A stretch of DNA of 64,000 nucleotides from Halarcobacter anaerophilus (lineage in GTDB: Bacteria > Campylobacterota > Campylobacteria > Campylobacterales > Arcobacteraceae), in the NCBI RefSeq assembly GCF_006459125.1, contig NZ_CP041070.1, positions 558,001 to 622,000 on the forward strand, read 5' to 3'. The translations under genes were made by a program, and so were the position numbers. Positions 1 to 64,000 of this stretch are shown here, one piece after another (positions within the stretch are counted from its first letter, which is position 1; each line of letters begins with the position of its first letter). The notes under the pieces are model-generated. The model searched no databases and was not told the DNA's origin. It saw only the letters and a program-made list of their open reading frames with translations.

Positions 1-78
1 TTGGAGCGGAGTTTATTATAAAACTTCCCCTTTAAACCAAATTTTACCCTAGTCATTTATTTTTTACTAAATTTTAGA

Positions 79-84
79 TATAAT
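79..84 (+). promoter_or_regulatory. -10 box upstream of aroK
   Basis: A TATAAT hexamer lies about 30 bases before the aroK TTG start, in a T-rich leader. A clear -10 with no obvious -35 fits the Campylobacterota housekeeping sigma factor. It probably drives the aroK-hisD-...-proS run. Confidence 0.5.
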
Positions 85-114
85 CTTCTGATTTAATCAT
101 TATAGGAAATTTTA

Positions 115-630
115 TTGAGTAAGAAAAACAATATAATTCTAATTGGATTTATGGGTGTAGGCAAAGGTACTATAGCAAGAGCTTTAGTTAAAAAAACAGA
201 TTTTTTTGCTGTTGATACCGATGACTTAATAGAGAGTGCAGAGAATAAAAAAATAAAAAAAATTTTTAAAGAAGAGGGTGAATCTTACTTTAGAGATTTG
301 GAAAAAAAATGTGCTTTATGGCTTGAAAAAAATGTTGACAATACCGTAATTTCAACTGGTGGAGGTTTTTTCAGACAAGAAAATATCCACAAAATAGGGA
401 AAATAATCTATTTGGAATCAAGTTTTGAAGGGATATTAAATAGAATTCATAGCGCACCAAATGCAAAAAATAAACTCAAAAAAAGACCTCTGCTTTCAGA
501 TTTAGAAGAGGCTAAAAAATTATATAATCAAAGAATTAAAGATTATGAAGAAGTAGCCGATATTAAAATTGATGTGGAAAATAGAACTATAGATGAGATT
601 GTAAAAGATATATTAGGAAGTATATTATGA
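115..630 (+). CDS. aroK: Shikimate kinase
   Basis: Phosphorylates shikimate with ATP in the chorismate pathway, in the cytosol. The 171-residue product is normal length for the family. It shows a Walker A loop GFMGVGKGT at 11-19, the shikimate-binding DTDD at 34-37, the STGGG loop at 80-84 and a basic lid segment KKRPLL at 122-127. The serine usual in the AroK P-loop (GKST) is glycine here. I took the TTG start because AGGAAA (104-109) sits five bases upstream and no ATG precedes the P-loop. It is the first gene of an operon-like run, and hisD overlaps its stop codon by four bases. Confidence 0.93.
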   Translation: MSKKNNIILIGFMGVGKGTIARALVKKTDFFAVDTDDLIESAENKKIKKIFKEEGESYFRDLEKKCALWLEKNVDNTVISTGGGFFRQENIHKIGKIIYLESSFEGILNRIHSAPNAKNKLKKRPLLSDLEEAKKLYNQRIKDYEEVADIKIDVENRTIDEIVKDILGSIL

Positions 631-1922
631 AAATAATAAAAACAACAGCTTCAAACTTTGATGAAGAGTTTGAAAATATTTTAAGTAGAGCAAAAACCGA
701 TATTAAAGAGGTATCGGCAATTGTTACAGGTATAATTGATGAGATAGTACAAAGCGGTAATGAAGCTTTAAAATCTCACATACAAAAATTTGATAAATGG
801 GAAGTTAAAAGTGACGAAGAGCTTATGATTTCTCAAGAAGATATGAAAAAAGCTTACGATAACATAGATGAAAATCTAAAAAAAGCTTTACATACGGCTT
901 ATGACAGAATAAAAAAATACCATGAAAAACAGCTTCCTAAATCATGGGTGGATTTTGAAAAAAACGGAACAATATTAGGGCAAAAAGTAACTCCTGTAGA
1001 TAAAGCCGGACTTTATATTCCGGGAGGAAAAGCAGCCTATCCAAGTTCCCTTTTGATGAATGCAATTCCCGCAATCGTTGCAGGTGTTGAAGAGATTGTA
1101 GTTTGTACGCCTACACCAAATAATGAAGTAAATGAACTTCTACTTGCTGCATGTCACATCTGTAATGTAAGCAAAGCTTTTAAAGTAGGAGGAGCCAGCG
1201 CTATTGCAGCTATGGCATACGGAACAAAGACAATTCCCAAAGTTGACGTAATAACAGGTCCGGGGAATATATTTGTCGCAACGGCAAAAAAACTTGTATT
1301 CGGTGAAGTAAACATTGATATGATAGCAGGTCCAAGTGAAATTGGAGTTTTAAGCGACAGCAGTGCAAAACCCAAATATCTGGCAATAGATCTATTATCT
1401 CAAGCAGAACACGATGAAATGGCAAGTTCAATTATGATAACAGTAGATGAAAATATTGCAAATGAGACTTCAGTTGAGGTTGAAAATTATTTAAAAAATT
1501 TAAGCAGAGAAAAAATTGCAAGAAAATCTATTGAAGACAGAGGTGCAATCATAGTTGCAAAAGATATGGAAGAAGCAATAAAATTGATGAATGAGATAGC
1601 TCCTGAACACTTAGAAGTTATGACAAGCAATCCTTTTGAACTTTTACCTAAAATCAAGCATGCAGGAGCTATTTTCTTAGGTGAAAATACACCTGAACCA
1701 ATAGGTGATTATATAGCAGGACCGAATCATACTCTTCCAACAGGAAGTACGGCTAAATTTTACAGTCCTTTAAATGTAGAAAACTTTTTAAAGAAAAGTT
1801 CAATTATCAACTTCTCTAAAAATGCGATTGACGAATTAGGAGAAGCTTGTGCTATTCTAGCAGATACGGAAGGTTTAACCGCTCACGCAAAATCAGTAAG
1901 AGTTAGATTAGAAAGTAAATAA
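627..1922 (+). CDS. hisD: Histidinol dehydrogenase
   Basis: Catalyses the last two oxidations of histidine synthesis, histidinol to histidinal to histidine, using NAD and zinc. The 431-residue length is typical. Visible family blocks are PGGKAAYPSS (132-141), GPGN (211-214), AGPSE (234-238), SQAEHDE with zinc ligands Q259 and H262, the catalytic PEHLE (326-330), and IGDYIAGPNHTLPTGS carrying D361 and H368. The ATG overlaps the aroK stop and AGGAAG lies seven bases upstream, so the two genes are probably translationally coupled. It sits among unrelated biosynthetic genes rather than in a his operon, which is common in Campylobacterota. Function is secure. Confidence 0.96.
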   Translation: MKIIKTTASNFDEEFENILSRAKTDIKEVSAIVTGIIDEIVQSGNEALKSHIQKFDKWEVKSDEELMISQEDMKKAYDNIDENLKKALHTAYDRIKKYHEKQLPKSWVDFEKNGTILGQKVTPVDKAGLYIPGGKAAYPSSLLMNAIPAIVAGVEEIVVCTPTPNNEVNELLLAACHICNVSKAFKVGGASAIAAMAYGTKTIPKVDVITGPGNIFVATAKKLVFGEVNIDMIAGPSEIGVLSDSSAKPKYLAIDLLSQAEHDEMASSIMITVDENIANETSVEVENYLKNLSREKIARKSIEDRGAIIVAKDMEEAIKLMNEIAPEHLEVMTSNPFELLPKIKHAGAIFLGENTPEPIGDYIAGPNHTLPTGSTAKFYSPLNVENFLKKSSIINFSKNAIDELGEACAILADTEGLTAHAKSVRVRLESK

Positions 1923-1924
1923 GT

Positions 1925-2221
1925 ATGTCAAAAGATTGGTTTATTGAGGACGAAAACGATATATTTTTTGGAACCGTTAAATCAAAATATTTTGATGTTA
2001 CAAGAGGTGCAAATAAAGAGATTGTTGAAGAAGAATTCGACAAACTCTTAGAAAAAGTTGCAGTAATGGAACTTCTTTTATCAAAAGATAAAGAAGAAGA
2101 TTTTGATATTGATAGACTGATTAAAGAGTATATCTTTCAAAATCTTGATGAAATAGAAAATATAAAAAAAGATTTATATTTAGAACTTACAAGCAATATA
2201 GTTAGTAAGTTAGAATCATAG
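1925..2221 (+). CDS. DUF2018 family protein (HP0242-like)
   Basis: Small acidic helical protein of 98 residues with no membrane segment or signal peptide. Its C-terminal two thirds, from EEEFDKLLEKVAVMELLL onward, resembles what I recall of H. pylori HP0242, a DUF2018 protein whose structure is a knotted helical dimer of unknown function. Location supports this: in H. pylori the gene lies next to the polyprenyl synthase (HP0240) and hemA (HP0239), the same neighbours as here. The ATG follows the hisD stop by two bases and the next gene starts eight bases after its stop, so it is part of the operon. Biochemical role unknown. The family call rests on remembered similarity, not a search. Confidence 0.7.
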   Translation: MSKDWFIEDENDIFFGTVKSKYFDVTRGANKEIVEEEFDKLLEKVAVMELLLSKDKEEDFDIDRLIKEYIFQNLDEIENIKKDLYLELTSNIVSKLES

Positions 2222-2229
2222 GGTTTATA

Positions 2230-3126
2230 GTGGAAGAGTTAGAAAAAGTAAAAGATAAGATAAAAGATTTTATTTTAGAATGCAAAGATGAGAAGAGTTT
2301 AAAGTTATTGGATCTTTTACCGACAGGTAAAATGCTAAGAAGTAAATTGATTTTAAAAATTGCAGGGGTAAATGAAGAGTCTATAAAACTATGTGCAATA
2401 GTTGAGATGATTCATGCCTCTTCACTTTTACATGATGATGTAATAGACGAAGCAGATACAAGAAGAGGAAAACCCTCTATTAATGCCTTGTTTGACAATA
2501 AAACTTCAATAATGTTCGGGGATGTTTTATACTCTAAAGCCTTTACCGAACTATCTCAAATGAATAAAGATATTGCATACACAGTCTCAAATGCCGTAAC
2601 TTTGTTAAGTATCGGTGAGATGTTAGATGTAGATTTGACTGACTCTTTTAATACTTCATATGAAAAGTATCTTGATATGATTTATAAAAAAACAGCCTCT
2701 TTAATTGAAGCTTCTGCAAAATCTGCCGCAATTTTGAGCAATAAAAACAGAGACAAATATGCACTGTACGGTAGAAATTTAGGTCTTGCCTTTCAAATGA
2801 TTGATGATATCTTAGATATAACGCAAGACAGTGCTACTTTAGGAAAACCTGCAATGCTGGATTTTGTTGAAGGTAAAGTTACGATTCCTTATCTTTTATT
2901 ATATGAAAGAGTGGAAGATAAAAAAAGACTGCAATCTTTATATAAAAAGAGTTTATCAAAAGAAGAAGAAGCTTGGATAAAAGAGCAAATGTTTGAAACA
3001 AAAGCTTTAAAAGATTCTATAAACAAAGCAAAAAATCTCGGAAATGAAGCAATTCAAGCTGTAAAAGATGAAAACAACGAATCTTTAGTAGAGATAATGA
3101 GTGCAATGATAAACAGAGAGTTTTAA
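2230..3126 (+). CDS. ispB: Polyprenyl diphosphate synthase, octaprenyl-type
   Basis: Elongates allylic diphosphates with isopentenyl diphosphate to make the side chain of menaquinone. It is cytosolic and Mg-dependent. Both aspartate-rich motifs are present: DDVIDEADTRRG at 69-80 (first DDxxD) and FQMIDDILD at 188-196 (second). The GKMLRSKL block (33-40) is the substrate-binding KxxR region. The 298-residue length fits trans-polyprenyl synthases. Start is GTG, eight bases after the DUF2018 stop. Chain length cannot be read with certainty from the sequence; octaprenyl is inferred from synteny with H. pylori HP0240 and from its position beside hemA. Confidence 0.85.
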   Translation: MEELEKVKDKIKDFILECKDEKSLKLLDLLPTGKMLRSKLILKIAGVNEESIKLCAIVEMIHASSLLHDDVIDEADTRRGKPSINALFDNKTSIMFGDVLYSKAFTELSQMNKDIAYTVSNAVTLLSIGEMLDVDLTDSFNTSYEKYLDMIYKKTASLIEASAKSAAILSNKNRDKYALYGRNLGLAFQMIDDILDITQDSATLGKPAMLDFVEGKVTIPYLLLYERVEDKKRLQSLYKKSLSKEEEAWIKEQMFETKALKDSINKAKNLGNEAIQAVKDENNESLVEIMSAMINREF

Positions 3127-3158
3127 AATATTTAAGATATGCAAAGAGAGTTAATATT

Positions 3159-4457
3159 ATGAGTTATTTAAGTATTAGTTTTTCCCATAAAAATACAGAT
3201 ATTCAAACTAGAGAAAAACTGGCATTTCCCAATGAAGAGAATAAAGATAGATTTTTAAAACAACTGCTAGACGATGAAAATATAGAAGAAGCAATACTTT
3301 TATCAACATGTAACAGAGTAGAAATAATAACTTCGGTTGAAAGTACGGCAAAAGCCTCTAAATCAATAATCCAAAAATTGGATAATTATTCAAAAATCGG
3401 TTTTGAAGATCTTTATGACAGAGCAGATATATATGAAAATGACGGGGCAATTCATCATCTTTTCTCAGTTGCTTCGGCTCTTGATTCTTTGGTAATAGGA
3501 GAAACACAAATAGTAGGACAGCTAAAAGATGCTTTTAGGTTCTCTTTATCTAAAAATTATTGCGAACAAAATCTTCCAAGAGCTTTGCATTACTCTTTTA
3601 AATGCGCCGCAGCTGTGAGAAATGCTACAAGTTTGGGAACGGGTTCTGTTTCTGTCGCAAGTACGGCAGTTGCAAAAGCAAAAGAGATAATAAATGATAC
3701 CGCCGGAGTAAAAGCACTTGTAATAGGTGCAGGAGAGATGAGTGAATTAACTATAAAACATCTTCTTTCAGCAGGATTTGACGTGGTTTTAATAAGCCGT
3801 GATACAAAAAAAGCACAAATGCTGGCAGATACTTTTGAAGAGCATATAGATGTTAAAGAGTATTCAAAATTAGAAGAGTTGTTAAATGAAATTCCTGTAA
3901 TGATAACGGCAACTTCTGCTCCATATCCCATTATTAAACAAGAAATGGTAAAAGAGTGCAGTTTTGAAAGATTTTGGTTTGATATAGCAGTTCCAAGAGA
4001 TATTGACGATATTGAATCTTCTAATTTGATGATTTACTCTGTTGATGATTTGCAAGATATAGTAAACAGTAATATGAGTTTAAGAGCCGAACAGGCAAAA
4101 ACTGCATATGCAATAGTAAATAAAATGTCACTGGAATTTTTTGACTGGTTAAAATCTTTAGAAATTGAACCTGTAGTAAAACATATGTATTTAAAAGCCG
4201 AAGAGATTATTGATAAAAAAGTTGAACATGCTATGAAAAAAGGTTTTATACATAAAGATGATGAAGCAAATATAAGAAAACTTTGTCAAACCGTGATAAA
4301 CGAGTATCTTCATCAGCCTCAAAAAAAGATTAAATCAATTTCAAAAGATAATCAATGCGATATCGTAGTTGGAACACTTCAATCAATTTTCGGCTTGAAG
4401 TCAGATACAAACAGATTAAACAGCCATAATTGCGATAAATTTAAAATAAATGAATAG
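3159..4457 (+). CDS. hemA: Glutamyl-tRNA reductase
   Basis: Reduces Glu-tRNA(Glu) to glutamate-1-semialdehyde with NADPH, the first committed step of C5-pathway haem synthesis. The 432-residue protein has the catalytic cysteine in LLSTCNRVE (C51), the GETQIVGQLKDAF substrate block near 110-122, a Rossmann segment GAGEMSELTIKHL near 191, and a C-terminal dimerisation helix rich in lysine. It starts with ATG after a GAGAG-type ribosome site. It lies between the prenyl synthase and proS, the conserved Campylobacterota order. The hemC gene that often follows proS is absent here, and mscS takes its place. Confidence 0.95.
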   Translation: MSYLSISFSHKNTDIQTREKLAFPNEENKDRFLKQLLDDENIEEAILLSTCNRVEIITSVESTAKASKSIIQKLDNYSKIGFEDLYDRADIYENDGAIHHLFSVASALDSLVIGETQIVGQLKDAFRFSLSKNYCEQNLPRALHYSFKCAAAVRNATSLGTGSVSVASTAVAKAKEIINDTAGVKALVIGAGEMSELTIKHLLSAGFDVVLISRDTKKAQMLADTFEEHIDVKEYSKLEELLNEIPVMITATSAPYPIIKQEMVKECSFERFWFDIAVPRDIDDIESSNLMIYSVDDLQDIVNSNMSLRAEQAKTAYAIVNKMSLEFFDWLKSLEIEPVVKHMYLKAEEIIDKKVEHAMKKGFIHKDDEANIRKLCQTVINEYLHQPQKKIKSISKDNQCDIVVGTLQSIFGLKSDTNRLNSHNCDKFKINE

Positions 4458-4468
4458 GATATAATTAA

Positions 4469-6175
4469 ATGAAATTTTCTCAAATGTTCATACCGACAAC
4501 AAAAGAGACCCCAAATGATGCAACACTGCCTTCTCACCAGTTTCTTGTAAGAGCAGGTTTTATTTTACAAACGGGTGCTGGAATATATGATTATATGCCC
4601 CTTGGTAAAATTGTATTGGATAAAATAAGAGCCGTAGTAAAAGAAGAGATGGATAAAAGCGGAGCAAACGAAGTTCAATTCGGTTTTGTAACTCCTTTAT
4701 CTTTTTGGGAAGAATCAGGAAGAGCTACAGCAATGGGACCTGAGCTTCTAAAATTTAAAGATAGAAAAGGAATGGGTTTCGTATTAAGTCCGACAAATGA
4801 AGAAGCTGTCGTAAATATGATTAAAAATAGAATCACATCATATAAAGATTTACCGATAAATCTTTATCAGATTTATACAAAATTCAGAGATGAGGCAAGA
4901 CCTAGATTCGGACTTATGAGAGGAAGAGAATTCCTGATGAAAGATTCTTACTCTTTTCATGCTACAAAAGAGGATTTAGTAAGAGAATTTCATGTAATGG
5001 AAGAGACTTATAAAAATGTTTATACAAGACTCGGACTTGATTTTAGAGTAGTTTCAGCTGATAGCGGAGCTATCGGTGGAAGCGGTTCAAAAGAGTTTAT
5101 GGTTTTGGCAAACTCAGGTGAAGATACTCTTGTTATCTGCCCAAATTGCGAGTACGGTGCAAATATTGAAGCAGCTACTAGAAAACCTGTGAAAAAAGAG
5201 CCTTTAGAAACAAAAGAACTTCAAAAAATAGAAACACCTAATTGTAAAACAATTGCAGAAGTTAGTGAGTTTTTAAAAGCAGATCCTTTTTACTCTATGA
5301 AAGCAGTTATGAAAAAAGCTGTTTATGAAGAATTATCTGAAGTTGTTTTGTTTTTTGTAAGAGGAACAGATGAACTTGAAGAGACAAAAGCCTGCAATGC
5401 AGCAGGAGCTTTGGAGCTTGAAGATGCGAGTGAAGAAGAAGTTAGAGCTGCAAATCTAGTTCCAGGATATTGCGGAATAATAAATCTTCCCGAAAATATA
5501 AAAGTTTTTGTAGATGAAGAATTAAAAGAAGAAAATAACTTAGTTTGTGGAGCAAATGAAGAAAACTTTCATTATGCGGGAGTTGATTTAACTTCAATGC
5601 AAAATCTTAATTTTGCCGATTTAGTAGCTGTTCAAGAAGGTGATATTTGTTCTTGCTGCGGCGGAAAACTTGAATATAAAAAAGGTATTGAAGCGGGGCA
5701 TATTTTCCAGTTAGGAACAAAATACTCTGAAGCAATGGATGCAAAATTTTTAGACTCAAACGGAAAATCTCAACCTTTTGAAATGGGATGTTACGGTATC
5801 GGAGTTTCAAGATTAGTAGCAGCCGTAATTGAACAAAACCATGATGAAAAAGGTTGTATCTGGACAAAAGAGACTGCACCTTTTATTGTAGACGTAATTG
5901 TATCAAATGCAAAAAAAGATGAAGAACTAGAAGCTGGGATGAAAATCTATGAAGCATTAAAAAATGCCGGGGTAGATACAATCATTGATGATAGAAAACA
6001 ACAAAGATTCGGTTTTAAAATGGGAGATTTTGAGCTTATCGGATTCCCTTATGCAGTTGTAGTAGGTAAGAAATTAAAAGAAGGCTCTGTTGAAGTAGTA
6101 GATAGAAAAACTTTGGAAAAAGTTGAAATCTCTATTGATGAAGTTGTTAACTATTTAATTGAAAAAATCAAATAA
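4469..6175 (+). CDS. proS: Prolyl-tRNA synthetase, bacterial type with editing domain
   Basis: Charges tRNA(Pro) with proline in the cytosol. The 568-residue length and the presence of an INS (YbaK-like) editing insertion between motifs 2 and 3 (roughly residues 225-400) mark the bacterial form. Class II motif 2 is visible as FRDEARPRFGLMRGREF, motif 3 as the MGCYGIGVSRLVAAVIEQ segment near 440, and an anticodon-binding domain follows. The start ATG is 11 bases after the hemA stop. A weak AT-rich inverted repeat (CAAATAA/TTATTTG, 6169-6191) overlaps the stop and may end the transcript, because a new promoter precedes the next gene. Confidence 0.96.
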   Translation: MKFSQMFIPTTKETPNDATLPSHQFLVRAGFILQTGAGIYDYMPLGKIVLDKIRAVVKEEMDKSGANEVQFGFVTPLSFWEESGRATAMGPELLKFKDRKGMGFVLSPTNEEAVVNMIKNRITSYKDLPINLYQIYTKFRDEARPRFGLMRGREFLMKDSYSFHATKEDLVREFHVMEETYKNVYTRLGLDFRVVSADSGAIGGSGSKEFMVLANSGEDTLVICPNCEYGANIEAATRKPVKKEPLETKELQKIETPNCKTIAEVSEFLKADPFYSMKAVMKKAVYEELSEVVLFFVRGTDELEETKACNAAGALELEDASEEEVRAANLVPGYCGIINLPENIKVFVDEELKEENNLVCGANEENFHYAGVDLTSMQNLNFADLVAVQEGDICSCCGGKLEYKKGIEAGHIFQLGTKYSEAMDAKFLDSNGKSQPFEMGCYGIGVSRLVAAVIEQNHDEKGCIWTKETAPFIVDVIVSNAKKDEELEAGMKIYEALKNAGVDTIIDDRKQQRFGFKMGDFELIGFPYAVVVGKKLKEGSVEVVDRKTLEKVEISIDEVVNYLIEKIK

Positions 6176-6202
6176 CTTAATGACTTATTTGTAATCTTAA
6201 TA

Positions 6203-6211
6203 TGATATAAT
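6203..6211 (+). promoter_or_regulatory. Extended -10 promoter for mscS
   Basis: TGATATAAT combines the extended TGn element with a perfect TATAAT (6206-6211), 22 bases before the mscS ATG. GGAGAG at 6224-6229 is the ribosome site. Confidence 0.55.
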
Positions 6212-6233
6212 TTAAAAAACTTTAGGAGAGTAT

Positions 6234-7043
6234 ATGAATAGTGTAGAGACTGTTTCTGATATGATTGGACTTTATGCACTTAATGTTGCAATTGCAATTG
6301 TAATATTTGTAGTAGGTAAATGGTTAGCAAGAAAAATTGCAGATTTTGCCAATAAAATGATGTTAAAAAATAGTAAAGTGGATGCAACTTTAGCAAATTT
6401 TTTAGATGACATTATTTACTATGTTTTAATAGTAATTGTAGTTTTAACAGCACTAAAACAGTTGGGAGTTGATACAACTTCGTTCTTTGCTATTTTAGGT
6501 GCGGCAGGTTTAGCTATCGGTTTGGCTTTAAAAGATTCATTGGGAAATCTTGCATCAGGTGTTATGATTATTCTTTTTAGACCTTTTAACGTAGGAGATT
6601 TTATTAATGCAGCAGGCGTTACGGGAAAAGTTGAAGAAGTTTCGATTTTTAATACTATTTTAATTACTCCGGATAACCAAAAAATCATTGTGCCAAACGG
6701 TTCAATTTCAAGCGGTTCTATTACAAATATAAATGCAAAACCTGAAAGAAGAGTCGATTTGCTTGTAGGAATATCTTATGATGATGATATTAAAAAAGCA
6801 AAAAATATTTTAACTTCTCTTGTTGAAGCAGATGAAAGAGTTTTAAAAGACAAAGGAATTACGGTAGCTGTTTCGGAACTTGCAGACTCTTCTGTTAATT
6901 TTGTAGTAAGAGCTTGGGTAAAAACAGCTGATTATTGGGATGTAAAATTTGACTTAACGGAAAATGTAAAAGTTACATTTGACAAAGAGGGAATTACAAT
7001 TCCTTATCCGCAACAGGATGTACACCACCACAATAATGATTAA
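6234..7043 (+). CDS. MscS-family small-conductance mechanosensitive channel
   Basis: Inner-membrane channel that opens under membrane tension and releases solutes on osmotic downshock. The 269-residue protein has three N-terminal membrane helices (about 12-29, 58-77, 84-113). The third is the pore helix, with the Ala/Gly-rich LGAAGLAIGLALKDSLGN pattern typical of MscS TM3. The beta domain follows (FRPFNVGDFI), and the C-terminal vestibule contains ELADSSVNFVVRAW. It is close to the minimal MscS size. A paralogue lies at 8426-9232 on the other strand with cca between them. Channel identity is clear; conductance class is inferred only from size. Confidence 0.88.
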   Translation: MNSVETVSDMIGLYALNVAIAIVIFVVGKWLARKIADFANKMMLKNSKVDATLANFLDDIIYYVLIVIVVLTALKQLGVDTTSFFAILGAAGLAIGLALKDSLGNLASGVMIILFRPFNVGDFINAAGVTGKVEEVSIFNTILITPDNQKIIVPNGSISSGSITNINAKPERRVDLLVGISYDDDIKKAKNILTSLVEADERVLKDKGITVAVSELADSSVNFVVRAWVKTADYWDVKFDLTENVKVTFDKEGITIPYPQQDVHHHNND

Positions 7044-8412
7044 TATCCCCGAAATATTAGAGGATATTTTATATGAGCTTAAAAGTATCGGTGTTTTGCC
7101 GATACTTGTAGGTGGCTGCGTTAGAGACTCGCTTTTAAACCTTCCTTCAAAAGATTATGATATTGAACTTTTCAATGTGGACTCTTTTGAAAAAGTAGAA
7201 AAATCTTTAAAAAAATTCGGCAGAGTTAAAGAGGTCGGAAGATCTTTTGGAGTAATACTTCTAACTGCACAAGAGTATAGTTTTGATTTTGCATTGGCAA
7301 GAATTGAAAAGAAAATAGATAAGGGTCATAAAGGTTTTGAAGTTGATACCTCCGCTTCTCTAAGTTATAAAGAAGCAGCTTTAAGAAGAGATTTTACTAT
7401 AAATTCAATAGGTTATGACTATTTTGAAAAGAGATTTTTAGACCCTTATAAGGGAATCAAAGATTTAGAAAACAAAATTCTAAGACATATAAAAGATGAA
7501 ACTTTTATAGAAGATGCCTTAAGGGTCTATCGAGCCGTGCAATTTTGCTCAAGATTTAATCTGAAACTTGATTTTAATACTCAAAAGCTTTGTAAAAAAA
7601 TGGTAAAAACAGAAGAGTTTAAAACTTTGCCCAAAGAGCGTATTTTTGAAGAGTTTAAAAAACTTTTTTTAAAATCAGAAAAACCATCACTTGGATTTAA
7701 TCTTTTAAAAGAGTTGGGTATTTTAGACTATTTTCCTGAATTAAAGGCTTTAGTAGGCTGTATACAAGATAAAGAGTATCATCCTGAAGGTGATGTTTGG
7801 ATTCATACTTTAATGAGCCTTGATGAAATGGTTAAAATAAAAACAGGTGAGCAATACAGGGATCTTTATCTTTTTTATGCAGTTTTATGCCATGATTTTG
7901 GAAAACCTTTTTGTACAAAAGAGATAAACGGAAGAATAACTTCACACAAACATGAAGCTTTGGGAGTCGAACCTGCAATTAGTTTTTTGAGCAAAATCAC
8001 GAGTGAAAAAAAATTTATAGAAAAAATTATCCCTTTGATTAAAAACCATTTAGCACCATTTCAATTATATAAAGCGCACTCTTCACTAAAAGCCGTAAAA
8101 AGACTCTCTTTAAAGTGTAATATTGAAGATTTATGTTTAGTCTGTTTGGCTGATTGTAAAGGAAGAACAATTCCAAATAAAGAAAAATGTGATGAAGCCG
8201 TAAAATGGCTTTTAGAAAAAGCGGTAGAAATGAATATCTCAAATGAAGCTTTAAAACCTTTTGTACAAGGAAGAGATTTAATAACATTGGGAATGAAACC
8301 CTCAAAAGAGTTTAAAGAGATTTTAGATTATGCTCTAAATCTGCAAATAGACGAAGAGCTGCAAAAAGATGAGATTTTAGAAAGAGTAAAAAAGAGATTT
8401 AAAATAGAGTAA
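7036..8412 (+). CDS. cca: CCA tRNA nucleotidyltransferase / polyA polymerase family
   Basis: Adds or repairs the CCA end of tRNAs using CTP and ATP. The nucleotidyltransferase head has GGCVRD at 26-31 and the catalytic metal-binding DYD at 40-42, followed by RRDFTINS and the RVYRAVQFCSRF neck. A C-terminal HD-type region carries HTLMSLDEMV and CHDFGKP near 255-300, with FxxxHxxxxP-like features. I place the start at ATG 7036 (458 residues), overlapping the mscS stop by eight bases. An in-frame TTG at 6979 would extend it into mscS with residues unlike the family. Organisms with a single such enzyme use it for CCA maintenance. The gene ends in a convergent terminator. Confidence 0.88.
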   Translation: MINIPEILEDILYELKSIGVLPILVGGCVRDSLLNLPSKDYDIELFNVDSFEKVEKSLKKFGRVKEVGRSFGVILLTAQEYSFDFALARIEKKIDKGHKGFEVDTSASLSYKEAALRRDFTINSIGYDYFEKRFLDPYKGIKDLENKILRHIKDETFIEDALRVYRAVQFCSRFNLKLDFNTQKLCKKMVKTEEFKTLPKERIFEEFKKLFLKSEKPSLGFNLLKELGILDYFPELKALVGCIQDKEYHPEGDVWIHTLMSLDEMVKIKTGEQYRDLYLFYAVLCHDFGKPFCTKEINGRITSHKHEALGVEPAISFLSKITSEKKFIEKIIPLIKNHLAPFQLYKAHSSLKAVKRLSLKCNIEDLCLVCLADCKGRTIPNKEKCDEAVKWLLEKAVEMNISNEALKPFVQGRDLITLGMKPSKEFKEILDYALNLQIDEELQKDEILERVKKRFKIE

Positions 8413-8426
8413 AAATACTCTATTTT
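8401..8426. terminator. Bidirectional terminator between cca and mscS
   Basis: A perfect 11-base stem AAAATAGAGTA / TACTCTATTTT with an AAAA loop (8412-8415) spans the end of cca and reaches the end of the convergent mscS paralogue. The arms give A and U tracts on either strand. Confidence 0.75.
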
Positions 8427-9232
8427 TATGAATTTATAATGTGTACATCTCTTTGTGGAAAAGGGATTGTGATATTGTTTGCATCAAGTGCTTTTTTAAT
8501 CTCTTCTCTTAGTCCAAAATATACATCCCAGTAATTTTCCGTATTACACCAAGGTAAAACCAAAAGATTAACCGAACTATCCGCAAGTGCATTTACTCCT
8601 ACAATACATTGAGGATCTTTTAATACATTTTCATTTTTTGCAACAGTATTCAAAATAACCTCTTTTGCTTTGTCAATATCGCTCTCATACGAGATACCGA
8701 TTTCCATATCGACTCTTAAAGTTCCGTTTCCTGAAATATTAGTAATCGAGTTTGATGAAATAACAGAGTTTGGAATAATAATAGTTTTATTTTGATAAGT
8801 TGTTAGAATAGTATTAAAAATCTGAATCTCTTTTACTTTTCCTACATGACCTTGCGTTTCAATTAAATCACCTATTTTATAAGGTCTGAAAATTAGTAAT
8901 AAAACTCCTCCTGCAAAGTTAGACAAAGAGCCTTGCAATGCTAAACCTACAGCTAAACCTGCTGCACCTAGAACTGCTACAAATGAGGTTGTTGCGATAC
9001 CGACCATTGAGGCAACAGATATAAAAAGTAGTATTTTTAATATCCATGAAGTAAGACTTTTAAGAAAAGGAATTAAAGTTTTATCTGTTTTTGAAGCAAT
9101 TAAAGTTTTTTCTAAAATTTTTTCAACTAATTTTATAGCCCATAAACCCAAAATAAGAGTAACAATTGCCAGTGCAAGTTTGGGTGCATATTCGATTGCC
9201 AGATTTAGAATCTGAGAGATGTATTCTTCCAT
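8426..9232 (-). CDS. MscS-family mechanosensitive channel, second copy
   Basis: A second minimal MscS channel (268 residues) with three N-terminal helices, the pore-helix signature LGAAGLAVGLALQGSLSN, the FRPYKIGDLIE beta-domain entry, and a C-terminal block (ALADSSVNLLVLPW, ITIPFPQRDVH) matching its paralogue at 6234-7043 almost motif for motif. The two genes point toward each other with cca between them. This suggests an old duplication rather than independent acquisition, since they have diverged clearly at most other positions. It lies downstream of lnt on the same strand with a 48-base gap. No promoter of its own is evident. Confidence 0.87.
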   Translation of the reverse strand: MEEYISQILNLAIEYAPKLALAIVTLILGLWAIKLVEKILEKTLIASKTDKTLIPFLKSLTSWILKILLFISVASMVGIATTSFVAVLGAAGLAVGLALQGSLSNFAGGVLLLIFRPYKIGDLIETQGHVGKVKEIQIFNTILTTYQNKTIIIPNSVISSNSITNISGNGTLRVDMEIGISYESDIDKAKEVILNTVAKNENVLKDPQCIVGVNALADSSVNLLVLPWCNTENYWDVYFGLREEIKKALDANNITIPFPQRDVHIINS

Positions 9233-9280
9233 AAAGAAACCTTTAAATTTAAATTTTGATGAATATTATCAAAAAATAAT

Positions 9281-10516
9281 TTAAGGTCTTATTATAGTAT
9301 TTTTACTGCCGTTTACCGAATGAAAAATAGTAATATTATATTTTTTTGCATAATATTTTAAAAGCATTTTCTGCAAAGTAGGCTCAGTTGAGGGAGTAAA
9401 CCAAGCATTGTTTGAAATAGCTATCATATATTTTACTCCATCTAGATTCTGAAAGATTTTATCACTGGTAGCTTCATAACAAATGGCATTTCTAAACTTT
9501 ACACCGTTTATTACAAAATCCGTAGGAGAGGCTGCTTTTTTATAATCCTCGGCTCCGTCAAAAAAGATTTTATTAATAAAGTCTGTTAAGAATTTAGGAA
9601 ATGGAATCTCTTCTCCAAAAGGAACTAAAACAACTTTTTTTGCAACCAAAGCTTCACCTTTTGAAATATGGTATGTTGCATTATAATAATTTCCCTCTTC
9701 TAAATATAATGCTCCGGCAATGATATCTATAAAATGAGATTTTTTAAGAAGCTTTGCCAAAAGTTCATGTCTTTTGTTTAATACTACGGGAAAAACGGTT
9801 TCAGGAAGAATAATAAGATTTTTCTTCTCTTTAATGGCATTATCTATTAACTTTAAATTATTCTCAACCAAATCAGGAATATTTGATTTCAACCATTTTT
9901 GATCTTGGCTAATATTTAACTGGGGCATTGAGATTTTTATATTAGGGGGATTTTCAATATATTGACCGCTGTTTGTATATGTAAAAAGCAGAGATATAAC
10001 TGCCAAAATTTTAGTTTTTTTAGGAAATTCAATTAAAATAAAAAGGGATAATAAAATAAGTGCAAAAGAGATTTTGGAAGTATCTAAGAAACTGTTAATA
10101 AAAAGAAGTTCAGGTATAAACCAATTAAAACCAAAAGGGTGGATAAAAGAGAGAACGAAGAGAATAAAAGCCCTGTAAAAAGTAAAATCAAATACTCCTA
10201 TAATAAAGAAAATAATTCCATAACCTAAGCCGAAAAACAAAGGAATGAAAAATGAAAGATATCCTAAATTGTAGTATTCAAAAGAGTTCCCTACCCAAAA
10301 AAACCAAAATATACCTATAAAATATCCTGCTACAAAAAGAGCTTTTTTATCTATTTTAAGCACTAAATATAGTGAAACAAGTCCTAAAATCGTATCTAAA
10401 ATTTTGTATTCTATATTAAAATGGGCAAGGTAAATAAAGGCGCTGAAAAATAAAGAAGTTATCAAGCCTTTTATTATATAAGTTTTGTTAAAATTGTCGC
10501 GTTTTACTAAAAACAT
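9281..10516 (-). CDS. lnt: Apolipoprotein N-acyltransferase
   Basis: Transfers the third acyl chain to the N-terminal cysteine of lipoproteins at the periplasmic face of the inner membrane. The N-terminal half is a bundle of membrane helices (about 14-180). The second half is a carbon-nitrogen hydrolase domain with the catalytic Glu in ILPETVFPVVL (E239), a lysine in AKKVVLVPFGEE (near 294) and the nucleophile in AICYEAT (C346). At 411 residues it is shorter than the E. coli enzyme (about 512) and ends just after HSVNGSKNTIIRP, so a C-terminal membrane helix is not evident. It is divergent from yajC with a 28-base gap, the order seen in Campylobacter. Confidence 0.88.
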   Translation of the reverse strand: MFLVKRDNFNKTYIIKGLITSLFFSAFIYLAHFNIEYKILDTILGLVSLYLVLKIDKKALFVAGYFIGIFWFFWVGNSFEYYNLGYLSFFIPLFFGLGYGIIFFIIGVFDFTFYRAFILFVLSFIHPFGFNWFIPELLFINSFLDTSKISFALILLSLFILIEFPKKTKILAVISLLFTYTNSGQYIENPPNIKISMPQLNISQDQKWLKSNIPDLVENNLKLIDNAIKEKKNLIILPETVFPVVLNKRHELLAKLLKKSHFIDIIAGALYLEEGNYYNATYHISKGEALVAKKVVLVPFGEEIPFPKFLTDFINKIFFDGAEDYKKAASPTDFVINGVKFRNAICYEATSDKIFQNLDGVKYMIAISNNAWFTPSTEPTLQKMLLKYYAKKYNITIFHSVNGSKNTIIRP

Positions 10517-10544
10517 AGAAAAAACTTTTTTAAAAGGAAATTGA

Positions 10545-10817
10545 ATGGAAGGTCAAAGTGCAGATTTATTAAGCTCATTACTACCTCTTGTTGCATTGTT
10601 TGCAATTTTTTATTTTCTAATTATCAGACCGCAGCAAAAACAAGCTAAAAAGCATAAAGAGATGATTGCAGCTCTGAAAAAAGGTGATAAGATTGTAACA
10701 AATGGTGGCTTAATGGTTGAAATTACAAAAGTAGAAGATGACTTTTTAGTAGTTAAAAACCACGATAACTCAGAAATGAAGCTTGCAAAAGAGTTTGTTG
10801 CAAAACTTCTAGACTGA
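10545..10817 (+). CDS. yajC: Preprotein translocase accessory subunit YajC
   Basis: Small single-span inner-membrane protein (90 residues) that associates with SecDF. The membrane helix lies at about 8-26 and is followed by the family signature IIRPQQKQAKKHKEM, then an SH3-like cytosolic region with KGDKIVTNGGLMVEI. AAAAGGA (10532-10538) precedes the ATG. It heads the yajC-secD-secF group, but a strong hairpin separates it from secD. Confidence 0.93.
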   Translation: MEGQSADLLSSLLPLVALFAIFYFLIIRPQQKQAKKHKEMIAALKKGDKIVTNGGLMVEITKVEDDFLVVKNHDNSEMKLAKEFVAKLLD

Positions 10818-10819
10818 TG

Positions 10820-10858
10820 AAAATTTTAAAACATGTATTTTCTACATGTTTTAATTTT
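10820..10858 (+). terminator. Intercistronic hairpin between yajC and secD
   Basis: AAAACATGTA (10828-10837) pairs perfectly with TACATGTTTT (10843-10852) around a TTTTC loop. AAAATT/AATTTT extends the stem past a two-base bulge. The 3' arm is U-rich. It may be a partial terminator or a processing site that sets the yajC to secDF ratio. Confidence 0.5.
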
Positions 10859-10890
10859 CTATGTTTACACTTACATTTTAAGGACTAAGA

Positions 10891-12456
10891 TTGAAAATCT
10901 TTAATTATAGACTTGTTATTTTTATTTTAAGTATCATTTTTGGAATTGTCTTCTCAATCCCCTCTTTTTTACAAACCGAAACAGGAAAAAAAATATCTTT
11001 AGGACTTGATTTACAAGGTGGTTTGCATATGCTTCTTGGTGTAAAAACCGATGAAGCCGTGACCTCTAAAATAAAATCAATAGCAACTTCGGTTAAATAT
11101 TTTGCCGATGATGAAGAGATATTAATAGAAGATTTGGGTATTAAAGATGATAATGTTGTTTTTACGGTATTGGATAAAGACGAACTTCCAAGAGTCGATA
11201 AAATGCTGGACAATATCAAAGGCTTGAATATTACAAAAGAGGGATTGGATTATAAAATTTCTCTAAGTAATGAAGAAGAGCTGAGAACAAAAGATTTGGC
11301 AGTTGCCCAAGCCGTTGAAACTATCAGAAACAGACTTGACCAGTTCGGTTTGGCTGAACCGAATGTTATAAGACAAGGGAAAACAGATATCGTAGTTGAA
11401 CTTCCGGGTATTAAAACAGTAGCAGATGAAAAAGCTGCAAGAGAGCTTATCTCAAAACCTGCAAACCTTGAACTTATGGCAGTTGATGAAGAGAGAGCAG
11501 ACCAAGTTTATAATCTCACAAAATATCAAGCGGCACAATACGGGGACGTGATTTTAGAAGATACAAGTAATCCTCAGATTAAATATCTTGTAAAAGAGAT
11601 TCCTATCTTAAACGGAAGTCAAGTAATAGATGCAAAAGTAGCTTTTGATCAATCAAACCAACCGATAATCAATTTTACCTTAAATTCAAGCGGAGCAAGA
11701 ATTTTCGGTGATTTTACCGGTAAAAATGTAGGAAAAAGATTAGCCGTAGTTCTTGACGGAAAAGTATACTCAGCTCCAAATATCAGAGAAAGAATCGGTG
11801 GAGGAAGCGGACAAATTTCAGGCGGCTTCTCGACAGTTGAAGCGGGAAATGTAGCAATTGCTTTAAGATCGGGGGCTCTTCCTGCTTCCGTAGAACTTTT
11901 GGAAAAAAGAAGTGTCGGTCCTAGTTTGGGAGCGGATTCTATTCAAGCTTCTATGATAGCACTTATTTCAGGTTTTTTAGTAGTATTTATTTTTATGATT
12001 ATTTATTATAGAAATGCAGGAATAATTGCAAATGTTGCCTTAGTATCGAATATATTTATTATAATATCCGTAATGGCAATGTTCGGAGCGACTTTAACTC
12101 TTCCCGGGATGGCAGGTATAGTTTTAACAGTAGGTATGGCTGTTGATGCCAATGTAATTATCAGTGAAAGAATCAGAGAACTTTTAAGATCGGGAATGTC
12201 AATTCCAAAAGCGGTAGAAAACGGTTATGCAAATGCAATGAGTGCAATTTTAGATGCAAATATTACGACTATTTTAGTAGCAGTAATCTTATACGCTTAC
12301 GGAACAGGACCTATTAAAGGTTTTGCAGTAACTATTTCAATAGGTATTTTAGCATCAATGCTAACTGCAATATTAGGAACACACGGTATCTATGAGGCAT
12401 TAATGCCAAAAATGTCAAAAGATAAAAACTTAAATAAATGGTTTGGGATTAAATAA
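10891..12456 (+). CDS. secD: Protein translocase subunit SecD
   Basis: Inner-membrane RND-family subunit that uses the proton gradient to pull proteins through SecYEG into the periplasm. The 521-residue protein has one N-terminal helix (about 7-26), the LGLDLQGGLHMLL motif near 37, a large periplasmic P1 region with the RNRLDQFGLAEPNV block, then five C-terminal helices with GMAVDANVIISERIRE near 420. Start is TTG, with AAGGA about ten bases upstream; no ATG precedes the first helix. The stop codon overlaps the secF ATG by one base (TAATG), so SecD and SecF are translationally coupled. Confidence 0.97.
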   Translation: MKIFNYRLVIFILSIIFGIVFSIPSFLQTETGKKISLGLDLQGGLHMLLGVKTDEAVTSKIKSIATSVKYFADDEEILIEDLGIKDDNVVFTVLDKDELPRVDKMLDNIKGLNITKEGLDYKISLSNEEELRTKDLAVAQAVETIRNRLDQFGLAEPNVIRQGKTDIVVELPGIKTVADEKAARELISKPANLELMAVDEERADQVYNLTKYQAAQYGDVILEDTSNPQIKYLVKEIPILNGSQVIDAKVAFDQSNQPIINFTLNSSGARIFGDFTGKNVGKRLAVVLDGKVYSAPNIRERIGGGSGQISGGFSTVEAGNVAIALRSGALPASVELLEKRSVGPSLGADSIQASMIALISGFLVVFIFMIIYYRNAGIIANVALVSNIFIIISVMAMFGATLTLPGMAGIVLTVGMAVDANVIISERIRELLRSGMSIPKAVENGYANAMSAILDANITTILVAVILYAYGTGPIKGFAVTISIGILASMLTAILGTHGIYEALMPKMSKDKNLNKWFGIK

Positions 12457-13424
12457 TGGAAATATTTAAAAGCGAAAAAATATATGATTTTATGGGAAAA
12501 AGAATCCCGTTTCTTGGAGTCTCTGCTGTTTTAATTATTGCATCGATTTTTTTACTTGCTACAAAAGGGTTAAATTTTGGTATTGATTTTGCAGGAGGAA
12601 CAATAGTTCAAGTAAAATATGAGCAAAAAGCGCCTATCGATAAAATCAGGGAAGTATTAAAAGATACCGAATATAAAGGTTCATCAATAACAGAATTCGG
12701 TACACCGCAAGAAGTTGTTATTAGAATTACAGGGTCATCTTCAAATTTGAAAAACGATATTAGTGATACAATGCATAAACTTCTTGATCCAACAGGTAGT
12801 TTTGAAATCAGAAGAGTCGATATGGTTGGACCAAAAGTCGGTGGAGAGTTAAGAGAAAAAGGGATAATGGCTCTGTCTCTTGCTTTAATAGTGATTTTAA
12901 TTTACGTATCATTTAGATTTGAATGGAGATTTGCCGTTGCTTCAATTTTAGCTCTGGCTCACGATATTACAATAGCAATGGGAGCAATTTCACTTTTCAG
13001 CGTTGAAGTAAACTTGGATATTTTAGCGGCAATTTTAACAATCCTTGGATACTCGCTAAATGACACGATTATCGTATTTGACAGAATCAGAGAAGGAATC
13101 CAAACTTCAAAAGAGACAGAATTAAATTCAGTTGTAAATGAATCTGTAAGCAGAACACTATCAAGAACAACACTTACTTCATTGACAACATTCTTTGTTG
13201 TTGTAACACTTTTTGCTTTCGGTGGAGAAATAATTCACGGATTCGCATTTACAATGTTAGTTGGTATTATAGTAGGTACATATTCATCAATCTTTATAGC
13301 CGCATCTTTCTTAGTACAGTTAAAATTCTCAATAGCAAGTTTTAGAGAAAAAGAGGCTGAGAAATTAAAAAGAAAAAAAGAAAAAGAGAAAATAAGAGCT
13401 ATGTATGAAAAGGGAACGGTTTAA
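12456..13424 (+). CDS. secF: Protein translocase subunit SecF
   Basis: Partner of SecD in the SecDF proton-driven export motor. The 322 residues contain the first helix (about 16-37), the FGIDFAGGTIVQV motif, a short periplasmic domain, and five further helices with the ILGYSLNDTIIVFDRIRE signature near 200-215. The charged tail (EKEAEKLKRKKEKEKIR) is cytosolic. It starts one base into the secD stop codon. A strong terminator follows within 30 bases, closing the transcription unit before the insertion-like interval that separates it from leuS. Confidence 0.97.
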   Translation: MEIFKSEKIYDFMGKRIPFLGVSAVLIIASIFLLATKGLNFGIDFAGGTIVQVKYEQKAPIDKIREVLKDTEYKGSSITEFGTPQEVVIRITGSSSNLKNDISDTMHKLLDPTGSFEIRRVDMVGPKVGGELREKGIMALSLALIVILIYVSFRFEWRFAVASILALAHDITIAMGAISLFSVEVNLDILAAILTILGYSLNDTIIVFDRIREGIQTSKETELNSVVNESVSRTLSRTTLTSLTTFFVVVTLFAFGGEIIHGFAFTMLVGIIVGTYSSIFIAASFLVQLKFSIASFREKEAEKLKRKKEKEKIRAMYEKGTV

Positions 13425-13448
13425 AAACTGTTTTCTTATAATTTTCAT

Positions 13449-13480
13449 AAAGGAGGTGGTTTTTAACTGCCTCCTTTTTT
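13449..13480 (+). terminator. Rho-independent terminator of secDF
   Basis: AAAGGAGGTGG (13449-13459) pairs with CTGCCTCCTTT (13467-13477) with two G-U pairs and a seven-base loop, followed by a run of T. It is the best intrinsic terminator in the window. Confidence 0.85.
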
Positions 13481-13533
13481 TATTATTGCATTTTAATTAA
13501 CTCTTTATTTTCAAAAAGCTTTTATTCTTTTAG

Positions 13534-13555
13534 TACCATTTTATTTAAATTGGTA
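13534..13555. repeat. Small inverted repeat in the secF-downstream gap
   Basis: TACCATTTT and AAATTGGTA arms (one mismatch) flank an ATTT loop. It lies in a noncoding interval of about 450 bases between secF and the next gene, whose other contents are listed separately. No tRNA or ORF is convincing here. Confidence 0.4.
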
Positions 13556-13597
13556 TCGTGTTAAATTTACATCAAAAAATTTGCAACTCCATAAAGT

Positions 13598-13756
13598 CCA
13601 GACTTTGTTGAAGCCGGAAGGTTTTTAATTCTTTTCGGAAAAGCCTGAGAATGTTTGAGATAAAAAGGTGACTTAATGTCACGTTTTTATTGAGTTTCGC
13701 AAGGCAGAAAATAATTACAAATCTGGAGGGAATCTTTGCCTTCAACAACCGTCTGG
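13598..13756. repeat. Near-palindromic element, possible MITE or structured RNA
   Basis: The outer arms CCAGACTTTGTTGAAG (13598-13613) and CTTCAACAACCGTCTGG (13740-13756) are inverted repeats. Further in, TTTTTAATTCTTTTC pairs with GAAAATAATTACAAA (13 of 15), and GCCT pairs with AGGC. The exact centre is a hairpin AAAAAGGTGAC-TTAAT-GTCACGTTTTT (13662-13688). An alternative local hairpin CCGGAAG/CTTTTCGG exists near 13614. The whole 159 bases can therefore fold into one long imperfect stem. No convincing coding frame crosses it and no clear target-site duplication is visible. Confidence 0.6.
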
Positions 13757-13767
13757 TTATTTTTTGC

Positions 13768-13793
13768 CATACTTTTTTCAATAAAAAAGTATG
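13768..13793. repeat. Perfect 11-base hairpin upstream of the pentapeptide gene
   Basis: CATACTTTTTT and AAAAAAGTATG form a perfect stem around CAAT, 80 bases before the ATG of the next gene and 12 bases after the near-palindromic element. It could be an operator or part of that element. Confidence 0.55.
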
Positions 13794-13873
13794 AAAGCGA
13801 GGAGTTTATCCCTCAAGAAAAAATACAAGATATTTTAAATATAATAAAAACAACAATTTTATTTAGGAAAAAT

Positions 13874-15208
13874 ATGGCTGAAAAATCATATAAGTGTGAA
13901 TCTCCAAATTGTAATAGAAAATTTGATGAATATGAAAGAAGTTTAACTAATTCAAATAACTGTATTTTTCATTGTAATAAAGATAATTGGTATGAGTTAG
14001 AAGGTGAAAATAAAAATTGGCAAATATCAGAAGAAAAGAGAGAATATTTTTGGAAAAAATTAAATGAATCAATAATTGAACAAAATATTTATAGGTCAGA
14101 TAAGCTTTTGAATAGGTATAGTTTTAAAAATTTTATATTCCCATATAACTATGGTAATTTTTTTCCTAGAGATACTTTAGATGTTACTAATTTTTCAAAA
14201 ATTAGTAAAGATATTTATTTTGAAGAGTGCGTTTTTCTAGATAATATAGAATTTAGTTTTATAGTATTTGATGGAGTAGTTTCCTTCTGCGACAATTTAT
14301 GTTCTTCTGAAATAATGCTATCAAATTGTGAATTTAAAACTTTAGTAGCAATAAAAAATGAAAAAGAATTCAAAGGAACTTTCAATTTTTATAATTCTAA
14401 GTTTTTTGATGAAGTAAGAATTGAAAATTCTCATATAAGAGAGTTGGAATTATTTTCTTGTGAATTTAATTCATTGTTTAATTTAAATAATTCAATTCTT
14501 CATAAAATAGATTTTGAATATACAAAGTTAAAAGGGGTAAGTTCCTTTAAGAATACTAAGTTTATTAATAAATTAGATTTAAGTAATTCTTTAATTTCAG
14601 GAGAATTAAACCTTTTAGGTATAGAAGTAACTGGAATAAACCGCGAAACTGCAAGAATTATAAAAAACTCTTTTGAACAACAAAACAATATAATAGAAGC
14701 AAATAAATTCTATGCCCTAGAAATGAAAGAAAGAGAAAAAGAACTAGAAGCAGATTTAAAAAAAGGTAAAAACTTTTTTGAATGGCTAGTTTTTAAAATA
14801 CATGGAATATCATCAAATCATTCACAAGATTGGCTACTAGCACTATTTTGGATAATAAATTTTACTTTTGCAATAGGGATTATAGAAAATAATTTTAGTA
14901 TGTTTGGCGTAAACTTTATTTCATTTATACCGTTTATTTTTATCATGACGATTTCTTTATGTTTATCAACTTTAGAAAACATTTTTAAAAATATATTTCT
15001 AATATTTTTTTCTTTAATATCTTATGGACTATATTCGCTTATTACATGTGATTTTCAATTGTATAAAGTTGTAAATCATATTAATCCATTTTCTGTAATG
15101 AATAGTTGGGATAATTTAACTTTTGGAGAATTTCTTTACAAAATTATAATCGCATATCTAATCTACCAACTAATAATTTCAATAAGACAAAATACAAGAA
15201 GAAAATAG
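13874..15208 (+). CDS. Zinc-finger-like / pentapeptide-repeat / membrane protein, function unknown
   Basis: Three parts are visible in 444 residues. Residues 8-34 hold a Cys/His cluster (C8, C13, C30, H33, C34) that could bind zinc. Residues from about 75 to 250 read as irregular pentapeptide-type repeats (FSKISKDIYFEECVF, LSNCEFKTLVAI, FNFYNSKFFDEV, LDLSNSLISGELNL). The last 130 residues hold four or so hydrophobic helices ending in YLIYQLIISIRQN. ATG 13874 is chosen because AGGAAA (13865-13870) precedes it; the longer open frame to 13736 runs through the palindromic element. The next gene is a paralogue of the membrane part alone. Codon use is very AT-rich, which suggests acquisition. Pentapeptide-membrane fusions exist, but I know no function for this arrangement. 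Confidence 0.7.
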   Translation: MAEKSYKCESPNCNRKFDEYERSLTNSNNCIFHCNKDNWYELEGENKNWQISEEKREYFWKKLNESIIEQNIYRSDKLLNRYSFKNFIFPYNYGNFFPRDTLDVTNFSKISKDIYFEECVFLDNIEFSFIVFDGVVSFCDNLCSSEIMLSNCEFKTLVAIKNEKEFKGTFNFYNSKFFDEVRIENSHIRELELFSCEFNSLFNLNNSILHKIDFEYTKLKGVSSFKNTKFINKLDLSNSLISGELNLLGIEVTGINRETARIIKNSFEQQNNIIEANKFYALEMKEREKELEADLKKGKNFFEWLVFKIHGISSNHSQDWLLALFWIINFTFAIGIIENNFSMFGVNFISFIPFIFIMTISLCLSTLENIFKNIFLIFFSLISYGLYSLITCDFQLYKVVNHINPFSVMNSWDNLTFGEFLYKIIIAYLIYQLIISIRQNTRRK

Positions 15209-15228
15209 ATGAGTAAAACTCTCTAAAA

Positions 15229-15257
15229 AATAATGAAATTGAAATAAAATCATTATT
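15229..15257 (+). terminator. Weak AT-rich hairpin after the pentapeptide gene
   Basis: AATAATGA pairs with TCATTATT over a 13-base loop, followed by CTT. It is too AT-rich to be a strong terminator, but a separate promoter follows it. Confidence 0.3.
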
Positions 15258-15283
15258 CTTAACATTTTTTTAATATAAAATAA

Positions 15284-15292
15284 TGCTATAAT
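15284..15292 (+). promoter_or_regulatory. Extended -10 promoter of the small membrane gene
   Basis: TGCTATAAT, with TATAAT at 15287-15292, lies 50 bases before the ATG at 15342. The small paralogue can therefore be transcribed independently of the pentapeptide gene. Confidence 0.5.
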
Positions 15293-15341
15293 ATAAAAAA
15301 TAACTTTAAAATATAAAAATTTTTTAAGACGAGATAACCAA

Positions 15342-15824
15342 ATGAACAAAGATAAACTAAAACAGGTAAAAGAAAGCTTTGATAAAATAACATCCCAAAA
15401 CTCTACAAATTGGAAACTGGTACTATTTTGGATTTTTTGTTTAGAAGTTGTTGCAGCTATTGTGGAATTTATCTGGGTTGATAAATATGTTGAATACTCG
15501 GTAAAAGTTCCACATACACCTACTGTTGAAGTATTAGTAGGTCTTGGAGTTACTATCTTTGTCTGGTTTTGTATATATACTATTATTTATGATGATACGA
15601 AAAACAGATTTAGACTGCTTATACTTACTTTAATAGGACTCTATTTTGTTGTAACAAATGATTTCAGTTTGCAGTTTTTATTAAACAATTTAAATCCTCT
15701 GCATTTTTTTGAACTTGATTTCGGTGCAGTTTTGATTTTAGAACTTCTTTTTAAACTTATAATTCTTTATTTGATTTATCAACTTATTATAAGTGCAAAG
15801 AAAAATAAGCAGGATATAAAGTAA
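15342..15824 (+). CDS. Free-standing paralogue of the pentapeptide protein's membrane domain
   Basis: A 160-residue protein with about four membrane helices (roughly 24-44, 65-84, 92-107, 130-152) and short cytosolic ends. It matches the C-terminal membrane region of the gene before it in three places: SQNSTNWKLVLFWI against SNHSQDWLLALFWI, TNDFSLQFLLNNLNPL against TCDFQLYKVVNHINPF, and YLIYQLIISAKKN against YLIYQLIISIRQN. It is thus a whole-domain copy without the pentapeptide or Cys/His parts. It has its own promoter, so it is not simply a broken fragment. It may form mixed complexes with the larger protein. Function unknown. Confidence 0.75.
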   Translation: MNKDKLKQVKESFDKITSQNSTNWKLVLFWIFCLEVVAAIVEFIWVDKYVEYSVKVPHTPTVEVLVGLGVTIFVWFCIYTIIYDDTKNRFRLLILTLIGLYFVVTNDFSLQFLLNNLNPLHFFELDFGAVLILELLFKLIILYLIYQLIISAKKNKQDIK

Positions 15825-15865
15825 TAAGCCCACCTCTTAAAAGTCATTTTTTAACATATTTTAGG

Positions 15866-15871
15866 TAAAAT
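15866..15871 (+). promoter_or_regulatory. -10-like box upstream of the small membrane protein/leuS unit
   Basis: TAAAAT after a T-rich stretch, 32 bases before the ATG at 15904. It plausibly starts the long leuS-lptE-folC transcript. Confidence 0.35.
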
Positions 15872-15903
15872 ATTGGCTTTAAGAAAACATATGAAGGATA
15901 ATC

Positions 15904-16248
15904 ATGGATTGGGGTAAGGTAACTTATATATTCTTTTCGCTCATGTCTTTAACTACTACAGCAGGGTTTCTTTATGAACCAAACGCAGTAGCACTTTTTT
16001 TAGCAGCAGGGGTCAATGTTATTTCAACAATATTAAAAATCGGTGTTAAAAATCTGCTGGCAGCTGAATTGTTAGCTAGTTCATTAGTTGCGGACTTACA
16101 CCTTATTCCCTCTTTTATGGTATTAACTTTTATAGGAGATGAACCTATGGCTACTTCTCTTGCAATAGGAGCAATAGTAGCAAATATATTCTCAATAGCT
16201 TTAGCATTGATTGAGAGTGCAAAAAGTCAAGATAAGGAAGAGTATTAA
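15904..16248 (+). CDS. Small conserved membrane protein, probably DUF6394
   Basis: A 114-residue hydrophobic protein with about three to four helices (7-25, 28-48, 52-75, 80-104) and a charged C-terminus ([10 protein letters not shown]). I recall Campylobacterota proteins of this type annotated as DUF6394; the assignment is from memory. The leuS ATG follows its stop by two bases and the leuS ribosome site (AAGGAAG) lies inside this gene, so the two are co-translated. It may be a proton- or ion-linked membrane accessory, but nothing in the sequence shows a transport motif. The gene is real by its ribosome site, codon use and tight spacing. Confidence 0.65.
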
Positions 16249-16250
16249 AT

Positions 16251-18716
16251 ATGGAGTATAATCCAAAGGAAATAGAGACAAAGTGGCAAAACTATTGGAA
16301 AGAGAATGATAGTTTTGAACCTCAAGAAGATTATAAAAAAGATAAAAAATATATTTTAAGTATGTTCCCTTACCCAAGCGGTAGAATTCATATGGGACAT
16401 GTAAGAAACTACTGTTTAGGTGATGCTTTTGCAAGATATTTTAGAAAAGCAGATTTTAACGTACTTCATCCCATAGGATGGGATAGTTTCGGTATGCCTG
16501 CGGAGAATGCGGCGATAAAACATAAACTTCATCCTAAAAAATGGACTTATGAAAATATAGATTATATGAGAGATGAATTAAGAGCTTTAGGTCTCTCTTT
16601 TTCTACTACAAGAGAGTTTGCTACTTCTGACGAACTTTATACAAGATGGGAACAAGAGTTTATTATAAAAATGTATGAAGAGGGACTTTTATATAGAAAA
16701 TCAACAAATGTAAATTGGTGTCCTCATGATTTAACCGTATTGGCAAATGAGCAGATTGAAGAGGGGTGCTGCTGGAGATGCGGAACTCCTGTAATCCAAA
16801 AAGAGATGCCCGGTTATTACATAGCTATTACTAAGTATGCTCAAGAGTTGTTAGATGATTTAAAAACTTTAGAAGGACAATGGCCTTCACAAGTTTTAAC
16901 TATGCAAGAGAATTGGATAGGAAGAAGTGAAGGTTTAGAGTTTAGTTTTGAACTCTCTAAAGAGTCAAGATACAAATTAGATAAACAGTTTGATTCATAT
17001 AAAGTTTTTACAACTAGACCCGATACGATTTACGGAATCTCTTATTCTGCTTTGGCTCCTGAACATCCTATAGTTAAATATATAGTAGAAAACAAACTTT
17101 TAAGTGATAGCAAAATTGAAGCAATTAAAGCTATGCAAAAAGTTAGCGAAAGAGATAGAGCAACAATGCCAAAAGAGGGAGTATCTTTAGAAATAGAAGT
17201 TATTCACCCTTTAACTGCTCAAAAAATTCCTGTTTGGGTTGCCAATTTTGTTCTAAGTTCATACGGTGGAGGTGCCGTAATGGCAGTTCCTGCGCATGAC
17301 GAAAGAGACTTTGAGTTTGCCAAAGAGTATGATTTACCTATAAAACAAGTGATTGTAGGAGATTCGGGATTAATTGAAAATATGACTGAGGCTTATACAG
17401 GTGAGGGTAAATTAATAAATTCTGAAGGTTTTTCAGGACTTAAAAATACAAAAGCAAAAAAATCGATAATCTATCATTTTGAACAAAACTCTTTAGGTTC
17501 AAAACAGATTAATTTCAAACTAAGAGACTGGGGAGTTTCAAGACAGAGATACTGGGGGGCTCCTATTCCTTTTGTTCATTGTGAAGATTGTGGATTGGTT
17601 CCTGAAAAAAGTGAAAATCTGCCTATTTCTCTTCCTGAAGATGTTGAAATAACAGGAGAAGGAAATCCTTTAGATACTCATCCTACTTGGAAACATTGTA
17701 AATGTCCAAAATGCGGTAAAGATGCAATAAGAGAGACAGATACTCTTGATACTTTCGTGCAATCATCTTGGTATTTTTTAAGATATGCAACAAATCCAAA
17801 AAAATGGACTAAAGAGGGAGTTTCAAAAAAAGACAGCGATTATTGGATGGATGTAGATCAATATATCGGTGGAATTGAACATGCAATTTTACACCTTTTA
17901 TATGCAAGATTTTTTACAAAAGTTTTAAATGATTTGGGATATACGAACTCAAGAGAACCTTTCAAAAGACTGTTAACGCAAGGAATGGTTTTAAAAGACG
18001 GTGCAAAAATGTCTAAATCAAAAGGAAATGTTGTAGATCCTGATTTAATTGTAGATAAATACGGTGCAGATACGGCTAGACTTTTTATCCTTTTTGCAGC
18101 TCCTCCTACAAAAGAGTTAGAGTGGAATGACAGTGCCGTTGACGGAGCTTTTAAATTTATTAAAAGATTTGCGGACAGAAGTTCTAATGTTACATTTAAA
18201 GCTGTAGAAAACTTTAAAAACATAAATCACTCTGCACTTTCAAAAGATGAAAAAGAGGCTAGAAGAAAAGTTTATGAGGCTTTACAAAAATCAAATGACG
18301 TATTTAATAAAACCTACGCTTTTAATACTTTAATTGCAGCTTCGATGGAAGCTATGAACGCACTTCAAGCACAAAACAACGAACTTGTTTGGGCAGAAGG
18401 TTATTATATTTTAACAAATATTTTAGAACCTATTATCCCTCATCTATCTTGGGAACTTGCAACTAAACTTTTCAAAAGAGAAAATTTTAATGATAAAATT
18501 GAAGTAAAAGATGAAGTTTTTGAACTTGATTCGATTACTCTTGCTGTTACAATTAACGGTAAAAAAAGATGCGAAGTTGAAATCTCGGCTGATGCTTCAA
18601 AAGATGAGATTTTAACAACGGCAAAAAATAGTGCCTCTAAATGGTTAGAAGGCAAAGAGTTGATAAAAGAGATTGTAGTACCGAATAAATTGGTAAATTT
18701 GGTTGTAAAGGGTTAA
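16251..18716 (+). CDS. leuS: Leucyl-tRNA synthetase
   Basis: Class I synthetase that charges tRNA(Leu), with post-transfer editing. The HIGH motif is HMGH near residue 46 in [15 protein letters not shown], and KMSKS is exact near 586. A CP1 editing domain lies between, with TTRPDTIYG and AVPAHDERD. Zinc-type Cys pairs appear in the VNWCPHD...CCWRCG region and again near HCEDCG and CPKCG. The 821-residue length is normal. It begins two bases after the small membrane gene and is followed one base later by lptE. Function is certain. Confidence 0.98.
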
Positions 18717-18717
18717 G

Positions 18718-19230
18718 ATGAGACTAAGTCGTTTACTGATTCTTATTTCATTGATTTTTATAATTTCAGGATGTGGATATAAGCCAGCTACTTATTACAC
18801 TAAAAAAGAGCTAAAAGGAAAAGTCTTTGTAAATCTAAAGATAAACTTGGAAGATCCTAGAAATGTCGTATTAATAAAAGATGCAATGAATGAAATATTA
18901 GTACATAGACTTGGTTCAAAAATCGTTGATGATCCCGCGCAGGCTGATACCATTATGAACTTAGATTTGCAAAGAGTAAATATGGGGGTTGTTCAAGAAG
19001 ATACTCAAGGGTACAGTAAAGTATATAAAGCAACCGTAACAGTTCATGTTGATTATAAAAATGATACAAGAAGCGGAAGCTTTAGTGTAACAGGAGAGAA
19101 TGACTTCCCTATAGATACCGTTGACGGTGCTATTACGGATTCAAATAGATTCCAAGGTATCAAAGAAGCAGCTAGCAAAGCTTTAGAAGAGGTAATTTCT
19201 AAACTGGCGATAAACTCTTTTAAAAAGTAG
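18718..19230 (+). CDS. lptE: LptE-type LPS-assembly lipoprotein
   Basis: Outer-membrane lipoprotein expected to plug the LptD barrel and help insert lipopolysaccharide. The 170-residue precursor has a lipoprotein signal peptide with lipobox ISGC (C19), followed by GYKPATYY, the typical LptE/RlpB opening. A helix-rich alpha-beta domain follows. It sits between leuS and folC, the same position as the LptE-family lipoprotein of H. pylori and Campylobacter. LptE proteins are poorly conserved, so the call leans on the lipobox, size and synteny. Maturation would use the lnt product encoded upstream. Confidence 0.78.
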   Translation: MRLSRLLILISLIFIISGCGYKPATYYTKKELKGKVFVNLKINLEDPRNVVLIKDAMNEILVHRLGSKIVDDPAQADTIMNLDLQRVNMGVVQEDTQGYSKVYKATVTVHVDYKNDTRSGSFSVTGENDFPIDTVDGAITDSNRFQGIKEAASKALEEVISKLAINSFKK

Positions 19231-19233
19231 ATT

Positions 19234-20400
19234 ATGTTGGATTTTAAAACTGCTTGCTTAAGTGATATTTTAAGTCATAAAACTATGTATTATGATGAGA
19301 TTGATTTTTCCATTGTTAAAAAATCCTGGGATATCTTATCTAAATATATAAAAATACCTTTTATTATACATATAGTAGGAACAAACGGGAAAGGAAGTAC
19401 AGGCAGATTTTTAGCCCACTATTTACATAAAAAATCTTTTAAGATTTTGCATTATAGTTCTCCTCATATTCTGAAATTTAATGAAAGAATTTGGATAAAC
19501 GGAAAAGACAGTTTAGATTTTGAATTAAACTATGCAAGTAGAAAAATTCAAAAATATCTGCCTCTTTATCTTTTAGAAAAACTTACATATTTTGAATATA
19601 CAACTCTTTTAGCTCTTGTTTTATCAGACGGTTTAGATTATTTGGTACTTGAAGCAGGGCTTGGAGGAGAATTTGATGCAACAAACGTAGTTCCTGCTGA
19701 TATCTCTTTAATTACGACTATAGGTTTAGATCATCAAAATTTTCTAGGAAACAGCATAAAAGAGATTGCAAAAACAAAAATGAGAGCAGCCGATAAAAAA
19801 ATGTTTATAGGTTATCAAGTTTTTGACGAAGTTTATGATGTGGCAAAAGAAGTAAAAAAAGAGTTAAAAGAAGAGTTTGACAGAGATATTCTTATTAAAA
19901 AAGTTGAAAATTTTGAAGAGTCTAATTTAAATAAAAAATTTCCTCTTTTTTTAAGAAGAAATCTTCATCTTGTAATAGAGACTCTAAAAGAGCTTGGTAT
20001 TGAGATAGATGAAAAACTTTTTGATGATGTAAAACTTTTCGGACGTTGCCAAAAAATAGCTTCTAATATTACAGTAGATGTGGGACATAACCCTTTAGCC
20101 GCACAAGTGTTGTTAAAAGAGTTTGAAAATAAAAAAGTGAGTCTTATATATAATTCATATAAAGATAAAGATTATAAAGAGGTCTTAAAAATCTTAAAAC
20201 CTATAATATCTGAAATAAGAATTATAGATTTGGATGATAAAAGGGTTGTTGATAAAAATAATTTATTAGATATTTGTAATAAATTGAATATAATAATTAA
20301 TACTAATAATGAAATAAGTGATGATAAAGAGTATTTGGTATTCGGTTCATTTTTAGTAGTTGAAAAATTTTTGAAAGATTTAAGTTTTGATGAAAAATAG
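19234..20400 (+). CDS. folC: Bifunctional folylpolyglutamate / dihydrofolate synthase
   Basis: ATP-dependent Mur-ligase-family enzyme that adds glutamate to dihydropteroate and to folates. The P-loop GTNGKGST is at 49-56. Further family blocks are YSSPHILKFNERIWING near 78, LEAGLGGEFDATNV near 140 and GLDHQNFLG near 167, with a C-terminal domain holding DVGHNP near 285. The 388-residue length is slightly short but complete. It starts three bases after lptE, and the peptidase gene downstream begins inside its last codons. The order folC-M23 peptidase-bactofilin matches H. pylori folC-csd2-csd1-ccmA. Confidence 0.93.
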   Translation: MLDFKTACLSDILSHKTMYYDEIDFSIVKKSWDILSKYIKIPFIIHIVGTNGKGSTGRFLAHYLHKKSFKILHYSSPHILKFNERIWINGKDSLDFELNYASRKIQKYLPLYLLEKLTYFEYTTLLALVLSDGLDYLVLEAGLGGEFDATNVVPADISLITTIGLDHQNFLGNSIKEIAKTKMRAADKKMFIGYQVFDEVYDVAKEVKKELKEEFDRDILIKKVENFEESNLNKKFPLFLRRNLHLVIETLKELGIEIDEKLFDDVKLFGRCQKIASNITVDVGHNPLAAQVLLKEFENKKVSLIYNSYKDKDYKEVLKILKPIISEIRIIDLDDKRVVDKNNLLDICNKLNIIINTNNEISDDKEYLVFGSFLVVEKFLKDLSFDEK

Positions 20401-21316
20401 ATTAATAATTACCATCTCTGATGTTCGTAGTACAAGATCTTATAATGTACATCAGATAATAAAAAAAGTCGCATTGATTATAGTTTTAGTCGTATTGTTA
20501 ATAATCGCTATCTCTTTTTGGTTTATTTCGGAATTAAATGACAATGTTGACACTTTGAAAGAGGAAAAAGAACAAGAGATTCAAAAAAAAGAGCAACAAA
20601 TCTCTGTTTTAGTAGAAAAAGAAAAAAAACTTCAAGCACAAAATCATTTTTATTCTATGCAGATAAAAGGGAAAGTAGAGGATATAAACGCTCTAAGTTC
20701 AAAACTCGATCATATTGAGGAAATGATAGGTCTTAGAAGCGATAATGAGAAAAAAGAAGAGATAACACAAGAAACATTAAAATCAATAAATGATAGAATA
20801 AAAATGTATATGTTAACAACAATGCCTAGCGGTTCACCTCTAAGAGAGACTACAATCACTTCTTCTTTTGGATATAGAATACATCCTGTAACAAAAAAGA
20901 AAAAATTTCACAGAGGAATAGATTTAAGAGCTAAAAGAAAAACAGAAGTTTTTGCAACAGGAGATGGTGTTGTAAGTTTTGCAAGAGCTAATGACACAGG
21001 CGGTTTTGGACGGGTAATTAAAATCAGACACAATTTTGGTTTTGAAACAGTGTATGCCCACTTAAATAAAATCTATGTAAAAACAGGTGATATTATAAGA
21101 AAAAATCAAAAAATCGGTTTAAGTGGAAACAGCGGTAGAAGTACGGCTCCGCATTTACACTATGAAGTCAGATACGGCTCTAGGATTTTAAATCCAAATC
21201 AATTTATAAAATGGCAGTTAGGAAATTTTTATACTATCTTTAAAAAAGAGAGGAGAGTTCGATGGGAATCTTTGGTAAGGCTAATAAACGAACAGTCAAA
21301 AATGGTGCGACGGTAA
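20390..21316 (+). CDS. Csd1-like M23 peptidoglycan endopeptidase
   Basis: Predicted periplasmic zinc endopeptidase that trims peptidoglycan crosslinks and sets cell curvature. One N-terminal membrane helix (about 28-47) is followed by a coiled coil (50-115) and an M23/LytM domain. That domain has zinc ligands in HRGIDL (H174, D178) and HLHYEV (H257) and a catalytic His in YAHL (H224). All catalytic residues are present, as in H. pylori Csd1 rather than the degenerate Csd2. Only one such gene is present, where H. pylori has two. ATG 20390 is preferred over the in-frame TTG three bases earlier. It overlaps folC by 11 bases and the bactofilin gene by 55. Confidence 0.85.
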   Translation: MKNRLIITISDVRSTRSYNVHQIIKKVALIIVLVVLLIIAISFWFISELNDNVDTLKEEKEQEIQKKEQQISVLVEKEKKLQAQNHFYSMQIKGKVEDINALSSKLDHIEEMIGLRSDNEKKEEITQETLKSINDRIKMYMLTTMPSGSPLRETTITSSFGYRIHPVTKKKKFHRGIDLRAKRKTEVFATGDGVVSFARANDTGGFGRVIKIRHNFGFETVYAHLNKIYVKTGDIIRKNQKIGLSGNSGRSTAPHLHYEVRYGSRILNPNQFIKWQLGNFYTIFKKERRVRWESLVRLINEQSKMVRR

Positions 21317-21708
21317 TTGCCCATGGGACTTGCATAATCGGCGGTATAACTACCGAAGGAAGTGTGCATATCGACGGAAAGTTTGAAGGGGTTATATTAG
21401 AAGCAGATTTAATCTCTATAGGAAAAACCGGTGAAGTAATCGGTGATATAAAAGCAAACAATTTAATTGTAAGCGGACTTTTAGACGGTAAAATAGACTG
21501 TAATCAGGTTCAGATTCTATCAGAAGGTAAAGTCATCGGAAATATGAAGTACAATGAACTCATAATAGAAGAAGACGGAAAATTTGAAGGGCAAGGCATT
21601 AGAAAAGGTTCTAATCTAACAAGTAAATATGATGAAGTTGAAAATAAAATCAATAACATAATATTAAGTCCTGCACAACAAATTAAACATGAATCCAACA
21701 ATTCATGA
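21262..21708 (+). CDS. ccmA: Bactofilin, CcmA-type cell-shape cytoskeletal protein
   Basis: Polymerising beta-helix protein that organises the curvature machinery. The 148 residues carry a short N-terminal tail, then the bactofilin core of repeating six-residue beta turns (GTCIIGGITTEGSVHIDGKFEG, LISIGKTGEVIGDIKANN, and similar) and an acidic tail. The ATG at 21262 lies 55 bases inside the M23 gene in another frame, preceded by GAGAGGAG. The same overlap of ccmA with csd1 is known in H. pylori, which supports both the start and the pairing. Its own 3' end overlaps the next gene by 20 bases. Probable partners are the M23 peptidase and other Csd proteins. Confidence 0.9.
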   Translation: MGIFGKANKRTVKNGATVIAHGTCIIGGITTEGSVHIDGKFEGVILEADLISIGKTGEVIGDIKANNLIVSGLLDGKIDCNQVQILSEGKVIGNMKYNELIIEEDGKFEGQGIRKGSNLTSKYDEVENKINNIILSPAQQIKHESNNS

Positions 21709-23812
21709 ACGGTTAGAAGCGCTCTATTCTCAAAAGAATGAGATTGAAAAAGAGATTGCAAAACTTGAGGAAGAGTTAAAAAAACAGACCTATTATAACC
21801 TAAAAAGAAAACTCTCAAAAGATGAAAAAATTCAACTTTTTGAAGAACTCTTTGTAAATAGAAAAGATATATATGCCAGAAAATGGATTAGTAAAGATAG
21901 AATAAAACAGAGATTTTTTCCCGTTACTCAAACTTTTAAAGGCAGTGATTTCATCCCTATTACAAATAAAGATTTGGAACTGCATTTAAGGGGACAAATC
22001 CATCTTGCTTCATATTTAATAGATGAACAAAACAGAGTAAAATTTATAGTTTTAGAAATTTTACCAAAAGATATCCAACGTTTATTAGATACTTTTTCTC
22101 TTTTAAAAGAGGACTTTTTATTTGAATACAGCTCTTACGGTTCAGTTTATGTTTGGCTCTTTTTTGAAACAAAAACAAGCAGTAAAGATGCCAGAAAATT
22201 TGCCCAATATATTTTAAGAAAATCAAATATAAACGCAAAAATCTATCCCAACAAAGATTTTTCCACAAAAGCCGGTTTAGAAGAACCTATTGAAATTCCT
22301 CTGCACTTAGGCTTTAGAAATGAAAACAAAACAGTCTTTTTTGACCCTGTTACGAAAAAAGTCTATACGGATCAGTGGAAAGTTTTATTAAATATAAAAA
22401 AAATATCTTCTCAAACATTGAATAAATATTTGGATTTTGAATCGGTTAATAATACAAGTTTTATTTTAGAGGATATACAAATACCTCCTTTTAAACTGAA
22501 TATCAAGCTATATGATTTTTTATATATTCCGACAAAAGATTTATCAAAAAGTTTTATTAACAAATTAAAAAGTTTTGCAACTTTTGATAACCCTCAGGTA
22601 AAAGTTCTCTTAAAGTTAAGAAAACCTTTATATAACACTCCAAGAGTAATAAAAAATTTTGAAGAAGATGAAGTCTATTTAAAACTTCCAAGAGGTTTGA
22701 TTTATAAAGTTGAAGAGTTCTTTAAAGAGTATAGTGTAAATTATATCATTGAAAATAAAACTTATCTGGAAAAAATTGAGACAAAAAAAATAAAATTTGA
22801 ATTAAGAGAAGAACAAGAAGAGGCAATTAAGGCTATTAATAAAAATGATTTTTGTATTTGTGTTGCTCCTCCGGGTTTTGGAAAGACCTTAATTGGAGCA
22901 AAAATGTTTGAACTAAGAGCTTGCAGCACTTTAATAATAGTAAATAAAAATATGCTTTTAAGTCAATGGATAGAGAGATTTGTGGATTATTTTGCTTATG
23001 ATAAAAAAGATATCGGATATCTAGGAAAAGGGAAAAACAAACTAAACGGAAAAATAGATGTAGCTACAATGCAAAGTCTTAAAAATTCTCCTGAAATTAT
23101 AAATGAATACTCTTTTGTAATAGTTGACGAATGCCACCATATCCCGGCAGTTACCTTTGAACAAATCGTTAAAAACTTTTTTGGAAGATATATCTTAGGT
23201 CTAAGTGCCACTCCAAATAGAAAAGACGGCTTACAGCCGATACTCTTTGAACAACTTGGAAAAATAGCTTATGAGTACAAAAGTAAAAGAAGTGTCAAAA
23301 ATCATCTAAAAATAATAAGAACGGATTTTACAAGTAATTGTGAAACTTATGCAGAACTTATTAATGAAATTTCAAGGGATGAAAAAAGAAACAATCTTAT
23401 TATCGAGCAAATTTTATTAAATAAAAAAAGGAAAATTTTACTTTTAACTGATAGAATAGAACATATAAATATTTTAGAACAAAAACTTTCAAGTATGGAT
23501 ATTGATTTTGTTTCGATACACGGAAGCATAAGTAAAAAAGAGCAAGAAGAGAAGATGGCACAAATCGAACAAAAAAGTTTGATACTGGCTACTACTTCAT
23601 ATTTCGGGGAAGGAATAGATTTTCCTCATTTAAATACAATTATTTTTGCGACACCTATATCATATTACGGAAGATTAGTTCAATATTTAGGAAGAATAGG
23701 AAGAGGAAATCAAGAGTGTCTGGCAATAGATTTCCTAGATCATAAAAATGCAATGCTTAATTCTGCTTACAAAAAAAGAGTAGAAGGGTATAAGCAGATG
23801 CACTATATCTAA
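21689..23812 (+). CDS. Superfamily 2 helicase with degenerate TOTE-type primase domain
   Basis: A 707-residue fusion. Residues 8-35 are a coiled coil. Residues about 48-240 match the layout of the archaeo-eukaryotic primase domain of TOTE conflict systems (FVNRKDIYARKW, ITNKDLELHLRG, WLFFE, IEIPLHLGFR, VFFDPVTKKVYTDQW). Residues 370-707 are an SF2/XPB-like helicase with PPGFGKT (394-400), DECH (480-483), SATPN (506-510) and YLGRIGRG near the end. The primase DxD position reads EIL (123-125) and the HxW histidine is Tyr154, so priming activity is unlikely while the ATPase looks intact. It overlaps ccmA by 20 bases. It may act in DNA repair or defence; its role is unknown. Confidence 0.75.
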   Translation: MNPTIHERLEALYSQKNEIEKEIAKLEEELKKQTYYNLKRKLSKDEKIQLFEELFVNRKDIYARKWISKDRIKQRFFPVTQTFKGSDFIPITNKDLELHLRGQIHLASYLIDEQNRVKFIVLEILPKDIQRLLDTFSLLKEDFLFEYSSYGSVYVWLFFETKTSSKDARKFAQYILRKSNINAKIYPNKDFSTKAGLEEPIEIPLHLGFRNENKTVFFDPVTKKVYTDQWKVLLNIKKISSQTLNKYLDFESVNNTSFILEDIQIPPFKLNIKLYDFLYIPTKDLSKSFINKLKSFATFDNPQVKVLLKLRKPLYNTPRVIKNFEEDEVYLKLPRGLIYKVEEFFKEYSVNYIIENKTYLEKIETKKIKFELREEQEEAIKAINKNDFCICVAPPGFGKTLIGAKMFELRACSTLIIVNKNMLLSQWIERFVDYFAYDKKDIGYLGKGKNKLNGKIDVATMQSLKNSPEIINEYSFVIVDECHHIPAVTFEQIVKNFFGRYILGLSATPNRKDGLQPILFEQLGKIAYEYKSKRSVKNHLKIIRTDFTSNCETYAELINEISRDEKRNNLIIEQILLNKKRKILLLTDRIEHINILEQKLSSMDIDFVSIHGSISKKEQEEKMAQIEQKSLILATTSYFGEGIDFPHLNTIIFATPISYYGRLVQYLGRIGRGNQECLAIDFLDHKNAMLNSAYKKRVEGYKQMHYI

Positions 23813-23825
23813 AGTTGAGGTTAAA

Positions 23826-25469
23826 ATGTTAGGGATTATTGTTTGGACTTTGTTTATTGCAATTATTGTAAATCTTGTATTAAAAAAAGTTCATCTTCCG
23901 ACTATTATAGGTTATATTATAACAGGAACGATAATCGCTTATGTTTTTGATCTGCATAATGCCGTAAATAATCATGACTTAAAAGAGATTGCCGAATTCG
24001 GTGTAGTCTTTTTGATGTTTACCATTGGATTGGAGTTCTCTATTAGTCATCTAAAACAGATGCGAAGAGAGGTCTTTTTCACAGGTAGTCTGCAAATTAT
24101 CGTAACTACTATATTTGTAACTCTTATTTGTATGTTTGTTTTGGGCTTTGATTTTAAAACTTCTTTAGTAATAGGTGCGGCCTTGTCTTTGTCTTCTACG
24201 GCAATCGTACTTAAAACCTATAATGAAACAAATGATATTAAAAAAAGGCATGGACAAAGAGTTTTAGGAATATTAATAATGCAGGATATTGCAGTTATTC
24301 CTATTTTATTAATGATCTCTTTTTTTACTTCAAACGGTGAGCATGATGTTATAAGACTTATTTTTAATACGGCAGTTGCCGCATTTATTCTTATAGCTCT
24401 ACTCTATCTTGTAGGAAGATATCTTTTAGAACCTTTTTTTGAACATGTAACCAAAGCAGAATCCGATGAACTTTTTGTAGCTTCTGTTTTGCTTGTTGCA
24501 ATAGGAGCTTCATATCTTGCCCATTATTTCGGATTTACTTACTCTTTAGGAGCTTTTGTAGCAGGTATGATGATTAGTGAGACAAAGTTTAAACATCAAG
24601 TAGAAGCAGACCTGACACCTTTTAGAAATCTTCTTTTGGGAGTCTTCTTTATTACTGTAGGAATGCAGATAAACTTCTCCGTAATTGCACAAAATATTCT
24701 TATAATCTTAATACTTCTTCCCACTTTGCTGCTTATTAAATATTTGATAATCTATTTAATAGTAAGAATCGACGATACAAAAAGAGTTGCTTTTAAAACA
24801 GCTTTATCTTTGATTCAAATAGGGGAATTCTCTTTGGCTGTACTTGAACTTGCAAGAAGTTCCAATCTGATAAATCCTACATATTCACAGATTTTGATAG
24901 TAACCATAGTAATATCTATGATTTTAACACCTATTATTTTAAAAAATCTCTCTAAGTTTGCGGGAAAATTACTTCCTGAAGATCCTTTGAGTATAGCAAA
25001 TACTTACAATATAGATAAAGATACAAAAGGTCATGTTGTAGTTATAGGTTATGGACATTTAGGTCAAGAAATTGCAGCTAATTTAAGACTTGACGGACAT
25101 GAATATGTAATAGTCGAACACAATCTTAAATATTTTGAAATGGGTTATTTAGATGATGAACCTATAATTTTCGGAAATGCAGCACATAAACATATCTTGG
25201 AATCCGTAAATATAAGACAAGCTTGTGCCGTAATAGTTGCAATTGATAATCCCGAAAAAGTTCATTTAGTATGTGAAGTTATAAATGATTTGACCCATAA
25301 TACTAAAACTATAGTAAAAGTGACAAGATTTAGCGAAAAAGAGGAACTTCAAAATCTACATTTGGAACATATCATAGTAGAAGATGATATTGTTGCAAGA
25401 GCTTTAGTAGAAGAGACAAAAGAGTGTAAAGTCGATTTCGTAGAAGAAGAAAATAAAAAAAAGCAGTAA
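23826..25469 (+). CDS. Kef/CPA2-type cation:proton antiporter with RCK domain
   Basis: Inner-membrane monovalent cation/proton antiporter (547 residues). The first 390 residues hold about 12 helices with the CPA2 features FGVVFLMFTIGLEFS, LSLSSTAIVLKT and IGEFSLAVLELA. An intact TrkA-N/RCK nucleotide-binding domain follows, with VVIGYGHLGQE near 406 and a downstream acidic residue in the second strand. The tail is rich in Lys and Glu. It resembles KefB/KefC and YbaL, but the glutathione-gating loop cannot be judged by eye. It begins 14 bases after the helicase gene and may still belong to that transcript. Confidence 0.88.
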   Translation: MLGIIVWTLFIAIIVNLVLKKVHLPTIIGYIITGTIIAYVFDLHNAVNNHDLKEIAEFGVVFLMFTIGLEFSISHLKQMRREVFFTGSLQIIVTTIFVTLICMFVLGFDFKTSLVIGAALSLSSTAIVLKTYNETNDIKKRHGQRVLGILIMQDIAVIPILLMISFFTSNGEHDVIRLIFNTAVAAFILIALLYLVGRYLLEPFFEHVTKAESDELFVASVLLVAIGASYLAHYFGFTYSLGAFVAGMMISETKFKHQVEADLTPFRNLLLGVFFITVGMQINFSVIAQNILIILILLPTLLLIKYLIIYLIVRIDDTKRVAFKTALSLIQIGEFSLAVLELARSSNLINPTYSQILIVTIVISMILTPIILKNLSKFAGKLLPEDPLSIANTYNIDKDTKGHVVVIGYGHLGQEIAANLRLDGHEYVIVEHNLKYFEMGYLDDEPIIFGNAAHKHILESVNIRQACAVIVAIDNPEKVHLVCEVINDLTHNTKTIVKVTRFSEKEELQNLHLEHIIVEDDIVARALVEETKECKVDFVEEENKKKQ

Positions 25470-25553
25470 CTTAAATCTCTAATAATAGTTATTAAAATTG
25501 TTTTATTAAAAAACTGTTAAACTTTTATTTAAAAAAGGTTTATAGTATTAATC

Positions 25554-25559
25554 TATAAT
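25554..25559 (+). promoter_or_regulatory. -10 box of the tolC-macA-macB operon
   Basis: TATAAT, 30 bases before the TTG start at 25589, follows a gap of about 80 bases after the antiporter gene. AAAGGAGA (25574-25581) is the ribosome site. Confidence 0.5.
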
Positions 25560-25588
25560 TAGATGTTGAAAAGAAAAGGAGATATAAA

Positions 25589-26779
25589 TTGAAAAAATTT
25601 ATAATACTCTCTTTTCTATCTTCACTTCTTTTTGCGAATAATTTAACGATTTTAAATAAAGACAAAAAAGATTTAAGAGAGATAGAGAAGAAGATAATAC
25701 AGGAAAATTACGAAAAGCTGAAAAATGAGTGGATCTCTTCTATTGATTTAACCTCAAATATCAAAAGAAGTCACACTTTTAATAAAGATTCCGATAGTTT
25801 TAATAAAAGCGTATCAATAGGTTTTTCCCAAAATATTTTTGAATCAGGAGGAATTGAGTTTACGATTCAGTATGCAAAAGATAAGCTAAAAGCAGATTCT
25901 TTAAACTGGGAGAGTGATAACAATGAACTTTTTCAAGATATTTACGAAATTTTATTAAATATAGAAAAACTCAAGGTTCAATTAGAACAAAGTGCCGATA
26001 AATATAAAAACTCTGAAATAGAGTTAATTATAAAAAAAGTTCAGTATGAAGCAGGTGACGGTGATATTACTGAATTAAACGATGCAATAATGTCTAAAAA
26101 CAATCAGTATAAAGAGATTATAAATTTAAAAAACTCTATAAAAGAGCAAGAGTTAAATTTAGCCAAATATACAAACTTGAAATATAACCAGATAAAAATT
26201 ATTGATTTTAGAAATATAAATAAAAAAGATTATCTTGAAAAAAATATCCAACTGATGTATGAAAATGCTTCTGCCGAACTTTTAAATACTACTTATAAAA
26301 AACAAAAAAGTGAATATTTGCCTAGTATCGGTTTATCTACGGAGTATTCATATTCAGATTCGGATAATATGACTGATGATATAAACAACTATACCTCTTC
26401 GGGAAGTATAGGTTTGAATCTTACAATTCCTCTTTATGATATAAATAAAAAAGCAACCTTGCAAAAAGCAAAGTTGGATTATTTAAAACAGAAAATCAGT
26501 TTAAATGATTTGAAAAATGAGTTGTCGAAAACCTTTGATGAGGCTTTGACAAAAATCGATACATATAAAAAATATAATAAAACTATTGAAGAAAATATAA
26601 AGTTATATGAAGATTTGATTGAGGTAAATGAAGCTTCAAATCAAGCAGGAATGTCTCCTACTTATGATTTGGAAGTATTAAAAAACACAAAAAAAATAAA
26701 TGAATATGATTTGGCAATAAATGATATAAATATACAGTTAGAGTATGCAAAATTATATTTTAAAATAAAGGAAGATTAA
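25589..26779 (+). CDS. TolC-family outer-membrane efflux channel
   Basis: Outer-membrane trimeric exit duct for the adaptor and ABC pump encoded downstream. The 396-residue precursor starts with a signal peptide (MKKFIILSFLSSLLFA) and then shows two repeats of long coiled-coil helices alternating with short beta segments (SIGFSQNIFESGGIEF and SIGLNLTIPLYDINKKA). This is the pattern of the outer-membrane efflux protein family. Start is TTG with a strong ribosome site eight bases upstream; the signal peptide begins there. At under 400 mature residues it is shorter than E. coli TolC, typical for a minimal epsilon-type channel. It is first in a four-gene operon. Confidence 0.85.
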   Translation: MKKFIILSFLSSLLFANNLTILNKDKKDLREIEKKIIQENYEKLKNEWISSIDLTSNIKRSHTFNKDSDSFNKSVSIGFSQNIFESGGIEFTIQYAKDKLKADSLNWESDNNELFQDIYEILLNIEKLKVQLEQSADKYKNSEIELIIKKVQYEAGDGDITELNDAIMSKNNQYKEIINLKNSIKEQELNLAKYTNLKYNQIKIIDFRNINKKDYLEKNIQLMYENASAELLNTTYKKQKSEYLPSIGLSTEYSYSDSDNMTDDINNYTSSGSIGLNLTIPLYDINKKATLQKAKLDYLKQKISLNDLKNELSKTFDEALTKIDTYKKYNKTIEENIKLYEDLIEVNEASNQAGMSPTYDLEVLKNTKKINEYDLAINDINIQLEYAKLYFKIKED

Positions 26780-26783
26780 ATTA

Positions 26784-28040
26784 ATGGATTCAAATTTACA
26801 AGAACAACTAACTGCACACAGCAAAGCAAGTTCCAAAAAAAAATATATTTGGTATGCTCTTCTTTTATTGGTTATTATATCTTTTGCTTATTACTTTTTT
26901 ATTTTGAAAAAAGATAGTTCAAATGAAGCAGTAACGTATAATACGCAAAATATAAAAAGAGGGAATCTTCAAGTTACGGTAATGGCAACAGGTAACTTGG
27001 AACCTACAAACAGTGTTGATATAGGAATTGAAGTATCAGGAACAATAAAAGAGATTTACGTAGATTTTAACGATAAAGTAAAAGTAGGGCAGGTTTTGGC
27101 AAAACTTGATACTACAAAATTAAAAGCCCAAGTCGATAGTTCAAGAGCCTCTTTATCAGTAGCAAGAGCAAATCAAAAAGAGAGTGAAGTAAATGTAAAA
27201 AATAAAAAACTGGTTTACGACAGAACTCTAAAAATGTTTAAACAATCAAAAGGAAAATACCCTTCTCAAAACGATGTTGATGATGCAAAATTTTCTTATG
27301 AAGCTGCACAAGCAACCTATGAAGCAAACAAAGCACAAGTAGAACAGGCAAAATTTAATCTAAAAACCAATCAAGATAATTTGGCAAAAGCGGTTGTAAA
27401 ATCTTCGATTGACGGAATCGTTTTAGACAGAGTTGTGGAAATAGGGCAGACAGTTGCCGCTTCAATGTCTACTCCTACACTTTTTACCCTGGCAAAAGAT
27501 TTGACGAAAATGCAGTTAATAGTAAGTATAGATGAAGCAGACGTAGCAAATATAAAAGAGGGCTTGACAGTTTTATTTACCGTAGATGCTTATCCAAAGG
27601 AGACTTTTAAAGGAGTAATAAAACAAGTAAGATTAAATCCTATTGAAGAGAGTGGCGTAATAACATATGAAACGGTAGTTACCGTTGAAAACGAGAGACT
27701 TCTTTTAAGACCGGGAATGACTGCTTCTGCAAGAATTATAACAAAACAGCTGAAAAATAAACTTTTGGTTCCAAATAGTGCTTTAAGATACCAGCCTTCC
27801 AAACTAGAAGAGAAAAGAAGAAGTATGAGTTTACTCCCTAGAGGACCAAGAGGAAATGGAAATAGATCTAAAGATTTAACGAAAGCTAGTTTTAAAAACT
27901 TATATATCTTAGAAAATTCCCAACCAAGAAAAGTAAGAGTGAAAGTTTTAGAAACGGACGGAAAATTTACGGCAATTGAATCAAAAGAGTTAAAAGAAGA
28001 TGATGAGGTAATAACCTCTCAAGAGAGTAATAATGGCTGA
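26784..28040 (+). CDS. macA: MacA-type periplasmic adaptor protein
   Basis: Membrane-fusion protein linking a MacB-type pump to the outer-membrane channel. One N-terminal helix (about 21-40) anchors it. A barrel-sandwich half (TVMATGNLEPTNSVDIGIEV) leads into a coiled-coil hairpin (about 105-185) and the returning lipoyl half (VVKSSIDGIVLDRVVEIGQTV). Beta-barrel and membrane-proximal domains follow. A basic Arg/Gly-rich insert (PRGPRGNGNRS) near 350 is unusual. The 418-residue length fits MacA. Its end overlaps the ATPase gene by eight bases. The substrate could be a macrolide-like toxin, peptide or haem-type molecule; sequence does not decide. Confidence 0.85.
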   Translation: MDSNLQEQLTAHSKASSKKKYIWYALLLLVIISFAYYFFILKKDSSNEAVTYNTQNIKRGNLQVTVMATGNLEPTNSVDIGIEVSGTIKEIYVDFNDKVKVGQVLAKLDTTKLKAQVDSSRASLSVARANQKESEVNVKNKKLVYDRTLKMFKQSKGKYPSQNDVDDAKFSYEAAQATYEANKAQVEQAKFNLKTNQDNLAKAVVKSSIDGIVLDRVVEIGQTVAASMSTPTLFTLAKDLTKMQLIVSIDEADVANIKEGLTVLFTVDAYPKETFKGVIKQVRLNPIEESGVITYETVVTVENERLLLRPGMTASARIITKQLKNKLLVPNSALRYQPSKLEEKRRSMSLLPRGPRGNGNRSKDLTKASFKNLYILENSQPRKVRVKVLETDGKFTAIESKELKEDDEVITSQESNNG

Positions 28041-28737
28041 AAACAAAAAAATTATCGAATTTAAAGATATAGTAAAGACTTACGGTAAGGGAAATGCCGC
28101 AACATATGCTTTAAACAAAGTAAGTTTTTCTATAAATCAAGGAGAATTTGTAGCTATTATGGGAGCAAGCGGAAGCGGAAAATCTACTTCAATGAATATA
28201 ATAGGCTGCCTTGATTTGCCTACAAGCGGAGAGTATTTGTTCAACGGCATAAATATTGAAAAACTAAATAGAAATCAAATGGCACTTATTAGAAGAAACT
28301 ATTTAGGTTTTGTATTTCAAAGTTTTAATCTCTTAGGAAGAACTTCCGCTTTAGATAATGTGGAGTTGCCTTTGATATATAGAAAAACTCCTTCAAAACA
28401 GAGAAAACTAATAGCTTTTGAGGCTCTTAAAAAAGTCGGTTTGGAATCTGTTGCAAATAATACTCCCGCCGAACTTTCAGGAGGGCAACAACAAAGAGTG
28501 GCAATAGCAAGAGCAATAGTAACAAACCCTTTAGTCCTTTTAGCCGATGAACCGACAGGAAACTTGGATAGTATAAAAAGTTTGGAAATAATGAACCTTT
28601 TAAAAAAACTAAATGAAGAATCAAAAATAACGATTATTATGGTAACTCACGAAGAAGAGATGGCAAAATTTGCCAATAGAGTTATATATTTTAGAGACGG
28701 TCATATTGAAGATAGTCTAAAAAAAGGATTTAAATAA
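28033..28737 (+). CDS. MacB-type ABC transporter ATPase
   Basis: Cytosolic nucleotide-binding subunit (234 residues) of the LolD/MacB/FtsE class. Walker A is GASGSGKST (44-52), the Q-loop is FQSFNLL, the signature is LSGGQQQRVAIARA near 145, and Walker B is LLADEPTGNLDS, with a switch His in VTHE. In E. coli MacB this domain is fused to the permease; here it is a separate gene whose stop codon shares one base with the permease ATG. Together with the upstream channel and adaptor it makes a tripartite efflux pump powered by ATP. Confidence 0.92.
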   Translation: MAENKKIIEFKDIVKTYGKGNAATYALNKVSFSINQGEFVAIMGASGSGKSTSMNIIGCLDLPTSGEYLFNGINIEKLNRNQMALIRRNYLGFVFQSFNLLGRTSALDNVELPLIYRKTPSKQRKLIAFEALKKVGLESVANNTPAELSGGQQQRVAIARAIVTNPLVLLADEPTGNLDSIKSLEIMNLLKKLNEESKITIIMVTHEEEMAKFANRVIYFRDGHIEDSLKKGFK

Positions 28738-29948
28738 TGTTTGTAAATGCCTTTTTAATAGCAATAAAAGAGATAAGAAGAAATATTTTAAGATCAATTT
28801 TGACTACTCTTGGAATAGTAATAGGGGTTGCTTCGGTTATCGCTATGGTTATGATTGGAGATGGAACAACCGCAAATGTCCAACAAAGTATATCTAAGCT
28901 TGGAACTAATATGCTGATTTTAAGAGTGGGACAAGAAAGAAGAGGAAAACCAAGAAGCGACAATAGTGCCAGACCTTTTAAAGAAGAAGATATTAAAGCA
29001 ATAAAAAACCAAATCTTAAATATAAAAGCGGTTGCGGCTGAAAATAGTTCAAGCGTAAATACAATCTACTCAAATAAAAGTTATACTACCGCAGTAATAG
29101 GAACAGATAATGACTATTTTATTATAAAAGACTGGAAATTAAAAAGCGGAAGAGAGTTTGATGAAAGTGAATTAAATTTCGGACAAACCTCTTGTATCTT
29201 GGGAACTACAATAGTAAAACAGCTTTTTGAAAATGAAGATCCTATAGGTTCAAAAATTAGACTCAAAAGTTTTGGATGCACCGTAGTCGGAGTTTTAGAA
29301 TCAAAAGGAGCTGCGGCTTTCGGTAGAGATCAAGATGAGATTATAATAGTTCCTCTTAAAATGTTCCAAAGAAAAATTCAAGGAAACAAAGATATAAGCT
29401 CAATTTTAATATCAATAAACGGAAGTAAAAATATAGAAAAAGCCAAAAAAGATATTACTCTGCTTATGCAAGAAAGAAGAGGAATAAAAGTAGGAGAAGA
29501 TAATAATTTTTATATAAGAGACATGGAAGAGTTACTTTCGACTATGACTTCTACTACAAAAATGTTTACATACCTTTTAGGTTCGATTGCAGCAATTAGT
29601 CTGCTTGTCGGTGGAATAGGAATTATGAATATTATGTTGGTTTCCGTAACTGAAAGAACAAGAGAGATAGGAATCAGGTTAGCTATTGGAGCAATGGAGA
29701 GTGAAGTTTTACTGCAATTTTTGGTTGAGTCTATTGTTTTATCAACTCTTGGAGGAATAATAGGAATCATATTAGGATTGTTAATAGGATATGCAGGAGT
29801 AAATCTTATGGAATTACCTTTCATACTTAATATTCAAATCATATTAATTGCTTTTGTATTCTCTACGTTAATTGGAGTTATATTCGGATATTTCCCTGCT
29901 AGAAAAGCTGCGAGATTGAATCCTATAGATGCTTTAAGATATGAGTAG
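28737..29948 (+). CDS. MacB-type ABC transporter permease
   Basis: Inner-membrane mechanotransmitter permease (403 residues) with a helix at about 18-40, a large periplasmic MacB core domain (45-270), then three C-terminal helices with the FtsX signature (SVTERTREIGIRLAIGA near 305). The domain order is that of the type VII ABC superfamily. It is coupled to the ATPase by a one-base overlap. The operon ends here with a convergent hairpin. It would extrude periplasmic substrates through the adaptor and the TolC-like channel rather than move them across the inner membrane. Confidence 0.9.
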   Translation: MFVNAFLIAIKEIRRNILRSILTTLGIVIGVASVIAMVMIGDGTTANVQQSISKLGTNMLILRVGQERRGKPRSDNSARPFKEEDIKAIKNQILNIKAVAAENSSSVNTIYSNKSYTTAVIGTDNDYFIIKDWKLKSGREFDESELNFGQTSCILGTTIVKQLFENEDPIGSKIRLKSFGCTVVGVLESKGAAAFGRDQDEIIIVPLKMFQRKIQGNKDISSILISINGSKNIEKAKKDITLLMQERRGIKVGEDNNFYIRDMEELLSTMTSTTKMFTYLLGSIAAISLLVGGIGIMNIMLVSVTERTREIGIRLAIGAMESEVLLQFLVESIVLSTLGGIIGIILGLLIGYAGVNLMELPFILNIQIILIAFVFSTLIGVIFGYFPARKAARLNPIDALRYE

Positions 29949-29970
29949 AAAGTAATAAATACTTTCTACT
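29944..29970. terminator. Convergent terminator between macB and the DUF4198 gene
   Basis: AGTAGAAAGTA (29944-29954) and TACTTTCTACT (29960-29970) form a perfect 11-base stem around ATAAA, overlapping the permease stop. It serves both converging genes, though the U tract on the plus side is interrupted. Confidence 0.65.
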
Positions 29971-29973
29971 TGG

Positions 29974-30783
29974 TTATTTTATAGTGATTGTTGCAGAGGC
30001 ATTATTTATTAATGTTAACTCAGCCTCTTTTTTATGAGTTGTTTTAAAAATCCATTTACCGTTATTTGGAAGTGTGAATTTTGCTTTTCCTTTTCTAATT
30101 GAAGAAAAAAGTGCATTTGCATGAGGATTTTGTTCGCTTTTAGCTGTCATATAACCGCTTTGTAAAGCTTTTCCTTTATATAAAACTTCAAAAGTTACAC
30201 TATCTCCTGCTTTTACTTTTGTTAAATCAGAAGTAGGGATAATCTCTAAATTATGACCTGCTTTTTTGGGTTGAGTCCATTCTTGAAATGCAAAATAACT
30301 TTTTGCAAAAGTATTGATTTGATTTGAAGATAAGATTTTTTCTGCATTTTTTATCTTATCTTTTGGTTCTCTTTTAAATCTAGTTTTCCCTTTTTTATCA
30401 ATATATTTTGTAAAATAACCGGTTTTTGTAGCAAGTGCAATGCTGTAAGTACCTTTTTGCGATTTTTCGTCAAATGAAATTTTTTGCATTGCCATATTGC
30501 TTTGCGTAATTGTTAAATTGTCACCTTCAAAGATTTTCTCAACTTTTGAAAAAGGTTTTTTAAGTGCAATTTTTTCACCCTTTGGTTCTATTAAATCAAA
30601 AGAATCAAACTGCATTTTAGAAGGTACGGAATCATCAATAGAAATATTGTGACCCCAGCCTATGCCAACCGTAGTATGACCTCCTTTTTTTGATAAAGAA
30701 TCAAATGAGTTAAGCCAAAGACTGTGTCCCATTAAACTACTTGCGGTGATAGTTCCTGCAAGTAATAGTTTTGAAATATTCAT
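29974..30783 (-). CDS. DUF4198 periplasmic protein linked to a TonB receptor
   Basis: Exported 269-residue protein with an N-terminal signal peptide (cleavage likely near GHSLW, about residue 20). The rest is beta-rich, with HSLWLNSFDSLSKKGGHTTV at the start and a GKWIFKTTHKKEAELTLINNA tail, the outline of the DUF4198 family. That family commonly accompanies metal or siderophore uptake genes; its binding partner is not established. It begins 14 bases downstream of the TonB-dependent receptor and is almost certainly co-transcribed. AAAGGA precedes the ATG. It may bind metal or a ligand in the periplasm. Confidence 0.75.
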   Translation of the reverse strand: MNISKLLLAGTITASSLMGHSLWLNSFDSLSKKGGHTTVGIGWGHNISIDDSVPSKMQFDSFDLIEPKGEKIALKKPFSKVEKIFEGDNLTITQSNMAMQKISFDEKSQKGTYSIALATKTGYFTKYIDKKGKTRFKREPKDKIKNAEKILSSNQINTFAKSYFAFQEWTQPKKAGHNLEIIPTSDLTKVKAGDSVTFEVLYKGKALQSGYMTAKSEQNPHANALFSSIRKGKAKFTLPNNGKWIFKTTHKKEAELTLINNASATITIK

Positions 30784-30797
30784 TTATTTATCCTTTC

Positions 30798-32834
30798 TTA
30801 AAATCTAACGTTCATTCCAACGATATATCTTCTACCGTCAAGCACTACGCCGTAGTCATCATTTGTAACTTCTTTATTTGTAAGATTATAAATTCCTGCT
30901 TTAAATTGTAAAGTCTTAGAGGCTTTATAAACTAAACCTGCATCAGCAAATCCATAACCCGGAGTTCCCTCACTCATTGAAGTTCTACCTAAATAATCGG
31001 AAGTTTTCCCTCTATAGTTAAATTGTGTCCAAGCTGACCATTTATTCGTTGCTTGCCAGTCCAGATTTAAATTGAACATATGCTTTGGCATTTTATTTAG
31101 TGGTTCCCCTTCAAAATCTCCGGATTTTTGTTCTGATTTAGTATATGTATAACTACTATTTAATGTAACTGTTGGAGTTACTTCGTAATCTAATGAAATT
31201 TCAACACCTCTTATTTGAGCTTTATCTATATTTTTCTTTGTACTTAAAAATAAAAAGTTGTTTCCTCCATAAGAGCATCCCCAAGTGGAAGGATCATTTC
31301 TATCTCCACCATTATCGCAATATCTGTCTTCCGCAATTTTATCTTTGTAATCTGTTTGGAATACCATTAAACTACTATTTAACCCTAAATCATCATCATA
31401 ATAATTTACTCCTATTTCATAACTTACACTTTTCTCCGGTTCTAAATCTTCATTCCCTATAATAAGAGCTCTTGGATGTGGTGCTGGAGAACCTCCACCT
31501 CCTGTTCCTCTTCCAAAACCTTCTGTTGCATCTGAAAGTGTTGGTTGTCTATATCCTGTTGAAACTCCACCTTTAATTGTTAAATTGTCTGTCGCATGGT
31601 AAACACCATAAATTCTTGGACTTAATTCTCCTCCGAATAGTTCATCATCGTTGTATCTAATACCTGTTGTTAAAGCAAAATCTTTAAACATACTCCATTC
31701 ATCTTCAATAAAAAGTGCACCAATCCATCTATCAACACTTTCTACGGCACCTTCAATATTTGATGATAACAGTCCATTTGTCTCATCTGTAAATTCTTCT
31801 TCTTTATACTGTCCACCGAAAGTTATTACATGATTTTTATAGAAATATGTAGCTTGGGTATTAAGAATATGTAAATCTTCTTTTTTTGTATCTGATTGGA
31901 TTTTTGCAGTTTTATCATATTGATAATATGTATTAATTAGAAAATCGTTATAGTTACCTTGATGCGAAATTACATAAACATCTTTGTCTTGTGCATTATA
32001 TGAACCGCTTGCTGTTTCAGCTATACTTTTCCCAGGTGTGGTTGTATATTCTTGTCTAGTAAAGTCATAACCCAATTTGATATTATTTTGTTCATCAACT
32101 TTCCAAGATAATTCTGTTCCAATTTTTCTTTTTTTTACTTCAGGTTCACTAGAAGAGGATTTACTCCCTTGAACTAAATCACTTTCATCTGTTCCCTGAA
32201 AGGCACCGTTTATTGATAAAGAAAGCTTATCCTTTATTATAGGTCCTGATAAAAATAGACTTGTATTATAACTGTCATTATTTATATCATTCCCTGATCC
32301 AGATTTGGCATATTCTGTTGTTATACTACCCGACCATTTATCAGCGGCTTTTTTAGTAATTATATTAATTACTCCACCCATAGCTTCTGACCCGTAAAGC
32401 GAAGACATCGGTCCTCTAATAATTTCTATTCTTTCTATCATATCTATAGGGGGTAAATTTGCTCCTGTTTTCCCTCCATCAGTTCCATTTGTATTAATAG
32501 AACGCCCAGAAGATATTGGTCTGCCGTCAACTAAATATAAAGTATAAGTTGCACTCATCCCTCTTATTGTTATGTCTTGGCTTGCTCCTCCACCTGAAAC
32601 ATAAACTCCAGGAATATTTTTTACTGCATCAATTACATCGGTATAAGATTTTTTTTGTAATTCTTCTGCTGTAATAACAGAGATACTAGCAGGTGCATCT
32701 GCAATGTTTTGTTCAAAACCGCTTGCACTGACAACCGTCACATCATTTAGTGAGTTTGTTGTCTCTTGGGCATTTAGTGTGGTTAATATTGCCGACAATG
32801 CCAGCGATAAGCTTACTTTTTTTCTAATATTCAT
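30798..32834 (-). CDS. TonB-dependent outer-membrane receptor, FepA/CirA-like
   Basis: Outer-membrane gated barrel for a siderophore or similar iron chelate. The 678-residue precursor has a signal peptide ending near NAQ (about 23), a TonB-box-like stretch (NDVTVVSAS), a plug domain with IRGMSATYTLYLVDGRP and RIEIIRGPMSSLYGSEAMGG, and a barrel ending in phenylalanine. The loop with GTGGGGS and GNEDLEPEKS is typical of FepA/CirA catechol receptors, so a catechol siderophore is my best guess. GAGGAGA precedes the ATG. A Fur-box-like site lies about 75 bases upstream, and the PepSY operon precedes it on the same strand. Confidence 0.9.
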   Translation of the reverse strand: MNIRKKVSLSLALSAILTTLNAQETTNSLNDVTVVSASGFEQNIADAPASISVITAEELQKKSYTDVIDAVKNIPGVYVSGGGASQDITIRGMSATYTLYLVDGRPISSGRSINTNGTDGGKTGANLPPIDMIERIEIIRGPMSSLYGSEAMGGVINIITKKAADKWSGSITTEYAKSGSGNDINNDSYNTSLFLSGPIIKDKLSLSINGAFQGTDESDLVQGSKSSSSEPEVKKRKIGTELSWKVDEQNNIKLGYDFTRQEYTTTPGKSIAETASGSYNAQDKDVYVISHQGNYNDFLINTYYQYDKTAKIQSDTKKEDLHILNTQATYFYKNHVITFGGQYKEEEFTDETNGLLSSNIEGAVESVDRWIGALFIEDEWSMFKDFALTTGIRYNDDELFGGELSPRIYGVYHATDNLTIKGGVSTGYRQPTLSDATEGFGRGTGGGGSPAPHPRALIIGNEDLEPEKSVSYEIGVNYYDDDLGLNSSLMVFQTDYKDKIAEDRYCDNGGDRNDPSTWGCSYGGNNFLFLSTKKNIDKAQIRGVEISLDYEVTPTVTLNSSYTYTKSEQKSGDFEGEPLNKMPKHMFNLNLDWQATNKWSAWTQFNYRGKTSDYLGRTSMSEGTPGYGFADAGLVYKASKTLQFKAGIYNLTNKEVTNDDYGVVLDGRRYIVGMNVRF

Positions 32835-32906
32835 TAAATCTCCTCATTTTTTATGAATTTTGTTAGTAGAATTTTAATGGTATAAAATGATAAAAAAATG
32901 ATAGAA

Positions 32907-32921
32907 TGATAATGAATATTA
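32907..32921. promoter_or_regulatory. Putative Fur box upstream of the TonB receptor
   Basis: TGATAATGAATATTA matches 12 of 14 informative positions of the 7-1-7 Fur consensus (TGATAAT-n-ATTATCA). It lies 73 bases before the receptor start, where Fur would block RNA polymerase. Confidence 0.5.
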
Positions 32922-32984
32922 AAATTGATTTTAATATAATGTGATTAACAAAGAGTTAACCACACAATATTTTAAAGAATAATT

Positions 32985-33305
32985 TTATAAAAAATTTAAA
33001 ATAAAAAAGAGAAGGAGCAAAAATATAGATAAAGGAATAAACATTTTTGTTTTGTAGGTTAATATAAGAGCAATAAAAATTATTTCAGGGGTTAATATTC
33101 CTATCCAATAAGTTATTCCAAGAGAGATACCTATACTTTTTATTAAAAAGATTAAAGAGATTATTAAAAGCAGACTTCCCGTAAATTTAGAGAAATTCTT
33201 AAAAACTCTGCTGATATTTTTTTGAAATACTGCTTTGTAATGTTTGTCCATGCCTAAACAAAGAAGAGAAAGTCCCAAATAAATAAGAGATATATTAATT
33301 AACAT
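32985..33305 (-). CDS. DUF3325 small membrane protein
   Basis: A 106-residue protein with about three to four helices. Its opening (LGLSLLCLGMDKHYKAVFQ) matches the DUF3325 pattern of an early helix followed by an M-D-x-H-x-x-x-V-F motif. Proteins of this family are encoded beside PepSY-helix ferric reductase-like proteins and DUF3649 proteins in iron-uptake loci of many proteobacteria, and the same trio occurs here in order. It overlaps the PepSY gene by seven bases, with AAAGGAG before the ATG. The role is unknown, probably assisting iron release or the PepSY protein in the inner membrane. Confidence 0.75.
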   Translation of the reverse strand: MLINISLIYLGLSLLCLGMDKHYKAVFQKNISRVFKNFSKFTGSLLLIISLIFLIKSIGISLGITYWIGILTPEIIFIALILTYKTKMFIPLSIFLLLLFFILNFL

Positions 33306-34942
33306 TGTAAGCTCCTTTTTGCCCTTTTAAATAGAATATATGAAGCCAAAGCAAAGATTGCGGCACTTATTATAAAATATAAGTCAAAATAGAAGTGTAA
33401 AGAGTCTCTGTTTATAAAAGTGTCAAAACTTTTTGCTGTTGTAATTATATTTATTATAGGAATAAAAATAAATATTAAAGTTGCCGCAATAAGTTGTTCA
33501 ATCCAAGCTTTTTTCGTATCTCTTAAAAAAGCGTGAATATAACTAAACAACCAGGCTAGAAAAAAGGCATTTATCTCCAAACTTTGTCTATTTTCTTCAA
33601 AAGCGGGGATTATTCTGTTTGCAATAAAATAGACACCTATAGCAATAAAAATTCCTACAATAGTACCTAAATTGAGTTTTTCAACCAGCCAGAAACCGAA
33701 ACTTTTTTTCTTTTCATACTTTTTCTTTCTTTTTTCAATCCATAAAATAAGACCGCTTCCTGCTAAAACAACACCGCTTAATCCGCAAATAAAAAATATA
33801 AATCTAAGAGTAGAATCCGCAAATCTTGCCATATGCAAACTACCCAAAGCTGTATGAGTATTTATAATTATACTGTTACTTGAAGGAGGAATATTTTTTG
33901 AAATCAATTTTGCCGTTTTACCGTCATATTTTAAAGCCTCTCTTTCAAATTTTGAACTAAATATTGTGGATGCTTTTTTAGGACGAACTTCTACTATTAC
34001 TTGTTTTCTCTCTTTTGATAGAGTAAATCCTCCTATATTGTCAGGCCAATGAATACTAGCTTGATTTAAGATCTTTTTTAAACTTTCTTGCGTAATTGCA
34101 GGTTCAAGTGGGCTTTTATCTATTTTCTTGACTTTATTATCCATTTTTCTTAAAGTATCTTTTTGCAAAGATTTTGTTTGAAGTTTATTTATATCTTCTC
34201 TATACTCTCTAAAATCTCCATTATAAGCCGTATCCATTGCCCAAGGCATCATAAGACGCATAAAAAGAACCAAGCCTGAATATGTAATCATAATATGAAA
34301 AGGCAAAGCGGCAACAGCAGGAAGAATATGTAAATCCATCCAGCTTCTAACACCTTTTTTAGGTCTGAATACAAAAATATCTTTAAAAATTCTTTTATGG
34401 ATAATTATTCCCGTGATAATAGCTACAAGCATAGACATTGTTGCAATTCCTACTATCCAGCGAGCTGTAAATCTTGGAATATTATATAATTCAAAGTGAA
34501 ATCTATATAAAAAGTTTCCTCCTAATGTTTCTCTTGGTTTTATCTCTTCAGCTGTTGATGCATCATAATATTTAAAAACTCTTTTCCCTTTTTTCTTTCT
34601 TTGGGAAGTTTTATTTTCCGAAACTCTTTTTTGTTTTATCTCTTTTTCTCTGTTTTTACTATTTTCTTGATAGAACATACTTATAACGTTTGAGCGACTG
34701 TTAGGTAAAGTGACATAAAGATTATTACTCTTTTCAAAAACTTCTAAAGCCTTTTTTTGAGCTATATCAAGTGTTTTTTCCGAAGGTTTTGATTTATGAA
34801 GTTCAGGCTTCATCCATAAATTTATTTCATCTCTATAATAAGAACTAGTTCCCGTTACAAATACGGCAAAAAGAAGCCAGCCTACTATAAGTCCGCTGTA
34901 AGTATGTAACCATCTCATTGATTGTCTAAAACTTTTTTCCAT
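33299..34942 (-). CDS. PepSY-associated membrane protein, FoxB/PiuB-like
   Basis: Inner-membrane protein of 547 residues with helices near 15-36, 170-190, 220-240, 395-420 and three more at the C-terminus, and PepSY-type periplasmic segments. Histidines in or beside the helices (RWLHTYSGL, HFELYN, DLHILPAVAALPFH, ARFADS) are the sort that bind haem in PepSY ferric-siderophore reductases such as FoxB and PiuB. The likely role is reduction and release of iron from the siderophore in the periplasm. A basic insert (KTSQRKKKGKRVFKY) near 120 is notable. It lies between DUF3649 (two-base gap) and DUF3325. Confidence 0.85.
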   Translation of the reverse strand: MEKSFRQSMRWLHTYSGLIVGWLLFAVFVTGTSSYYRDEINLWMKPELHKSKPSEKTLDIAQKKALEVFEKSNNLYVTLPNSRSNVISMFYQENSKNREKEIKQKRVSENKTSQRKKKGKRVFKYYDASTAEEIKPRETLGGNFLYRFHFELYNIPRFTARWIVGIATMSMLVAIITGIIIHKRIFKDIFVFRPKKGVRSWMDLHILPAVAALPFHIMITYSGLVLFMRLMMPWAMDTAYNGDFREYREDINKLQTKSLQKDTLRKMDNKVKKIDKSPLEPAITQESLKKILNQASIHWPDNIGGFTLSKERKQVIVEVRPKKASTIFSSKFEREALKYDGKTAKLISKNIPPSSNSIIINTHTALGSLHMARFADSTLRFIFFICGLSGVVLAGSGLILWIEKRKKKYEKKKSFGFWLVEKLNLGTIVGIFIAIGVYFIANRIIPAFEENRQSLEINAFFLAWLFSYIHAFLRDTKKAWIEQLIAATLIFIFIPIINIITTAKSFDTFINRDSLHFYFDLYFIISAAIFALASYILFKRAKRSLQC

Positions 34943-34944
34943 AA

Positions 34945-35208
34945 TTAAGCCTTAATTTCTAAAAAATAACTGTTTATTAAAAAAAGCAGGATAGAAACAA
35001 CTGCAAGTTGAATTAAAAGTTTTTTTATACTAATACTGCTGTAAGAGTAAAGAATAAAAAGTAACCAAAAAGTAAAAGAGAGCATAGAAGCCAAAACTAC
35101 GGACTCTGCTTTATTTGAAAAAGGTAATACAAGCGTTAAACTAATTGTTAATAAAGAGCTTAATAAATAGCCGCCTAATATGGCAGTTATTAGTCTAATT
35201 ATTTTCAT
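34945..35208 (-). CDS. DUF3649 small membrane protein
   Basis: An 87-residue protein with three hydrophobic helices (about 5-27, 37-55, 62-82). AILGGYLLSSLLTISLTLVL and the following SKAESVVLASMLSF-like region fit the DUF3649 family as I recall it: a G-G-Y start, then a Pro-ended helix and an A/E-A-V turn. In other proteobacteria DUF3649, PepSY protein and DUF3325 form one operon near a TonB receptor, exactly as here. It is the first gene of the unit. Its promoter region holds two Fur-box-like sites. Function unknown. Confidence 0.7.
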   Translation of the reverse strand: MKIIRLITAILGGYLLSSLLTISLTLVLPFSNKAESVVLASMLSFTFWLLFILYSYSSISIKKLLIQLAVVSILLFLINSYFLEIKA

Positions 35209-35275
35209 AATAATCCTAGATGTAAAATTTAATTCGAATATTTTACTTGTGAAAAATGACTAAAAAATGATTTTA

Positions 35276-35290
35276 TGATATCAATTATCA
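35276..35290. promoter_or_regulatory. Putative Fur box, PepSY-operon side
   Basis: TGATATCAATTATCA matches 12 of 14 positions of the 7-1-7 Fur pattern, with a perfect right half. It is 68 bases upstream of the DUF3649 start on the minus strand. Confidence 0.5.
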
Positions 35291-35321
35291 TAATATATTT
35301 AATAAGCTTTTTATAATGTTT

Positions 35322-35336
35322 TGAGTATCATTATCA
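35322..35336. promoter_or_regulatory. Putative Fur box, response-regulator side
   Basis: TGAGTATCATTATCA also matches 12 of 14 Fur positions with a perfect right half. It ends 16 bases before the response-regulator GTG, so it could control the two-component genes as well. Confidence 0.5.
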
Positions 35337-35352
35337 TAATAAAGGAAAATAT

Positions 35353-36087
35353 GTGTCAAATAATTTAATTGCAAATAATAATTTTGATGTTTTGATTGTT
35401 GAAGATGAGCCAGTTTTGGCTATGGCTATGGAAGTTAAGCTGAAAAAACTGGGACTTTGCGTAAGCGGTATCGCATCAACTCCTGATAATGCAATACTTC
35501 ATGTACAAAATCATTATCCCGATATTGCTATTGTAGATATAAATTTAAATGCTTCAAAAACAGGTATTGATGTTGCAAACTATATTTGGAAAAACTTTAA
35601 TATACCTATTATTTTTTTGACTTCATACTACAACGATAAAATTTTAAATAAAGCTATGGAAGCCGAACCTTATGCCTACTTGATAAAACCTTGCAGAAAT
35701 GAAGAGCTTAAAGTCGCTATCAATACGGCAATGCACAAACATCAATTCTTTTTTAAAAATCAGAATCTTCTGCATCCTTCAAAAAAAGAGTTTATTTATC
35801 TTGCAAAAAATATAAAATTTGACAAAATTCAAGCAGAACTTTATATAGACGACAAAATATGCAAATTAACAAAAAATGAGAAAAAACTTTTTGAAATTTT
35901 AACAAAAGATGCGGGAAAAGTTATGTCTTTTGACTCTATTTTTAATTTTATTTGGAGAGAAGACGTATATGATTTGTCAAAACTTAGATCTTTGATATAC
36001 AGACTTAAAAACAAACTTGGATTTAATCCTTTTGAAAATTTGTATGAAGAGGGTTACAGGATAGTGATTTTTGAAAAACTTTCTTAA
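35353..36087 (+). CDS. OmpR-class response regulator
   Basis: DNA-binding regulator of 244 residues. The receiver domain (about 12-130) has acidic residues E17, D18, the phospho-acceptor D62 in IAIVDINLN, and the switch T/K residues (FLTS, LIKPC). The C-terminal winged helix (about 155-240) has KLTKNEKKLFEIL and RSLIYRLKNKLGFN, as in the OmpR/PhoB output family. Start is GTG, since the overlapping ATG two bases earlier is in a frame that stops at once. The kinase gene overlaps it by 17 bases. It is divergent from the iron-uptake operon, with Fur-like sites between, so iron control or an iron-linked target is likely. Confidence 0.88.
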   Translation: MSNNLIANNNFDVLIVEDEPVLAMAMEVKLKKLGLCVSGIASTPDNAILHVQNHYPDIAIVDINLNASKTGIDVANYIWKNFNIPIIFLTSYYNDKILNKAMEAEPYAYLIKPCRNEELKVAINTAMHKHQFFFKNQNLLHPSKKEFIYLAKNIKFDKIQAELYIDDKICKLTKNEKKLFEILTKDAGKVMSFDSIFNFIWREDVYDLSKLRSLIYRLKNKLGFNPFENLYEEGYRIVIFEKLS

Positions 36088-37924
36088 AATTTTTAATATA
36101 AATCAATACTCTTTTTCAACAAAAGTATTTTTATCTTTTTTGATATTTATCTTTATTTTTATGTTGATAAAAACATCTTTATCTATTCCAAAACTTGAAA
36201 AAAGAGCATTGGAAAATGAAGTTGAATATATAACAAAATCCTTATTGCTTCTTCAAGAACAAATCAAGATTATAGGAAAATCTTTGAAAATGCAAAAAGA
36301 GCTGGAAATAAAACTATCAAAAGAAAAAATTGAAAATGAGATAAAAACTTTGGCTTTAATAAATAAAAGTTCTAAAGAGGATATTGCCAAATTTTTAGAA
36401 AAATCCAAGCTTGCCAAACAGTGCTCTTATGAGCTTTCATCAAACAATTTTAATATCAAAAAAGCAAACAAAGAGGATTATTTCTCTTTTAATAACAAAA
36501 ATATTTTAAACCAATGGCAGAAGTATGAAGTTTTAGCTGACAATAAAAAAGATTATAAAGCTAAACCTTACTATTTTTATAATTATAAAATAAAAGATAT
36601 TTTATTGAGTATAGCCTGTAGTTCAAGAGAGTTGAATCCTGGGCATATGCCTTTTGAGATGAGTTTAAAAAAACATATTCATACGGATTTAATTATAGAT
36701 TCCAATCTTTTTACGACTAAAACGGCTTTTGTTTGGATTAATCCCGCTTTAGATAAAAACGATGAGTCCCCTCTTTACGAAAAAGATGAAGCAGAAAGAA
36801 AAAACAAATATAATGTAAGTATGCTCTCTAATACAAGAGATATTCCAATAGGGAACTTAAGCGTAAAAGAGGTTTTTGAAGTTTCAAAAAAGAAAAAACC
36901 TATTGTGCATAAAATTGAAAAAAAAGAGGTTTTAACATGGATAATAAATTTAAGTAATAATCCTAAAAGACCTTTTTTTATAATTCATACAATAGATAAA
37001 AAAGAGATTGAAAACAAAAATAGAGCAAAAGTGCTCTTTTTACTTCCTGAATCTTTAATTGCCATCGGTATTAGTTTTATACTTCTTCTTCTTTTATTTA
37101 GAAGAATTTTAAAAAATATCAACACATTGACAAAAACGGCACTTTTGGTAAATGAAGGAAAGAAAAATATAAGAAGTAATGTTCGAGGAGAAGATGATAT
37201 CGGAATCTTGGGGAAATCTTTTGATTCTATGTTAGATCTTCTTGAAAAAAGTATTGAAACTTTGGATAAAAAAGTTCAGGAAAAAACAAAAGAGATCTCA
37301 AAATCTTTGGAAGAAAAAGAGATTTTATTAAAAGAGATTCATCACAGAGTAAAAAACAATTTAGCTTTGACAATTAGTTTTATCGAACTTCAAGAAGATG
37401 AAATAGAAGATGAAAAAGTAAGGAAAGTTTTAATAGATATTCAAGAAAGAATCTATACAATGGAGCTTCTTCACCGAAAACTGTATGAATCGACAAGTTT
37501 GAATAAAATACCTTTTAAAGATTATATAACAGACTTGATAAATACTATTTCAAGAACTTACGATACAAAAAACAAAGCTTTGGTTGATATAGATATGCGG
37601 AATTTAGAGTTGGATATACAAGCAGCTATGTCTTGCGGTTTAATCTTAAACGAATTAATAACAAATGCCTTTAAATATGCCTTCAAAGATAATAAAAATC
37701 CAAAAATTTCAATCAAATTCTCAAAAAATAAAAATGAGTTATCTATTGTCGTAAAAGACAACGGGAAAGGATTTCCCAAAAGTTATGAAGAGGTTTCAAA
37801 AAACAGTTTGGGATTAAAACTTGTAAATACGATAGTTACCCATCAACTCTTTGGAAAACTATTTTATACCTATGAAAACGGTGCAAAATTTATTATAGAA
37901 GGAAGATTAAAAGATAAAGAGTAA
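36071..37924 (+). CDS. HisKA_2-type sensor histidine kinase
   Basis: Membrane sensor kinase of 617 residues. One helix lies at about 17-38, a periplasmic sensor of about 290 residues follows, the second helix is at about 328-347, and a HAMP-like segment and coiled coil lead to the kinase. The phospho-acceptor motif is EIHHRVKNNLALT (His 424-425), which marks the HisKA_2/HWE-related class rather than classical HisKA. An ATPase domain has NELITNAFKYAF and DNGKGFP. It starts with TTG inside the regulator gene. Pairing a HisKA_2 kinase with an OmpR-type regulator is less usual. The ligand is unknown; iron or siderophore status is inferred from position. Confidence 0.87.
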   Translation: MKNFLKIFNINQYSFSTKVFLSFLIFIFIFMLIKTSLSIPKLEKRALENEVEYITKSLLLLQEQIKIIGKSLKMQKELEIKLSKEKIENEIKTLALINKSSKEDIAKFLEKSKLAKQCSYELSSNNFNIKKANKEDYFSFNNKNILNQWQKYEVLADNKKDYKAKPYYFYNYKIKDILLSIACSSRELNPGHMPFEMSLKKHIHTDLIIDSNLFTTKTAFVWINPALDKNDESPLYEKDEAERKNKYNVSMLSNTRDIPIGNLSVKEVFEVSKKKKPIVHKIEKKEVLTWIINLSNNPKRPFFIIHTIDKKEIENKNRAKVLFLLPESLIAIGISFILLLLLFRRILKNINTLTKTALLVNEGKKNIRSNVRGEDDIGILGKSFDSMLDLLEKSIETLDKKVQEKTKEISKSLEEKEILLKEIHHRVKNNLALTISFIELQEDEIEDEKVRKVLIDIQERIYTMELLHRKLYESTSLNKIPFKDYITDLINTISRTYDTKNKALVDIDMRNLELDIQAAMSCGLILNELITNAFKYAFKDNKNPKISIKFSKNKNELSIVVKDNGKGFPKSYEEVSKNSLGLKLVNTIVTHQLFGKLFYTYENGAKFIIEGRLKDKE

Positions 37925-37926
37925 GC

Positions 37927-39639
37927 CTACTGCTCATCAATATATCTTTTTCTTGCACTCCTTTTAATCTTTTCAACTTCAACTAAAATAAAGCCGTCAA
38001 CACAATTTGAAAAATCAGGATCAACATTAAAACTTAAAAATTTGACTCCGCCGTCTTCACAAATATCTGCATACTGTTTAAATAGTGTGGGAACTGCAAC
38101 ACCCATACTGTTTAATGTTGATTTTAGAGTTTTAAAATCTTTTTTCTTATCATCTAACAAAAAAGCATCTTTTAAATCTTTTATATGGCAAGAGTATTGA
38201 TAAGGCAGTTTTGCTTCAACAATCTCTTCTTTGCTTGAAAAATAGTGATTATAATAAAATATCATCATATCTTTTGCCAAAGAGGGGAAACTTCCCGAAA
38301 TAGAGACAGGACCAAACATATATTTAATATGAGGGTGTGCTTTTAAATATGCACCGATTCCGTACCATAAATAATCAAGGGCTCTTGTGCCCCAATATTT
38401 GGGCTGAACAAAACTTCGTCCCAGTTCTATAGAGTCTTTTAAAAAAGGTTCAAACTTTTCACTGTATCTAAAAAGAGTATTTGAATAAAAACCTTTTTTA
38501 CCTATGTTCTCATTTATAAAATTACCGTTTCCAATTCTATATGAACCTACTATTTCCAAATCGTTTTCATCCCATAAAACTATATGTTGATAATATATAT
38601 CGTATTTATCGGTATCTCTTTTTTGATTTATTCCTTCTCCTACTTTTCTAAAACTAAGTTCTCTTAATCTTCCAAGCTCTTTTAAAACAACAGAATCATC
38701 TTCATAATCATAAAGATAGATTTTTTTACCGTCAGCTGTTTCCCCTAATAGTTTTGATTTCTTTAACTCTTTTAAAATATCATCTTTCTTTTGCGGATGA
38801 GCTATAGCTTTTTGTGTTATAAAATAGGATTTTTTCCCTTTTTTTAGAGCATAAAGATGTTTCTTATAAAGACTTACTATAACTTTTTTATCCAAACCTC
38901 TCGGTTTTATATTCTCGTTTGGAATAATTTCTCCGATTTTTATATTGATATTTGTAGATTTCTTTTTAAACATCTCATTGGATAAAAGAAGGGTTGAAAA
39001 AGTTTTATTAATCAAAGAGATCGTATAAAATGCTTTTGAATTTTTTCCTCCTATATAAATAGGAAGTATAGGTGAGTTTGAATTTATGGCAAAATTTAAA
39101 AATCCTTTGTTCCAAATAGGATCTTTAACTCCTTTTGCTCCTGCACGGCTCACTTCTCCTGCAGGGAAAATGATTATGGCTCTCTCTTCATTTAAAGCTT
39201 CGTAAACTTTTTGAATATCTTTTTTCGACTGTCTTTTTTTATAATTATCTATTGGAATAAAAAGAGGCTTTAAAGCATCAATCCCGACTAAAAAATTGTT
39301 TGCGACAATTTTTACGTCGTTTCTAACTGTTCCAACTAATTTTAAAAGGGACAAAGCATCTAAAGCACCTAAAGGATGATTGGCAATAATAACTACTTTG
39401 CCTGTTGCTGGAATATTTTGTATATCATTACTGGAAACGGTATAGTCAAATTCAAAATAGTCTAAAACAGCATCAACAAATTCAAAACCCTTTAAGTGTG
39501 AATTCTTTTCCAAAAACTCATTTATAGAGTTTTCATGAATCACCTTTTTTGCAATCTTTATTAAGGATTTGCTTAAAAAGTTAGGTTTTTGGGCAACCTT
39601 GGGAAACTTTTTTTCAATCTCTTTTTGCACATCAATCAT
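37927..39639 (-). CDS. olsF: Bifunctional ornithine lipid synthase, OlsF-like
   Basis: A 570-residue two-domain acyltransferase at the inner membrane. The N-terminal domain (about 60-280) is a PlsC-like O-acyltransferase with NHPLGALD (87-94), FPAGEVSR and LPIYIGG. The C-terminal domain (about 310-560) is an OlsB/GNAT-like N-acyltransferase (RELSFRKVGEG, VGSYRIGNG, ELGRSFVQPKYWG). This order matches OlsF, where the C-terminal part makes lyso-ornithine lipid and the N-terminal part adds the second chain. A membrane aminolipid made without phosphate would be expected. AAGGAG precedes the ATG by six bases. It is convergent with the kinase gene, with two bases between stops. An alternative amino-acid head group cannot be excluded. 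Confidence 0.78.
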   Translation of the reverse strand: MIDVQKEIEKKFPKVAQKPNFLSKSLIKIAKKVIHENSINEFLEKNSHLKGFEFVDAVLDYFEFDYTVSSNDIQNIPATGKVVIIANHPLGALDALSLLKLVGTVRNDVKIVANNFLVGIDALKPLFIPIDNYKKRQSKKDIQKVYEALNEERAIIIFPAGEVSRAGAKGVKDPIWNKGFLNFAINSNSPILPIYIGGKNSKAFYTISLINKTFSTLLLSNEMFKKKSTNINIKIGEIIPNENIKPRGLDKKVIVSLYKKHLYALKKGKKSYFITQKAIAHPQKKDDILKELKKSKLLGETADGKKIYLYDYEDDSVVLKELGRLRELSFRKVGEGINQKRDTDKYDIYYQHIVLWDENDLEIVGSYRIGNGNFINENIGKKGFYSNTLFRYSEKFEPFLKDSIELGRSFVQPKYWGTRALDYLWYGIGAYLKAHPHIKYMFGPVSISGSFPSLAKDMMIFYYNHYFSSKEEIVEAKLPYQYSCHIKDLKDAFLLDDKKKDFKTLKSTLNSMGVAVPTLFKQYADICEDGGVKFLSFNVDPDFSNCVDGFILVEVEKIKRSARKRYIDEQ

Positions 39640-39729
39640 AGTTACTCCTTAAAATGAAATTTTAAATAAAAAGCATTACAAGTAAGTTACATAGGGAATT
39701 ATCTTTAAATAGATTAATTACCAAACTTA

Positions 39730-39738
39730 TGATAAAAT
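39730..39738 (+). promoter_or_regulatory. Extended -10 promoter for the DUF445-mfd unit
   Basis: TGATAAAAT combines a TGn element and TAAAAT (39733-39738), 30 bases before the GTG at 39768. Confidence 0.45.
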
Positions 39739-39767
39739 CCCTTTTTATTTAAAAGGGGTTTATCCAA

Positions 39768-40475
39768 GTGAATAAGTCTGATATTACGAATATATTTACA
39801 ATCTTACTTTTGGCTTTCGGCTATGCAAATGATAATGAACTACTTTATACCATAGGAATTTTCGCTTTCAGCGGTGCTATTACAAATACTTTGGCTATTT
39901 ATATGCTTTTTGAAAAAGTTCCTTTTTTATACGGTTCGGGAATTATCGAAAAGAAATTTGAAGTTTTTAAAACCTCAATCCATGATTTGATAATGAACCA
40001 GTTTTTTTCACAAGAAAATCTGAAAAAGTTTTATGAAGTAGAGTTTAGCAGTGCAAAAAAGAGTATTGATTTTGAAAAAATTTTAAATAAAACAGATTTT
40101 ACCCCTGCATATGATTCATTAAAAGAGGCTGTTATGCAGTCAAGTTTCGGTAATATGCTTGGAATGTTCGGAGGTGAATCTGCTTTAGAACCTCTAAAAG
40201 AACCCTTTGTCGAAAAATTAAAAAAATCAATAATAGAGATCTCAAAAAGCAACTCTTTTCAAACAATTTTAAATGAGACTTTAAAATCAGAAGATTTAAA
40301 TGAAGATATTCATAAAAAAATAAGTCTTATCGTAAATAAAAGATTAGATGAATTAACACCCAAAATGGTAAAACAATTAGTTCAAAATATTATAAAAGAG
40401 TATTTAGGCTGGCTTGTAATATGGGGTGCTGTTTTTGGTGGATTGATTGGCTTTTTAAGTACATTAATAGATTAA
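39768..40475 (+). CDS. DUF445 membrane protein
   Basis: A 235-residue inner-membrane protein. The N-terminal helix pair (about 7-52) contains GAITNTLAIYMLFE, the usual DUF445 opening, followed by VPFLYGSGIIEKKFEVFK, a helical cytosolic or periplasmic middle part, and a final helix (LVIWGAVFGGLIGFLSTLI). The GTG start gives the correct first helix. It leads a three-gene unit with a small conserved protein and mfd. No experimental role is known to me for the short DUF445 form. Confidence 0.75.
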   Translation: MNKSDITNIFTILLLAFGYANDNELLYTIGIFAFSGAITNTLAIYMLFEKVPFLYGSGIIEKKFEVFKTSIHDLIMNQFFSQENLKKFYEVEFSSAKKSIDFEKILNKTDFTPAYDSLKEAVMQSSFGNMLGMFGGESALEPLKEPFVEKLKKSIIEISKSNSFQTILNETLKSEDLNEDIHKKISLIVNKRLDELTPKMVKQLVQNIIKEYLGWLVIWGAVFGGLIGFLSTLID

Positions 40476-40486
40476 TAGGATAAAAA

Positions 40487-40801
40487 ATGAATGATCAAAT
40501 TGAAGTATTGGTATTATTAGAAATCACGGGTTTAAAAGATAAAGAGAGATTTGAAAAACATGTAAAAAAAGAGGGGTTTATTCTTGTAGAGGGTGAAAAC
40601 TTTGTTTATACTGCAAAATCTACTACTACGCTTTTTTCTACAAAAGCTTTTATTCTGGAGATATTTAAAGTTGCTTTGCAAAAACAAGATTTCCAAGGAG
40701 ATGCAAATTTGGTGTTTTTATTAAATGAAACACCTTATCCCGCTTATTATTACGATAAAAAGACAAAATATTTTGAATTGGTAAAAGAAGAAGAAAAATA
40801 G
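40487..40801 (+). CDS. Small conserved protein of unknown function upstream of mfd
   Basis: A 104-residue soluble protein without signal peptide or membrane helix. It looks alpha/beta, with an opening IEVLVLLEITGLKDKERFEKH, a VYTAKSTTTLFSTKAF middle and a tail rich in Tyr, Lys and Glu. I recognise no family. It begins 11 bases after the DUF445 gene, its TAG overlaps the mfd GTG by one base, and its codon use matches the neighbours, so it is a real translated gene. The one-base overlap suggests a fixed ratio to Mfd, but a shared function is only inference. Confidence 0.65.
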   Translation: MNDQIEVLVLLEITGLKDKERFEKHVKKEGFILVEGENFVYTAKSTTTLFSTKAFILEIFKVALQKQDFQGDANLVFLLNETPYPAYYYDKKTKYFELVKEEEK

Positions 40802-43788
40802 TGAATAGTATTTATGAATTTCTAAAAAATCTAAATGATGAAAAAAATTTAAAAAAGTGTCAACTTCTAGTCGTAAATGATGATAGACAAGCTCAAATAG
40901 CTTCTGATATAGTCTCTTTTTTAGGCTTTAAAGCTTTTACTCTGGCAGATTTTAGAGCAAATTTCGGAGATGATTTACTCTCTTTTTCAACTGAACTTCA
41001 AGATATAACAAAAGCTTTAAATGATTTTTACTCTTATAAAAAAGAGAATAAAATTTTAATCTCGCCAATTAGAACTATCTCCTTTGCTATGCCTAAACAG
41101 AGCTGTTTTGACTCTTTTGAAATCTCCTTTGCCGACAGTTTAAATATAGAAGAGTTAAAAAACAAACTTTATAACTGGGGATACTATTTTGTTGATATTG
41201 TAACTTCTGAATCGGAAGTTTCCATAAGAGGAGATATTATTGATATCTGTCCTTTAGGAAGCGAAGTCGGATACAGAATATCTCTTTTTGACGATGAAGT
41301 TGAGAGTATAAGAAAGTTTGATATAGAAGATCAAAAATCTTTTAAAGAGGAAATAGAATCTTTTAAAATAACTCCCGCATTTTTAGCTTTAAGTCAAGAG
41401 AAGTTAGAAGAGATAAACGAAGAGATTGAAAAAGTAGAATCGGATGCTTTTATTAAAGATATCCACTCTCTTGGATTTTGGTATTTAGATGAGTTAGGAG
41501 AATATCTTCCTTCTAAATTAAACTCATATATCACTCAAGAGGCTTTAGAAGAGTTGGATGAAGTTTATGTTTTTGAAGATAAAAGAATAAACAAAGATAA
41601 GTTTCTAACTCTTCCTCAAATTTATAGAGCCAAAAACTATCAAGAAGTTGCTCCTGCAAACCTAAAAGAGTTTTTAACTTTCCATGAAGATAAAAAAGTA
41701 ACAATAATCTCCTCAAGTGAAGCAAAAGTAAAAGCTTTTGATTTAGATCTTTCAAACAAAGATATAAATTATGTTTTTGATTCTTTTATTATAAATTTAG
41801 TCGGGAACAATGAAGTTATAATCTCTTTAAACAAAGAGATTAAAAAAAGAAGAAAAAAGAGGATAAAACTTGTTCTTGATGAGCTTCAAAACGGAGATTT
41901 TGTAGTTCATGAAAAACACGGAATAGGGCAATATCAAGGAATAGAACCTGTAGTTGTGATGGGAGCAAAAAGAGATTTTGTAGTTATAACTTATGCAGGG
42001 GATGATAAACTTCTTCTTCCTGTTGAAAACATAGATTTAATTGATAGATATGTAGCTGACGGAAGTTCTTATGCTGTAGTTGATAAACTAGGGAAAGGAA
42101 GTTTTGCCAAACTAAAAGAGAAAGTAAAAGATAAACTTTTTGCAATAGCAAACGATATTATAAAAATAGCAGCGGCAAGAGAGTTAGTTAACGGTATAAA
42201 AATAAATACACAAAAAAAGATTTTGGAAGATTTTGCTTTATCTTCGGGCTTTACTTATACAAAAGATCAAAAAAGAAGTATAAAAGAGATTTTTGAGGAT
42301 TTAAGTTCGGGAAGAGTTATGGACAGGCTTCTTAGCGGAGATGTAGGTTTCGGTAAAACGGAAGTTGCTATGAATGCAATTTTAGCAGTCGTATTAGACG
42401 GTTTTCAGGCACTTTTTGTTTGTCCTACGACACTTTTGGCTTCGCAACACTATTATAGTATGAAAAAAAGATTTGATGCCTTTGGCATTAAAATGGCAAA
42501 ACTAGACAGTAAAACTTCCACAAAAGAGAAAAATCGAATAAAAAAAGATCTGCAAGAGGGAACCTTACAATTAGTTGTAGGAACTCACTCTATAATAGGA
42601 GTAAAAACAAAAAATCTTGCTTTGGTCATAATAGATGAAGAACATAAATTCGGTGTAAAACAAAAAGAGAAACTAAAAGAGCTTAGAGAAGATGTACATA
42701 TTTTTTCAATGAGTGCCACACCTATTCCTAGAACTTTAAACTTAGCACTTAGCAAACTAAAAGGGATGAGTTCACTTTTAACTCCTCCAAGTGAAAGATT
42801 AGGTGTTAGAACTTATGTAAAAGAGTATAGTGACAAACTTATTAAAGAGATTGTTTTAAGAGAAAAAAGAAGAGGCGGACAGCTTTTTTACGTACACAAT
42901 AATATAGCTTCAATAGAGGCAAAAAAAGCGGATATTTTAGAGTTGTTACCGAATATAAAAGTTGAAATAATACACTCAAAAATAAAACCTGCAGATGCAG
43001 AAAAAATCATAGACAAATTTGAAAATAAAGAGTTTGATATTCTTTTGGCTACATCTATTGTAGAATCAGGGCTTCATCTTCCAAATGCAAACTCTATTAT
43101 AATAGACGGTGCAGATAGATTCGGAATAGCAGATTTACATCAATTAAGAGGAAGAGTCGGAAGAAGCGACAAAGAGGGATTCTGTTATTACGTAGTTGAA
43201 GATAAAAAGAAAATCACCAATGATGCTATTAAAAGATTAGTTGCCCTTGAATCAAACTCATATTTAGGAAGCGGAACAGCCTTGGCTCATCAAGACTTGG
43301 AAATCAGAGGCGGTGGAAATATTATAGGTGAAGCCCAAAGCGGTCATATAAAACAAATAGGTTACGGGCTTTATCTTAAAATGCTTGAGGATGCTTTGTC
43401 GACACTTAGCGGTGAAACAAAAGAAAAAAGTAAAACCGTTGATATAAAACTTGCTATTTCAGCATATATAAGCAGCGATTATATCCATGAAGACAGAGTA
43501 AGATTGGAACTTTACAGAAGATTATCAAAATGTCAAAGTAAAGATGAGGTTTATGTAATTGAAGAGGAGATGGAAGATAGATTCTCTAAACCTGATACTC
43601 CTACCAAACAATTTTTAGATTTGATTATTATAAAAATTCTTGCAATAGCAAAAGCAATAAAAACAGTAAGTTCATATGAAATGAATATAACCTTTGTAAA
43701 AGCAGACGATACAAAAGAGACAATAAAAAGTCCAAGTAAAGATGACGATGATATTATTGCTACAACATTAACATATTTGAGAAAATAA
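40801..43788 (+). CDS. mfd: Transcription-repair coupling factor
   Basis: DNA translocase that displaces RNA polymerase stalled at lesions and recruits UvrA. The 995-residue protein shows a degenerate UvrB-like N-terminal module (about 1-300), the RNA polymerase-interacting domain (KHGIGQYQGIEPV, near 375), and the RecG-like motor with GDVGFGKTE near 514, DEEH near 611, SATPIPRTL, and GRVGRSDKEGFCYY. A C-terminal TRCF domain follows. It is somewhat shorter than the E. coli enzyme (1148), as in other Campylobacterota. Start is GTG inside the stop of the upstream gene. In H. pylori and Campylobacter mfd sits beside ccmA; here it is 17 kb away, so the block has been rearranged. Confidence 0.96.
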   Translation: MNSIYEFLKNLNDEKNLKKCQLLVVNDDRQAQIASDIVSFLGFKAFTLADFRANFGDDLLSFSTELQDITKALNDFYSYKKENKILISPIRTISFAMPKQSCFDSFEISFADSLNIEELKNKLYNWGYYFVDIVTSESEVSIRGDIIDICPLGSEVGYRISLFDDEVESIRKFDIEDQKSFKEEIESFKITPAFLALSQEKLEEINEEIEKVESDAFIKDIHSLGFWYLDELGEYLPSKLNSYITQEALEELDEVYVFEDKRINKDKFLTLPQIYRAKNYQEVAPANLKEFLTFHEDKKVTIISSSEAKVKAFDLDLSNKDINYVFDSFIINLVGNNEVIISLNKEIKKRRKKRIKLVLDELQNGDFVVHEKHGIGQYQGIEPVVVMGAKRDFVVITYAGDDKLLLPVENIDLIDRYVADGSSYAVVDKLGKGSFAKLKEKVKDKLFAIANDIIKIAAARELVNGIKINTQKKILEDFALSSGFTYTKDQKRSIKEIFEDLSSGRVMDRLLSGDVGFGKTEVAMNAILAVVLDGFQALFVCPTTLLASQHYYSMKKRFDAFGIKMAKLDSKTSTKEKNRIKKDLQEGTLQLVVGTHSIIGVKTKNLALVIIDEEHKFGVKQKEKLKELREDVHIFSMSATPIPRTLNLALSKLKGMSSLLTPPSERLGVRTYVKEYSDKLIKEIVLREKRRGGQLFYVHNNIASIEAKKADILELLPNIKVEIIHSKIKPADAEKIIDKFENKEFDILLATSIVESGLHLPNANSIIIDGADRFGIADLHQLRGRVGRSDKEGFCYYVVEDKKKITNDAIKRLVALESNSYLGSGTALAHQDLEIRGGGNIIGEAQSGHIKQIGYGLYLKMLEDALSTLSGETKEKSKTVDIKLAISAYISSDYIHEDRVRLELYRRLSKCQSKDEVYVIEEEMEDRFSKPDTPTKQFLDLIIIKILAIAKAIKTVSSYEMNITFVKADDTKETIKSPSKDDDDIIATTLTYLRK

Positions 43789-43824
43789 AAAGGAAAGTAG
43801 GAGGAATTAATTTCTTTCCTTTTT
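43787..43824 (+). terminator. Intrinsic terminator of mfd
   Basis: AAAAAGGAAAG (43787-43797, overlapping the stop) pairs with CTTTCCTTTTT (43814-43824) over a 16-base loop. The 3' arm ends in T residues. Confidence 0.7.
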
Positions 43825-43852
43825 ATTAATAGGAGTATAAAATTATTAAATG

Positions 43853-43880
43853 TTTTACAAAACGTGTAAAATTTGTAAAA
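43853..43880 (+). promoter_or_regulatory. Repeated GTAAAA half-sites, possible CpxR-like operator
   Basis: TTTTAC (43853), then GTAAAA (43866) and GTAAAA (43875). The last two form a direct repeat with nine-base spacing, close to the GTAAA-N5-GTAAA CpxR box (ten-base spacing). They lie about 180 bases upstream of the CpxP/Spy-like gene and its regulator, so autoregulation is possible. Confidence 0.35.
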
Positions 43881-43986
43881 TCACTTATGGATGAAATTAT
43901 AAGAAATTAAAGTGGGGTTAAAGTGTACTTTTTTCTAAAATAGAAAAAATTCTTAAATCTTTTCATTTGTTAAGCTGCTGTTAATA

Positions 43987-43992
43987 TATAAT
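43987..43992 (+). promoter_or_regulatory. -10 box upstream of the cpxP/spy-like gene
   Basis: TATAAT, 62 bases before the ATG at 44054, within a gap of about 265 bases. CAAAGGA (44041-44047) is the ribosome site. Confidence 0.45.
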
Positions 43993-44053
43993 TAAAAATA
44001 AGTTAAATCCTTAATGTCATAATTTCAATGTAACAAAAAACAAAGGATTTAAA

Positions 44054-44545
44054 ATGAAAACAAAAGTTTTAGCAGCAGTAGCGCTTACAGCATTATTAGG
44101 AACAGGTCTTTATGCATATAACGGGGATATGAAAGGTATGAAAACAGGAGTATGCCCTACAAATAAAATGTATAATCCAATGATGAAAAAAAATAAAAAA
44201 GCGGGCAGCTTTGGAGTTTTAGGTTTAGTAAGACAGTTGAATTTATCTTCGGAACAAATTAAAGATATCCAAAAAATCAGACAAGATATGATGAAAAACA
44301 GAGTAAAACCGTCAGTTGCTTTTACAAAAAACGGTTTTGACAAAGACAAATATATGGAAATAATGAAACAAAAAAGAGATAATATGCTAGAATCAAAAGC
44401 TGAAATGGTTGATAAAGTATATAAAATTCTTACACCAAAACAAAAAGAGCAACTTAAAGTTTTGATTGATTTAAGAGAAGACAGAATGGTTTCAATGATG
44501 GACAAAAGGATGAATTTTGATAAAAATTGCAATGGTAGAAGATGA
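44054..44545 (+). CDS. Spy/CpxP-like periplasmic protein
   Basis: Exported 163-residue protein with a signal peptide (MKTKVLAAVALTALLGTGLYA). The mature part is helical, basic and Met-rich, with two LTxxQ-like motifs (LNLSSEQIKDIQ near 75 and LTPKQKEQL near 135), as in CpxP and Spy. Those proteins act as envelope-stress chaperones or dampers of the sensor kinase. It overlaps the response regulator gene by 29 bases, so the three genes are a stress-response unit similar to cpxP-cpxR-cpxA. The Met and Cys content may reflect copper or metal handling, which is speculative. Confidence 0.82.
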   Translation: MKTKVLAAVALTALLGTGLYAYNGDMKGMKTGVCPTNKMYNPMMKKNKKAGSFGVLGLVRQLNLSSEQIKDIQKIRQDMMKNRVKPSVAFTKNGFDKDKYMEIMKQKRDNMLESKAEMVDKVYKILTPKQKEQLKVLIDLREDRMVSMMDKRMNFDKNCNGRR

Positions 44546-45200
44546 TTTAGAACTAGCGGATGTTCTAACTCAATACTTAAAGCAGTATAATATTGAAGTA
44601 ACAAACTACGAAGAGCCTTTTTTGGCTCTAAGTAGTCTTAAAATAGAAAAATACGATCTTATAATCTTAGATTTAACGCTGCCGGGAATGGACGGTTTAG
44701 ATGTTTGCAAAGAGATTGTAAAAAACTTTAATATCCCTATTATAATTTCAAGTGCAAGAAGCGATATCACGGATAAAGTAACGGCTTTACAGCTTGGAGC
44801 CGATGATTACTTGCCAAAACCTTATGACCCGCGAGAACTTGAAGTTCGCATAAAAACTATTCTTAGAAGATTTAATCACAACAATGAAGATATAAAAGAA
44901 GAAAAAACAAAACTTTTTAATCTGGATACGGATAAAAAAGAGATTACAAAAGAGGGAAAATATATCAAACTCACAGCAGCAGAGTATGAAGTCTTATCTT
45001 TAATGATAAAAAGAGAAGGCTTCGTAATAAGCAGAGAAGATATCTTTGAAAACTCTGACCTTCTAAATTCAGATTATGAAAATTCAGGCTCTTTAGCCGT
45101 TATTATAAACAGAATAAGACATAAAATAGAAGATAATCCAAAAGAGCCGAAATATCTTCATACAATAAGAGGAATGGGGTATAAATTTACAAATGAATAG
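44517..45200 (+). CDS. OmpR-family response regulator, CpxR/ArsR-like
   Basis: DNA-binding regulator of 227 residues. The receiver (about 3-115) has E8/D9/D10, phospho-acceptor D52 in IILDLTLPGMDG, and KPYDPRELEVR near 100. The winged helix (about 135-225) has LTAAEYEVLSLMI and AVIINRIRHKIEDNP. Start is TTG 44517, inside the upstream gene; the next methionine falls after the first beta strand, so it would be too late. The kinase gene overlaps its last eight bases. It is likely to regulate the gene before it. The closest Campylobacterota comparison is the ArsRS acid-response pair of H. pylori. Confidence 0.9.
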   Translation: MIKIAMVEDDLELADVLTQYLKQYNIEVTNYEEPFLALSSLKIEKYDLIILDLTLPGMDGLDVCKEIVKNFNIPIIISSARSDITDKVTALQLGADDYLPKPYDPRELEVRIKTILRRFNHNNEDIKEEKTKLFNLDTDKKEITKEGKYIKLTAAEYEVLSLMIKREGFVISREDIFENSDLLNSDYENSGSLAVIINRIRHKIEDNPKEPKYLHTIRGMGYKFTNE

Positions 45201-46431
45201 AGAATCAATATTTTTTACAATCACCATAAGTTTTTTAATATCTATTGTTTTAGTAGTTATAAGTTTCGGTATTTTAATGATTGGAAATCAAAAAAGAGTA
45301 GAGCACTATTTAGTTGAAAAATATAGACCGATTTCACAAGTTATTCTAAGACAACATCATAGAAAAGGTTTAAACGATGAGTTTTACGAAAACTTAAAAT
45401 CTTTAAATTTTCATATGATTTTAGATAAAGGGAAAATCAATTCCGTAACATATAATCCAAAAACAAACGTATTGGCACAAAGAAGTTACAAAGATATGCT
45501 TTTTAGAGTTTTACAAGTAAACGACAGACAGTTTTTATATCTAAAAAAAGGTAGAAATACATATTTGGTCGAAGATAAAAACGAAAAAACAATAGATTCT
45601 AAAATTTATATAATTCTAGGTTTTGCAATTATACTAATAACTCTTATTTTATCTTTTTTAGTTACTTTGCGAAAACTTATGCCTTTAAAAATATTAAAAG
45701 ACAAAGTAAGCACTTTAGGTGATGAAAATTTTGATTTTGAATGTTGCAATACAAATAGAAAAGATGAAGTCTCTCTTTTGGCAAATGAGTTTAAATTAAG
45801 TGCGAAAAAACTAAAAAAACTAAAAGAGGCAAGAAACGTATTTATCAGAAATATAATGCATGAGCTGAAAACGCCTATTACAAAAGGTAAATTTTTAACC
45901 GAACTTGAAAGAAATGAAGAAAATTATGAGAAGTTAAAAGAGGTTTTCAACAGGTTAGAATCTTTGATAAATGAGTTTGCGTCTATTGAAGAGTTAATCT
46001 CTTCTTCTAAAAACATAGAAAAAAAACACTATTTTCTTGATGATATTATAGATAATGCAAAAGATATTTTAATGCTTGAAGAAGAGGAAGTTGACGAAAA
46101 ATATAAAAATGTAAAAATTGACGTAAATTTTAAACTCTTTTCAATAGCAATAAAAAATTTAATAGATAATGCAATTAAATACTCAGATGATAAAAAAGTT
46201 GTTATTAAAAACGAAGGTGAAGATATAATCTTTGAAAACAGCGGAAAACCTTTAGAGTACGATTTGGAAAAATATTATGAACCTTTTTTTGCAAATGAAG
46301 AGAAAAGGAAAAACTCTTTTGGTCTGGGACTTTATATAATAGGCAATATTTTAAAAGCAAATGATTATACATTAGAGTATGAATATAAAGATGAAAAAAA
46401 TATTTTTAGATGTAAAAAGGAAGAAAAATAG
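45193..46431 (+). CDS. Sensor histidine kinase, ArsS/CpxA-like
   Basis: Two-helix membrane kinase of 412 residues. Helices lie at about 6-30 and 137-157, enclosing a compact periplasmic sensor of about 105 residues. HAMP follows, then a phospho-acceptor helix with RNIMHELKTPITKGKF (H223) and a HATPase domain with AIKNLIDNAIKYS, FENSGKPL and FGLGLYII. The ELKTPI pattern is the ArsS-type H-box of Campylobacterota. It pairs with the regulator it overlaps. Envelope or pH stress is the expected signal, given the CpxP/Spy-like first gene. The end of the gene holds the start region of the next. Confidence 0.9.
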   Translation: MNRESIFFTITISFLISIVLVVISFGILMIGNQKRVEHYLVEKYRPISQVILRQHHRKGLNDEFYENLKSLNFHMILDKGKINSVTYNPKTNVLAQRSYKDMLFRVLQVNDRQFLYLKKGRNTYLVEDKNEKTIDSKIYIILGFAIILITLILSFLVTLRKLMPLKILKDKVSTLGDENFDFECCNTNRKDEVSLLANEFKLSAKKLKKLKEARNVFIRNIMHELKTPITKGKFLTELERNEENYEKLKEVFNRLESLINEFASIEELISSSKNIEKKHYFLDDIIDNAKDILMLEEEEVDEKYKNVKIDVNFKLFSIAIKNLIDNAIKYSDDKKVVIKNEGEDIIFENSGKPLEYDLEKYYEPFFANEEKRKNSFGLGLYIIGNILKANDYTLEYEYKDEKNIFRCKKEEK

Positions 46432-47567
46432 TATTTGATATTGCAATAGTAGGTGCAGGAGCCAGCGGACTGATGCTGGCTTCTTTGATTAAAAACAAAT
46501 CGGTTTGTTTAATAGAAGCCAACGAAAAAATAGGACAAAAAATCAAAGTAAGCGGTGGAGCAAAATGCAACATCACAAATGAAAAAGTCTCCTCTTCAAA
46601 CTATTTGGGAGATAAAGAGTTTATAGAAGATATTTTAAAAGAGTTTTCAAATAAAGAGTTATTAAATTTTTTAAATAAAAACAGGCTCTTTCCAAAAGTT
46701 AATCCCAAAATAGTAAAAGGAACATATTTTTGTCAATCCTCCCAAGAGGTAATTGATATGTTCTCTTCTTTGACGACTCATGTTAAAAAATATTTAAAAA
46801 CAAAAGTTTTAGATATAAGCTTTGAGAAGAATTTTTTTATAAAAACAAATAAAAATATAATTGAAGCAAAAAAAGTAGTAATTGCAAGTGGAGGTTTATC
46901 TTTTGAAAGTTTGGGAGCCTCTTCTATAGCTTTTGATATTGCTCAAAAGTTTGGTCATAATATCATTAAAACAAGTCCTGCCTTAGTAGGTTTTACTGTT
47001 CAAAAAGAGCAGTTTTGGTTTAAAAATTTAAGCGGAATTTCTGCAAAGGTTGAAATAAAAATAGATAAAAAATCTTTTTACGGAAGTCTTCTTTTTGCCC
47101 ATAAAGGCTGTTCGGGACCTGTGATTTTAAATAGCTCTTTATATTGGCAAAAAGGAAAAATATTAATTGACTTTCTGCCAAATGAAAAAATCGAAAAATT
47201 TTTAAAAGGGAACAAAAAAATAAGTACGGCTTTTCCTTTGGCAAAAAGATTTATGACAGAGTTCTTAAAATCTATTGATATAGAAGATAAAGCCGTCAGC
47301 CAATTAACAAAAGAGGAAAAAAATAAATTATCGATTCTAAAAAATTATGAATTTTGTCCTGCGGGAACTTTCGGATATTCAAAAGCAGAAGTTACAAAAG
47401 GCGGAATCTGTACCCAAGAGATAAATCATAAAACATTTGAGAGTTTAAAACAAAAAAATCTTTATTTTATAGGGGAGTGTTTGGATATTACAGGTGAACT
47501 TGGAGGTTACAATTTTCAAATGGTTTTCTCCCAAGCAGTAAAATGTGCTAATTTTTTAAATGAGTGA
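46431..47567 (+). CDS. BaiN/HI0933-family FAD-dependent oxidoreductase, noncanonical start
   Basis: Flavoprotein of about 378 residues. The FAD-binding GAGASGLM lies at the very start of the frame, upstream of the first in-frame ATG (46473). The family continues with EANEKIGQKIKVSGGAKCN, ASGGLSFESLGASS, SGPVILNSS and a C-terminal GECLDITGELGGYNFQ. Between the in-frame stop at 46413 and the ATG there is no ATG, GTG or TTG. The best placed start is GTA at 46431, sharing the last base of the kinase TAG, with AAGGAAG seven bases before. The mfd gene starts in a nearly identical context with GTG. Catalytic role in this host unknown; relatives are NAD(P)H-linked reductases. Confidence 0.8.
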   Translation, partial: VFDIAIVGAGASGLMLASLIKNKSVCLIEANEKIGQKIKVSGGAKCNITNEKVSSSNYLGDKEFIEDILKEFSNKELLNFLNKNRLFPKVNPKIVKGTYFCQSSQEVIDMFSSLTTHVKKYLKTKVLDISFEKNFFIKTNKNIIEAKKVVIASGGLSFESLGASSIAFDIAQKFGHNIIKTSPALVGFTVQKEQFWFKNLSGISAKVEIKIDKKSFYGSLLFAHKGCSGPVILNSSLYWQKGKILIDFLPNEKIEKFLKGNKKISTAFPLAKRFMTEFLKSIDIEDKAVSQLTKEEKNKLSILKNYEFCPAGTFGYSKAEVTKGGICTQEINHKTFESLKQKNLYFIGECLDITGELGGYNFQMVFSQAVKCANFLNE

Positions 47568-47614
47568 TTTAAAAGCATTAATAAAATGATCTTGAAAAAA
47601 AGATAAAAAATAGT

Positions 47615-47620
47615 TATAAT
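47615..47620 (+). promoter_or_regulatory. -10 box upstream of the CZB chemoreceptor
   Basis: TATAAT, 35 bases before the ATG at 47656; AAAGGTGG (47641-47648) is the ribosome site. Confidence 0.5.
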
Positions 47621-47655
47621 CTTATTTTATAATTAAAATTAAAGGTGGACTTTTA

Positions 47656-49059
47656 ATGTTTTTTTCCAATTCCAAAATAAAAGACGAAGAGATTTCTCAA
47701 CTAAAAAAAGAGATAGAAAAATTAAAATCAGAATCAAATAAAAAAGATGAAAAAATTCAAAATTTAGAAGAAAAACTCTCAACTACTGTTTCTAAAGAAG
47801 AAGTTAATATTTTACAAAAAGATTTGGATATATACAAAGAGATGGCTGGTTTCTCTCAAAGCGAAGGTTTAATGGTTTTTGATAAAAATGAAAATATTTT
47901 TTTCCGAAACAAAAATACGATAGAGCATGAAGTTGATGAAACAACCGTTCTTGAAGCAGTAAAAGATAAAAGCCAAAGAGTTATTTTAAATGATTGTGAA
48001 GCTTCTGTTATGTCAAAAGAGTTTGGTGATTATCTTATCGTATCGTTAAAACAAACCTCAATTCATGATAAAAAAGAGGGCGGTTTGTTAGAACGGCATA
48101 ATAAAAATATGACAAACTCTTTAACTACGACGCAAGAGGCATATTTAAGTCTCCTTGATGAACTAAAATCAATGATGGTTGAAGCAAGAGATACGGCAAA
48201 AGGTTCTACAAAAGGTTTAAATCTTACAAATGATATTGTAAACGATACGGAAAATTTACATAAAGAGATAGAAGTAGAACATGAAGTCGTCAGCTCTTTA
48301 GTTGCAAAAAGCAAAGATATTTCAGACGTAATAAATATTATTCAAGAGATTGCTTTCCAAACAAATATCCTTTCGTTAAATGCAGCCGTAGAAGCGGCAA
48401 CGGCAGGGGAAGCAGGGAAAGGTTTTGCAGTAGTTGCACAAGAAGTTAGAAATTTGGCAAATAGAAGTGCCCATGCAGCTACTCAGATTAAAACCGTTGT
48501 TGATTTGATTCAGGCAGAAACCGTAAAAATTCAAGGCAGTTCGGAAAATGTGGCAAGTGTCGTAAATGAAACAAAAAGCAGAGTTCTAATTTTAAGTGAT
48601 TTAATGAATAACTTCCAAAGAAATTCAAACAGAGCTGTTTTTGAAGTGGAAAGTATTTCAAACAAAATCTTTATAAATCTTGCAAAACTAGACCATGTTA
48701 TTTATAAAAACAATCTTTATCAACTAATCTTCGGAGGTGAACATAACTTTAATCCTGTAGACCATCATAATTGTAGATTAGGGAAATGGTATGACACGGG
48801 ATTAGGAAAAGAGGAGTTTAGTATGGTTCCTTCTTATAAAAATCTTGAAAGATGCCATAGTATAGTACATGATGAAGCAAACTCTTTAGCCAAAGAGTGT
48901 TCAGGACACTCGGTATCTTGTTCTAAACAGTTGATTGAAACAAAAATAGAACTTGTAGAAAATGCAAGTGAAGATGTATTTACTTATTTGGATAATATTT
49001 TGGAAGAGAAAAACAATCTAATAATGAAAGAAGCGGCTTCAAAGCTTTTTGATAACTAA
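47656..49059 (+). CDS. Soluble chemoreceptor with C-terminal CZB domain
   Basis: Cytosolic methyl-accepting chemotaxis protein of 467 residues without a membrane helix. It starts with a coiled coil (about 5-60), then a PAS-like fold (65-135), a signalling helix pair with the highly conserved tip [19 protein letters not shown] (near 236), and a zinc-binding CZB domain (about 345-425) containing [13 protein letters not shown] and HSIVHDEA. H. pylori TlpD has the same plan (soluble, CZB) and senses oxidants. The neighbouring receiver and kinases suggest a local signalling group. Oxidant or energy sensing is inference from family. Confidence 0.88.
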
Positions 49060-49071
49060 TCGGAGAAAAAA

Positions 49072-49449
49072 ATGAGTGATAAAATTTATGATATTGCAAT
49101 AATTGACGATGAAACGGAAATTTTAAGTATGTTGCAAAAATTTCTTACTAAAACAGGAAAATACAAAGTATCGACTTTTTCAAATCCCGTTGTTGCTTTA
49201 AACAGTATAGAAAAAGATAAATTTGATTTGATTTTATTAGATATTATGATGCCTCAAATGGATGGTTTAGCCGCTTTAGAAAAAATTATGGAAAAAAGTC
49301 CTTCTCAAAAAGTGTGCATGATAACGGCTTATTCTACGTTGGATAAAGTTCTTAAATCCCATAAAGAGGGTGCAATTAACTATGTAATGAAACCTTTCTC
49401 CTCTTTACAGGCTTTAGATAGTAAAATTCAAAAGATATTAAATAGCTAG
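49072..49449 (+). CDS. Single-domain response regulator
   Basis: Receiver-only protein of 125 residues. The acidic pair D12/D13, the phospho-acceptor D57 in LILLDIMMPQMDG, T79 region (MITAYS) and K102-type lysine (VMKPFSS) are all present, so it should be phosphorylated. No output domain. It lies 12 bases after the chemoreceptor and one base before the kinase-like gene at 49451, so it is a likely phospho-partner of the kinase at 51574 and may act on another protein. Confidence 0.85.
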   Translation: MSDKIYDIAIIDDETEILSMLQKFLTKTGKYKVSTFSNPVVALNSIEKDKFDLILLDIMMPQMDGLAALEKIMEKSPSQKVCMITAYSTLDKVLKSHKEGAINYVMKPFSSLQALDSKIQKILNS

Positions 49450-49450
49450 A

Positions 49451-51577
49451 ATGGTTTTTAAGAGATTTTTTAATCCTTATTTTTTTGTTTTTATTCTATT
49501 AGTTCTTTTTTTAGTTGTTTTTTTTAAAGATTTACAACATAAACAAGAAAAAGTATTTTTTGAAAAGAACTATAAAAAAATAGAAAAAATATATACAAAT
49601 TATTTGGATGATATGAAAGAGCATAGTCAAATACTCTTTTTTAACCATATTCAAGATAATTACGAACTTATCAATCTTTTAAAAAGCAGAGATAAAAGTT
49701 CAAATAAATATTTTCAAATAAAACAAAATTTGGAAAATAGAAGCAACTTTTATAAAAAGTATAATATAAAAGCAATATCTTTTTATACAAAAGAGTTTAA
49801 TCCTTTTTTTAGCACTTTAGAACAAAAGAGTAAAATAAACCTTTCTTACAAAAAAAAATTAAAAAGTTTAAAAAAGGACTCTTTACTGTTTTTTATCTCT
49901 AATACAAACAGTGTTATTAAATTTATAAAACCGATATATGACAAAAAATACGATTTGTCGGGTTTTTTTGAAGCCTCTTTTGATTTACCTAAATTAGCTC
50001 ATAAAATATTTTTAAAAGAGGATTTTGCCGTTACTTTTGTTTTCAAAAAAATACTTTTGGAAAATAAATTAGAGAATAAACTTTTGAAAAAATACTCTGC
50101 TTTTAAATATGATGAAGAGTATTTATATGAAAAATCATTTTTCAGCAGTAGAGAGAATCTACCTTCAAAAAATTTAGAAGATGAAATGAATGAAAACAGC
50201 GGCTTTTCTACTGTTTTAGAAGTTCAAGATGAAGAGTATATTAAAACATTTTTTCCCCTTTACGACTCTTTTACAAAAGAGAAAATAGGATACGCCGTTT
50301 TTACGAAAAAAGATTTGGAATACTCTAAAATTTCAAATAAATATAATCTGATTATTCTTTTTAATATTGCTTTAGCTTTTCTGTTCTTATCCTCAATATA
50401 TTTTTATAATAAAAGAAAAAACAGATGCCTTTCTATTGAAGCAAAACTTGAAAGTATTATGAGAAGTATAGATAAATACGTAATTGTGGTGGAAACAAAT
50501 ACAAAAGGGGATATTACTTACGCTTCCCAAGCTTTTTGTGATATTAGCGGATACAAAAAAGAGGAGATTTTAAACAAACCTGTAAATATAATAAGAAGTC
50601 CGGATATTTCTAAAAAATTTTTTGAAAAAATGTGGGGAAAAATTTCTAAGGGTGAAGTTTGGGAAGGTGAGATAAAAAATTTAGATAAAAACGGAAACTC
50701 TTATTGGGAAAGAGGAAGTATTTCTCCTTTATACGATCAAAACAAAAATTTAACAGGTTATAGAGCTATAAAAGTAAATATTACTGATGAAAAACAGCTC
50801 CAAAAACTCAATTCAATTTTGAAAAAAGAACTCTTTTCTAAAATCAGCGAAATAAAAACAATGGATCAATTAAGAATAGATGAGTCAAAAGTAAAATTGA
50901 TGAGTCAAATATTAGATACTTTTTCAAATGAGTGGAAAAAGCCCATCTCAAATCTTAGTTCAAGTATTTTGGAGTTTGAAAACAGAGTTGACAAAGCAAG
51001 ATATACAAAAAGCGATTTAAAAGAGTTTTTATTTCACTTAAGAGAAGAGGTTAAAACTCTTTCTATAAATTTAAACGAATTTAGAAAATTTTTTATCGAT
51101 AGCGATGAAAATGATAAATATAACGTCTATAGCGTAATCAAATCAGTAGTTGATTCAATTTATGAAAAAAATATATCTTTAAATATAAAAGGAGATAAAA
51201 ATCTTGAAACTTACGGAATCTTTTATGAGCTTAGAAAAGTGGTTTCAGGAATAGTAACAAACTCTTTAGACGCCTTTAAAAGTAAAAATATAGAAAACGG
51301 GAAAATCGATATTGAGATAATAGATAAAAAAGAGTTTTTACTTATTAAAATAGAAGATAATGCAGGAGGTATCCCTGAAGAGATTCTACCTAAAATATTT
51401 GATCATAATTTTAGTACAAAATATTATACAAATACGGAAGGACTGCCTCTTTATTTGGCAAAACTTATTATAGAAAAGGCAAAAGGAGAGATTTGGGTTG
51501 AAAATATCAATAATGGATGCTGCTTTTTTATAAAATTAAATACGGAAGATAGAAGAGAAAAGAGAAGAGAGATATGA
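49451..51577 (+). CDS. PAS-containing histidine-kinase homologue lacking the acceptor His
   Basis: Membrane protein of 708 residues with helices at about 7-25 and 298-317, a dCache-like periplasmic region between, then a PAS domain (about 335-445) and a kinase-like part. Campylobacterota PAS kinases of this type usually read IAHQWRQP at the H-box; here it is FSNEWKKP, with Asn at residue 493. The N-box NSLDAF and DNAGGIP are recognisable, but the G2 glycine loop reads TEGLPLYLAK, which departs from GTGLGL. It therefore probably cannot autophosphorylate. Its stop overlaps the start of the intact kinase by four bases, so it may be a regulatory partner. Confidence 0.8.
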   Translation: MVFKRFFNPYFFVFILLVLFLVVFFKDLQHKQEKVFFEKNYKKIEKIYTNYLDDMKEHSQILFFNHIQDNYELINLLKSRDKSSNKYFQIKQNLENRSNFYKKYNIKAISFYTKEFNPFFSTLEQKSKINLSYKKKLKSLKKDSLLFFISNTNSVIKFIKPIYDKKYDLSGFFEASFDLPKLAHKIFLKEDFAVTFVFKKILLENKLENKLLKKYSAFKYDEEYLYEKSFFSSRENLPSKNLEDEMNENSGFSTVLEVQDEEYIKTFFPLYDSFTKEKIGYAVFTKKDLEYSKISNKYNLIILFNIALAFLFLSSIYFYNKRKNRCLSIEAKLESIMRSIDKYVIVVETNTKGDITYASQAFCDISGYKKEEILNKPVNIIRSPDISKKFFEKMWGKISKGEVWEGEIKNLDKNGNSYWERGSISPLYDQNKNLTGYRAIKVNITDEKQLQKLNSILKKELFSKISEIKTMDQLRIDESKVKLMSQILDTFSNEWKKPISNLSSSILEFENRVDKARYTKSDLKEFLFHLREEVKTLSINLNEFRKFFIDSDENDKYNVYSVIKSVVDSIYEKNISLNIKGDKNLETYGIFYELRKVVSGIVTNSLDAFKSKNIENGKIDIEIIDKKEFLLIKIEDNAGGIPEEILPKIFDHNFSTKYYTNTEGLPLYLAKLIIEKAKGEIWVENINNGCCFFIKLNTEDRREKRREI

Positions 51578-54072
51578 AAATAAAATTTTCTATAAAACTA
51601 TTTTTGATTTTTCTTTTATTCGGAATACTTTTATTTATTCCGCTAAGCTATTTTGAATACCAAATAACTAAAAAACAAAAAAAAGAAAATAGTATAAAAG
51701 AGTTTATCTTTGATACTACAAAAGTTGCATATACTTTAGACGAAGTAAAAACAGAAGCCAAAAACGCAATTAATTCCATCTTTGCTTTAGAGTCTTTAGA
51801 AAAAGAAGAAAAAGAGGCTTTATACCCCTATCTTGATTTGATAATAAAAACACATAAAAAGTTTTTACAAATTTCAATATTAGATGAAAATCTAAATTAT
51901 ATTATTGACGTAAAAAAAGAAAAAGAGAATAAAAAAACAGAACTGAATTTACAAACTCTGACAAAATTAAAAGAGAATGTATTGGAAATAAGCAGCATAG
52001 AACCCAGAGTAGAAAATCAAGAGATACAAATACCTTTAGTTTATACTTTAAAGATTATGAAAAAAATAAAGTCTCATATCGTAATTGTTTTTGTAAATAT
52101 AAATGATTTAATAAAATCTTTAAATAGAATTTTTTACATTGCAGATCAAAACAGAGATATAATTTACGATAAATCAGGAATTTATAATTGGTCGAAATAT
52201 TATTATTCCGATTTAGACACACAAAAGCTCATTCCTGCTTTTAAAAATTTAAATATGAAAGAGAATCTGAGTTTAAAAAATGAGTATATTTATAAAAAAG
52301 TTTTACTAAATAGAAGCAACTCTCTGTTTCTAATCGGGAAAACAGAAGTTTTAGATTTAAAAAGTTTTATAGAAAACTTTTTTTATGAGTTTACCCTTCT
52401 GTTCTTTCTAGTAGTATTTCTTTGTTTTATTCTTTCAATATTTTTTACTCTTCCTTTGTCAAATATAAATAGAAAATTAAAAGAGGAAAAAAAGAGTATT
52501 TATGACTCCTTTGAAGAGAAAAAGGGTATCTTAGACGAAAGCTTGGATATTATAGATGAACATTTGATGTACTTAAAAATAGACAAAGATCATAATATTG
52601 AAGATGTAAGTCACTACTTCTGTCAAATTTACGGTTATGAAAAAGAGGAGTTAATAGGACAACCATGCTCCATTTTATACTCAAATAAAATCTACGAGGA
52701 ACTCAAAAGAGAAGTATTTTCTATTTTGGAGAATAAAAAAGAGTGGCAAGGAGAAGTTCTAACACAAAAAAAGAATAAAGACGAATATTGGGTAAACTCC
52801 CATGTAAAAGTAGAGTTTGAAGGAGAAAAAGTTCTCTCTTACAAAGTAGTAAGAAGAGATATAAGCGATAATAAAAGAGTTGAAAAACTTTATGAAAATC
52901 TATCTTATCAAATAGAACAGCAAAATATAATCTTTCAAAACGTTTACAGCGGAATTGCACTTATAGATTTAGAAGGGAAAATAAAAAAAGCAAATCTCTC
53001 TTTTAGTAAAATTTTTGCATATAACCAAGATGAAATAGTTTTAAAATCACTTTTTACTTTAGTTGAAAAAAGAAGTAAAGAGTTGCTACAAAGAGTATTA
53101 AATGAAGCAAAAAAGTCGGGTTCTGTTACAAATGTAGAGCTTATTTTTTTAACAAAAAATTCTAAAGAGATATATCTTGAATTATCCGTAAAAATGCTTC
53201 CTGAGGGAAAAAATTTGGTTTTAGCGGTAAACTCTTTGGAAGATAAAAGAAAACTTCAAGAGCTTAATTTAAATCTTGAACAAAGAGTGAAAGAAGAAGT
53301 TAGAAAAAATATTGAAAAAGACAGGGTTCATCAAGAAGAGAGATTAAAAAACGTAAAGTTAACTTCTATAGGTACTTTAGCAGCAGGAATTACCCATGAA
53401 ATAAACACTCCTTTAACTTATTTAAAAGGTAATTTTGAGATGTTGCAAATGGATATTGATGAGCTAAAAGATGAGAGCTTAAAAAATGAGATGAAAAACA
53501 GCTGCAGTAAAATTTCAGATGCAATAAACAGAATAGCCGTTATAGTAGAATCAATGAGAGAGATGTCTCAAAGCTCTTCCGAAGCAAAAGAGAAAACAAA
53601 TATCTTTGCTACTTTGGTGACTTCTTTAACTATGGCATATAATATATCTAAGCAGATAAGCAAAATCAAATTAAACTCAAAAGAGTTTAAACTTACGAAT
53701 ATACAAAAAGAGGATTTTGAAATTTTTGCAAAAGTTCAAAAACAAAGATTAGAACAGGTATGGGTAATAATAATCAATAATGCTTTAGATGAATTAAAAA
53801 ATATAGAAAACTACGAAAATAGAGAATTAAATATAGATATTTTTAAAGAAAACGGTGAAGTCGTAGTAAGATTCAGTGATAATGCAGGGGGAATAAAAAA
53901 AGAGATTTTATCCAGAATATTTGAACCTTTTACAAGTTCAAAAACACATAGCGGAATGGGAATAGGCTTAAATATCGCAAAAAAAATCGTTGAGGAACAA
54001 GAGGGGAAAATAGAAGCCTACAACAGACAAAACAGTGCAATTTTTGAAGTAAAATTAAAAGCCTTGGATTAA
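51574..54072 (+). CDS. PAS-PAS sensor histidine kinase
   Basis: Membrane kinase of 832 residues with helices at about 8-26 and 265-290 and a periplasmic sensor of about 235 residues. Two PAS folds follow (about 325-430 and 448-560; the first has FCQIYGYEKEELIGQP). A coiled coil leads to a classical H-box GITHEINTPLTYL with H608, and a HATPase domain with NALDEL, DNAGGIKKEIL, and SSKTHSGMGIGLNIAK. The catalytic features missing in the neighbour at 49451 are intact here. It overlaps that gene by four bases. Probable phospho-donor for the receiver at 49072. Confidence 0.88.
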   Translation: MKIKFSIKLFLIFLLFGILLFIPLSYFEYQITKKQKKENSIKEFIFDTTKVAYTLDEVKTEAKNAINSIFALESLEKEEKEALYPYLDLIIKTHKKFLQISILDENLNYIIDVKKEKENKKTELNLQTLTKLKENVLEISSIEPRVENQEIQIPLVYTLKIMKKIKSHIVIVFVNINDLIKSLNRIFYIADQNRDIIYDKSGIYNWSKYYYSDLDTQKLIPAFKNLNMKENLSLKNEYIYKKVLLNRSNSLFLIGKTEVLDLKSFIENFFYEFTLLFFLVVFLCFILSIFFTLPLSNINRKLKEEKKSIYDSFEEKKGILDESLDIIDEHLMYLKIDKDHNIEDVSHYFCQIYGYEKEELIGQPCSILYSNKIYEELKREVFSILENKKEWQGEVLTQKKNKDEYWVNSHVKVEFEGEKVLSYKVVRRDISDNKRVEKLYENLSYQIEQQNIIFQNVYSGIALIDLEGKIKKANLSFSKIFAYNQDEIVLKSLFTLVEKRSKELLQRVLNEAKKSGSVTNVELIFLTKNSKEIYLELSVKMLPEGKNLVLAVNSLEDKRKLQELNLNLEQRVKEEVRKNIEKDRVHQEERLKNVKLTSIGTLAAGITHEINTPLTYLKGNFEMLQMDIDELKDESLKNEMKNSCSKISDAINRIAVIVESMREMSQSSSEAKEKTNIFATLVTSLTMAYNISKQISKIKLNSKEFKLTNIQKEDFEIFAKVQKQRLEQVWVIIINNALDELKNIENYENRELNIDIFKENGEVVVRFSDNAGGIKKEILSRIFEPFTSSKTHSGMGIGLNIAKKIVEEQEGKIEAYNRQNSAIFEVKLKALD

Positions 54073-54103
54073 AAGAAAAAGTAAATACTAATTATACACA
54101 CGA

Positions 54104-54109
54104 TACAAT
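54104..54109 (+). promoter_or_regulatory. -10-like box upstream of the YmdB-type gene
   Basis: TACAAT, 28 bases before the TTG at 54137, in a short gap after the kinase gene. AAGGGAAA lies seven bases before the start. Confidence 0.35.
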
Positions 54110-54136
54110 AAGCAGATTTTAGTAATAAGGGAAATT

Positions 54137-54949
54137 TTGAGAGTAGCATTTATCGGTGATATAATAGGAAGACCCGGACGAAGAATAATAAAAGAGAATC
54201 TTGCAAAAATAAAAGAGGATTATCAAATTGATTTTGTTATTGCAAATGCAGAAAATGCCAGTCACGGATTTGGTTTAACTGTAAAAAACTGCAATGAACT
54301 TCTAAAAGCGGGAATAGATGTTATAACGGGAGGGAATCACTCTTTTGATAAAAAACAAGAGATGTTTACTCTTTTGGAAACGCCGCAGGTTTTAAGACCG
54401 GATAATTATCCAAAGGGAGTTCCGGGAAGCGGTATTAGAGTATTTGACGTAAAAGAGGAAAAATTAGCCGTAATAAATCTTATGGGACAATTTTCTATGC
54501 CGATTGTCGAAAATCCTTTTAACTGGGCATTAAAACTCGTAGAAGAGCTTCATAAAGAGAAAATAGAAAATATTTTTATTGATTTTCATGCAGAAGCGAC
54601 AAGTGAGAAAAGAGTTATCTTTATGCTTCTAAAAGGAAAAGTCAGTGCAATTTGCGGGACACATACTCATGTAGGAACAGACGACTTGCAAATTGTTGAG
54701 CAAACGGCATATTTAACCGATATCGGTTTAACGGGATGCAGAGATAATATTATAGGAATGAATGAAAAAGTGCCTATTCAAAGAGCAATAACTGGATTAG
54801 GCGGTCATTTTGAAGTTCCAAACTCTTGTAAAGCAATTCTTCAATTAATGGTTACGGATATAAAAGAGGGGAAAGCTGTAAACTCTTTTAAATTAAAAAA
54901 ATATTGTGACAGGGATGAAATTATAAAAACAGATGCAATCATTGAATAA
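54137..54949 (+). CDS. YmdB-family metallophosphoesterase (TIGR00282)
   Basis: Cytosolic calcineurin-like phosphoesterase of 270 residues. The metal-binding blocks are FIGDIIGRPGRR at the start, NAENASHG near 37, GGNHSFD near 66 and GTHTHVGTDD near 174, the order seen in the YmdB/TIGR00282 family. Members hydrolyse cyclic nucleotides or act as global regulators in Bacillus, and the Campylobacterota substrate is not known to me. Start is TTG with a ribosome site and the conserved opening strand. The glycosylase gene overlaps its end by 17 bases, which implies joint translation. Confidence 0.87.
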   Translation: MRVAFIGDIIGRPGRRIIKENLAKIKEDYQIDFVIANAENASHGFGLTVKNCNELLKAGIDVITGGNHSFDKKQEMFTLLETPQVLRPDNYPKGVPGSGIRVFDVKEEKLAVINLMGQFSMPIVENPFNWALKLVEELHKEKIENIFIDFHAEATSEKRVIFMLLKGKVSAICGTHTHVGTDDLQIVEQTAYLTDIGLTGCRDNIIGMNEKVPIQRAITGLGGHFEVPNSCKAILQLMVTDIKEGKAVNSFKLKKYCDRDEIIKTDAIIE

Positions 54950-55583
54950 TATTTCAGATAGCTTTGATCTTTTAAAAGTTTTAAAAAGAGAAGAACTTTT
55001 AAAAAATCATCCGGAGTTTTGGTGGCCAAGTAAAAATGATTTTGAAATCTTAATAGGTGCCATATTAACGCAAAATACAAAATGGACAAATGTTGAAAAA
55101 TCTTTAGAAAATCTGAAAAATTTAAATTTTCTGTCTTTAGAGAGCTTATCTGAGGCAGATCTCTTAGTTTTGACAAATGCAATAACTCCAAGCGGATTTA
55201 AAAATCAAAAATCAAAAAGACTTAAACTTTTAGCTTCAAATATTTTAGAAGAATTTTACGATTTTGACAATTTTTGTGAAAATGTAAGCAGAGAATGGCT
55301 TTTAAACCAAAAAGGAATAGGGCAGGAAACAGCAGATGCAATTCTTTGTTATGCTTGTCATCAAGATATGATGGTTGTCGATAAATATACACAAAAACTG
55401 GTCAGCTTTGCAGGTTTTGAATTTGAATCTTATGAAGATTTGCAAGCTTGGTGTGAATATGGAATTAATGAAAATTTAGATAAAATATTTGAACTTTACG
55501 GTTATGAAATACCTCTAAATAAAATATATTGCAGATTCCATGGCAAAATTGTTGAATTTATGAAAAACAATAAACTGAAGTAA
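54933..55583 (+). CDS. 3-methyladenine DNA glycosylase, MagIII-like
   Basis: HhH-GPD base-excision repair enzyme of 216 residues. It has GAILTQNTKWTNV near 41, the helix-hairpin-helix GIGQETADAI near 127 and the catalytic aspartate in VVDKYTQKL near 150. Endonuclease III has a lysine in the hairpin that gives lyase activity; here the matching position is Glu, as in H. pylori MagIII, so a monofunctional glycosylase acting on alkylated purines is expected. The four C-terminal cysteines of the iron-sulphur loop are absent, again like MagIII. It overlaps the phosphoesterase gene by 17 bases. Confidence 0.85.
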   Translation: MQSLNNISDSFDLLKVLKREELLKNHPEFWWPSKNDFEILIGAILTQNTKWTNVEKSLENLKNLNFLSLESLSEADLLVLTNAITPSGFKNQKSKRLKLLASNILEEFYDFDNFCENVSREWLLNQKGIGQETADAILCYACHQDMMVVDKYTQKLVSFAGFEFESYEDLQAWCEYGINENLDKIFELYGYEIPLNKIYCRFHGKIVEFMKNNKLK

Positions 55584-55592
55584 GGGTTTTAA

Positions 55593-56384
55593 ATGATTAT
55601 TATTCCTCAAACAAAAGGCGGTGTCGGTAAATCGACTGTTGCAATGCAAGTAATTGCACCTTACCTTTATAAAAAACACGGGAAAAAAGTAACATATATA
55701 GAAATTGACGATGAAAATAATGACAGCAGGTCTTTTACAAGAACGGAAATAGTAGATAAAAGAATGCTAAGAACAAACAAATTAACAGAACTTGATGAAC
55801 TTATTTTAATGGATGACAATCATGAAGTTATAGTTGATGTGGGTGGAAATAAAACCTCTTCATTAGTTTTGGAAGAGATTAAAAAAGTAGGTTCTTTCGG
55901 AAATATTAAATGGATAGTTCCTTTAGGTGACGGAGAACTTGACGGTAAAAATGCGATTGCAACACTTAAAAAAATTAAAAAAATCGAACAAAACCTTGAC
56001 CATAATGTCTTTTTTGCTTTAAATCGTGCTATTTCTATGGATCTTGATTATATAGAAGAGCAGTTTATAAACTTTTTCGGGCATAAATATTTAGATAGCA
56101 ATTCCGTGATCTGCGATCTTATAAAAGAGCCTAAATATTTTCCTGTTAAAAATGACAAAGTTATTACTATGAGCAGATATTTGGGAAGTACGGTTTGGGA
56201 AATGGCTTATAACAATACTGATTTTGCGGCAAAAGCGGTAAGAGCAAAAGATTTAGGAGATATTGAGAGTGCTAAAAAGTATCTCTTTTTTAGAAGAATA
56301 CAAACTGAAGCAAAAGATTATGTTCTTGGAACATTAAATAAAATATTTTATGATTTAGATAACTGGTTAGATATTAAAAAATGA
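55593..56384 (+). CDS. ParA-like ATPase without a ParB partner
   Basis: A 263-residue ParA/MinD-superfamily ATPase. The deviant Walker A is QTKGGVGKSTVAMQV (7-21), the second motif is YIEIDDENND, and Walker B-like VIVDVGG lies near 88. The C-terminal 100 residues carry FFRRIQTEAKDYVLG and do not show an obvious amphipathic MinD membrane-targeting helix. No parB-like gene lies next to it. It is followed by a small membrane protein whose ATG overlaps its stop, so a membrane-anchored positioning or partition role is possible. It is not the chromosomal parA, which would sit with parB. Confidence 0.8.
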   Translation: MIIIPQTKGGVGKSTVAMQVIAPYLYKKHGKKVTYIEIDDENNDSRSFTRTEIVDKRMLRTNKLTELDELILMDDNHEVIVDVGGNKTSSLVLEEIKKVGSFGNIKWIVPLGDGELDGKNAIATLKKIKKIEQNLDHNVFFALNRAISMDLDYIEEQFINFFGHKYLDSNSVICDLIKEPKYFPVKNDKVITMSRYLGSTVWEMAYNNTDFAAKAVRAKDLGDIESAKKYLFFRRIQTEAKDYVLGTLNKIFYDLDNWLDIKK

Positions 56385-56629
56385 GTGATATGACTTTTAA
56401 ACAAGCCAAAGAGATGATCGAAAGGCTTGAACTTGCAGAACTTAGTTTAAGAAACTCTTTTGATAATATTGATTATGCAAGAAGATCATTGGATGATTCA
56501 TTAATAGAGCAAAAAAAAATATTAAAACAACTTCCCGAAAAAGATAAAAAAATCTCAATTTTATATTTGATTATAATGCTAAATATGGGATTTTTAGCAG
56601 GTCTTTTAGTGGGAAAATATTTATTATAA
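56381..56629 (+). CDS. Small coiled-coil protein with C-terminal membrane helix
   Basis: An 82-residue protein with an amphipathic/coiled N-terminal region (FKQAKEMIERLELAELSL to about 52) and one C-terminal membrane helix (about 58-80). The topology is that of a tail-anchored adaptor. It overlaps the stop of the ParA-like gene by four bases, so the two are probably translated together and could form an ATPase-membrane anchor pair. I do not recognise a family. The gene is supported by spacing and codon use. Confidence 0.65.
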   Translation: MSDMTFKQAKEMIERLELAELSLRNSFDNIDYARRSLDDSLIEQKKILKQLPEKDKKISILYLIIMLNMGFLAGLLVGKYLL

Positions 56630-56646
56630 ATTTTAGGAAATAGTAT

Positions 56647-57357
56647 ATGGGTAAACAAGAAAAAATTGTATCAATGTTTAATGACATAGCAGGAACATAT
56701 GATATAGCAAACAGAGTTTTAAGTCTGGGAATCGACAAATCTTGGAGAAATAAAGCTTGTAATAAAACTTTTGAATTATATGATAAAAACGAAATCGAAA
56801 GAATCGTCGATGTAGCTTGCGGAACAGGTGATATGATAGAATTTTGGCAAAAAATTGCTAAAAAAAACGGAATAAATTTAAAAAATATTATAGGTGTTGA
56901 TCCAAGTGTAGGGATGATGGAAGTTGCTAAAAAAAAGCTTCCCGAAGTTGAATTTATTGAAGCAGGTGCAGCGCAAATGCCTTTAGACAATGCTTGTGCC
57001 GATATTGTCTCTATTTCATACGGAATCAGAAATGTTGTTCAAAGACAAGAGGCTTTTGACGAATTTGCAAGAGTTCTAAAAAAAGGCGGTTTAGTTGTAA
57101 TCTCTGAATTTACGAAAAATGAAAAAACCTCGTTACTTGATTATTTGACTGATTTTTACTTAAATAAAGTTTTGCCGACTTTAGGAGGACTTATCTCTAA
57201 AAATAAAGAAGCATATACTTATTTGCCAAATTCGATTGATGAGTTTCTAACAACCACAAATTTATGTAAAGAGTTAAAACAAGCCGGACTTGAACCTATT
57301 TTTACAAAAGAGTTCTCAATGAAAATTTCAACACTAATAATAGCTAGAAAAATATAA
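56647..57357 (+). CDS. ubiE: Quinone-biosynthesis C-methyltransferase
   Basis: SAM-dependent methyltransferase (236 residues) that methylates demethylmenaquinone. The UbiE/MenG family blocks are VDVACGTGDMI near 57, GVDPSVGMM near 90, MPLDNACADIVSISYGIRN near 121 and STLIIARK at the end. The organism is expected to make menaquinone, so the MenG role is more likely than ubiquinone synthesis. An AGGAAA ribosome site (56635-56640) precedes the ATG. It lies with xseA, as in Campylobacter. Confidence 0.93.
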   Translation: MGKQEKIVSMFNDIAGTYDIANRVLSLGIDKSWRNKACNKTFELYDKNEIERIVDVACGTGDMIEFWQKIAKKNGINLKNIIGVDPSVGMMEVAKKKLPEVEFIEAGAAQMPLDNACADIVSISYGIRNVVQRQEAFDEFARVLKKGGLVVISEFTKNEKTSLLDYLTDFYLNKVLPTLGGLISKNKEAYTYLPNSIDEFLTTTNLCKELKQAGLEPIFTKEFSMKISTLIIARKI

Positions 57358-57383
57358 CTTCTAGTTTTTATTAAAGGAAAAAT

Positions 57384-58571
57384 TTGAATTCTGCTATATC
57401 GGTTACAACTTTAAATACTCAAATAAAATCTCTTCTTGAAACAACATTTATAAATGTATATGTAGAAGGTGAAATATCAAATCTAACTTATCATAACTCA
57501 GGGCATATATATTTTTCTATAAAAGATGAAAATTCAACAATCTCTTGCGTTATGTTTAAAGGAAACGCAAAATATCTGAAATTCAGACTTGAAGTAGGAC
57601 AAAAAATTGTTATAAACGGAACAATAACCGTTTATACTCCAAGGGGAAATTACCAGCTTCTTTGCAATAAAATAGAACCTTCTGGACAAGGTGCTTTAGC
57701 TTTGGCTTATGAACAGTTAAAAGCAAAACTTCAAGCAAAAGGCTATTTTGAAACTTCTATAAAAAAAGCTCTTCCTAAATATCCTAAGAAAATTGCTCTT
57801 GTAACTTCTCCAACTGGAGCTGCGATTGAAGATATGAAAAAAGTTGCAACTCATAGATGGCCTTTGGTTGAACTTGTTTTAGTACCTACCTTAGTTCAAG
57901 GTGAAGAGTCCAAATATGATATTGTAACTTCTATAAAATATGCACAAACTTTAGATGTGGATTTAATTGTTGTAGGTCGAGGGGGAGGAAGTATAGAAGA
58001 TTTATGGGCTTTTAACGAAGAGATAGTAGCAACTGCAATTTTTGAATGTAATAAACCCGTTATTTCGGCAGTAGGACATGAAATTGATTTTTTAATCTCA
58101 GATTTTGTAGCCGATATAAGAGCTGCGACTCCTTCTAATGCTATGGAGATAGCACTTCCTGATATAAACGAACATAGAATATATTTGGATACTTTAAGCA
58201 GTGAGTTTAAAACAAGATTGAAAAACCAACTCTCTTCAAAACAGTCCTTATTAGATAATATGAAGAATCTTTTTGAACAAAACTCGATTAAAGCAAAATT
58301 TACTTTTATAGATGAACAAATCAAACTTCTAAAAACAAACTTTGATAACTATCTAAAAAGTTTGATAAATACAAAACAAAGCGGTATTGATTTGTTAAAA
58401 AGTTCTTTTTTATCAAATCATCCCGATAAAAAAGATTTAAAAGGTTATGCCCAAGTTACTATAGATAATAAAATAACCAAACTGGACGAATTAAAACCTG
58501 AAGATATAATTGCACTACAAAGCCCTAAAACTATAGTTTCCTGTAAAGTAATAAGTGTAAAAAAACAATAA
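57384..58571 (+). CDS. xseA: Exodeoxyribonuclease VII large subunit
   Basis: Nuclease subunit that degrades single-stranded DNA. The 395-residue length is typical of short epsilon-type XseA. It has an OB-fold N-terminal domain (about 10-95; VYVEGEISNLTYHNSGHIYF), then the catalytic region with GRGGGSIEDLWAFNEE near 199 and GHEIDFLISDFVADIRAATPS near 234, and a coiled coil. Start is TTG with AAAGGAAA upstream. The small subunit gene xseB is not in the window. Paired with ubiE as in Campylobacter. Confidence 0.93.
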   Translation: MNSAISVTTLNTQIKSLLETTFINVYVEGEISNLTYHNSGHIYFSIKDENSTISCVMFKGNAKYLKFRLEVGQKIVINGTITVYTPRGNYQLLCNKIEPSGQGALALAYEQLKAKLQAKGYFETSIKKALPKYPKKIALVTSPTGAAIEDMKKVATHRWPLVELVLVPTLVQGEESKYDIVTSIKYAQTLDVDLIVVGRGGGSIEDLWAFNEEIVATAIFECNKPVISAVGHEIDFLISDFVADIRAATPSNAMEIALPDINEHRIYLDTLSSEFKTRLKNQLSSKQSLLDNMKNLFEQNSIKAKFTFIDEQIKLLKTNFDNYLKSLINTKQSGIDLLKSSFLSNHPDKKDLKGYAQVTIDNKITKLDELKPEDIIALQSPKTIVSCKVISVKKQ

Positions 58572-58590
58572 AATTTAAGTTTACAATAGA

Positions 58591-58596
58591 TAGAAT
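58591..58596 (+). promoter_or_regulatory. -10-like box upstream of the dCache chemoreceptor
   Basis: TAGAAT, about 30 bases before the ATG at 58625. AAAAGG (58614-58619) is the ribosome site. Confidence 0.3.
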
Positions 58597-58624
58597 ATAA
58601 GAATTTTTCTATAAAAGGCATGAA

Positions 58625-60802
58625 ATGAAATCAGAATCTATTGCGGGCAAAATCCGTACAAAATTGATTCTTGCTGCAATTATTGTAATATCTGTTGCTA
58701 TTGTAATATCTTTTTTTATCATAACAAATATGAAAGAGAGTGTACAACAAAAAGCAAGAGATAGTTTTAGTATGATGATGAAAGAAAGAATCAAATCTAA
58801 AATGAACAGCGCAATCTCAAATGCTGTAACAATTTCCGAAAATTCAAATATTATTGAAGCTTTACAAACAAATAACAGGGATCAAGCAATAAAAACTTTA
58901 GATGAAATTTCCAAATCTTTAGTAAAAGGGGCATTATTTAAAAGTGTTAAAATCCATATTCACGATAAAGATGTAAAATCATTTTTAAGAAGTTGGAAAA
59001 AAGATAAATACGGGGATAATTTATCATCTTTTAGAAATACCATTTTGGAAGTAAAAAAGACGAAAAAACCGTTAGGAGCTATTGAAGTTGGAAGAGCAGG
59101 TCTTGTTTTAAGAGGGCTTTCTCCTATTTTTGATAATAGTGAAGAGTATATCGGTTCTATAGAGTTTATTCAAGGTTTTGATTCCGTTGTAGAAGATTTT
59201 GCAGTCGATGATGAAAATTTACTTGTTTTAATGGATGAAAAATATAAAAGGGGTAATGCTCTTACTAAACAAAATAAAGTAGGAAAATATTATATCTCTC
59301 AAAAAGTAGTTAATGAGGATTTTAAAAATGCATTATCAACTATAGATTTCAATAAATTCCATCAAAACAAATATCTTAGCGATGATAAATTCTTTTATAC
59401 ATACTTTCCTATAAATGATATTGAAGGCAATCAAGTGGGTATATATGTTTTAGGTGACAAAATAGAACATATCGATCATTTAGTAGATGAAACCGCTAAA
59501 GTAATATATATTATGTTAGCTTTAATGGTTGTCTTAACCTTTACTCTTGTTATGATTACAATATATTTCATAACAAAAATAGTAACAGGCGGATTAGAGA
59601 AGTTTAGATCAAACTTTGCTTACTTTTTAGAGTTTGTCTCTTTTAGGGTAAATGCTTTCAAAAAACCTGCAATTTATACAAATGATGAAATAGGGCAGAT
59701 GCTAAAAATGCTAAATGATGCCGCAGATAGTTTCGATAAAAAACTTAAAGATGATATGAGAGTAATAGGTGAGATAGTTTTAACAACGGATAAAGTAGAA
59801 CAAGGTATTTATAAGTGTAGAGTTAACTCTCACGCAGACAATCCTATGATAGTAACACTAAAAAATACAATAAATAAAATGCTTAATGCTTCTGAAGCAA
59901 ATATGCAAAGATTGGTTAATACTTTAACCAATTATGCAAACGGTGATTTTAGAGATAAAGTTGAAATCTCTCCAAAATTAAAAGAGAATATGCTTCAAGT
60001 TATGAAATCAATAAACAAATTGGGTGAAGCTTTAGGCGAAAATGCAAAAAGAAATTTGGAAAACGGAGAGACTTTAGAGAATAACTCAAATACAATGACA
60101 AGTTCAATGGAAAATCTTGCAAGAAAAGCAAATGAACAAGCAGCCTCTTTGGAAGAGACGGCAGCTGCCGTTGAAGAGATTACTTCAATTACTAGAAACA
60201 ATGCGCAAAATGCGACAAAAATGGCAGAATTAGGACAAACCGTACAAAATGCAGTTACCACAGGAGAGGATTTAGCCTCTAAAACTGCAACTTCTATGGA
60301 TGAAATAAATGAAAAAGTAACGGCAATAAACGAAGCAATAAATGTTATTGACCAAATAGCTTTCCAAACAAATATTTTATCGTTAAATGCAGCAGTAGAA
60401 GCAGCAACGGCAGGAGAAGCAGGAAAAGGCTTTGCCGTAGTTGCACAAGAAGTTAGAAATCTTGCAAGCAGAAGTGCGGAAGCTGCGAAAGAGATTAAAG
60501 AACTTGTAGAAGATGCAAATCTAAAAGCAAACCAAGGTAAAGTAATATCCGATGAAATGAGAGAAGGGTATAAAGAGCTAAATTCACATATAAGCGAAAC
60601 AATAAAAATAATCGGCGATGTAAGTACTGCTTCAAAAGAACAAATGACGGGAATTGAGCAAATAAACGATACTGTAACAATGTTAGATAGAGTAACTCAA
60701 GAGAATGCAAATGAAGCAAATCAGGTTAAAGAGATAGCAAATGAAGTATCAACAATGGCAAATGAATTAGTAGAAGATGCCAAAAGTAAGCAGTTTAACT
60801 AA
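58625..60802 (+). CDS. Transmembrane dCache chemoreceptor
   Basis: Methyl-accepting chemotaxis protein of 725 residues. One helix lies at about 14-34. A periplasmic sensor of about 260 residues follows, with [20 protein letters not shown] and [16 protein letters not shown], features I associate with dCache_3. The second helix is at about 296-320. A HAMP-like region and a long cytosolic coiled coil lead to the signalling tip with [19 protein letters not shown] near 583. The C-terminus lacks an obvious CheR pentapeptide. It starts a cluster with PAS, CheW and receiver genes. Ligand unknown. Confidence 0.9.
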
Positions 60803-60811
60803 GGAGATACA

Positions 60812-61216
60812 ATGGCACAGGGACAAGAAACAGTATTAGATGAATACGCATTCTTAGTTAGTGAGACAGATGAAAAAGGTATAATAAGATTTGCAAATGA
60901 TGATTTTTGTAAAATAGCAGAATACACTTTGGAAGAGTTAGTGGGAAATCCACATAATAAAGTAAGGCATCCTGATATGCCGAAAAAAGCCTTTAAGTCT
61001 CTATGGGATACAATACAAAAAGGAGATATTTGGACAGGATATGTAAAAAATCTTACTAAATCAGGAGGTTATTATTGGGTATATGCCACAATATATCCTT
61101 TTGAAAGTTGTGATGGTTCTAAAGGCTATCTTTCTTGTAGAAGAAAACCTTCTCAAGAAGAGATTAATAATATTGAAATTCTTTATAACAGATGGAATAA
61201 TGAAGAGGAAAAATAG
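60812..61216 (+). CDS. PAS-only protein, Aer/CetB-like
   Basis: A 134-residue single PAS domain. NDDFCKIAEYTLEELVG, RHPDMPKKAFKSLWDTI and WTGYVKNLTKSGGYYWV are the blocks of the FAD-binding PAS of E. coli Aer. CetB of Campylobacter jejuni is a similar PAS-only protein that works with a separate receptor (CetA) in energy taxis. Here it lies nine bases after a dCache receptor and one base before cheW, so it may supply redox sensing to this receptor. FAD binding is inferred from the Aer match, not proved. AAGGAGA precedes the ATG. Confidence 0.85.
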   Translation: MAQGQETVLDEYAFLVSETDEKGIIRFANDDFCKIAEYTLEELVGNPHNKVRHPDMPKKAFKSLWDTIQKGDIWTGYVKNLTKSGGYYWVYATIYPFESCDGSKGYLSCRRKPSQEEINNIEILYNRWNNEEEK

Positions 61217-61714
61217 ATGGAAGCAAATATAAGCAATATTAACAACAACGAAGAAGTAATCGATTACGCTAATACAAGCGAATTTATGACCTTCGAACTA
61301 GGTAAAATGAAATATGCTATAGAATTACCTAAAATTAGAGAAATTTTGACATATCCGGACAATATAACAATCTTGCCAAATACCAAAGAGTGGGTAAAAG
61401 GTTTGATAAATCTAAGAGGAGAAGTTGTTCCTATTTTAGATATAAGACTAAAATTTAAAACAGGCGAAGTTGTATACAATGACAGCACGGCGGTTATTGC
61501 AGTAATTACTGAAGATAAAAGAATGATCGGTATTGTTGTGGATAAAGTTGATGATGTTCAAAGAATAGATATTTCTACTTTAGCACCTGTTTCAGATATG
61601 GGATCGGCAATTCCGTCAAAATACTTAAAAGGGTTTGTAAGATTGGATAATAATCAAATGCTAGTTATCATGGACATCGAAGCTGTGGTAAGTAAAGATG
61701 AATTAAAGGACTAA
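61217..61714 (+). CDS. cheW: CheW chemotaxis coupling protein
   Basis: Links chemoreceptors to the CheA kinase in the cytosolic array. The 165-residue protein is a single CheW/SH3 fold with FMTFELGKMKYAIELPKIRE, WVKGLINLRGEVVPILDIRLKF and GIVVDKVDDV, in the family order. It has a short acidic N-terminal extension. The ATG immediately follows the stop of the PAS gene. No cheA, cheR or cheB lies in the window, so the main chemotaxis operon is elsewhere and this may be a second CheW. Confidence 0.93.
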   Translation: MEANISNINNNEEVIDYANTSEFMTFELGKMKYAIELPKIREILTYPDNITILPNTKEWVKGLINLRGEVVPILDIRLKFKTGEVVYNDSTAVIAVITEDKRMIGIVVDKVDDVQRIDISTLAPVSDMGSAIPSKYLKGFVRLDNNQMLVIMDIEAVVSKDELKD

Positions 61715-61732
61715 AAGTATAGAATTATCTCC

Positions 61733-62122
61733 ATGCAAGAAAAGATAGAAAAATTAAAAAAATTAAAACTACTGTTTGTAGAAGATGAAGCAGATCTTGT
61801 AGAAATTATAACTGATACTCTAAAAAAATTGGATGCAAATTTTTTATCGGCAAAAAACGGTCAAGAAGCTCTTGAATTAGTTGAACAAAACAGGGATATC
61901 GATATTATAGTTACTGATATAAATATGCCTGTAATGAATGGTTTAAAAATGATTGAAGAGTTGAAAAAACGTGGATTTAATATCCCCGTAATTATAATGT
62001 CTGCACATACGGAAACAGATTTTATTAATAAAGCAAAAGAGTTGGGAGTAGATAACTATTTGCTTAAACCTTTTGATTTTATTAAATTTATTGATTTAAT
62101 AACTGAGATGGAAATCAAATAA
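61733..62122 (+). CDS. Single-domain response regulator
   Basis: Receiver-only protein of 129 residues with acidic residues E17, D18, the phospho-acceptor D62 in IIVTDINMPVMNG, a MSAHTE switch region and K111-type lysine in LLKPFDF. No output domain. It is 18 bases after cheW and five before the next receiver gene. Although placed in a chemotaxis cluster, it resembles general receivers at least as much as CheY, so I leave the symbol blank. Confidence 0.85.
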   Translation: MQEKIEKLKKLKLLFVEDEADLVEIITDTLKKLDANFLSAKNGQEALELVEQNRDIDIIVTDINMPVMNGLKMIEELKKRGFNIPVIIMSAHTETDFINKAKELGVDNYLLKPFDFIKFIDLITEMEIK

Positions 62123-62127
62123 ATAAA

Positions 62128-63510
62128 ATGTCTACAGCAACTATAGATAAAAAACTTCTAAAAAATTTAAACTTGCTTTATGTAGAAGATGATGAAACGG
62201 TACGAGCCGATCTAACTTCTTTGTTATCAAAATTTTTCGGTACTGTTTACAGTGCAAAAAACGGTGAAGAGGGTCTACTTTTATATAAAAAAAATCAAAA
62301 AAATATAGATGTAATTATAGCTGATATAAATATGCCTGTTATGACAGGTATAGACATGCTGAAAAAAGTGCGGGAATTTGATAAAGAGGTACCGGCAATT
62401 TTTGCTACGGCGTATTCAGATAAAGAGTTTTTAGTTGATGCAATAAAATTAAAAGTATTTGAATATATGATAAAACCTTTGGATATAAGAAATCTTATGG
62501 TTTGCCTAAATGAAATTGCAAAAAACAGATACAATGATTTTCTTATCAAACAACAAAATAAAGAGCTGAAAAAATATAAAGATATTATATATAACAATGA
62601 TATTGTTATAAAAACAGATAAACAGATGAACATAACTTTCGTAAATGAACTTTTTTGCAAAATAACCGGATTTGACGAAAAAGAACTTTTAGGTCAAGAG
62701 TTAAGTTCTTTAAAACACAAAGATACGGACAAAACTTTATATAAAAAAATCTATAGTAGTGTTTTAGCAAACAAAGCTTGGAATGGAGAGCTAAAAAGTA
62801 TAACAAAAGACGGAAGTTTTTATTATGCCTTAACGACTGTCGTTTCAACATTAGACGATTCAGGAGAAATAACAGGCTCTTTGGTAATCCAAAAAGATGA
62901 GACTCAAAAAGAGTTAAGAAGAAAAGAGATTCAAAGCTCTTTAATAAAAGATAAAAGTGAAATTTTTAAAAAGAGTAAAGAAAGTACTTCCGAATTATCT
63001 CAGATGATTAATACTTTAAATCAAGAAATAGAAGATCTTACAAATAAACTCACTTCTGAAAAACAAGAAAAAAACAGTTATATTTATACTCTTGAAAGAT
63101 ACAGTACGGAGAATAAAAGACTTTCAAGCGAGTTATCTTCTTTTAGAAAAGTAGAAGGAAACTCTCATAACGTAAGTAAAAAACTGATTAAACTTACTAA
63201 AGAAAATGCTGATTTAAAAGTTGAAGTAAATAGATTAAACGGAAAAATTGAGCTGTTAAACGATGAACATAAAAAAGAGTTAAAACAACAAAAAGTTAAT
63301 TTTGAAGTGGAAATTGATGATTTGGAAAAAGTATTAAACCAAACAAAAGAGAAACTTGAAAACGTAGGAGATGTTGAAGCAATATCTCAAAAACTTGCTT
63401 ATTGGAAAGAAAAAGCAAAAAATGAAGCAAAAAGAAGTGAAAAAATGGAACACGAAATTATTGCTTTTGGAAATGAAAACCTGATGTCAAAAGCTTTCGG
63501 AGGAAGATAA
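62128..63510 (+). CDS. Receiver-PAS-coiled-coil signalling protein without an output domain
   Basis: Cytosolic protein of 460 residues. The receiver (about 14-125) has D21/D22, phospho-acceptor D66 in VIIADINMPVMTG, and a KPLD lysine block. A PAS fold follows (about 155-265; FCKITGFDEKELLGQ, ELKSITKDGSFYYA). The final 190 residues are a long coiled coil rich in Lys, Glu and Leu. No kinase, cyclase, DNA-binding or chemotaxis output domain is visible, so it is likely to act as a scaffold. The receiver at 61733 ends five bases earlier. It is the last gene of the chemotaxis cluster. Confidence 0.82.
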   Translation: MSTATIDKKLLKNLNLLYVEDDETVRADLTSLLSKFFGTVYSAKNGEEGLLLYKKNQKNIDVIIADINMPVMTGIDMLKKVREFDKEVPAIFATAYSDKEFLVDAIKLKVFEYMIKPLDIRNLMVCLNEIAKNRYNDFLIKQQNKELKKYKDIIYNNDIVIKTDKQMNITFVNELFCKITGFDEKELLGQELSSLKHKDTDKTLYKKIYSSVLANKAWNGELKSITKDGSFYYALTTVVSTLDDSGEITGSLVIQKDETQKELRRKEIQSSLIKDKSEIFKKSKESTSELSQMINTLNQEIEDLTNKLTSEKQEKNSYIYTLERYSTENKRLSSELSSFRKVEGNSHNVSKKLIKLTKENADLKVEVNRLNGKIELLNDEHKKELKQQKVNFEVEIDDLEKVLNQTKEKLENVGDVEAISQKLAYWKEKAKNEAKRSEKMEHEIIAFGNENLMSKAFGGR

Positions 63511-63518
63511 ACTTCCTC
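63500..63518. terminator. Convergent hairpin between the signalling gene and the cyclophilin gene
   Basis: GAGGAAG (63500-63506) pairs with CTTCCTC (63512-63518) across ATAAA, followed by TT and an A/T-rich run. It overlaps the stop codon of the plus-strand gene. Confidence 0.5.
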
Positions 63519-63519
63519 T

Positions 63520-64000
63520 TTATTTAATAGTTATTGATATTATTTTTTGTTCTATTATAGGTCTATCTCCACCTGAACGCCCCGTAGTAGGAACACTTTC
63601 TATTTTCTTTAATGTTTGCATACCGTTTTTTAAAAACCCAAAAATAGTATGTCTTCCGTTTAACCAATAAGTTGCTGCTGTAGTGATAAAAAACTGACTT
63701 CCGTTTGTATTAGGACCTGCATTAGCCATAGCTAAAACTCCTGGTTTATCGAAAGTTACATTTGGTGCAAATTCATCTTTAAAAGGTTTACCCCAAATTG
63801 ATTCGCCGCCTCTTCCCGTACCTGTAGGATCTCCACCTTGAATCATAAAATTTTTTATAACTCTATGGAAAATAAGTCCGTCATAATACCCATTTTTTGC
63901 ATGGGTAACAAAATTTTCAACTGCTTTTGGCGCAATATCAGGTTTTAACTCAAACTCCATTTCTCCTTGTGTTGTTTTTATTACTGCAGTCGGATTTGCT
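63520..64000 (-). CDS. Cyclophilin-type peptidyl-prolyl isomerase, 5' end beyond the window
   Basis: Catalyses proline cis-trans isomerisation. The visible C-terminal 160 residues have APKAVENF, FHRVIKNFMIQGGDPTGTG, FKDEFAPN, AMANAGPNTNGSQFFITT and HTIFGFL, the active-site order of cyclophilins. An ATG at 63958-63960 would start the frame at EFELKP, but the frame stays open to the window edge and encodes TAVIKTTQGEMEFELKP, the usual first strand. I therefore treat the gene as partial. Whether a signal peptide exists cannot be seen. It is convergent with the signalling gene. Confidence 0.9.
   Translation of the reverse strand, partial: ANPTAVIKTTQGEMEFELKPDIAPKAVENFVTHAKNGYYDGLIFHRVIKNFMIQGGDPTGTGRGGESIWGKPFKDEFAPNVTFDKPGVLAMANAGPNTNGSQFFITTAATYWLNGRHTIFGFLKNGMQTLKKIESVPTTGRSGGDRPIIEQKIISITIK

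Follow-up and report, generated by a model that had tools for sequence, protein, structure and literature searches.

A chromosomal helicase with a degenerate primase domain in the Arcobacteraceae, a candidate for the role of RecG

The window analysed here is a stretch of 64,000 nucleotides from the chromosome of Halarcobacter anaerophilus (NZ_CP041070.1, positions 558,001 to 622,000). At positions 21689..23812 of its plus strand, on which all features described below lie, the reading-frame call and Pfam place a gene with an ATG start that encodes a protein of 707 amino acids. The protein begins with an N-terminal helix (residues 1-39; 21689..21805), read from the secondary structure of the predicted model and found also at the start of natural forms that lack the next domain. 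This is followed by a Prim-Pol domain of the AEP-TOTE family at residues 44-246 (21818..22426), defined by Pfam and by a structure predicted from an alignment of catalytically dead sequences only, a middle domain at residues 268-365 (22490..22783) that aligns with XPB and UvsW over their N-terminal parts (ranges from 267-268), and an SF2 helicase motor at residues 366-707 (22784..23809) whose motifs I-VI are intact by Pfam, structure match and motif alignment. The Pfam matches are AEP-TOTE at residues 46-246 (E 1.8e-40, 139.4 bits, cut-off 27), ResIII at 369-511 and Helicase_C at 571-673. Among NCBIfam models, the PrimPol_Msp equivalog for CRISPR-associated Prim-Pol scored 61.5 bits, below its cut-off of 200, and the best RecG model scored 21.2 bits against a cut-off of 718, covering the motor alone; PF08966 (DUF1882) gave no Pfam match at E up to 1. 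The next closest helicase of the same genome is a 932-aa PLD-helicase-DUF3427 protein (L066:4744-7542) of about 27-28% identity.

Upstream lie a gene of the Mur ligase family by Pfam, which we take from the gene order to be folC (19234..20400), an M23 peptidase gene (20387..21316, Pfam) and the bactofilin gene ccmA (21262..21708, reading frames and Pfam), which overlaps the primase-helicase gene by 20 bases. A gene for a KefB-like transporter follows downstream (23826..25469, Pfam), and mfd is found intact 17 kb downstream of the primase-helicase gene (40801..43788), which rules out a replacement of Mfd. Homologues were found by search in 92 of 104 Arcobacteraceae genomes, and 91 of these 92 (G290 was left out) make up our table of chromosomal copies with 94 rows. 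In other Campylobacterales families mfd comes directly after ccmA in 21 of 28 loci (counted by eye), the place where the primase-helicase gene sits in Arcobacteraceae. The upstream neighbour was ccmA in 47 of the 94 rows, folC in 34, a piece of the same broken gene in two and none that we recognised in 11, and the KefB-like gene was next downstream in 57. In genus g2, folC was upstream in 29 of 30 rows, and in genus g3 the gene is located elsewhere. As folC replaces ccmA upstream in many rows, the gene belongs with the leuS-lptE-folC cluster and not with cell shape. An earlier note on this DNA, made from its letters alone, had proposed a conserved operon linked to ccmA; the adjacency holds in half of the rows (47/94), but the link is positional only. 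The same note had called the enzyme TOTE type. The TOTE conflict system is described, in passages of PMC12458937, as consisting of TPR, OB, TBP and Effector, and no TPR, OB or TBP gene scored above the Pfam cut-off among the window protein and its folC, M23, ccmA and kefB neighbours, so that the locus falls outside the definition and the label fails as the name of a system.

The primase site is degenerate, as had been read from the sequence before. In the family alignment, intact relatives carry D-L-D at motif I where the window protein has E-I-L (residues 123-125; 22055..22063), and they carry the motif II His where it has Tyr154 (22148..22150), with W156 of the HxW pattern present. Apart from these, we found a third loss, a deletion of nine residues between residues 183 and 184 (22235..22240, by alignment) that takes away the acid of motif III, for which the S-Y-D-R-x-F-P-N-Q stretch of intact relatives was taken. 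Motif I was placed by the family alignment; a phmmer alignment to 7nqd places it differently. The helicase motor was rightly described as intact, its SF2 motifs being kept in both the alignment and the structure match, and these motifs are intact in the commonest patterns across the whole alignment set. The motifs of the AEP superfamily are given as hhhDhD/E, sxH and hD/E in passages of PMC10345425, where mutation of the triad is stated to ablate catalysis. Double motif I mutants of two CAPPs were inactive (PMC8211822, in part), as was a DID-to-LIL mutant of PolpTN2 (PMC5862659, in part). According to the same part of PMC5862659, some active AEPs have a motif II His that is specific to their family, and its loss alone is therefore not decisive.

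Across the 91 genomes, the domain is present with more than 150 residues in 77, absent in 13 and interrupted by a broken frame in one (G225). Among these 77 chromosomal copies, the first position of motif I is never D and is E in 64, the second is D in two, and no copy has both acids together. Three copies (G120, G186, G243) retain the motif II His and none the motif III acid; Trp156 is kept in all 77, as are H99, L100 and G102. The 14 intact rows, ten from other families and four second copies within Arcobacteraceae, have each motif I acid in 13/13 (one row is gapped), and the His and motif III in 14/14. The locus of the genome outside the table (G290, L063) shows the same motif losses as the chromosomal copies. 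As to whether the loss is fixed in Campylobacterota, which the earlier note had raised, it is fixed in Arcobacteraceae but not phylum-wide, the motifs being retained in plasmid-borne relatives and in those of other families.

The fold of the domain appears to be retained in spite of these losses. The full-length model (pLDDT 86.0, pTM 0.52) matched MsCAPP Prim-Pol over residues 45-255 (Z 23.2, rmsd 2.3, 194 aligned), archaeal XPB over residues 267-693 (Z 25.7, rmsd 8.6, 371 aligned; the high rmsd is due to the two lobes) and the T4 UvsW fragment 1rif over residues 267-529 (Z 22.7, rmsd 3.4, 246 aligned). As the full-length alignment included six intact relatives, the domain was refolded from 58 dead sequences only, which gave a model of pLDDT 91.6 and pTM 0.88 that matched MsCAPP Prim-Pol with Z 23.4, rmsd 2.3 and 194 aligned residues. 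Structure prediction had been suggested as the check on the TOTE-type Prim-Pol fold, and it recovered that fold, in line with the Pfam match, and not the absence of a primase fold. The motor motifs and the XPB/UvsW-like middle domain, both present, place the protein in the XPB/UvsW/D10 type of SF2 helicases. With its catalytic site lost and its Prim-Pol fold kept, the N-terminal domain is very probably a pseudo-enzyme.

Selection on the dead domain was assessed by pairwise dN/dS with a Nei-Gojobori script, the pairs sharing genomes and hence not being independent. Over 19 pairs of dead proteins, the dead domain had a median of 0.088, against 0.060 in the middle domain and 0.043 in the motor; the corresponding medians of intact proteins were 0.073 for Prim-Pol (7 pairs), 0.095 for the middle domain and 0.057 for the motor (6 pairs each). 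As the dead-domain value is near that of the intact proteins, the dead domain is constrained about like a live one. Its rate of change exceeds that of the attached motor, with a median dN ratio of 1.7 (range 0.4 to 4.9; 1.0 in intact pairs), and its role may therefore be minor. Its median net charge is +4 and that of live forms +2, which is weakly compatible with DNA binding by the dead domain. Purifying selection and the kept fold favour the idea, already voiced in the earlier note, that a degenerate primase was retained for a non-catalytic role.

In a tree built by a quick method from the helicase part of 103 rows, the intact rows were separated (support 91) from the dead and domain-less ones, which grouped by genus. 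The domain-less rows (g3, g83, g96) formed a single clade (support 99) among the dead rows; G052 and G186 are long branches whose placement is unsure. The domain-less proteins have about 475 residues, and their N-terminal helix leads directly into the middle domain. The Prim-Pol domain is shortened and more eroded in genus g5, and in G225 (MAG BM102; L018 / L005) the break in the gene falls within the dead domain and leaves the remaining helicase frame open. In G296 a decayed remnant of 368 bp lies between ccmA and kefB (L241:4986-5353), from which residues 40-71 were recovered by tblastn against that stretch alone (E 1e-7). Among plasmid records 97 had a match, the best six being from Arcobacter or Aliarcobacter at 43.1-43.9% identity, and of five plasmid proteins inspected all had DxD and HxW and four had the motif III pattern. 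Eight genomes of other families also hold a homologue, with the full motif set wherever the domain is readable, and four genomes carry both the dead chromosomal and the intact form (G278, G451, G497, G500). Of ten intact loci, six (L059, L060, L148, L149, L150, L167) lie beside a pair of genes for 212-aa and 295-aa proteins, three beside a gene for an ATPase of about 400 aa and one beside neither; one such pair matched AbiEii (E 2.8e-32) with AbiEi_4 below cut-off, and one ATPase gene matched AAA_14 (Pfam). The intact gene with its AbiE-like pair or ATPase gene is thus a possible mobile defence cassette. L149 coincides with a plasmid record, so the observations on intact loci and on plasmids are not independent. 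Judged by its occurrence in 92 of 104 genomes and on one side of the tree, the chromosomal form was probably inherited vertically in Arcobacteraceae. At the level of sequence, the locus would record a path from a mobile Prim-Pol/helicase through chromosomal capture and a dead site to a selected domain, which was then deleted in one branch, the whole gene disappearing from others.

A full-length RecG was found in none of the 104 Arcobacteraceae genomes with TIGR00643 and a profile of the RecG N-terminus. TIGR00643 matched 96 of them with E values of 1e-50 or lower, the matches spanning about profile positions 211-608 and lying nearly always in frames of about 1000 aa, which are Mfd; the matches in frames of other lengths are broken or edge frames (G515, G520, G556). 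As the cut-off of TIGR00643 is missed by RecG of Campylobacterales (0 of 149 pass), a custom profile was built from the N-terminal halves of seven RecGs of the order. Its matches in Arcobacteraceae start at profile position 188 or later, save two weak ones that were rejected. The suspected RecG remnants in G501 and G483 were located among clustered, unrelated genes, and a tblastn search with five RecGs reached E 0.075 at best in one and gave nothing in the other; a third weak match is a 605-aa frame in G284 (E 8.9e-4). In a survey of 298 genomes of the order, counted by eye at a threshold of E 1e-20, the custom profile matched 242 of 268 other Campylobacterales, several of the 26 non-matching ones being incomplete, and 0 of 30 Arcobacteraceae. 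All eight other-family genomes that bear an intact Prim-Pol/helicase keep RecG, and the presence of the helicase alone therefore does not displace it. Neither gene is present in eight near-complete Arcobacteraceae (G142, G487, G513, G514, G515, G516, G534, G296), so that both RecG and the pseudo-primase/helicase are dispensable, which resembles the behaviour of many repair factors. In the Mfd tree G296 and G516 are nested inside gene-bearing lineages (G514 and G515 are outside the tree), and the gene was hence lost there; g8 and g95 stand near the base, unresolved against the gene-bearing g5. The pattern of RecG is one clade deep and so amounts to a single event, which may be coincidental.

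The dead-only model also matched HP0184 of H. pylori (PDB 2atz; Z 12.3, rmsd 3.7, 149 aligned), which a table in PMC3397514 lists as a Prim-pol domain of unknown function and whose gene is called non-essential in a passage of PMC6294363. In each of 12 loci (L275-L286), the HP0184-like gene (DUF1882, PF08966) comes directly after a gene read as glyA, and all four of the proteins tested matched AEP-TOTE (E 6.6e-7 to 5e-4), two of them above the cut-off. Their site is degenerate too, with D-Y-N at motif I, Trp at motif III and the His kept in 11 of the 12, the twelfth deviating at all three motifs. Within the order, the HP0184 profile had matches in 214 of 268 genomes from other families and in 0 of 30 from Arcobacteraceae. 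That Arcobacteraceae go without both RecG and HP0184 and carry a fused form is a lead and not a result. The two genes do not co-occur tightly, since G018, G036, G060 and G073, for example, match the RecG profile and not the HP0184 profile. It is doubtful that the family replaced RecG, and perhaps HP0184 as well, with one captured plasmid protein made of a pseudo-primase and a UvsW-like motor; if it did, the fused form would hint that HP0184 and RecG cooperate at forks in other Campylobacterales. The fused pseudo-primase is in this way a lead on HP0184, for which an H. pylori structure is available.

We propose that the window protein is a domesticated fork-remodelling helicase with a pseudo-primase DNA-binding domain that may cover the role of RecG, and we put the probability of this whole reading at about 0.5. 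It is favoured because UvsW has been published as an analogue of RecG in function, complementing some of the recG-null defects (PMC3778716, in part); T5 D10 migrates branches, and among characterised proteins XPB and UvsW are its closest relatives (PMC5180179, in part). Early in the history of Arcobacteraceae, the chromosome would have captured a Prim-Pol/helicase of the plasmid type at the junction of ccmA and mfd, and the gene would have been passed on vertically from then on. The Prim-Pol domain of this gene has lost the metal-binding and nucleotide-site residues, as the sequence shows, and has apparently persisted as a folded, selected and non-catalytic module, judged by predicted fold and computed selection. 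The dead module may hold single-stranded or forked DNA and steer the XPB/UvsW-type motor to branched DNA, where the motor may rewind or regress stalled forks and migrate branches, the work that RecG does in related families. As one sub-clade dropped the whole domain and kept the motor, the motor is the more important half. Two questions become testable at this locus, namely whether a UvsW-like helicase can replace RecG in a bacterium and what use a primase fold has without priming. No description of the dead chromosomal primase-helicase form was found in open-licence literature as judged by titles and the beginnings of abstracts, and passages of PMC3325230, the one paper in which Arcobacter, RecG and helicase occur together, mention Arcobacter only for dif sites.

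The earlier note had left open whether the enzyme is repurposed for defence or for repair, and an action on foreign DNA, such as the plasmids that carry the intact relatives, with the dead domain competing for substrate, deserves consideration. The PADLOC PrimPol model does match the window protein (E 2.2e-30), intact relatives stand on plasmids and beside AbiE-like, ATPase or restriction genes, and both forms are found together in four genomes. This coexistence, however, also speaks against the defence reading, and the chromosomal form belongs to a housekeeping cluster, occurs in 92 of 104 family genomes and tracks the genera in the tree, whereas typical defence genes are patchy in distribution. 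We regard a defence helicase as unlikely, and 'repair' fits the chromosomal form better than 'defence'.

The dead domain could alternatively be a fading remnant without function, the helicase alone being of importance. Its deletion in 13 genomes of genera g3, g83 and g96 (the gene of G468 begins at a contig edge), its shortening in g5, the break in G225 and its faster change relative to the motor are all what a remnant would show, but a dN/dS of about 0.09, little different from the 0.073 of live domains (7 pairs), and a fold kept across the whole family along with W156, H99, L100 and G102 (77/77) make this quite improbable. Catalysis through a different arrangement of acids, for which the E123 kept in 64 of 77 rows could be cited, is most improbable: the motif I acid pair occurs in no row, the motif III acid is missing from all 77, and changing two motif I acids kills the activity of CAPPs (PMC8211822, in part) and PolpTN2 (PMC5862659, in part). 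On the alignments alone, it is likewise unlikely that the catalytic residues are supplied from elsewhere in the protein. Partnership with CcmA in cell shape, suggested by a gene that directly follows and often overlaps ccmA (47/94 rows), has next to no likelihood with folC upstream in 34 rows and the gene elsewhere in g3, and such a role was rejected on synteny.

The CAPP-helicase architecture, a Prim-Pol fused to a helicase and typically found on mobile elements, has been published (PMC8211822, section 6). The window protein resembles these AEP-TOTE / CAPP-helicase proteins in its domain order and in its identity of about 43-44% to the Arcobacter plasmid copies, and differs from them in the loss of three catalytic motifs, its chromosomal location in a housekeeping cluster and its vertical inheritance. 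It shares the middle domain and the SF2 motor with T4 UvsW, T5 D10 and archaeal XPB, and its phage matches are annotated as d10-type helicases. Archaeal XPB, unlike it, has no Prim-Pol part, the match beginning at model residue 267, and UvsW and D10 are not known to carry a Prim-Pol domain. The likeness to RecG is confined to the proposed job of fork rewinding and branch migration, as a full match to the RecG wedge and motor model is lacking (21.2 bits against 718). HP0184 / DUF1882 (PDB 2atz) resembles it as a degenerate Prim-Pol fold in Campylobacterales, but is a standalone protein of about 180 aa encoded beside glyA and not found in Arcobacteraceae. By descent the window protein belongs with the AEP-TOTE / CAPP-helicase proteins, although the catalytic and TOTE partner-gene tests fail, and it may work like a motor of the UvsW/XPB type equipped with an accessory domain of the Prim-Pol fold.
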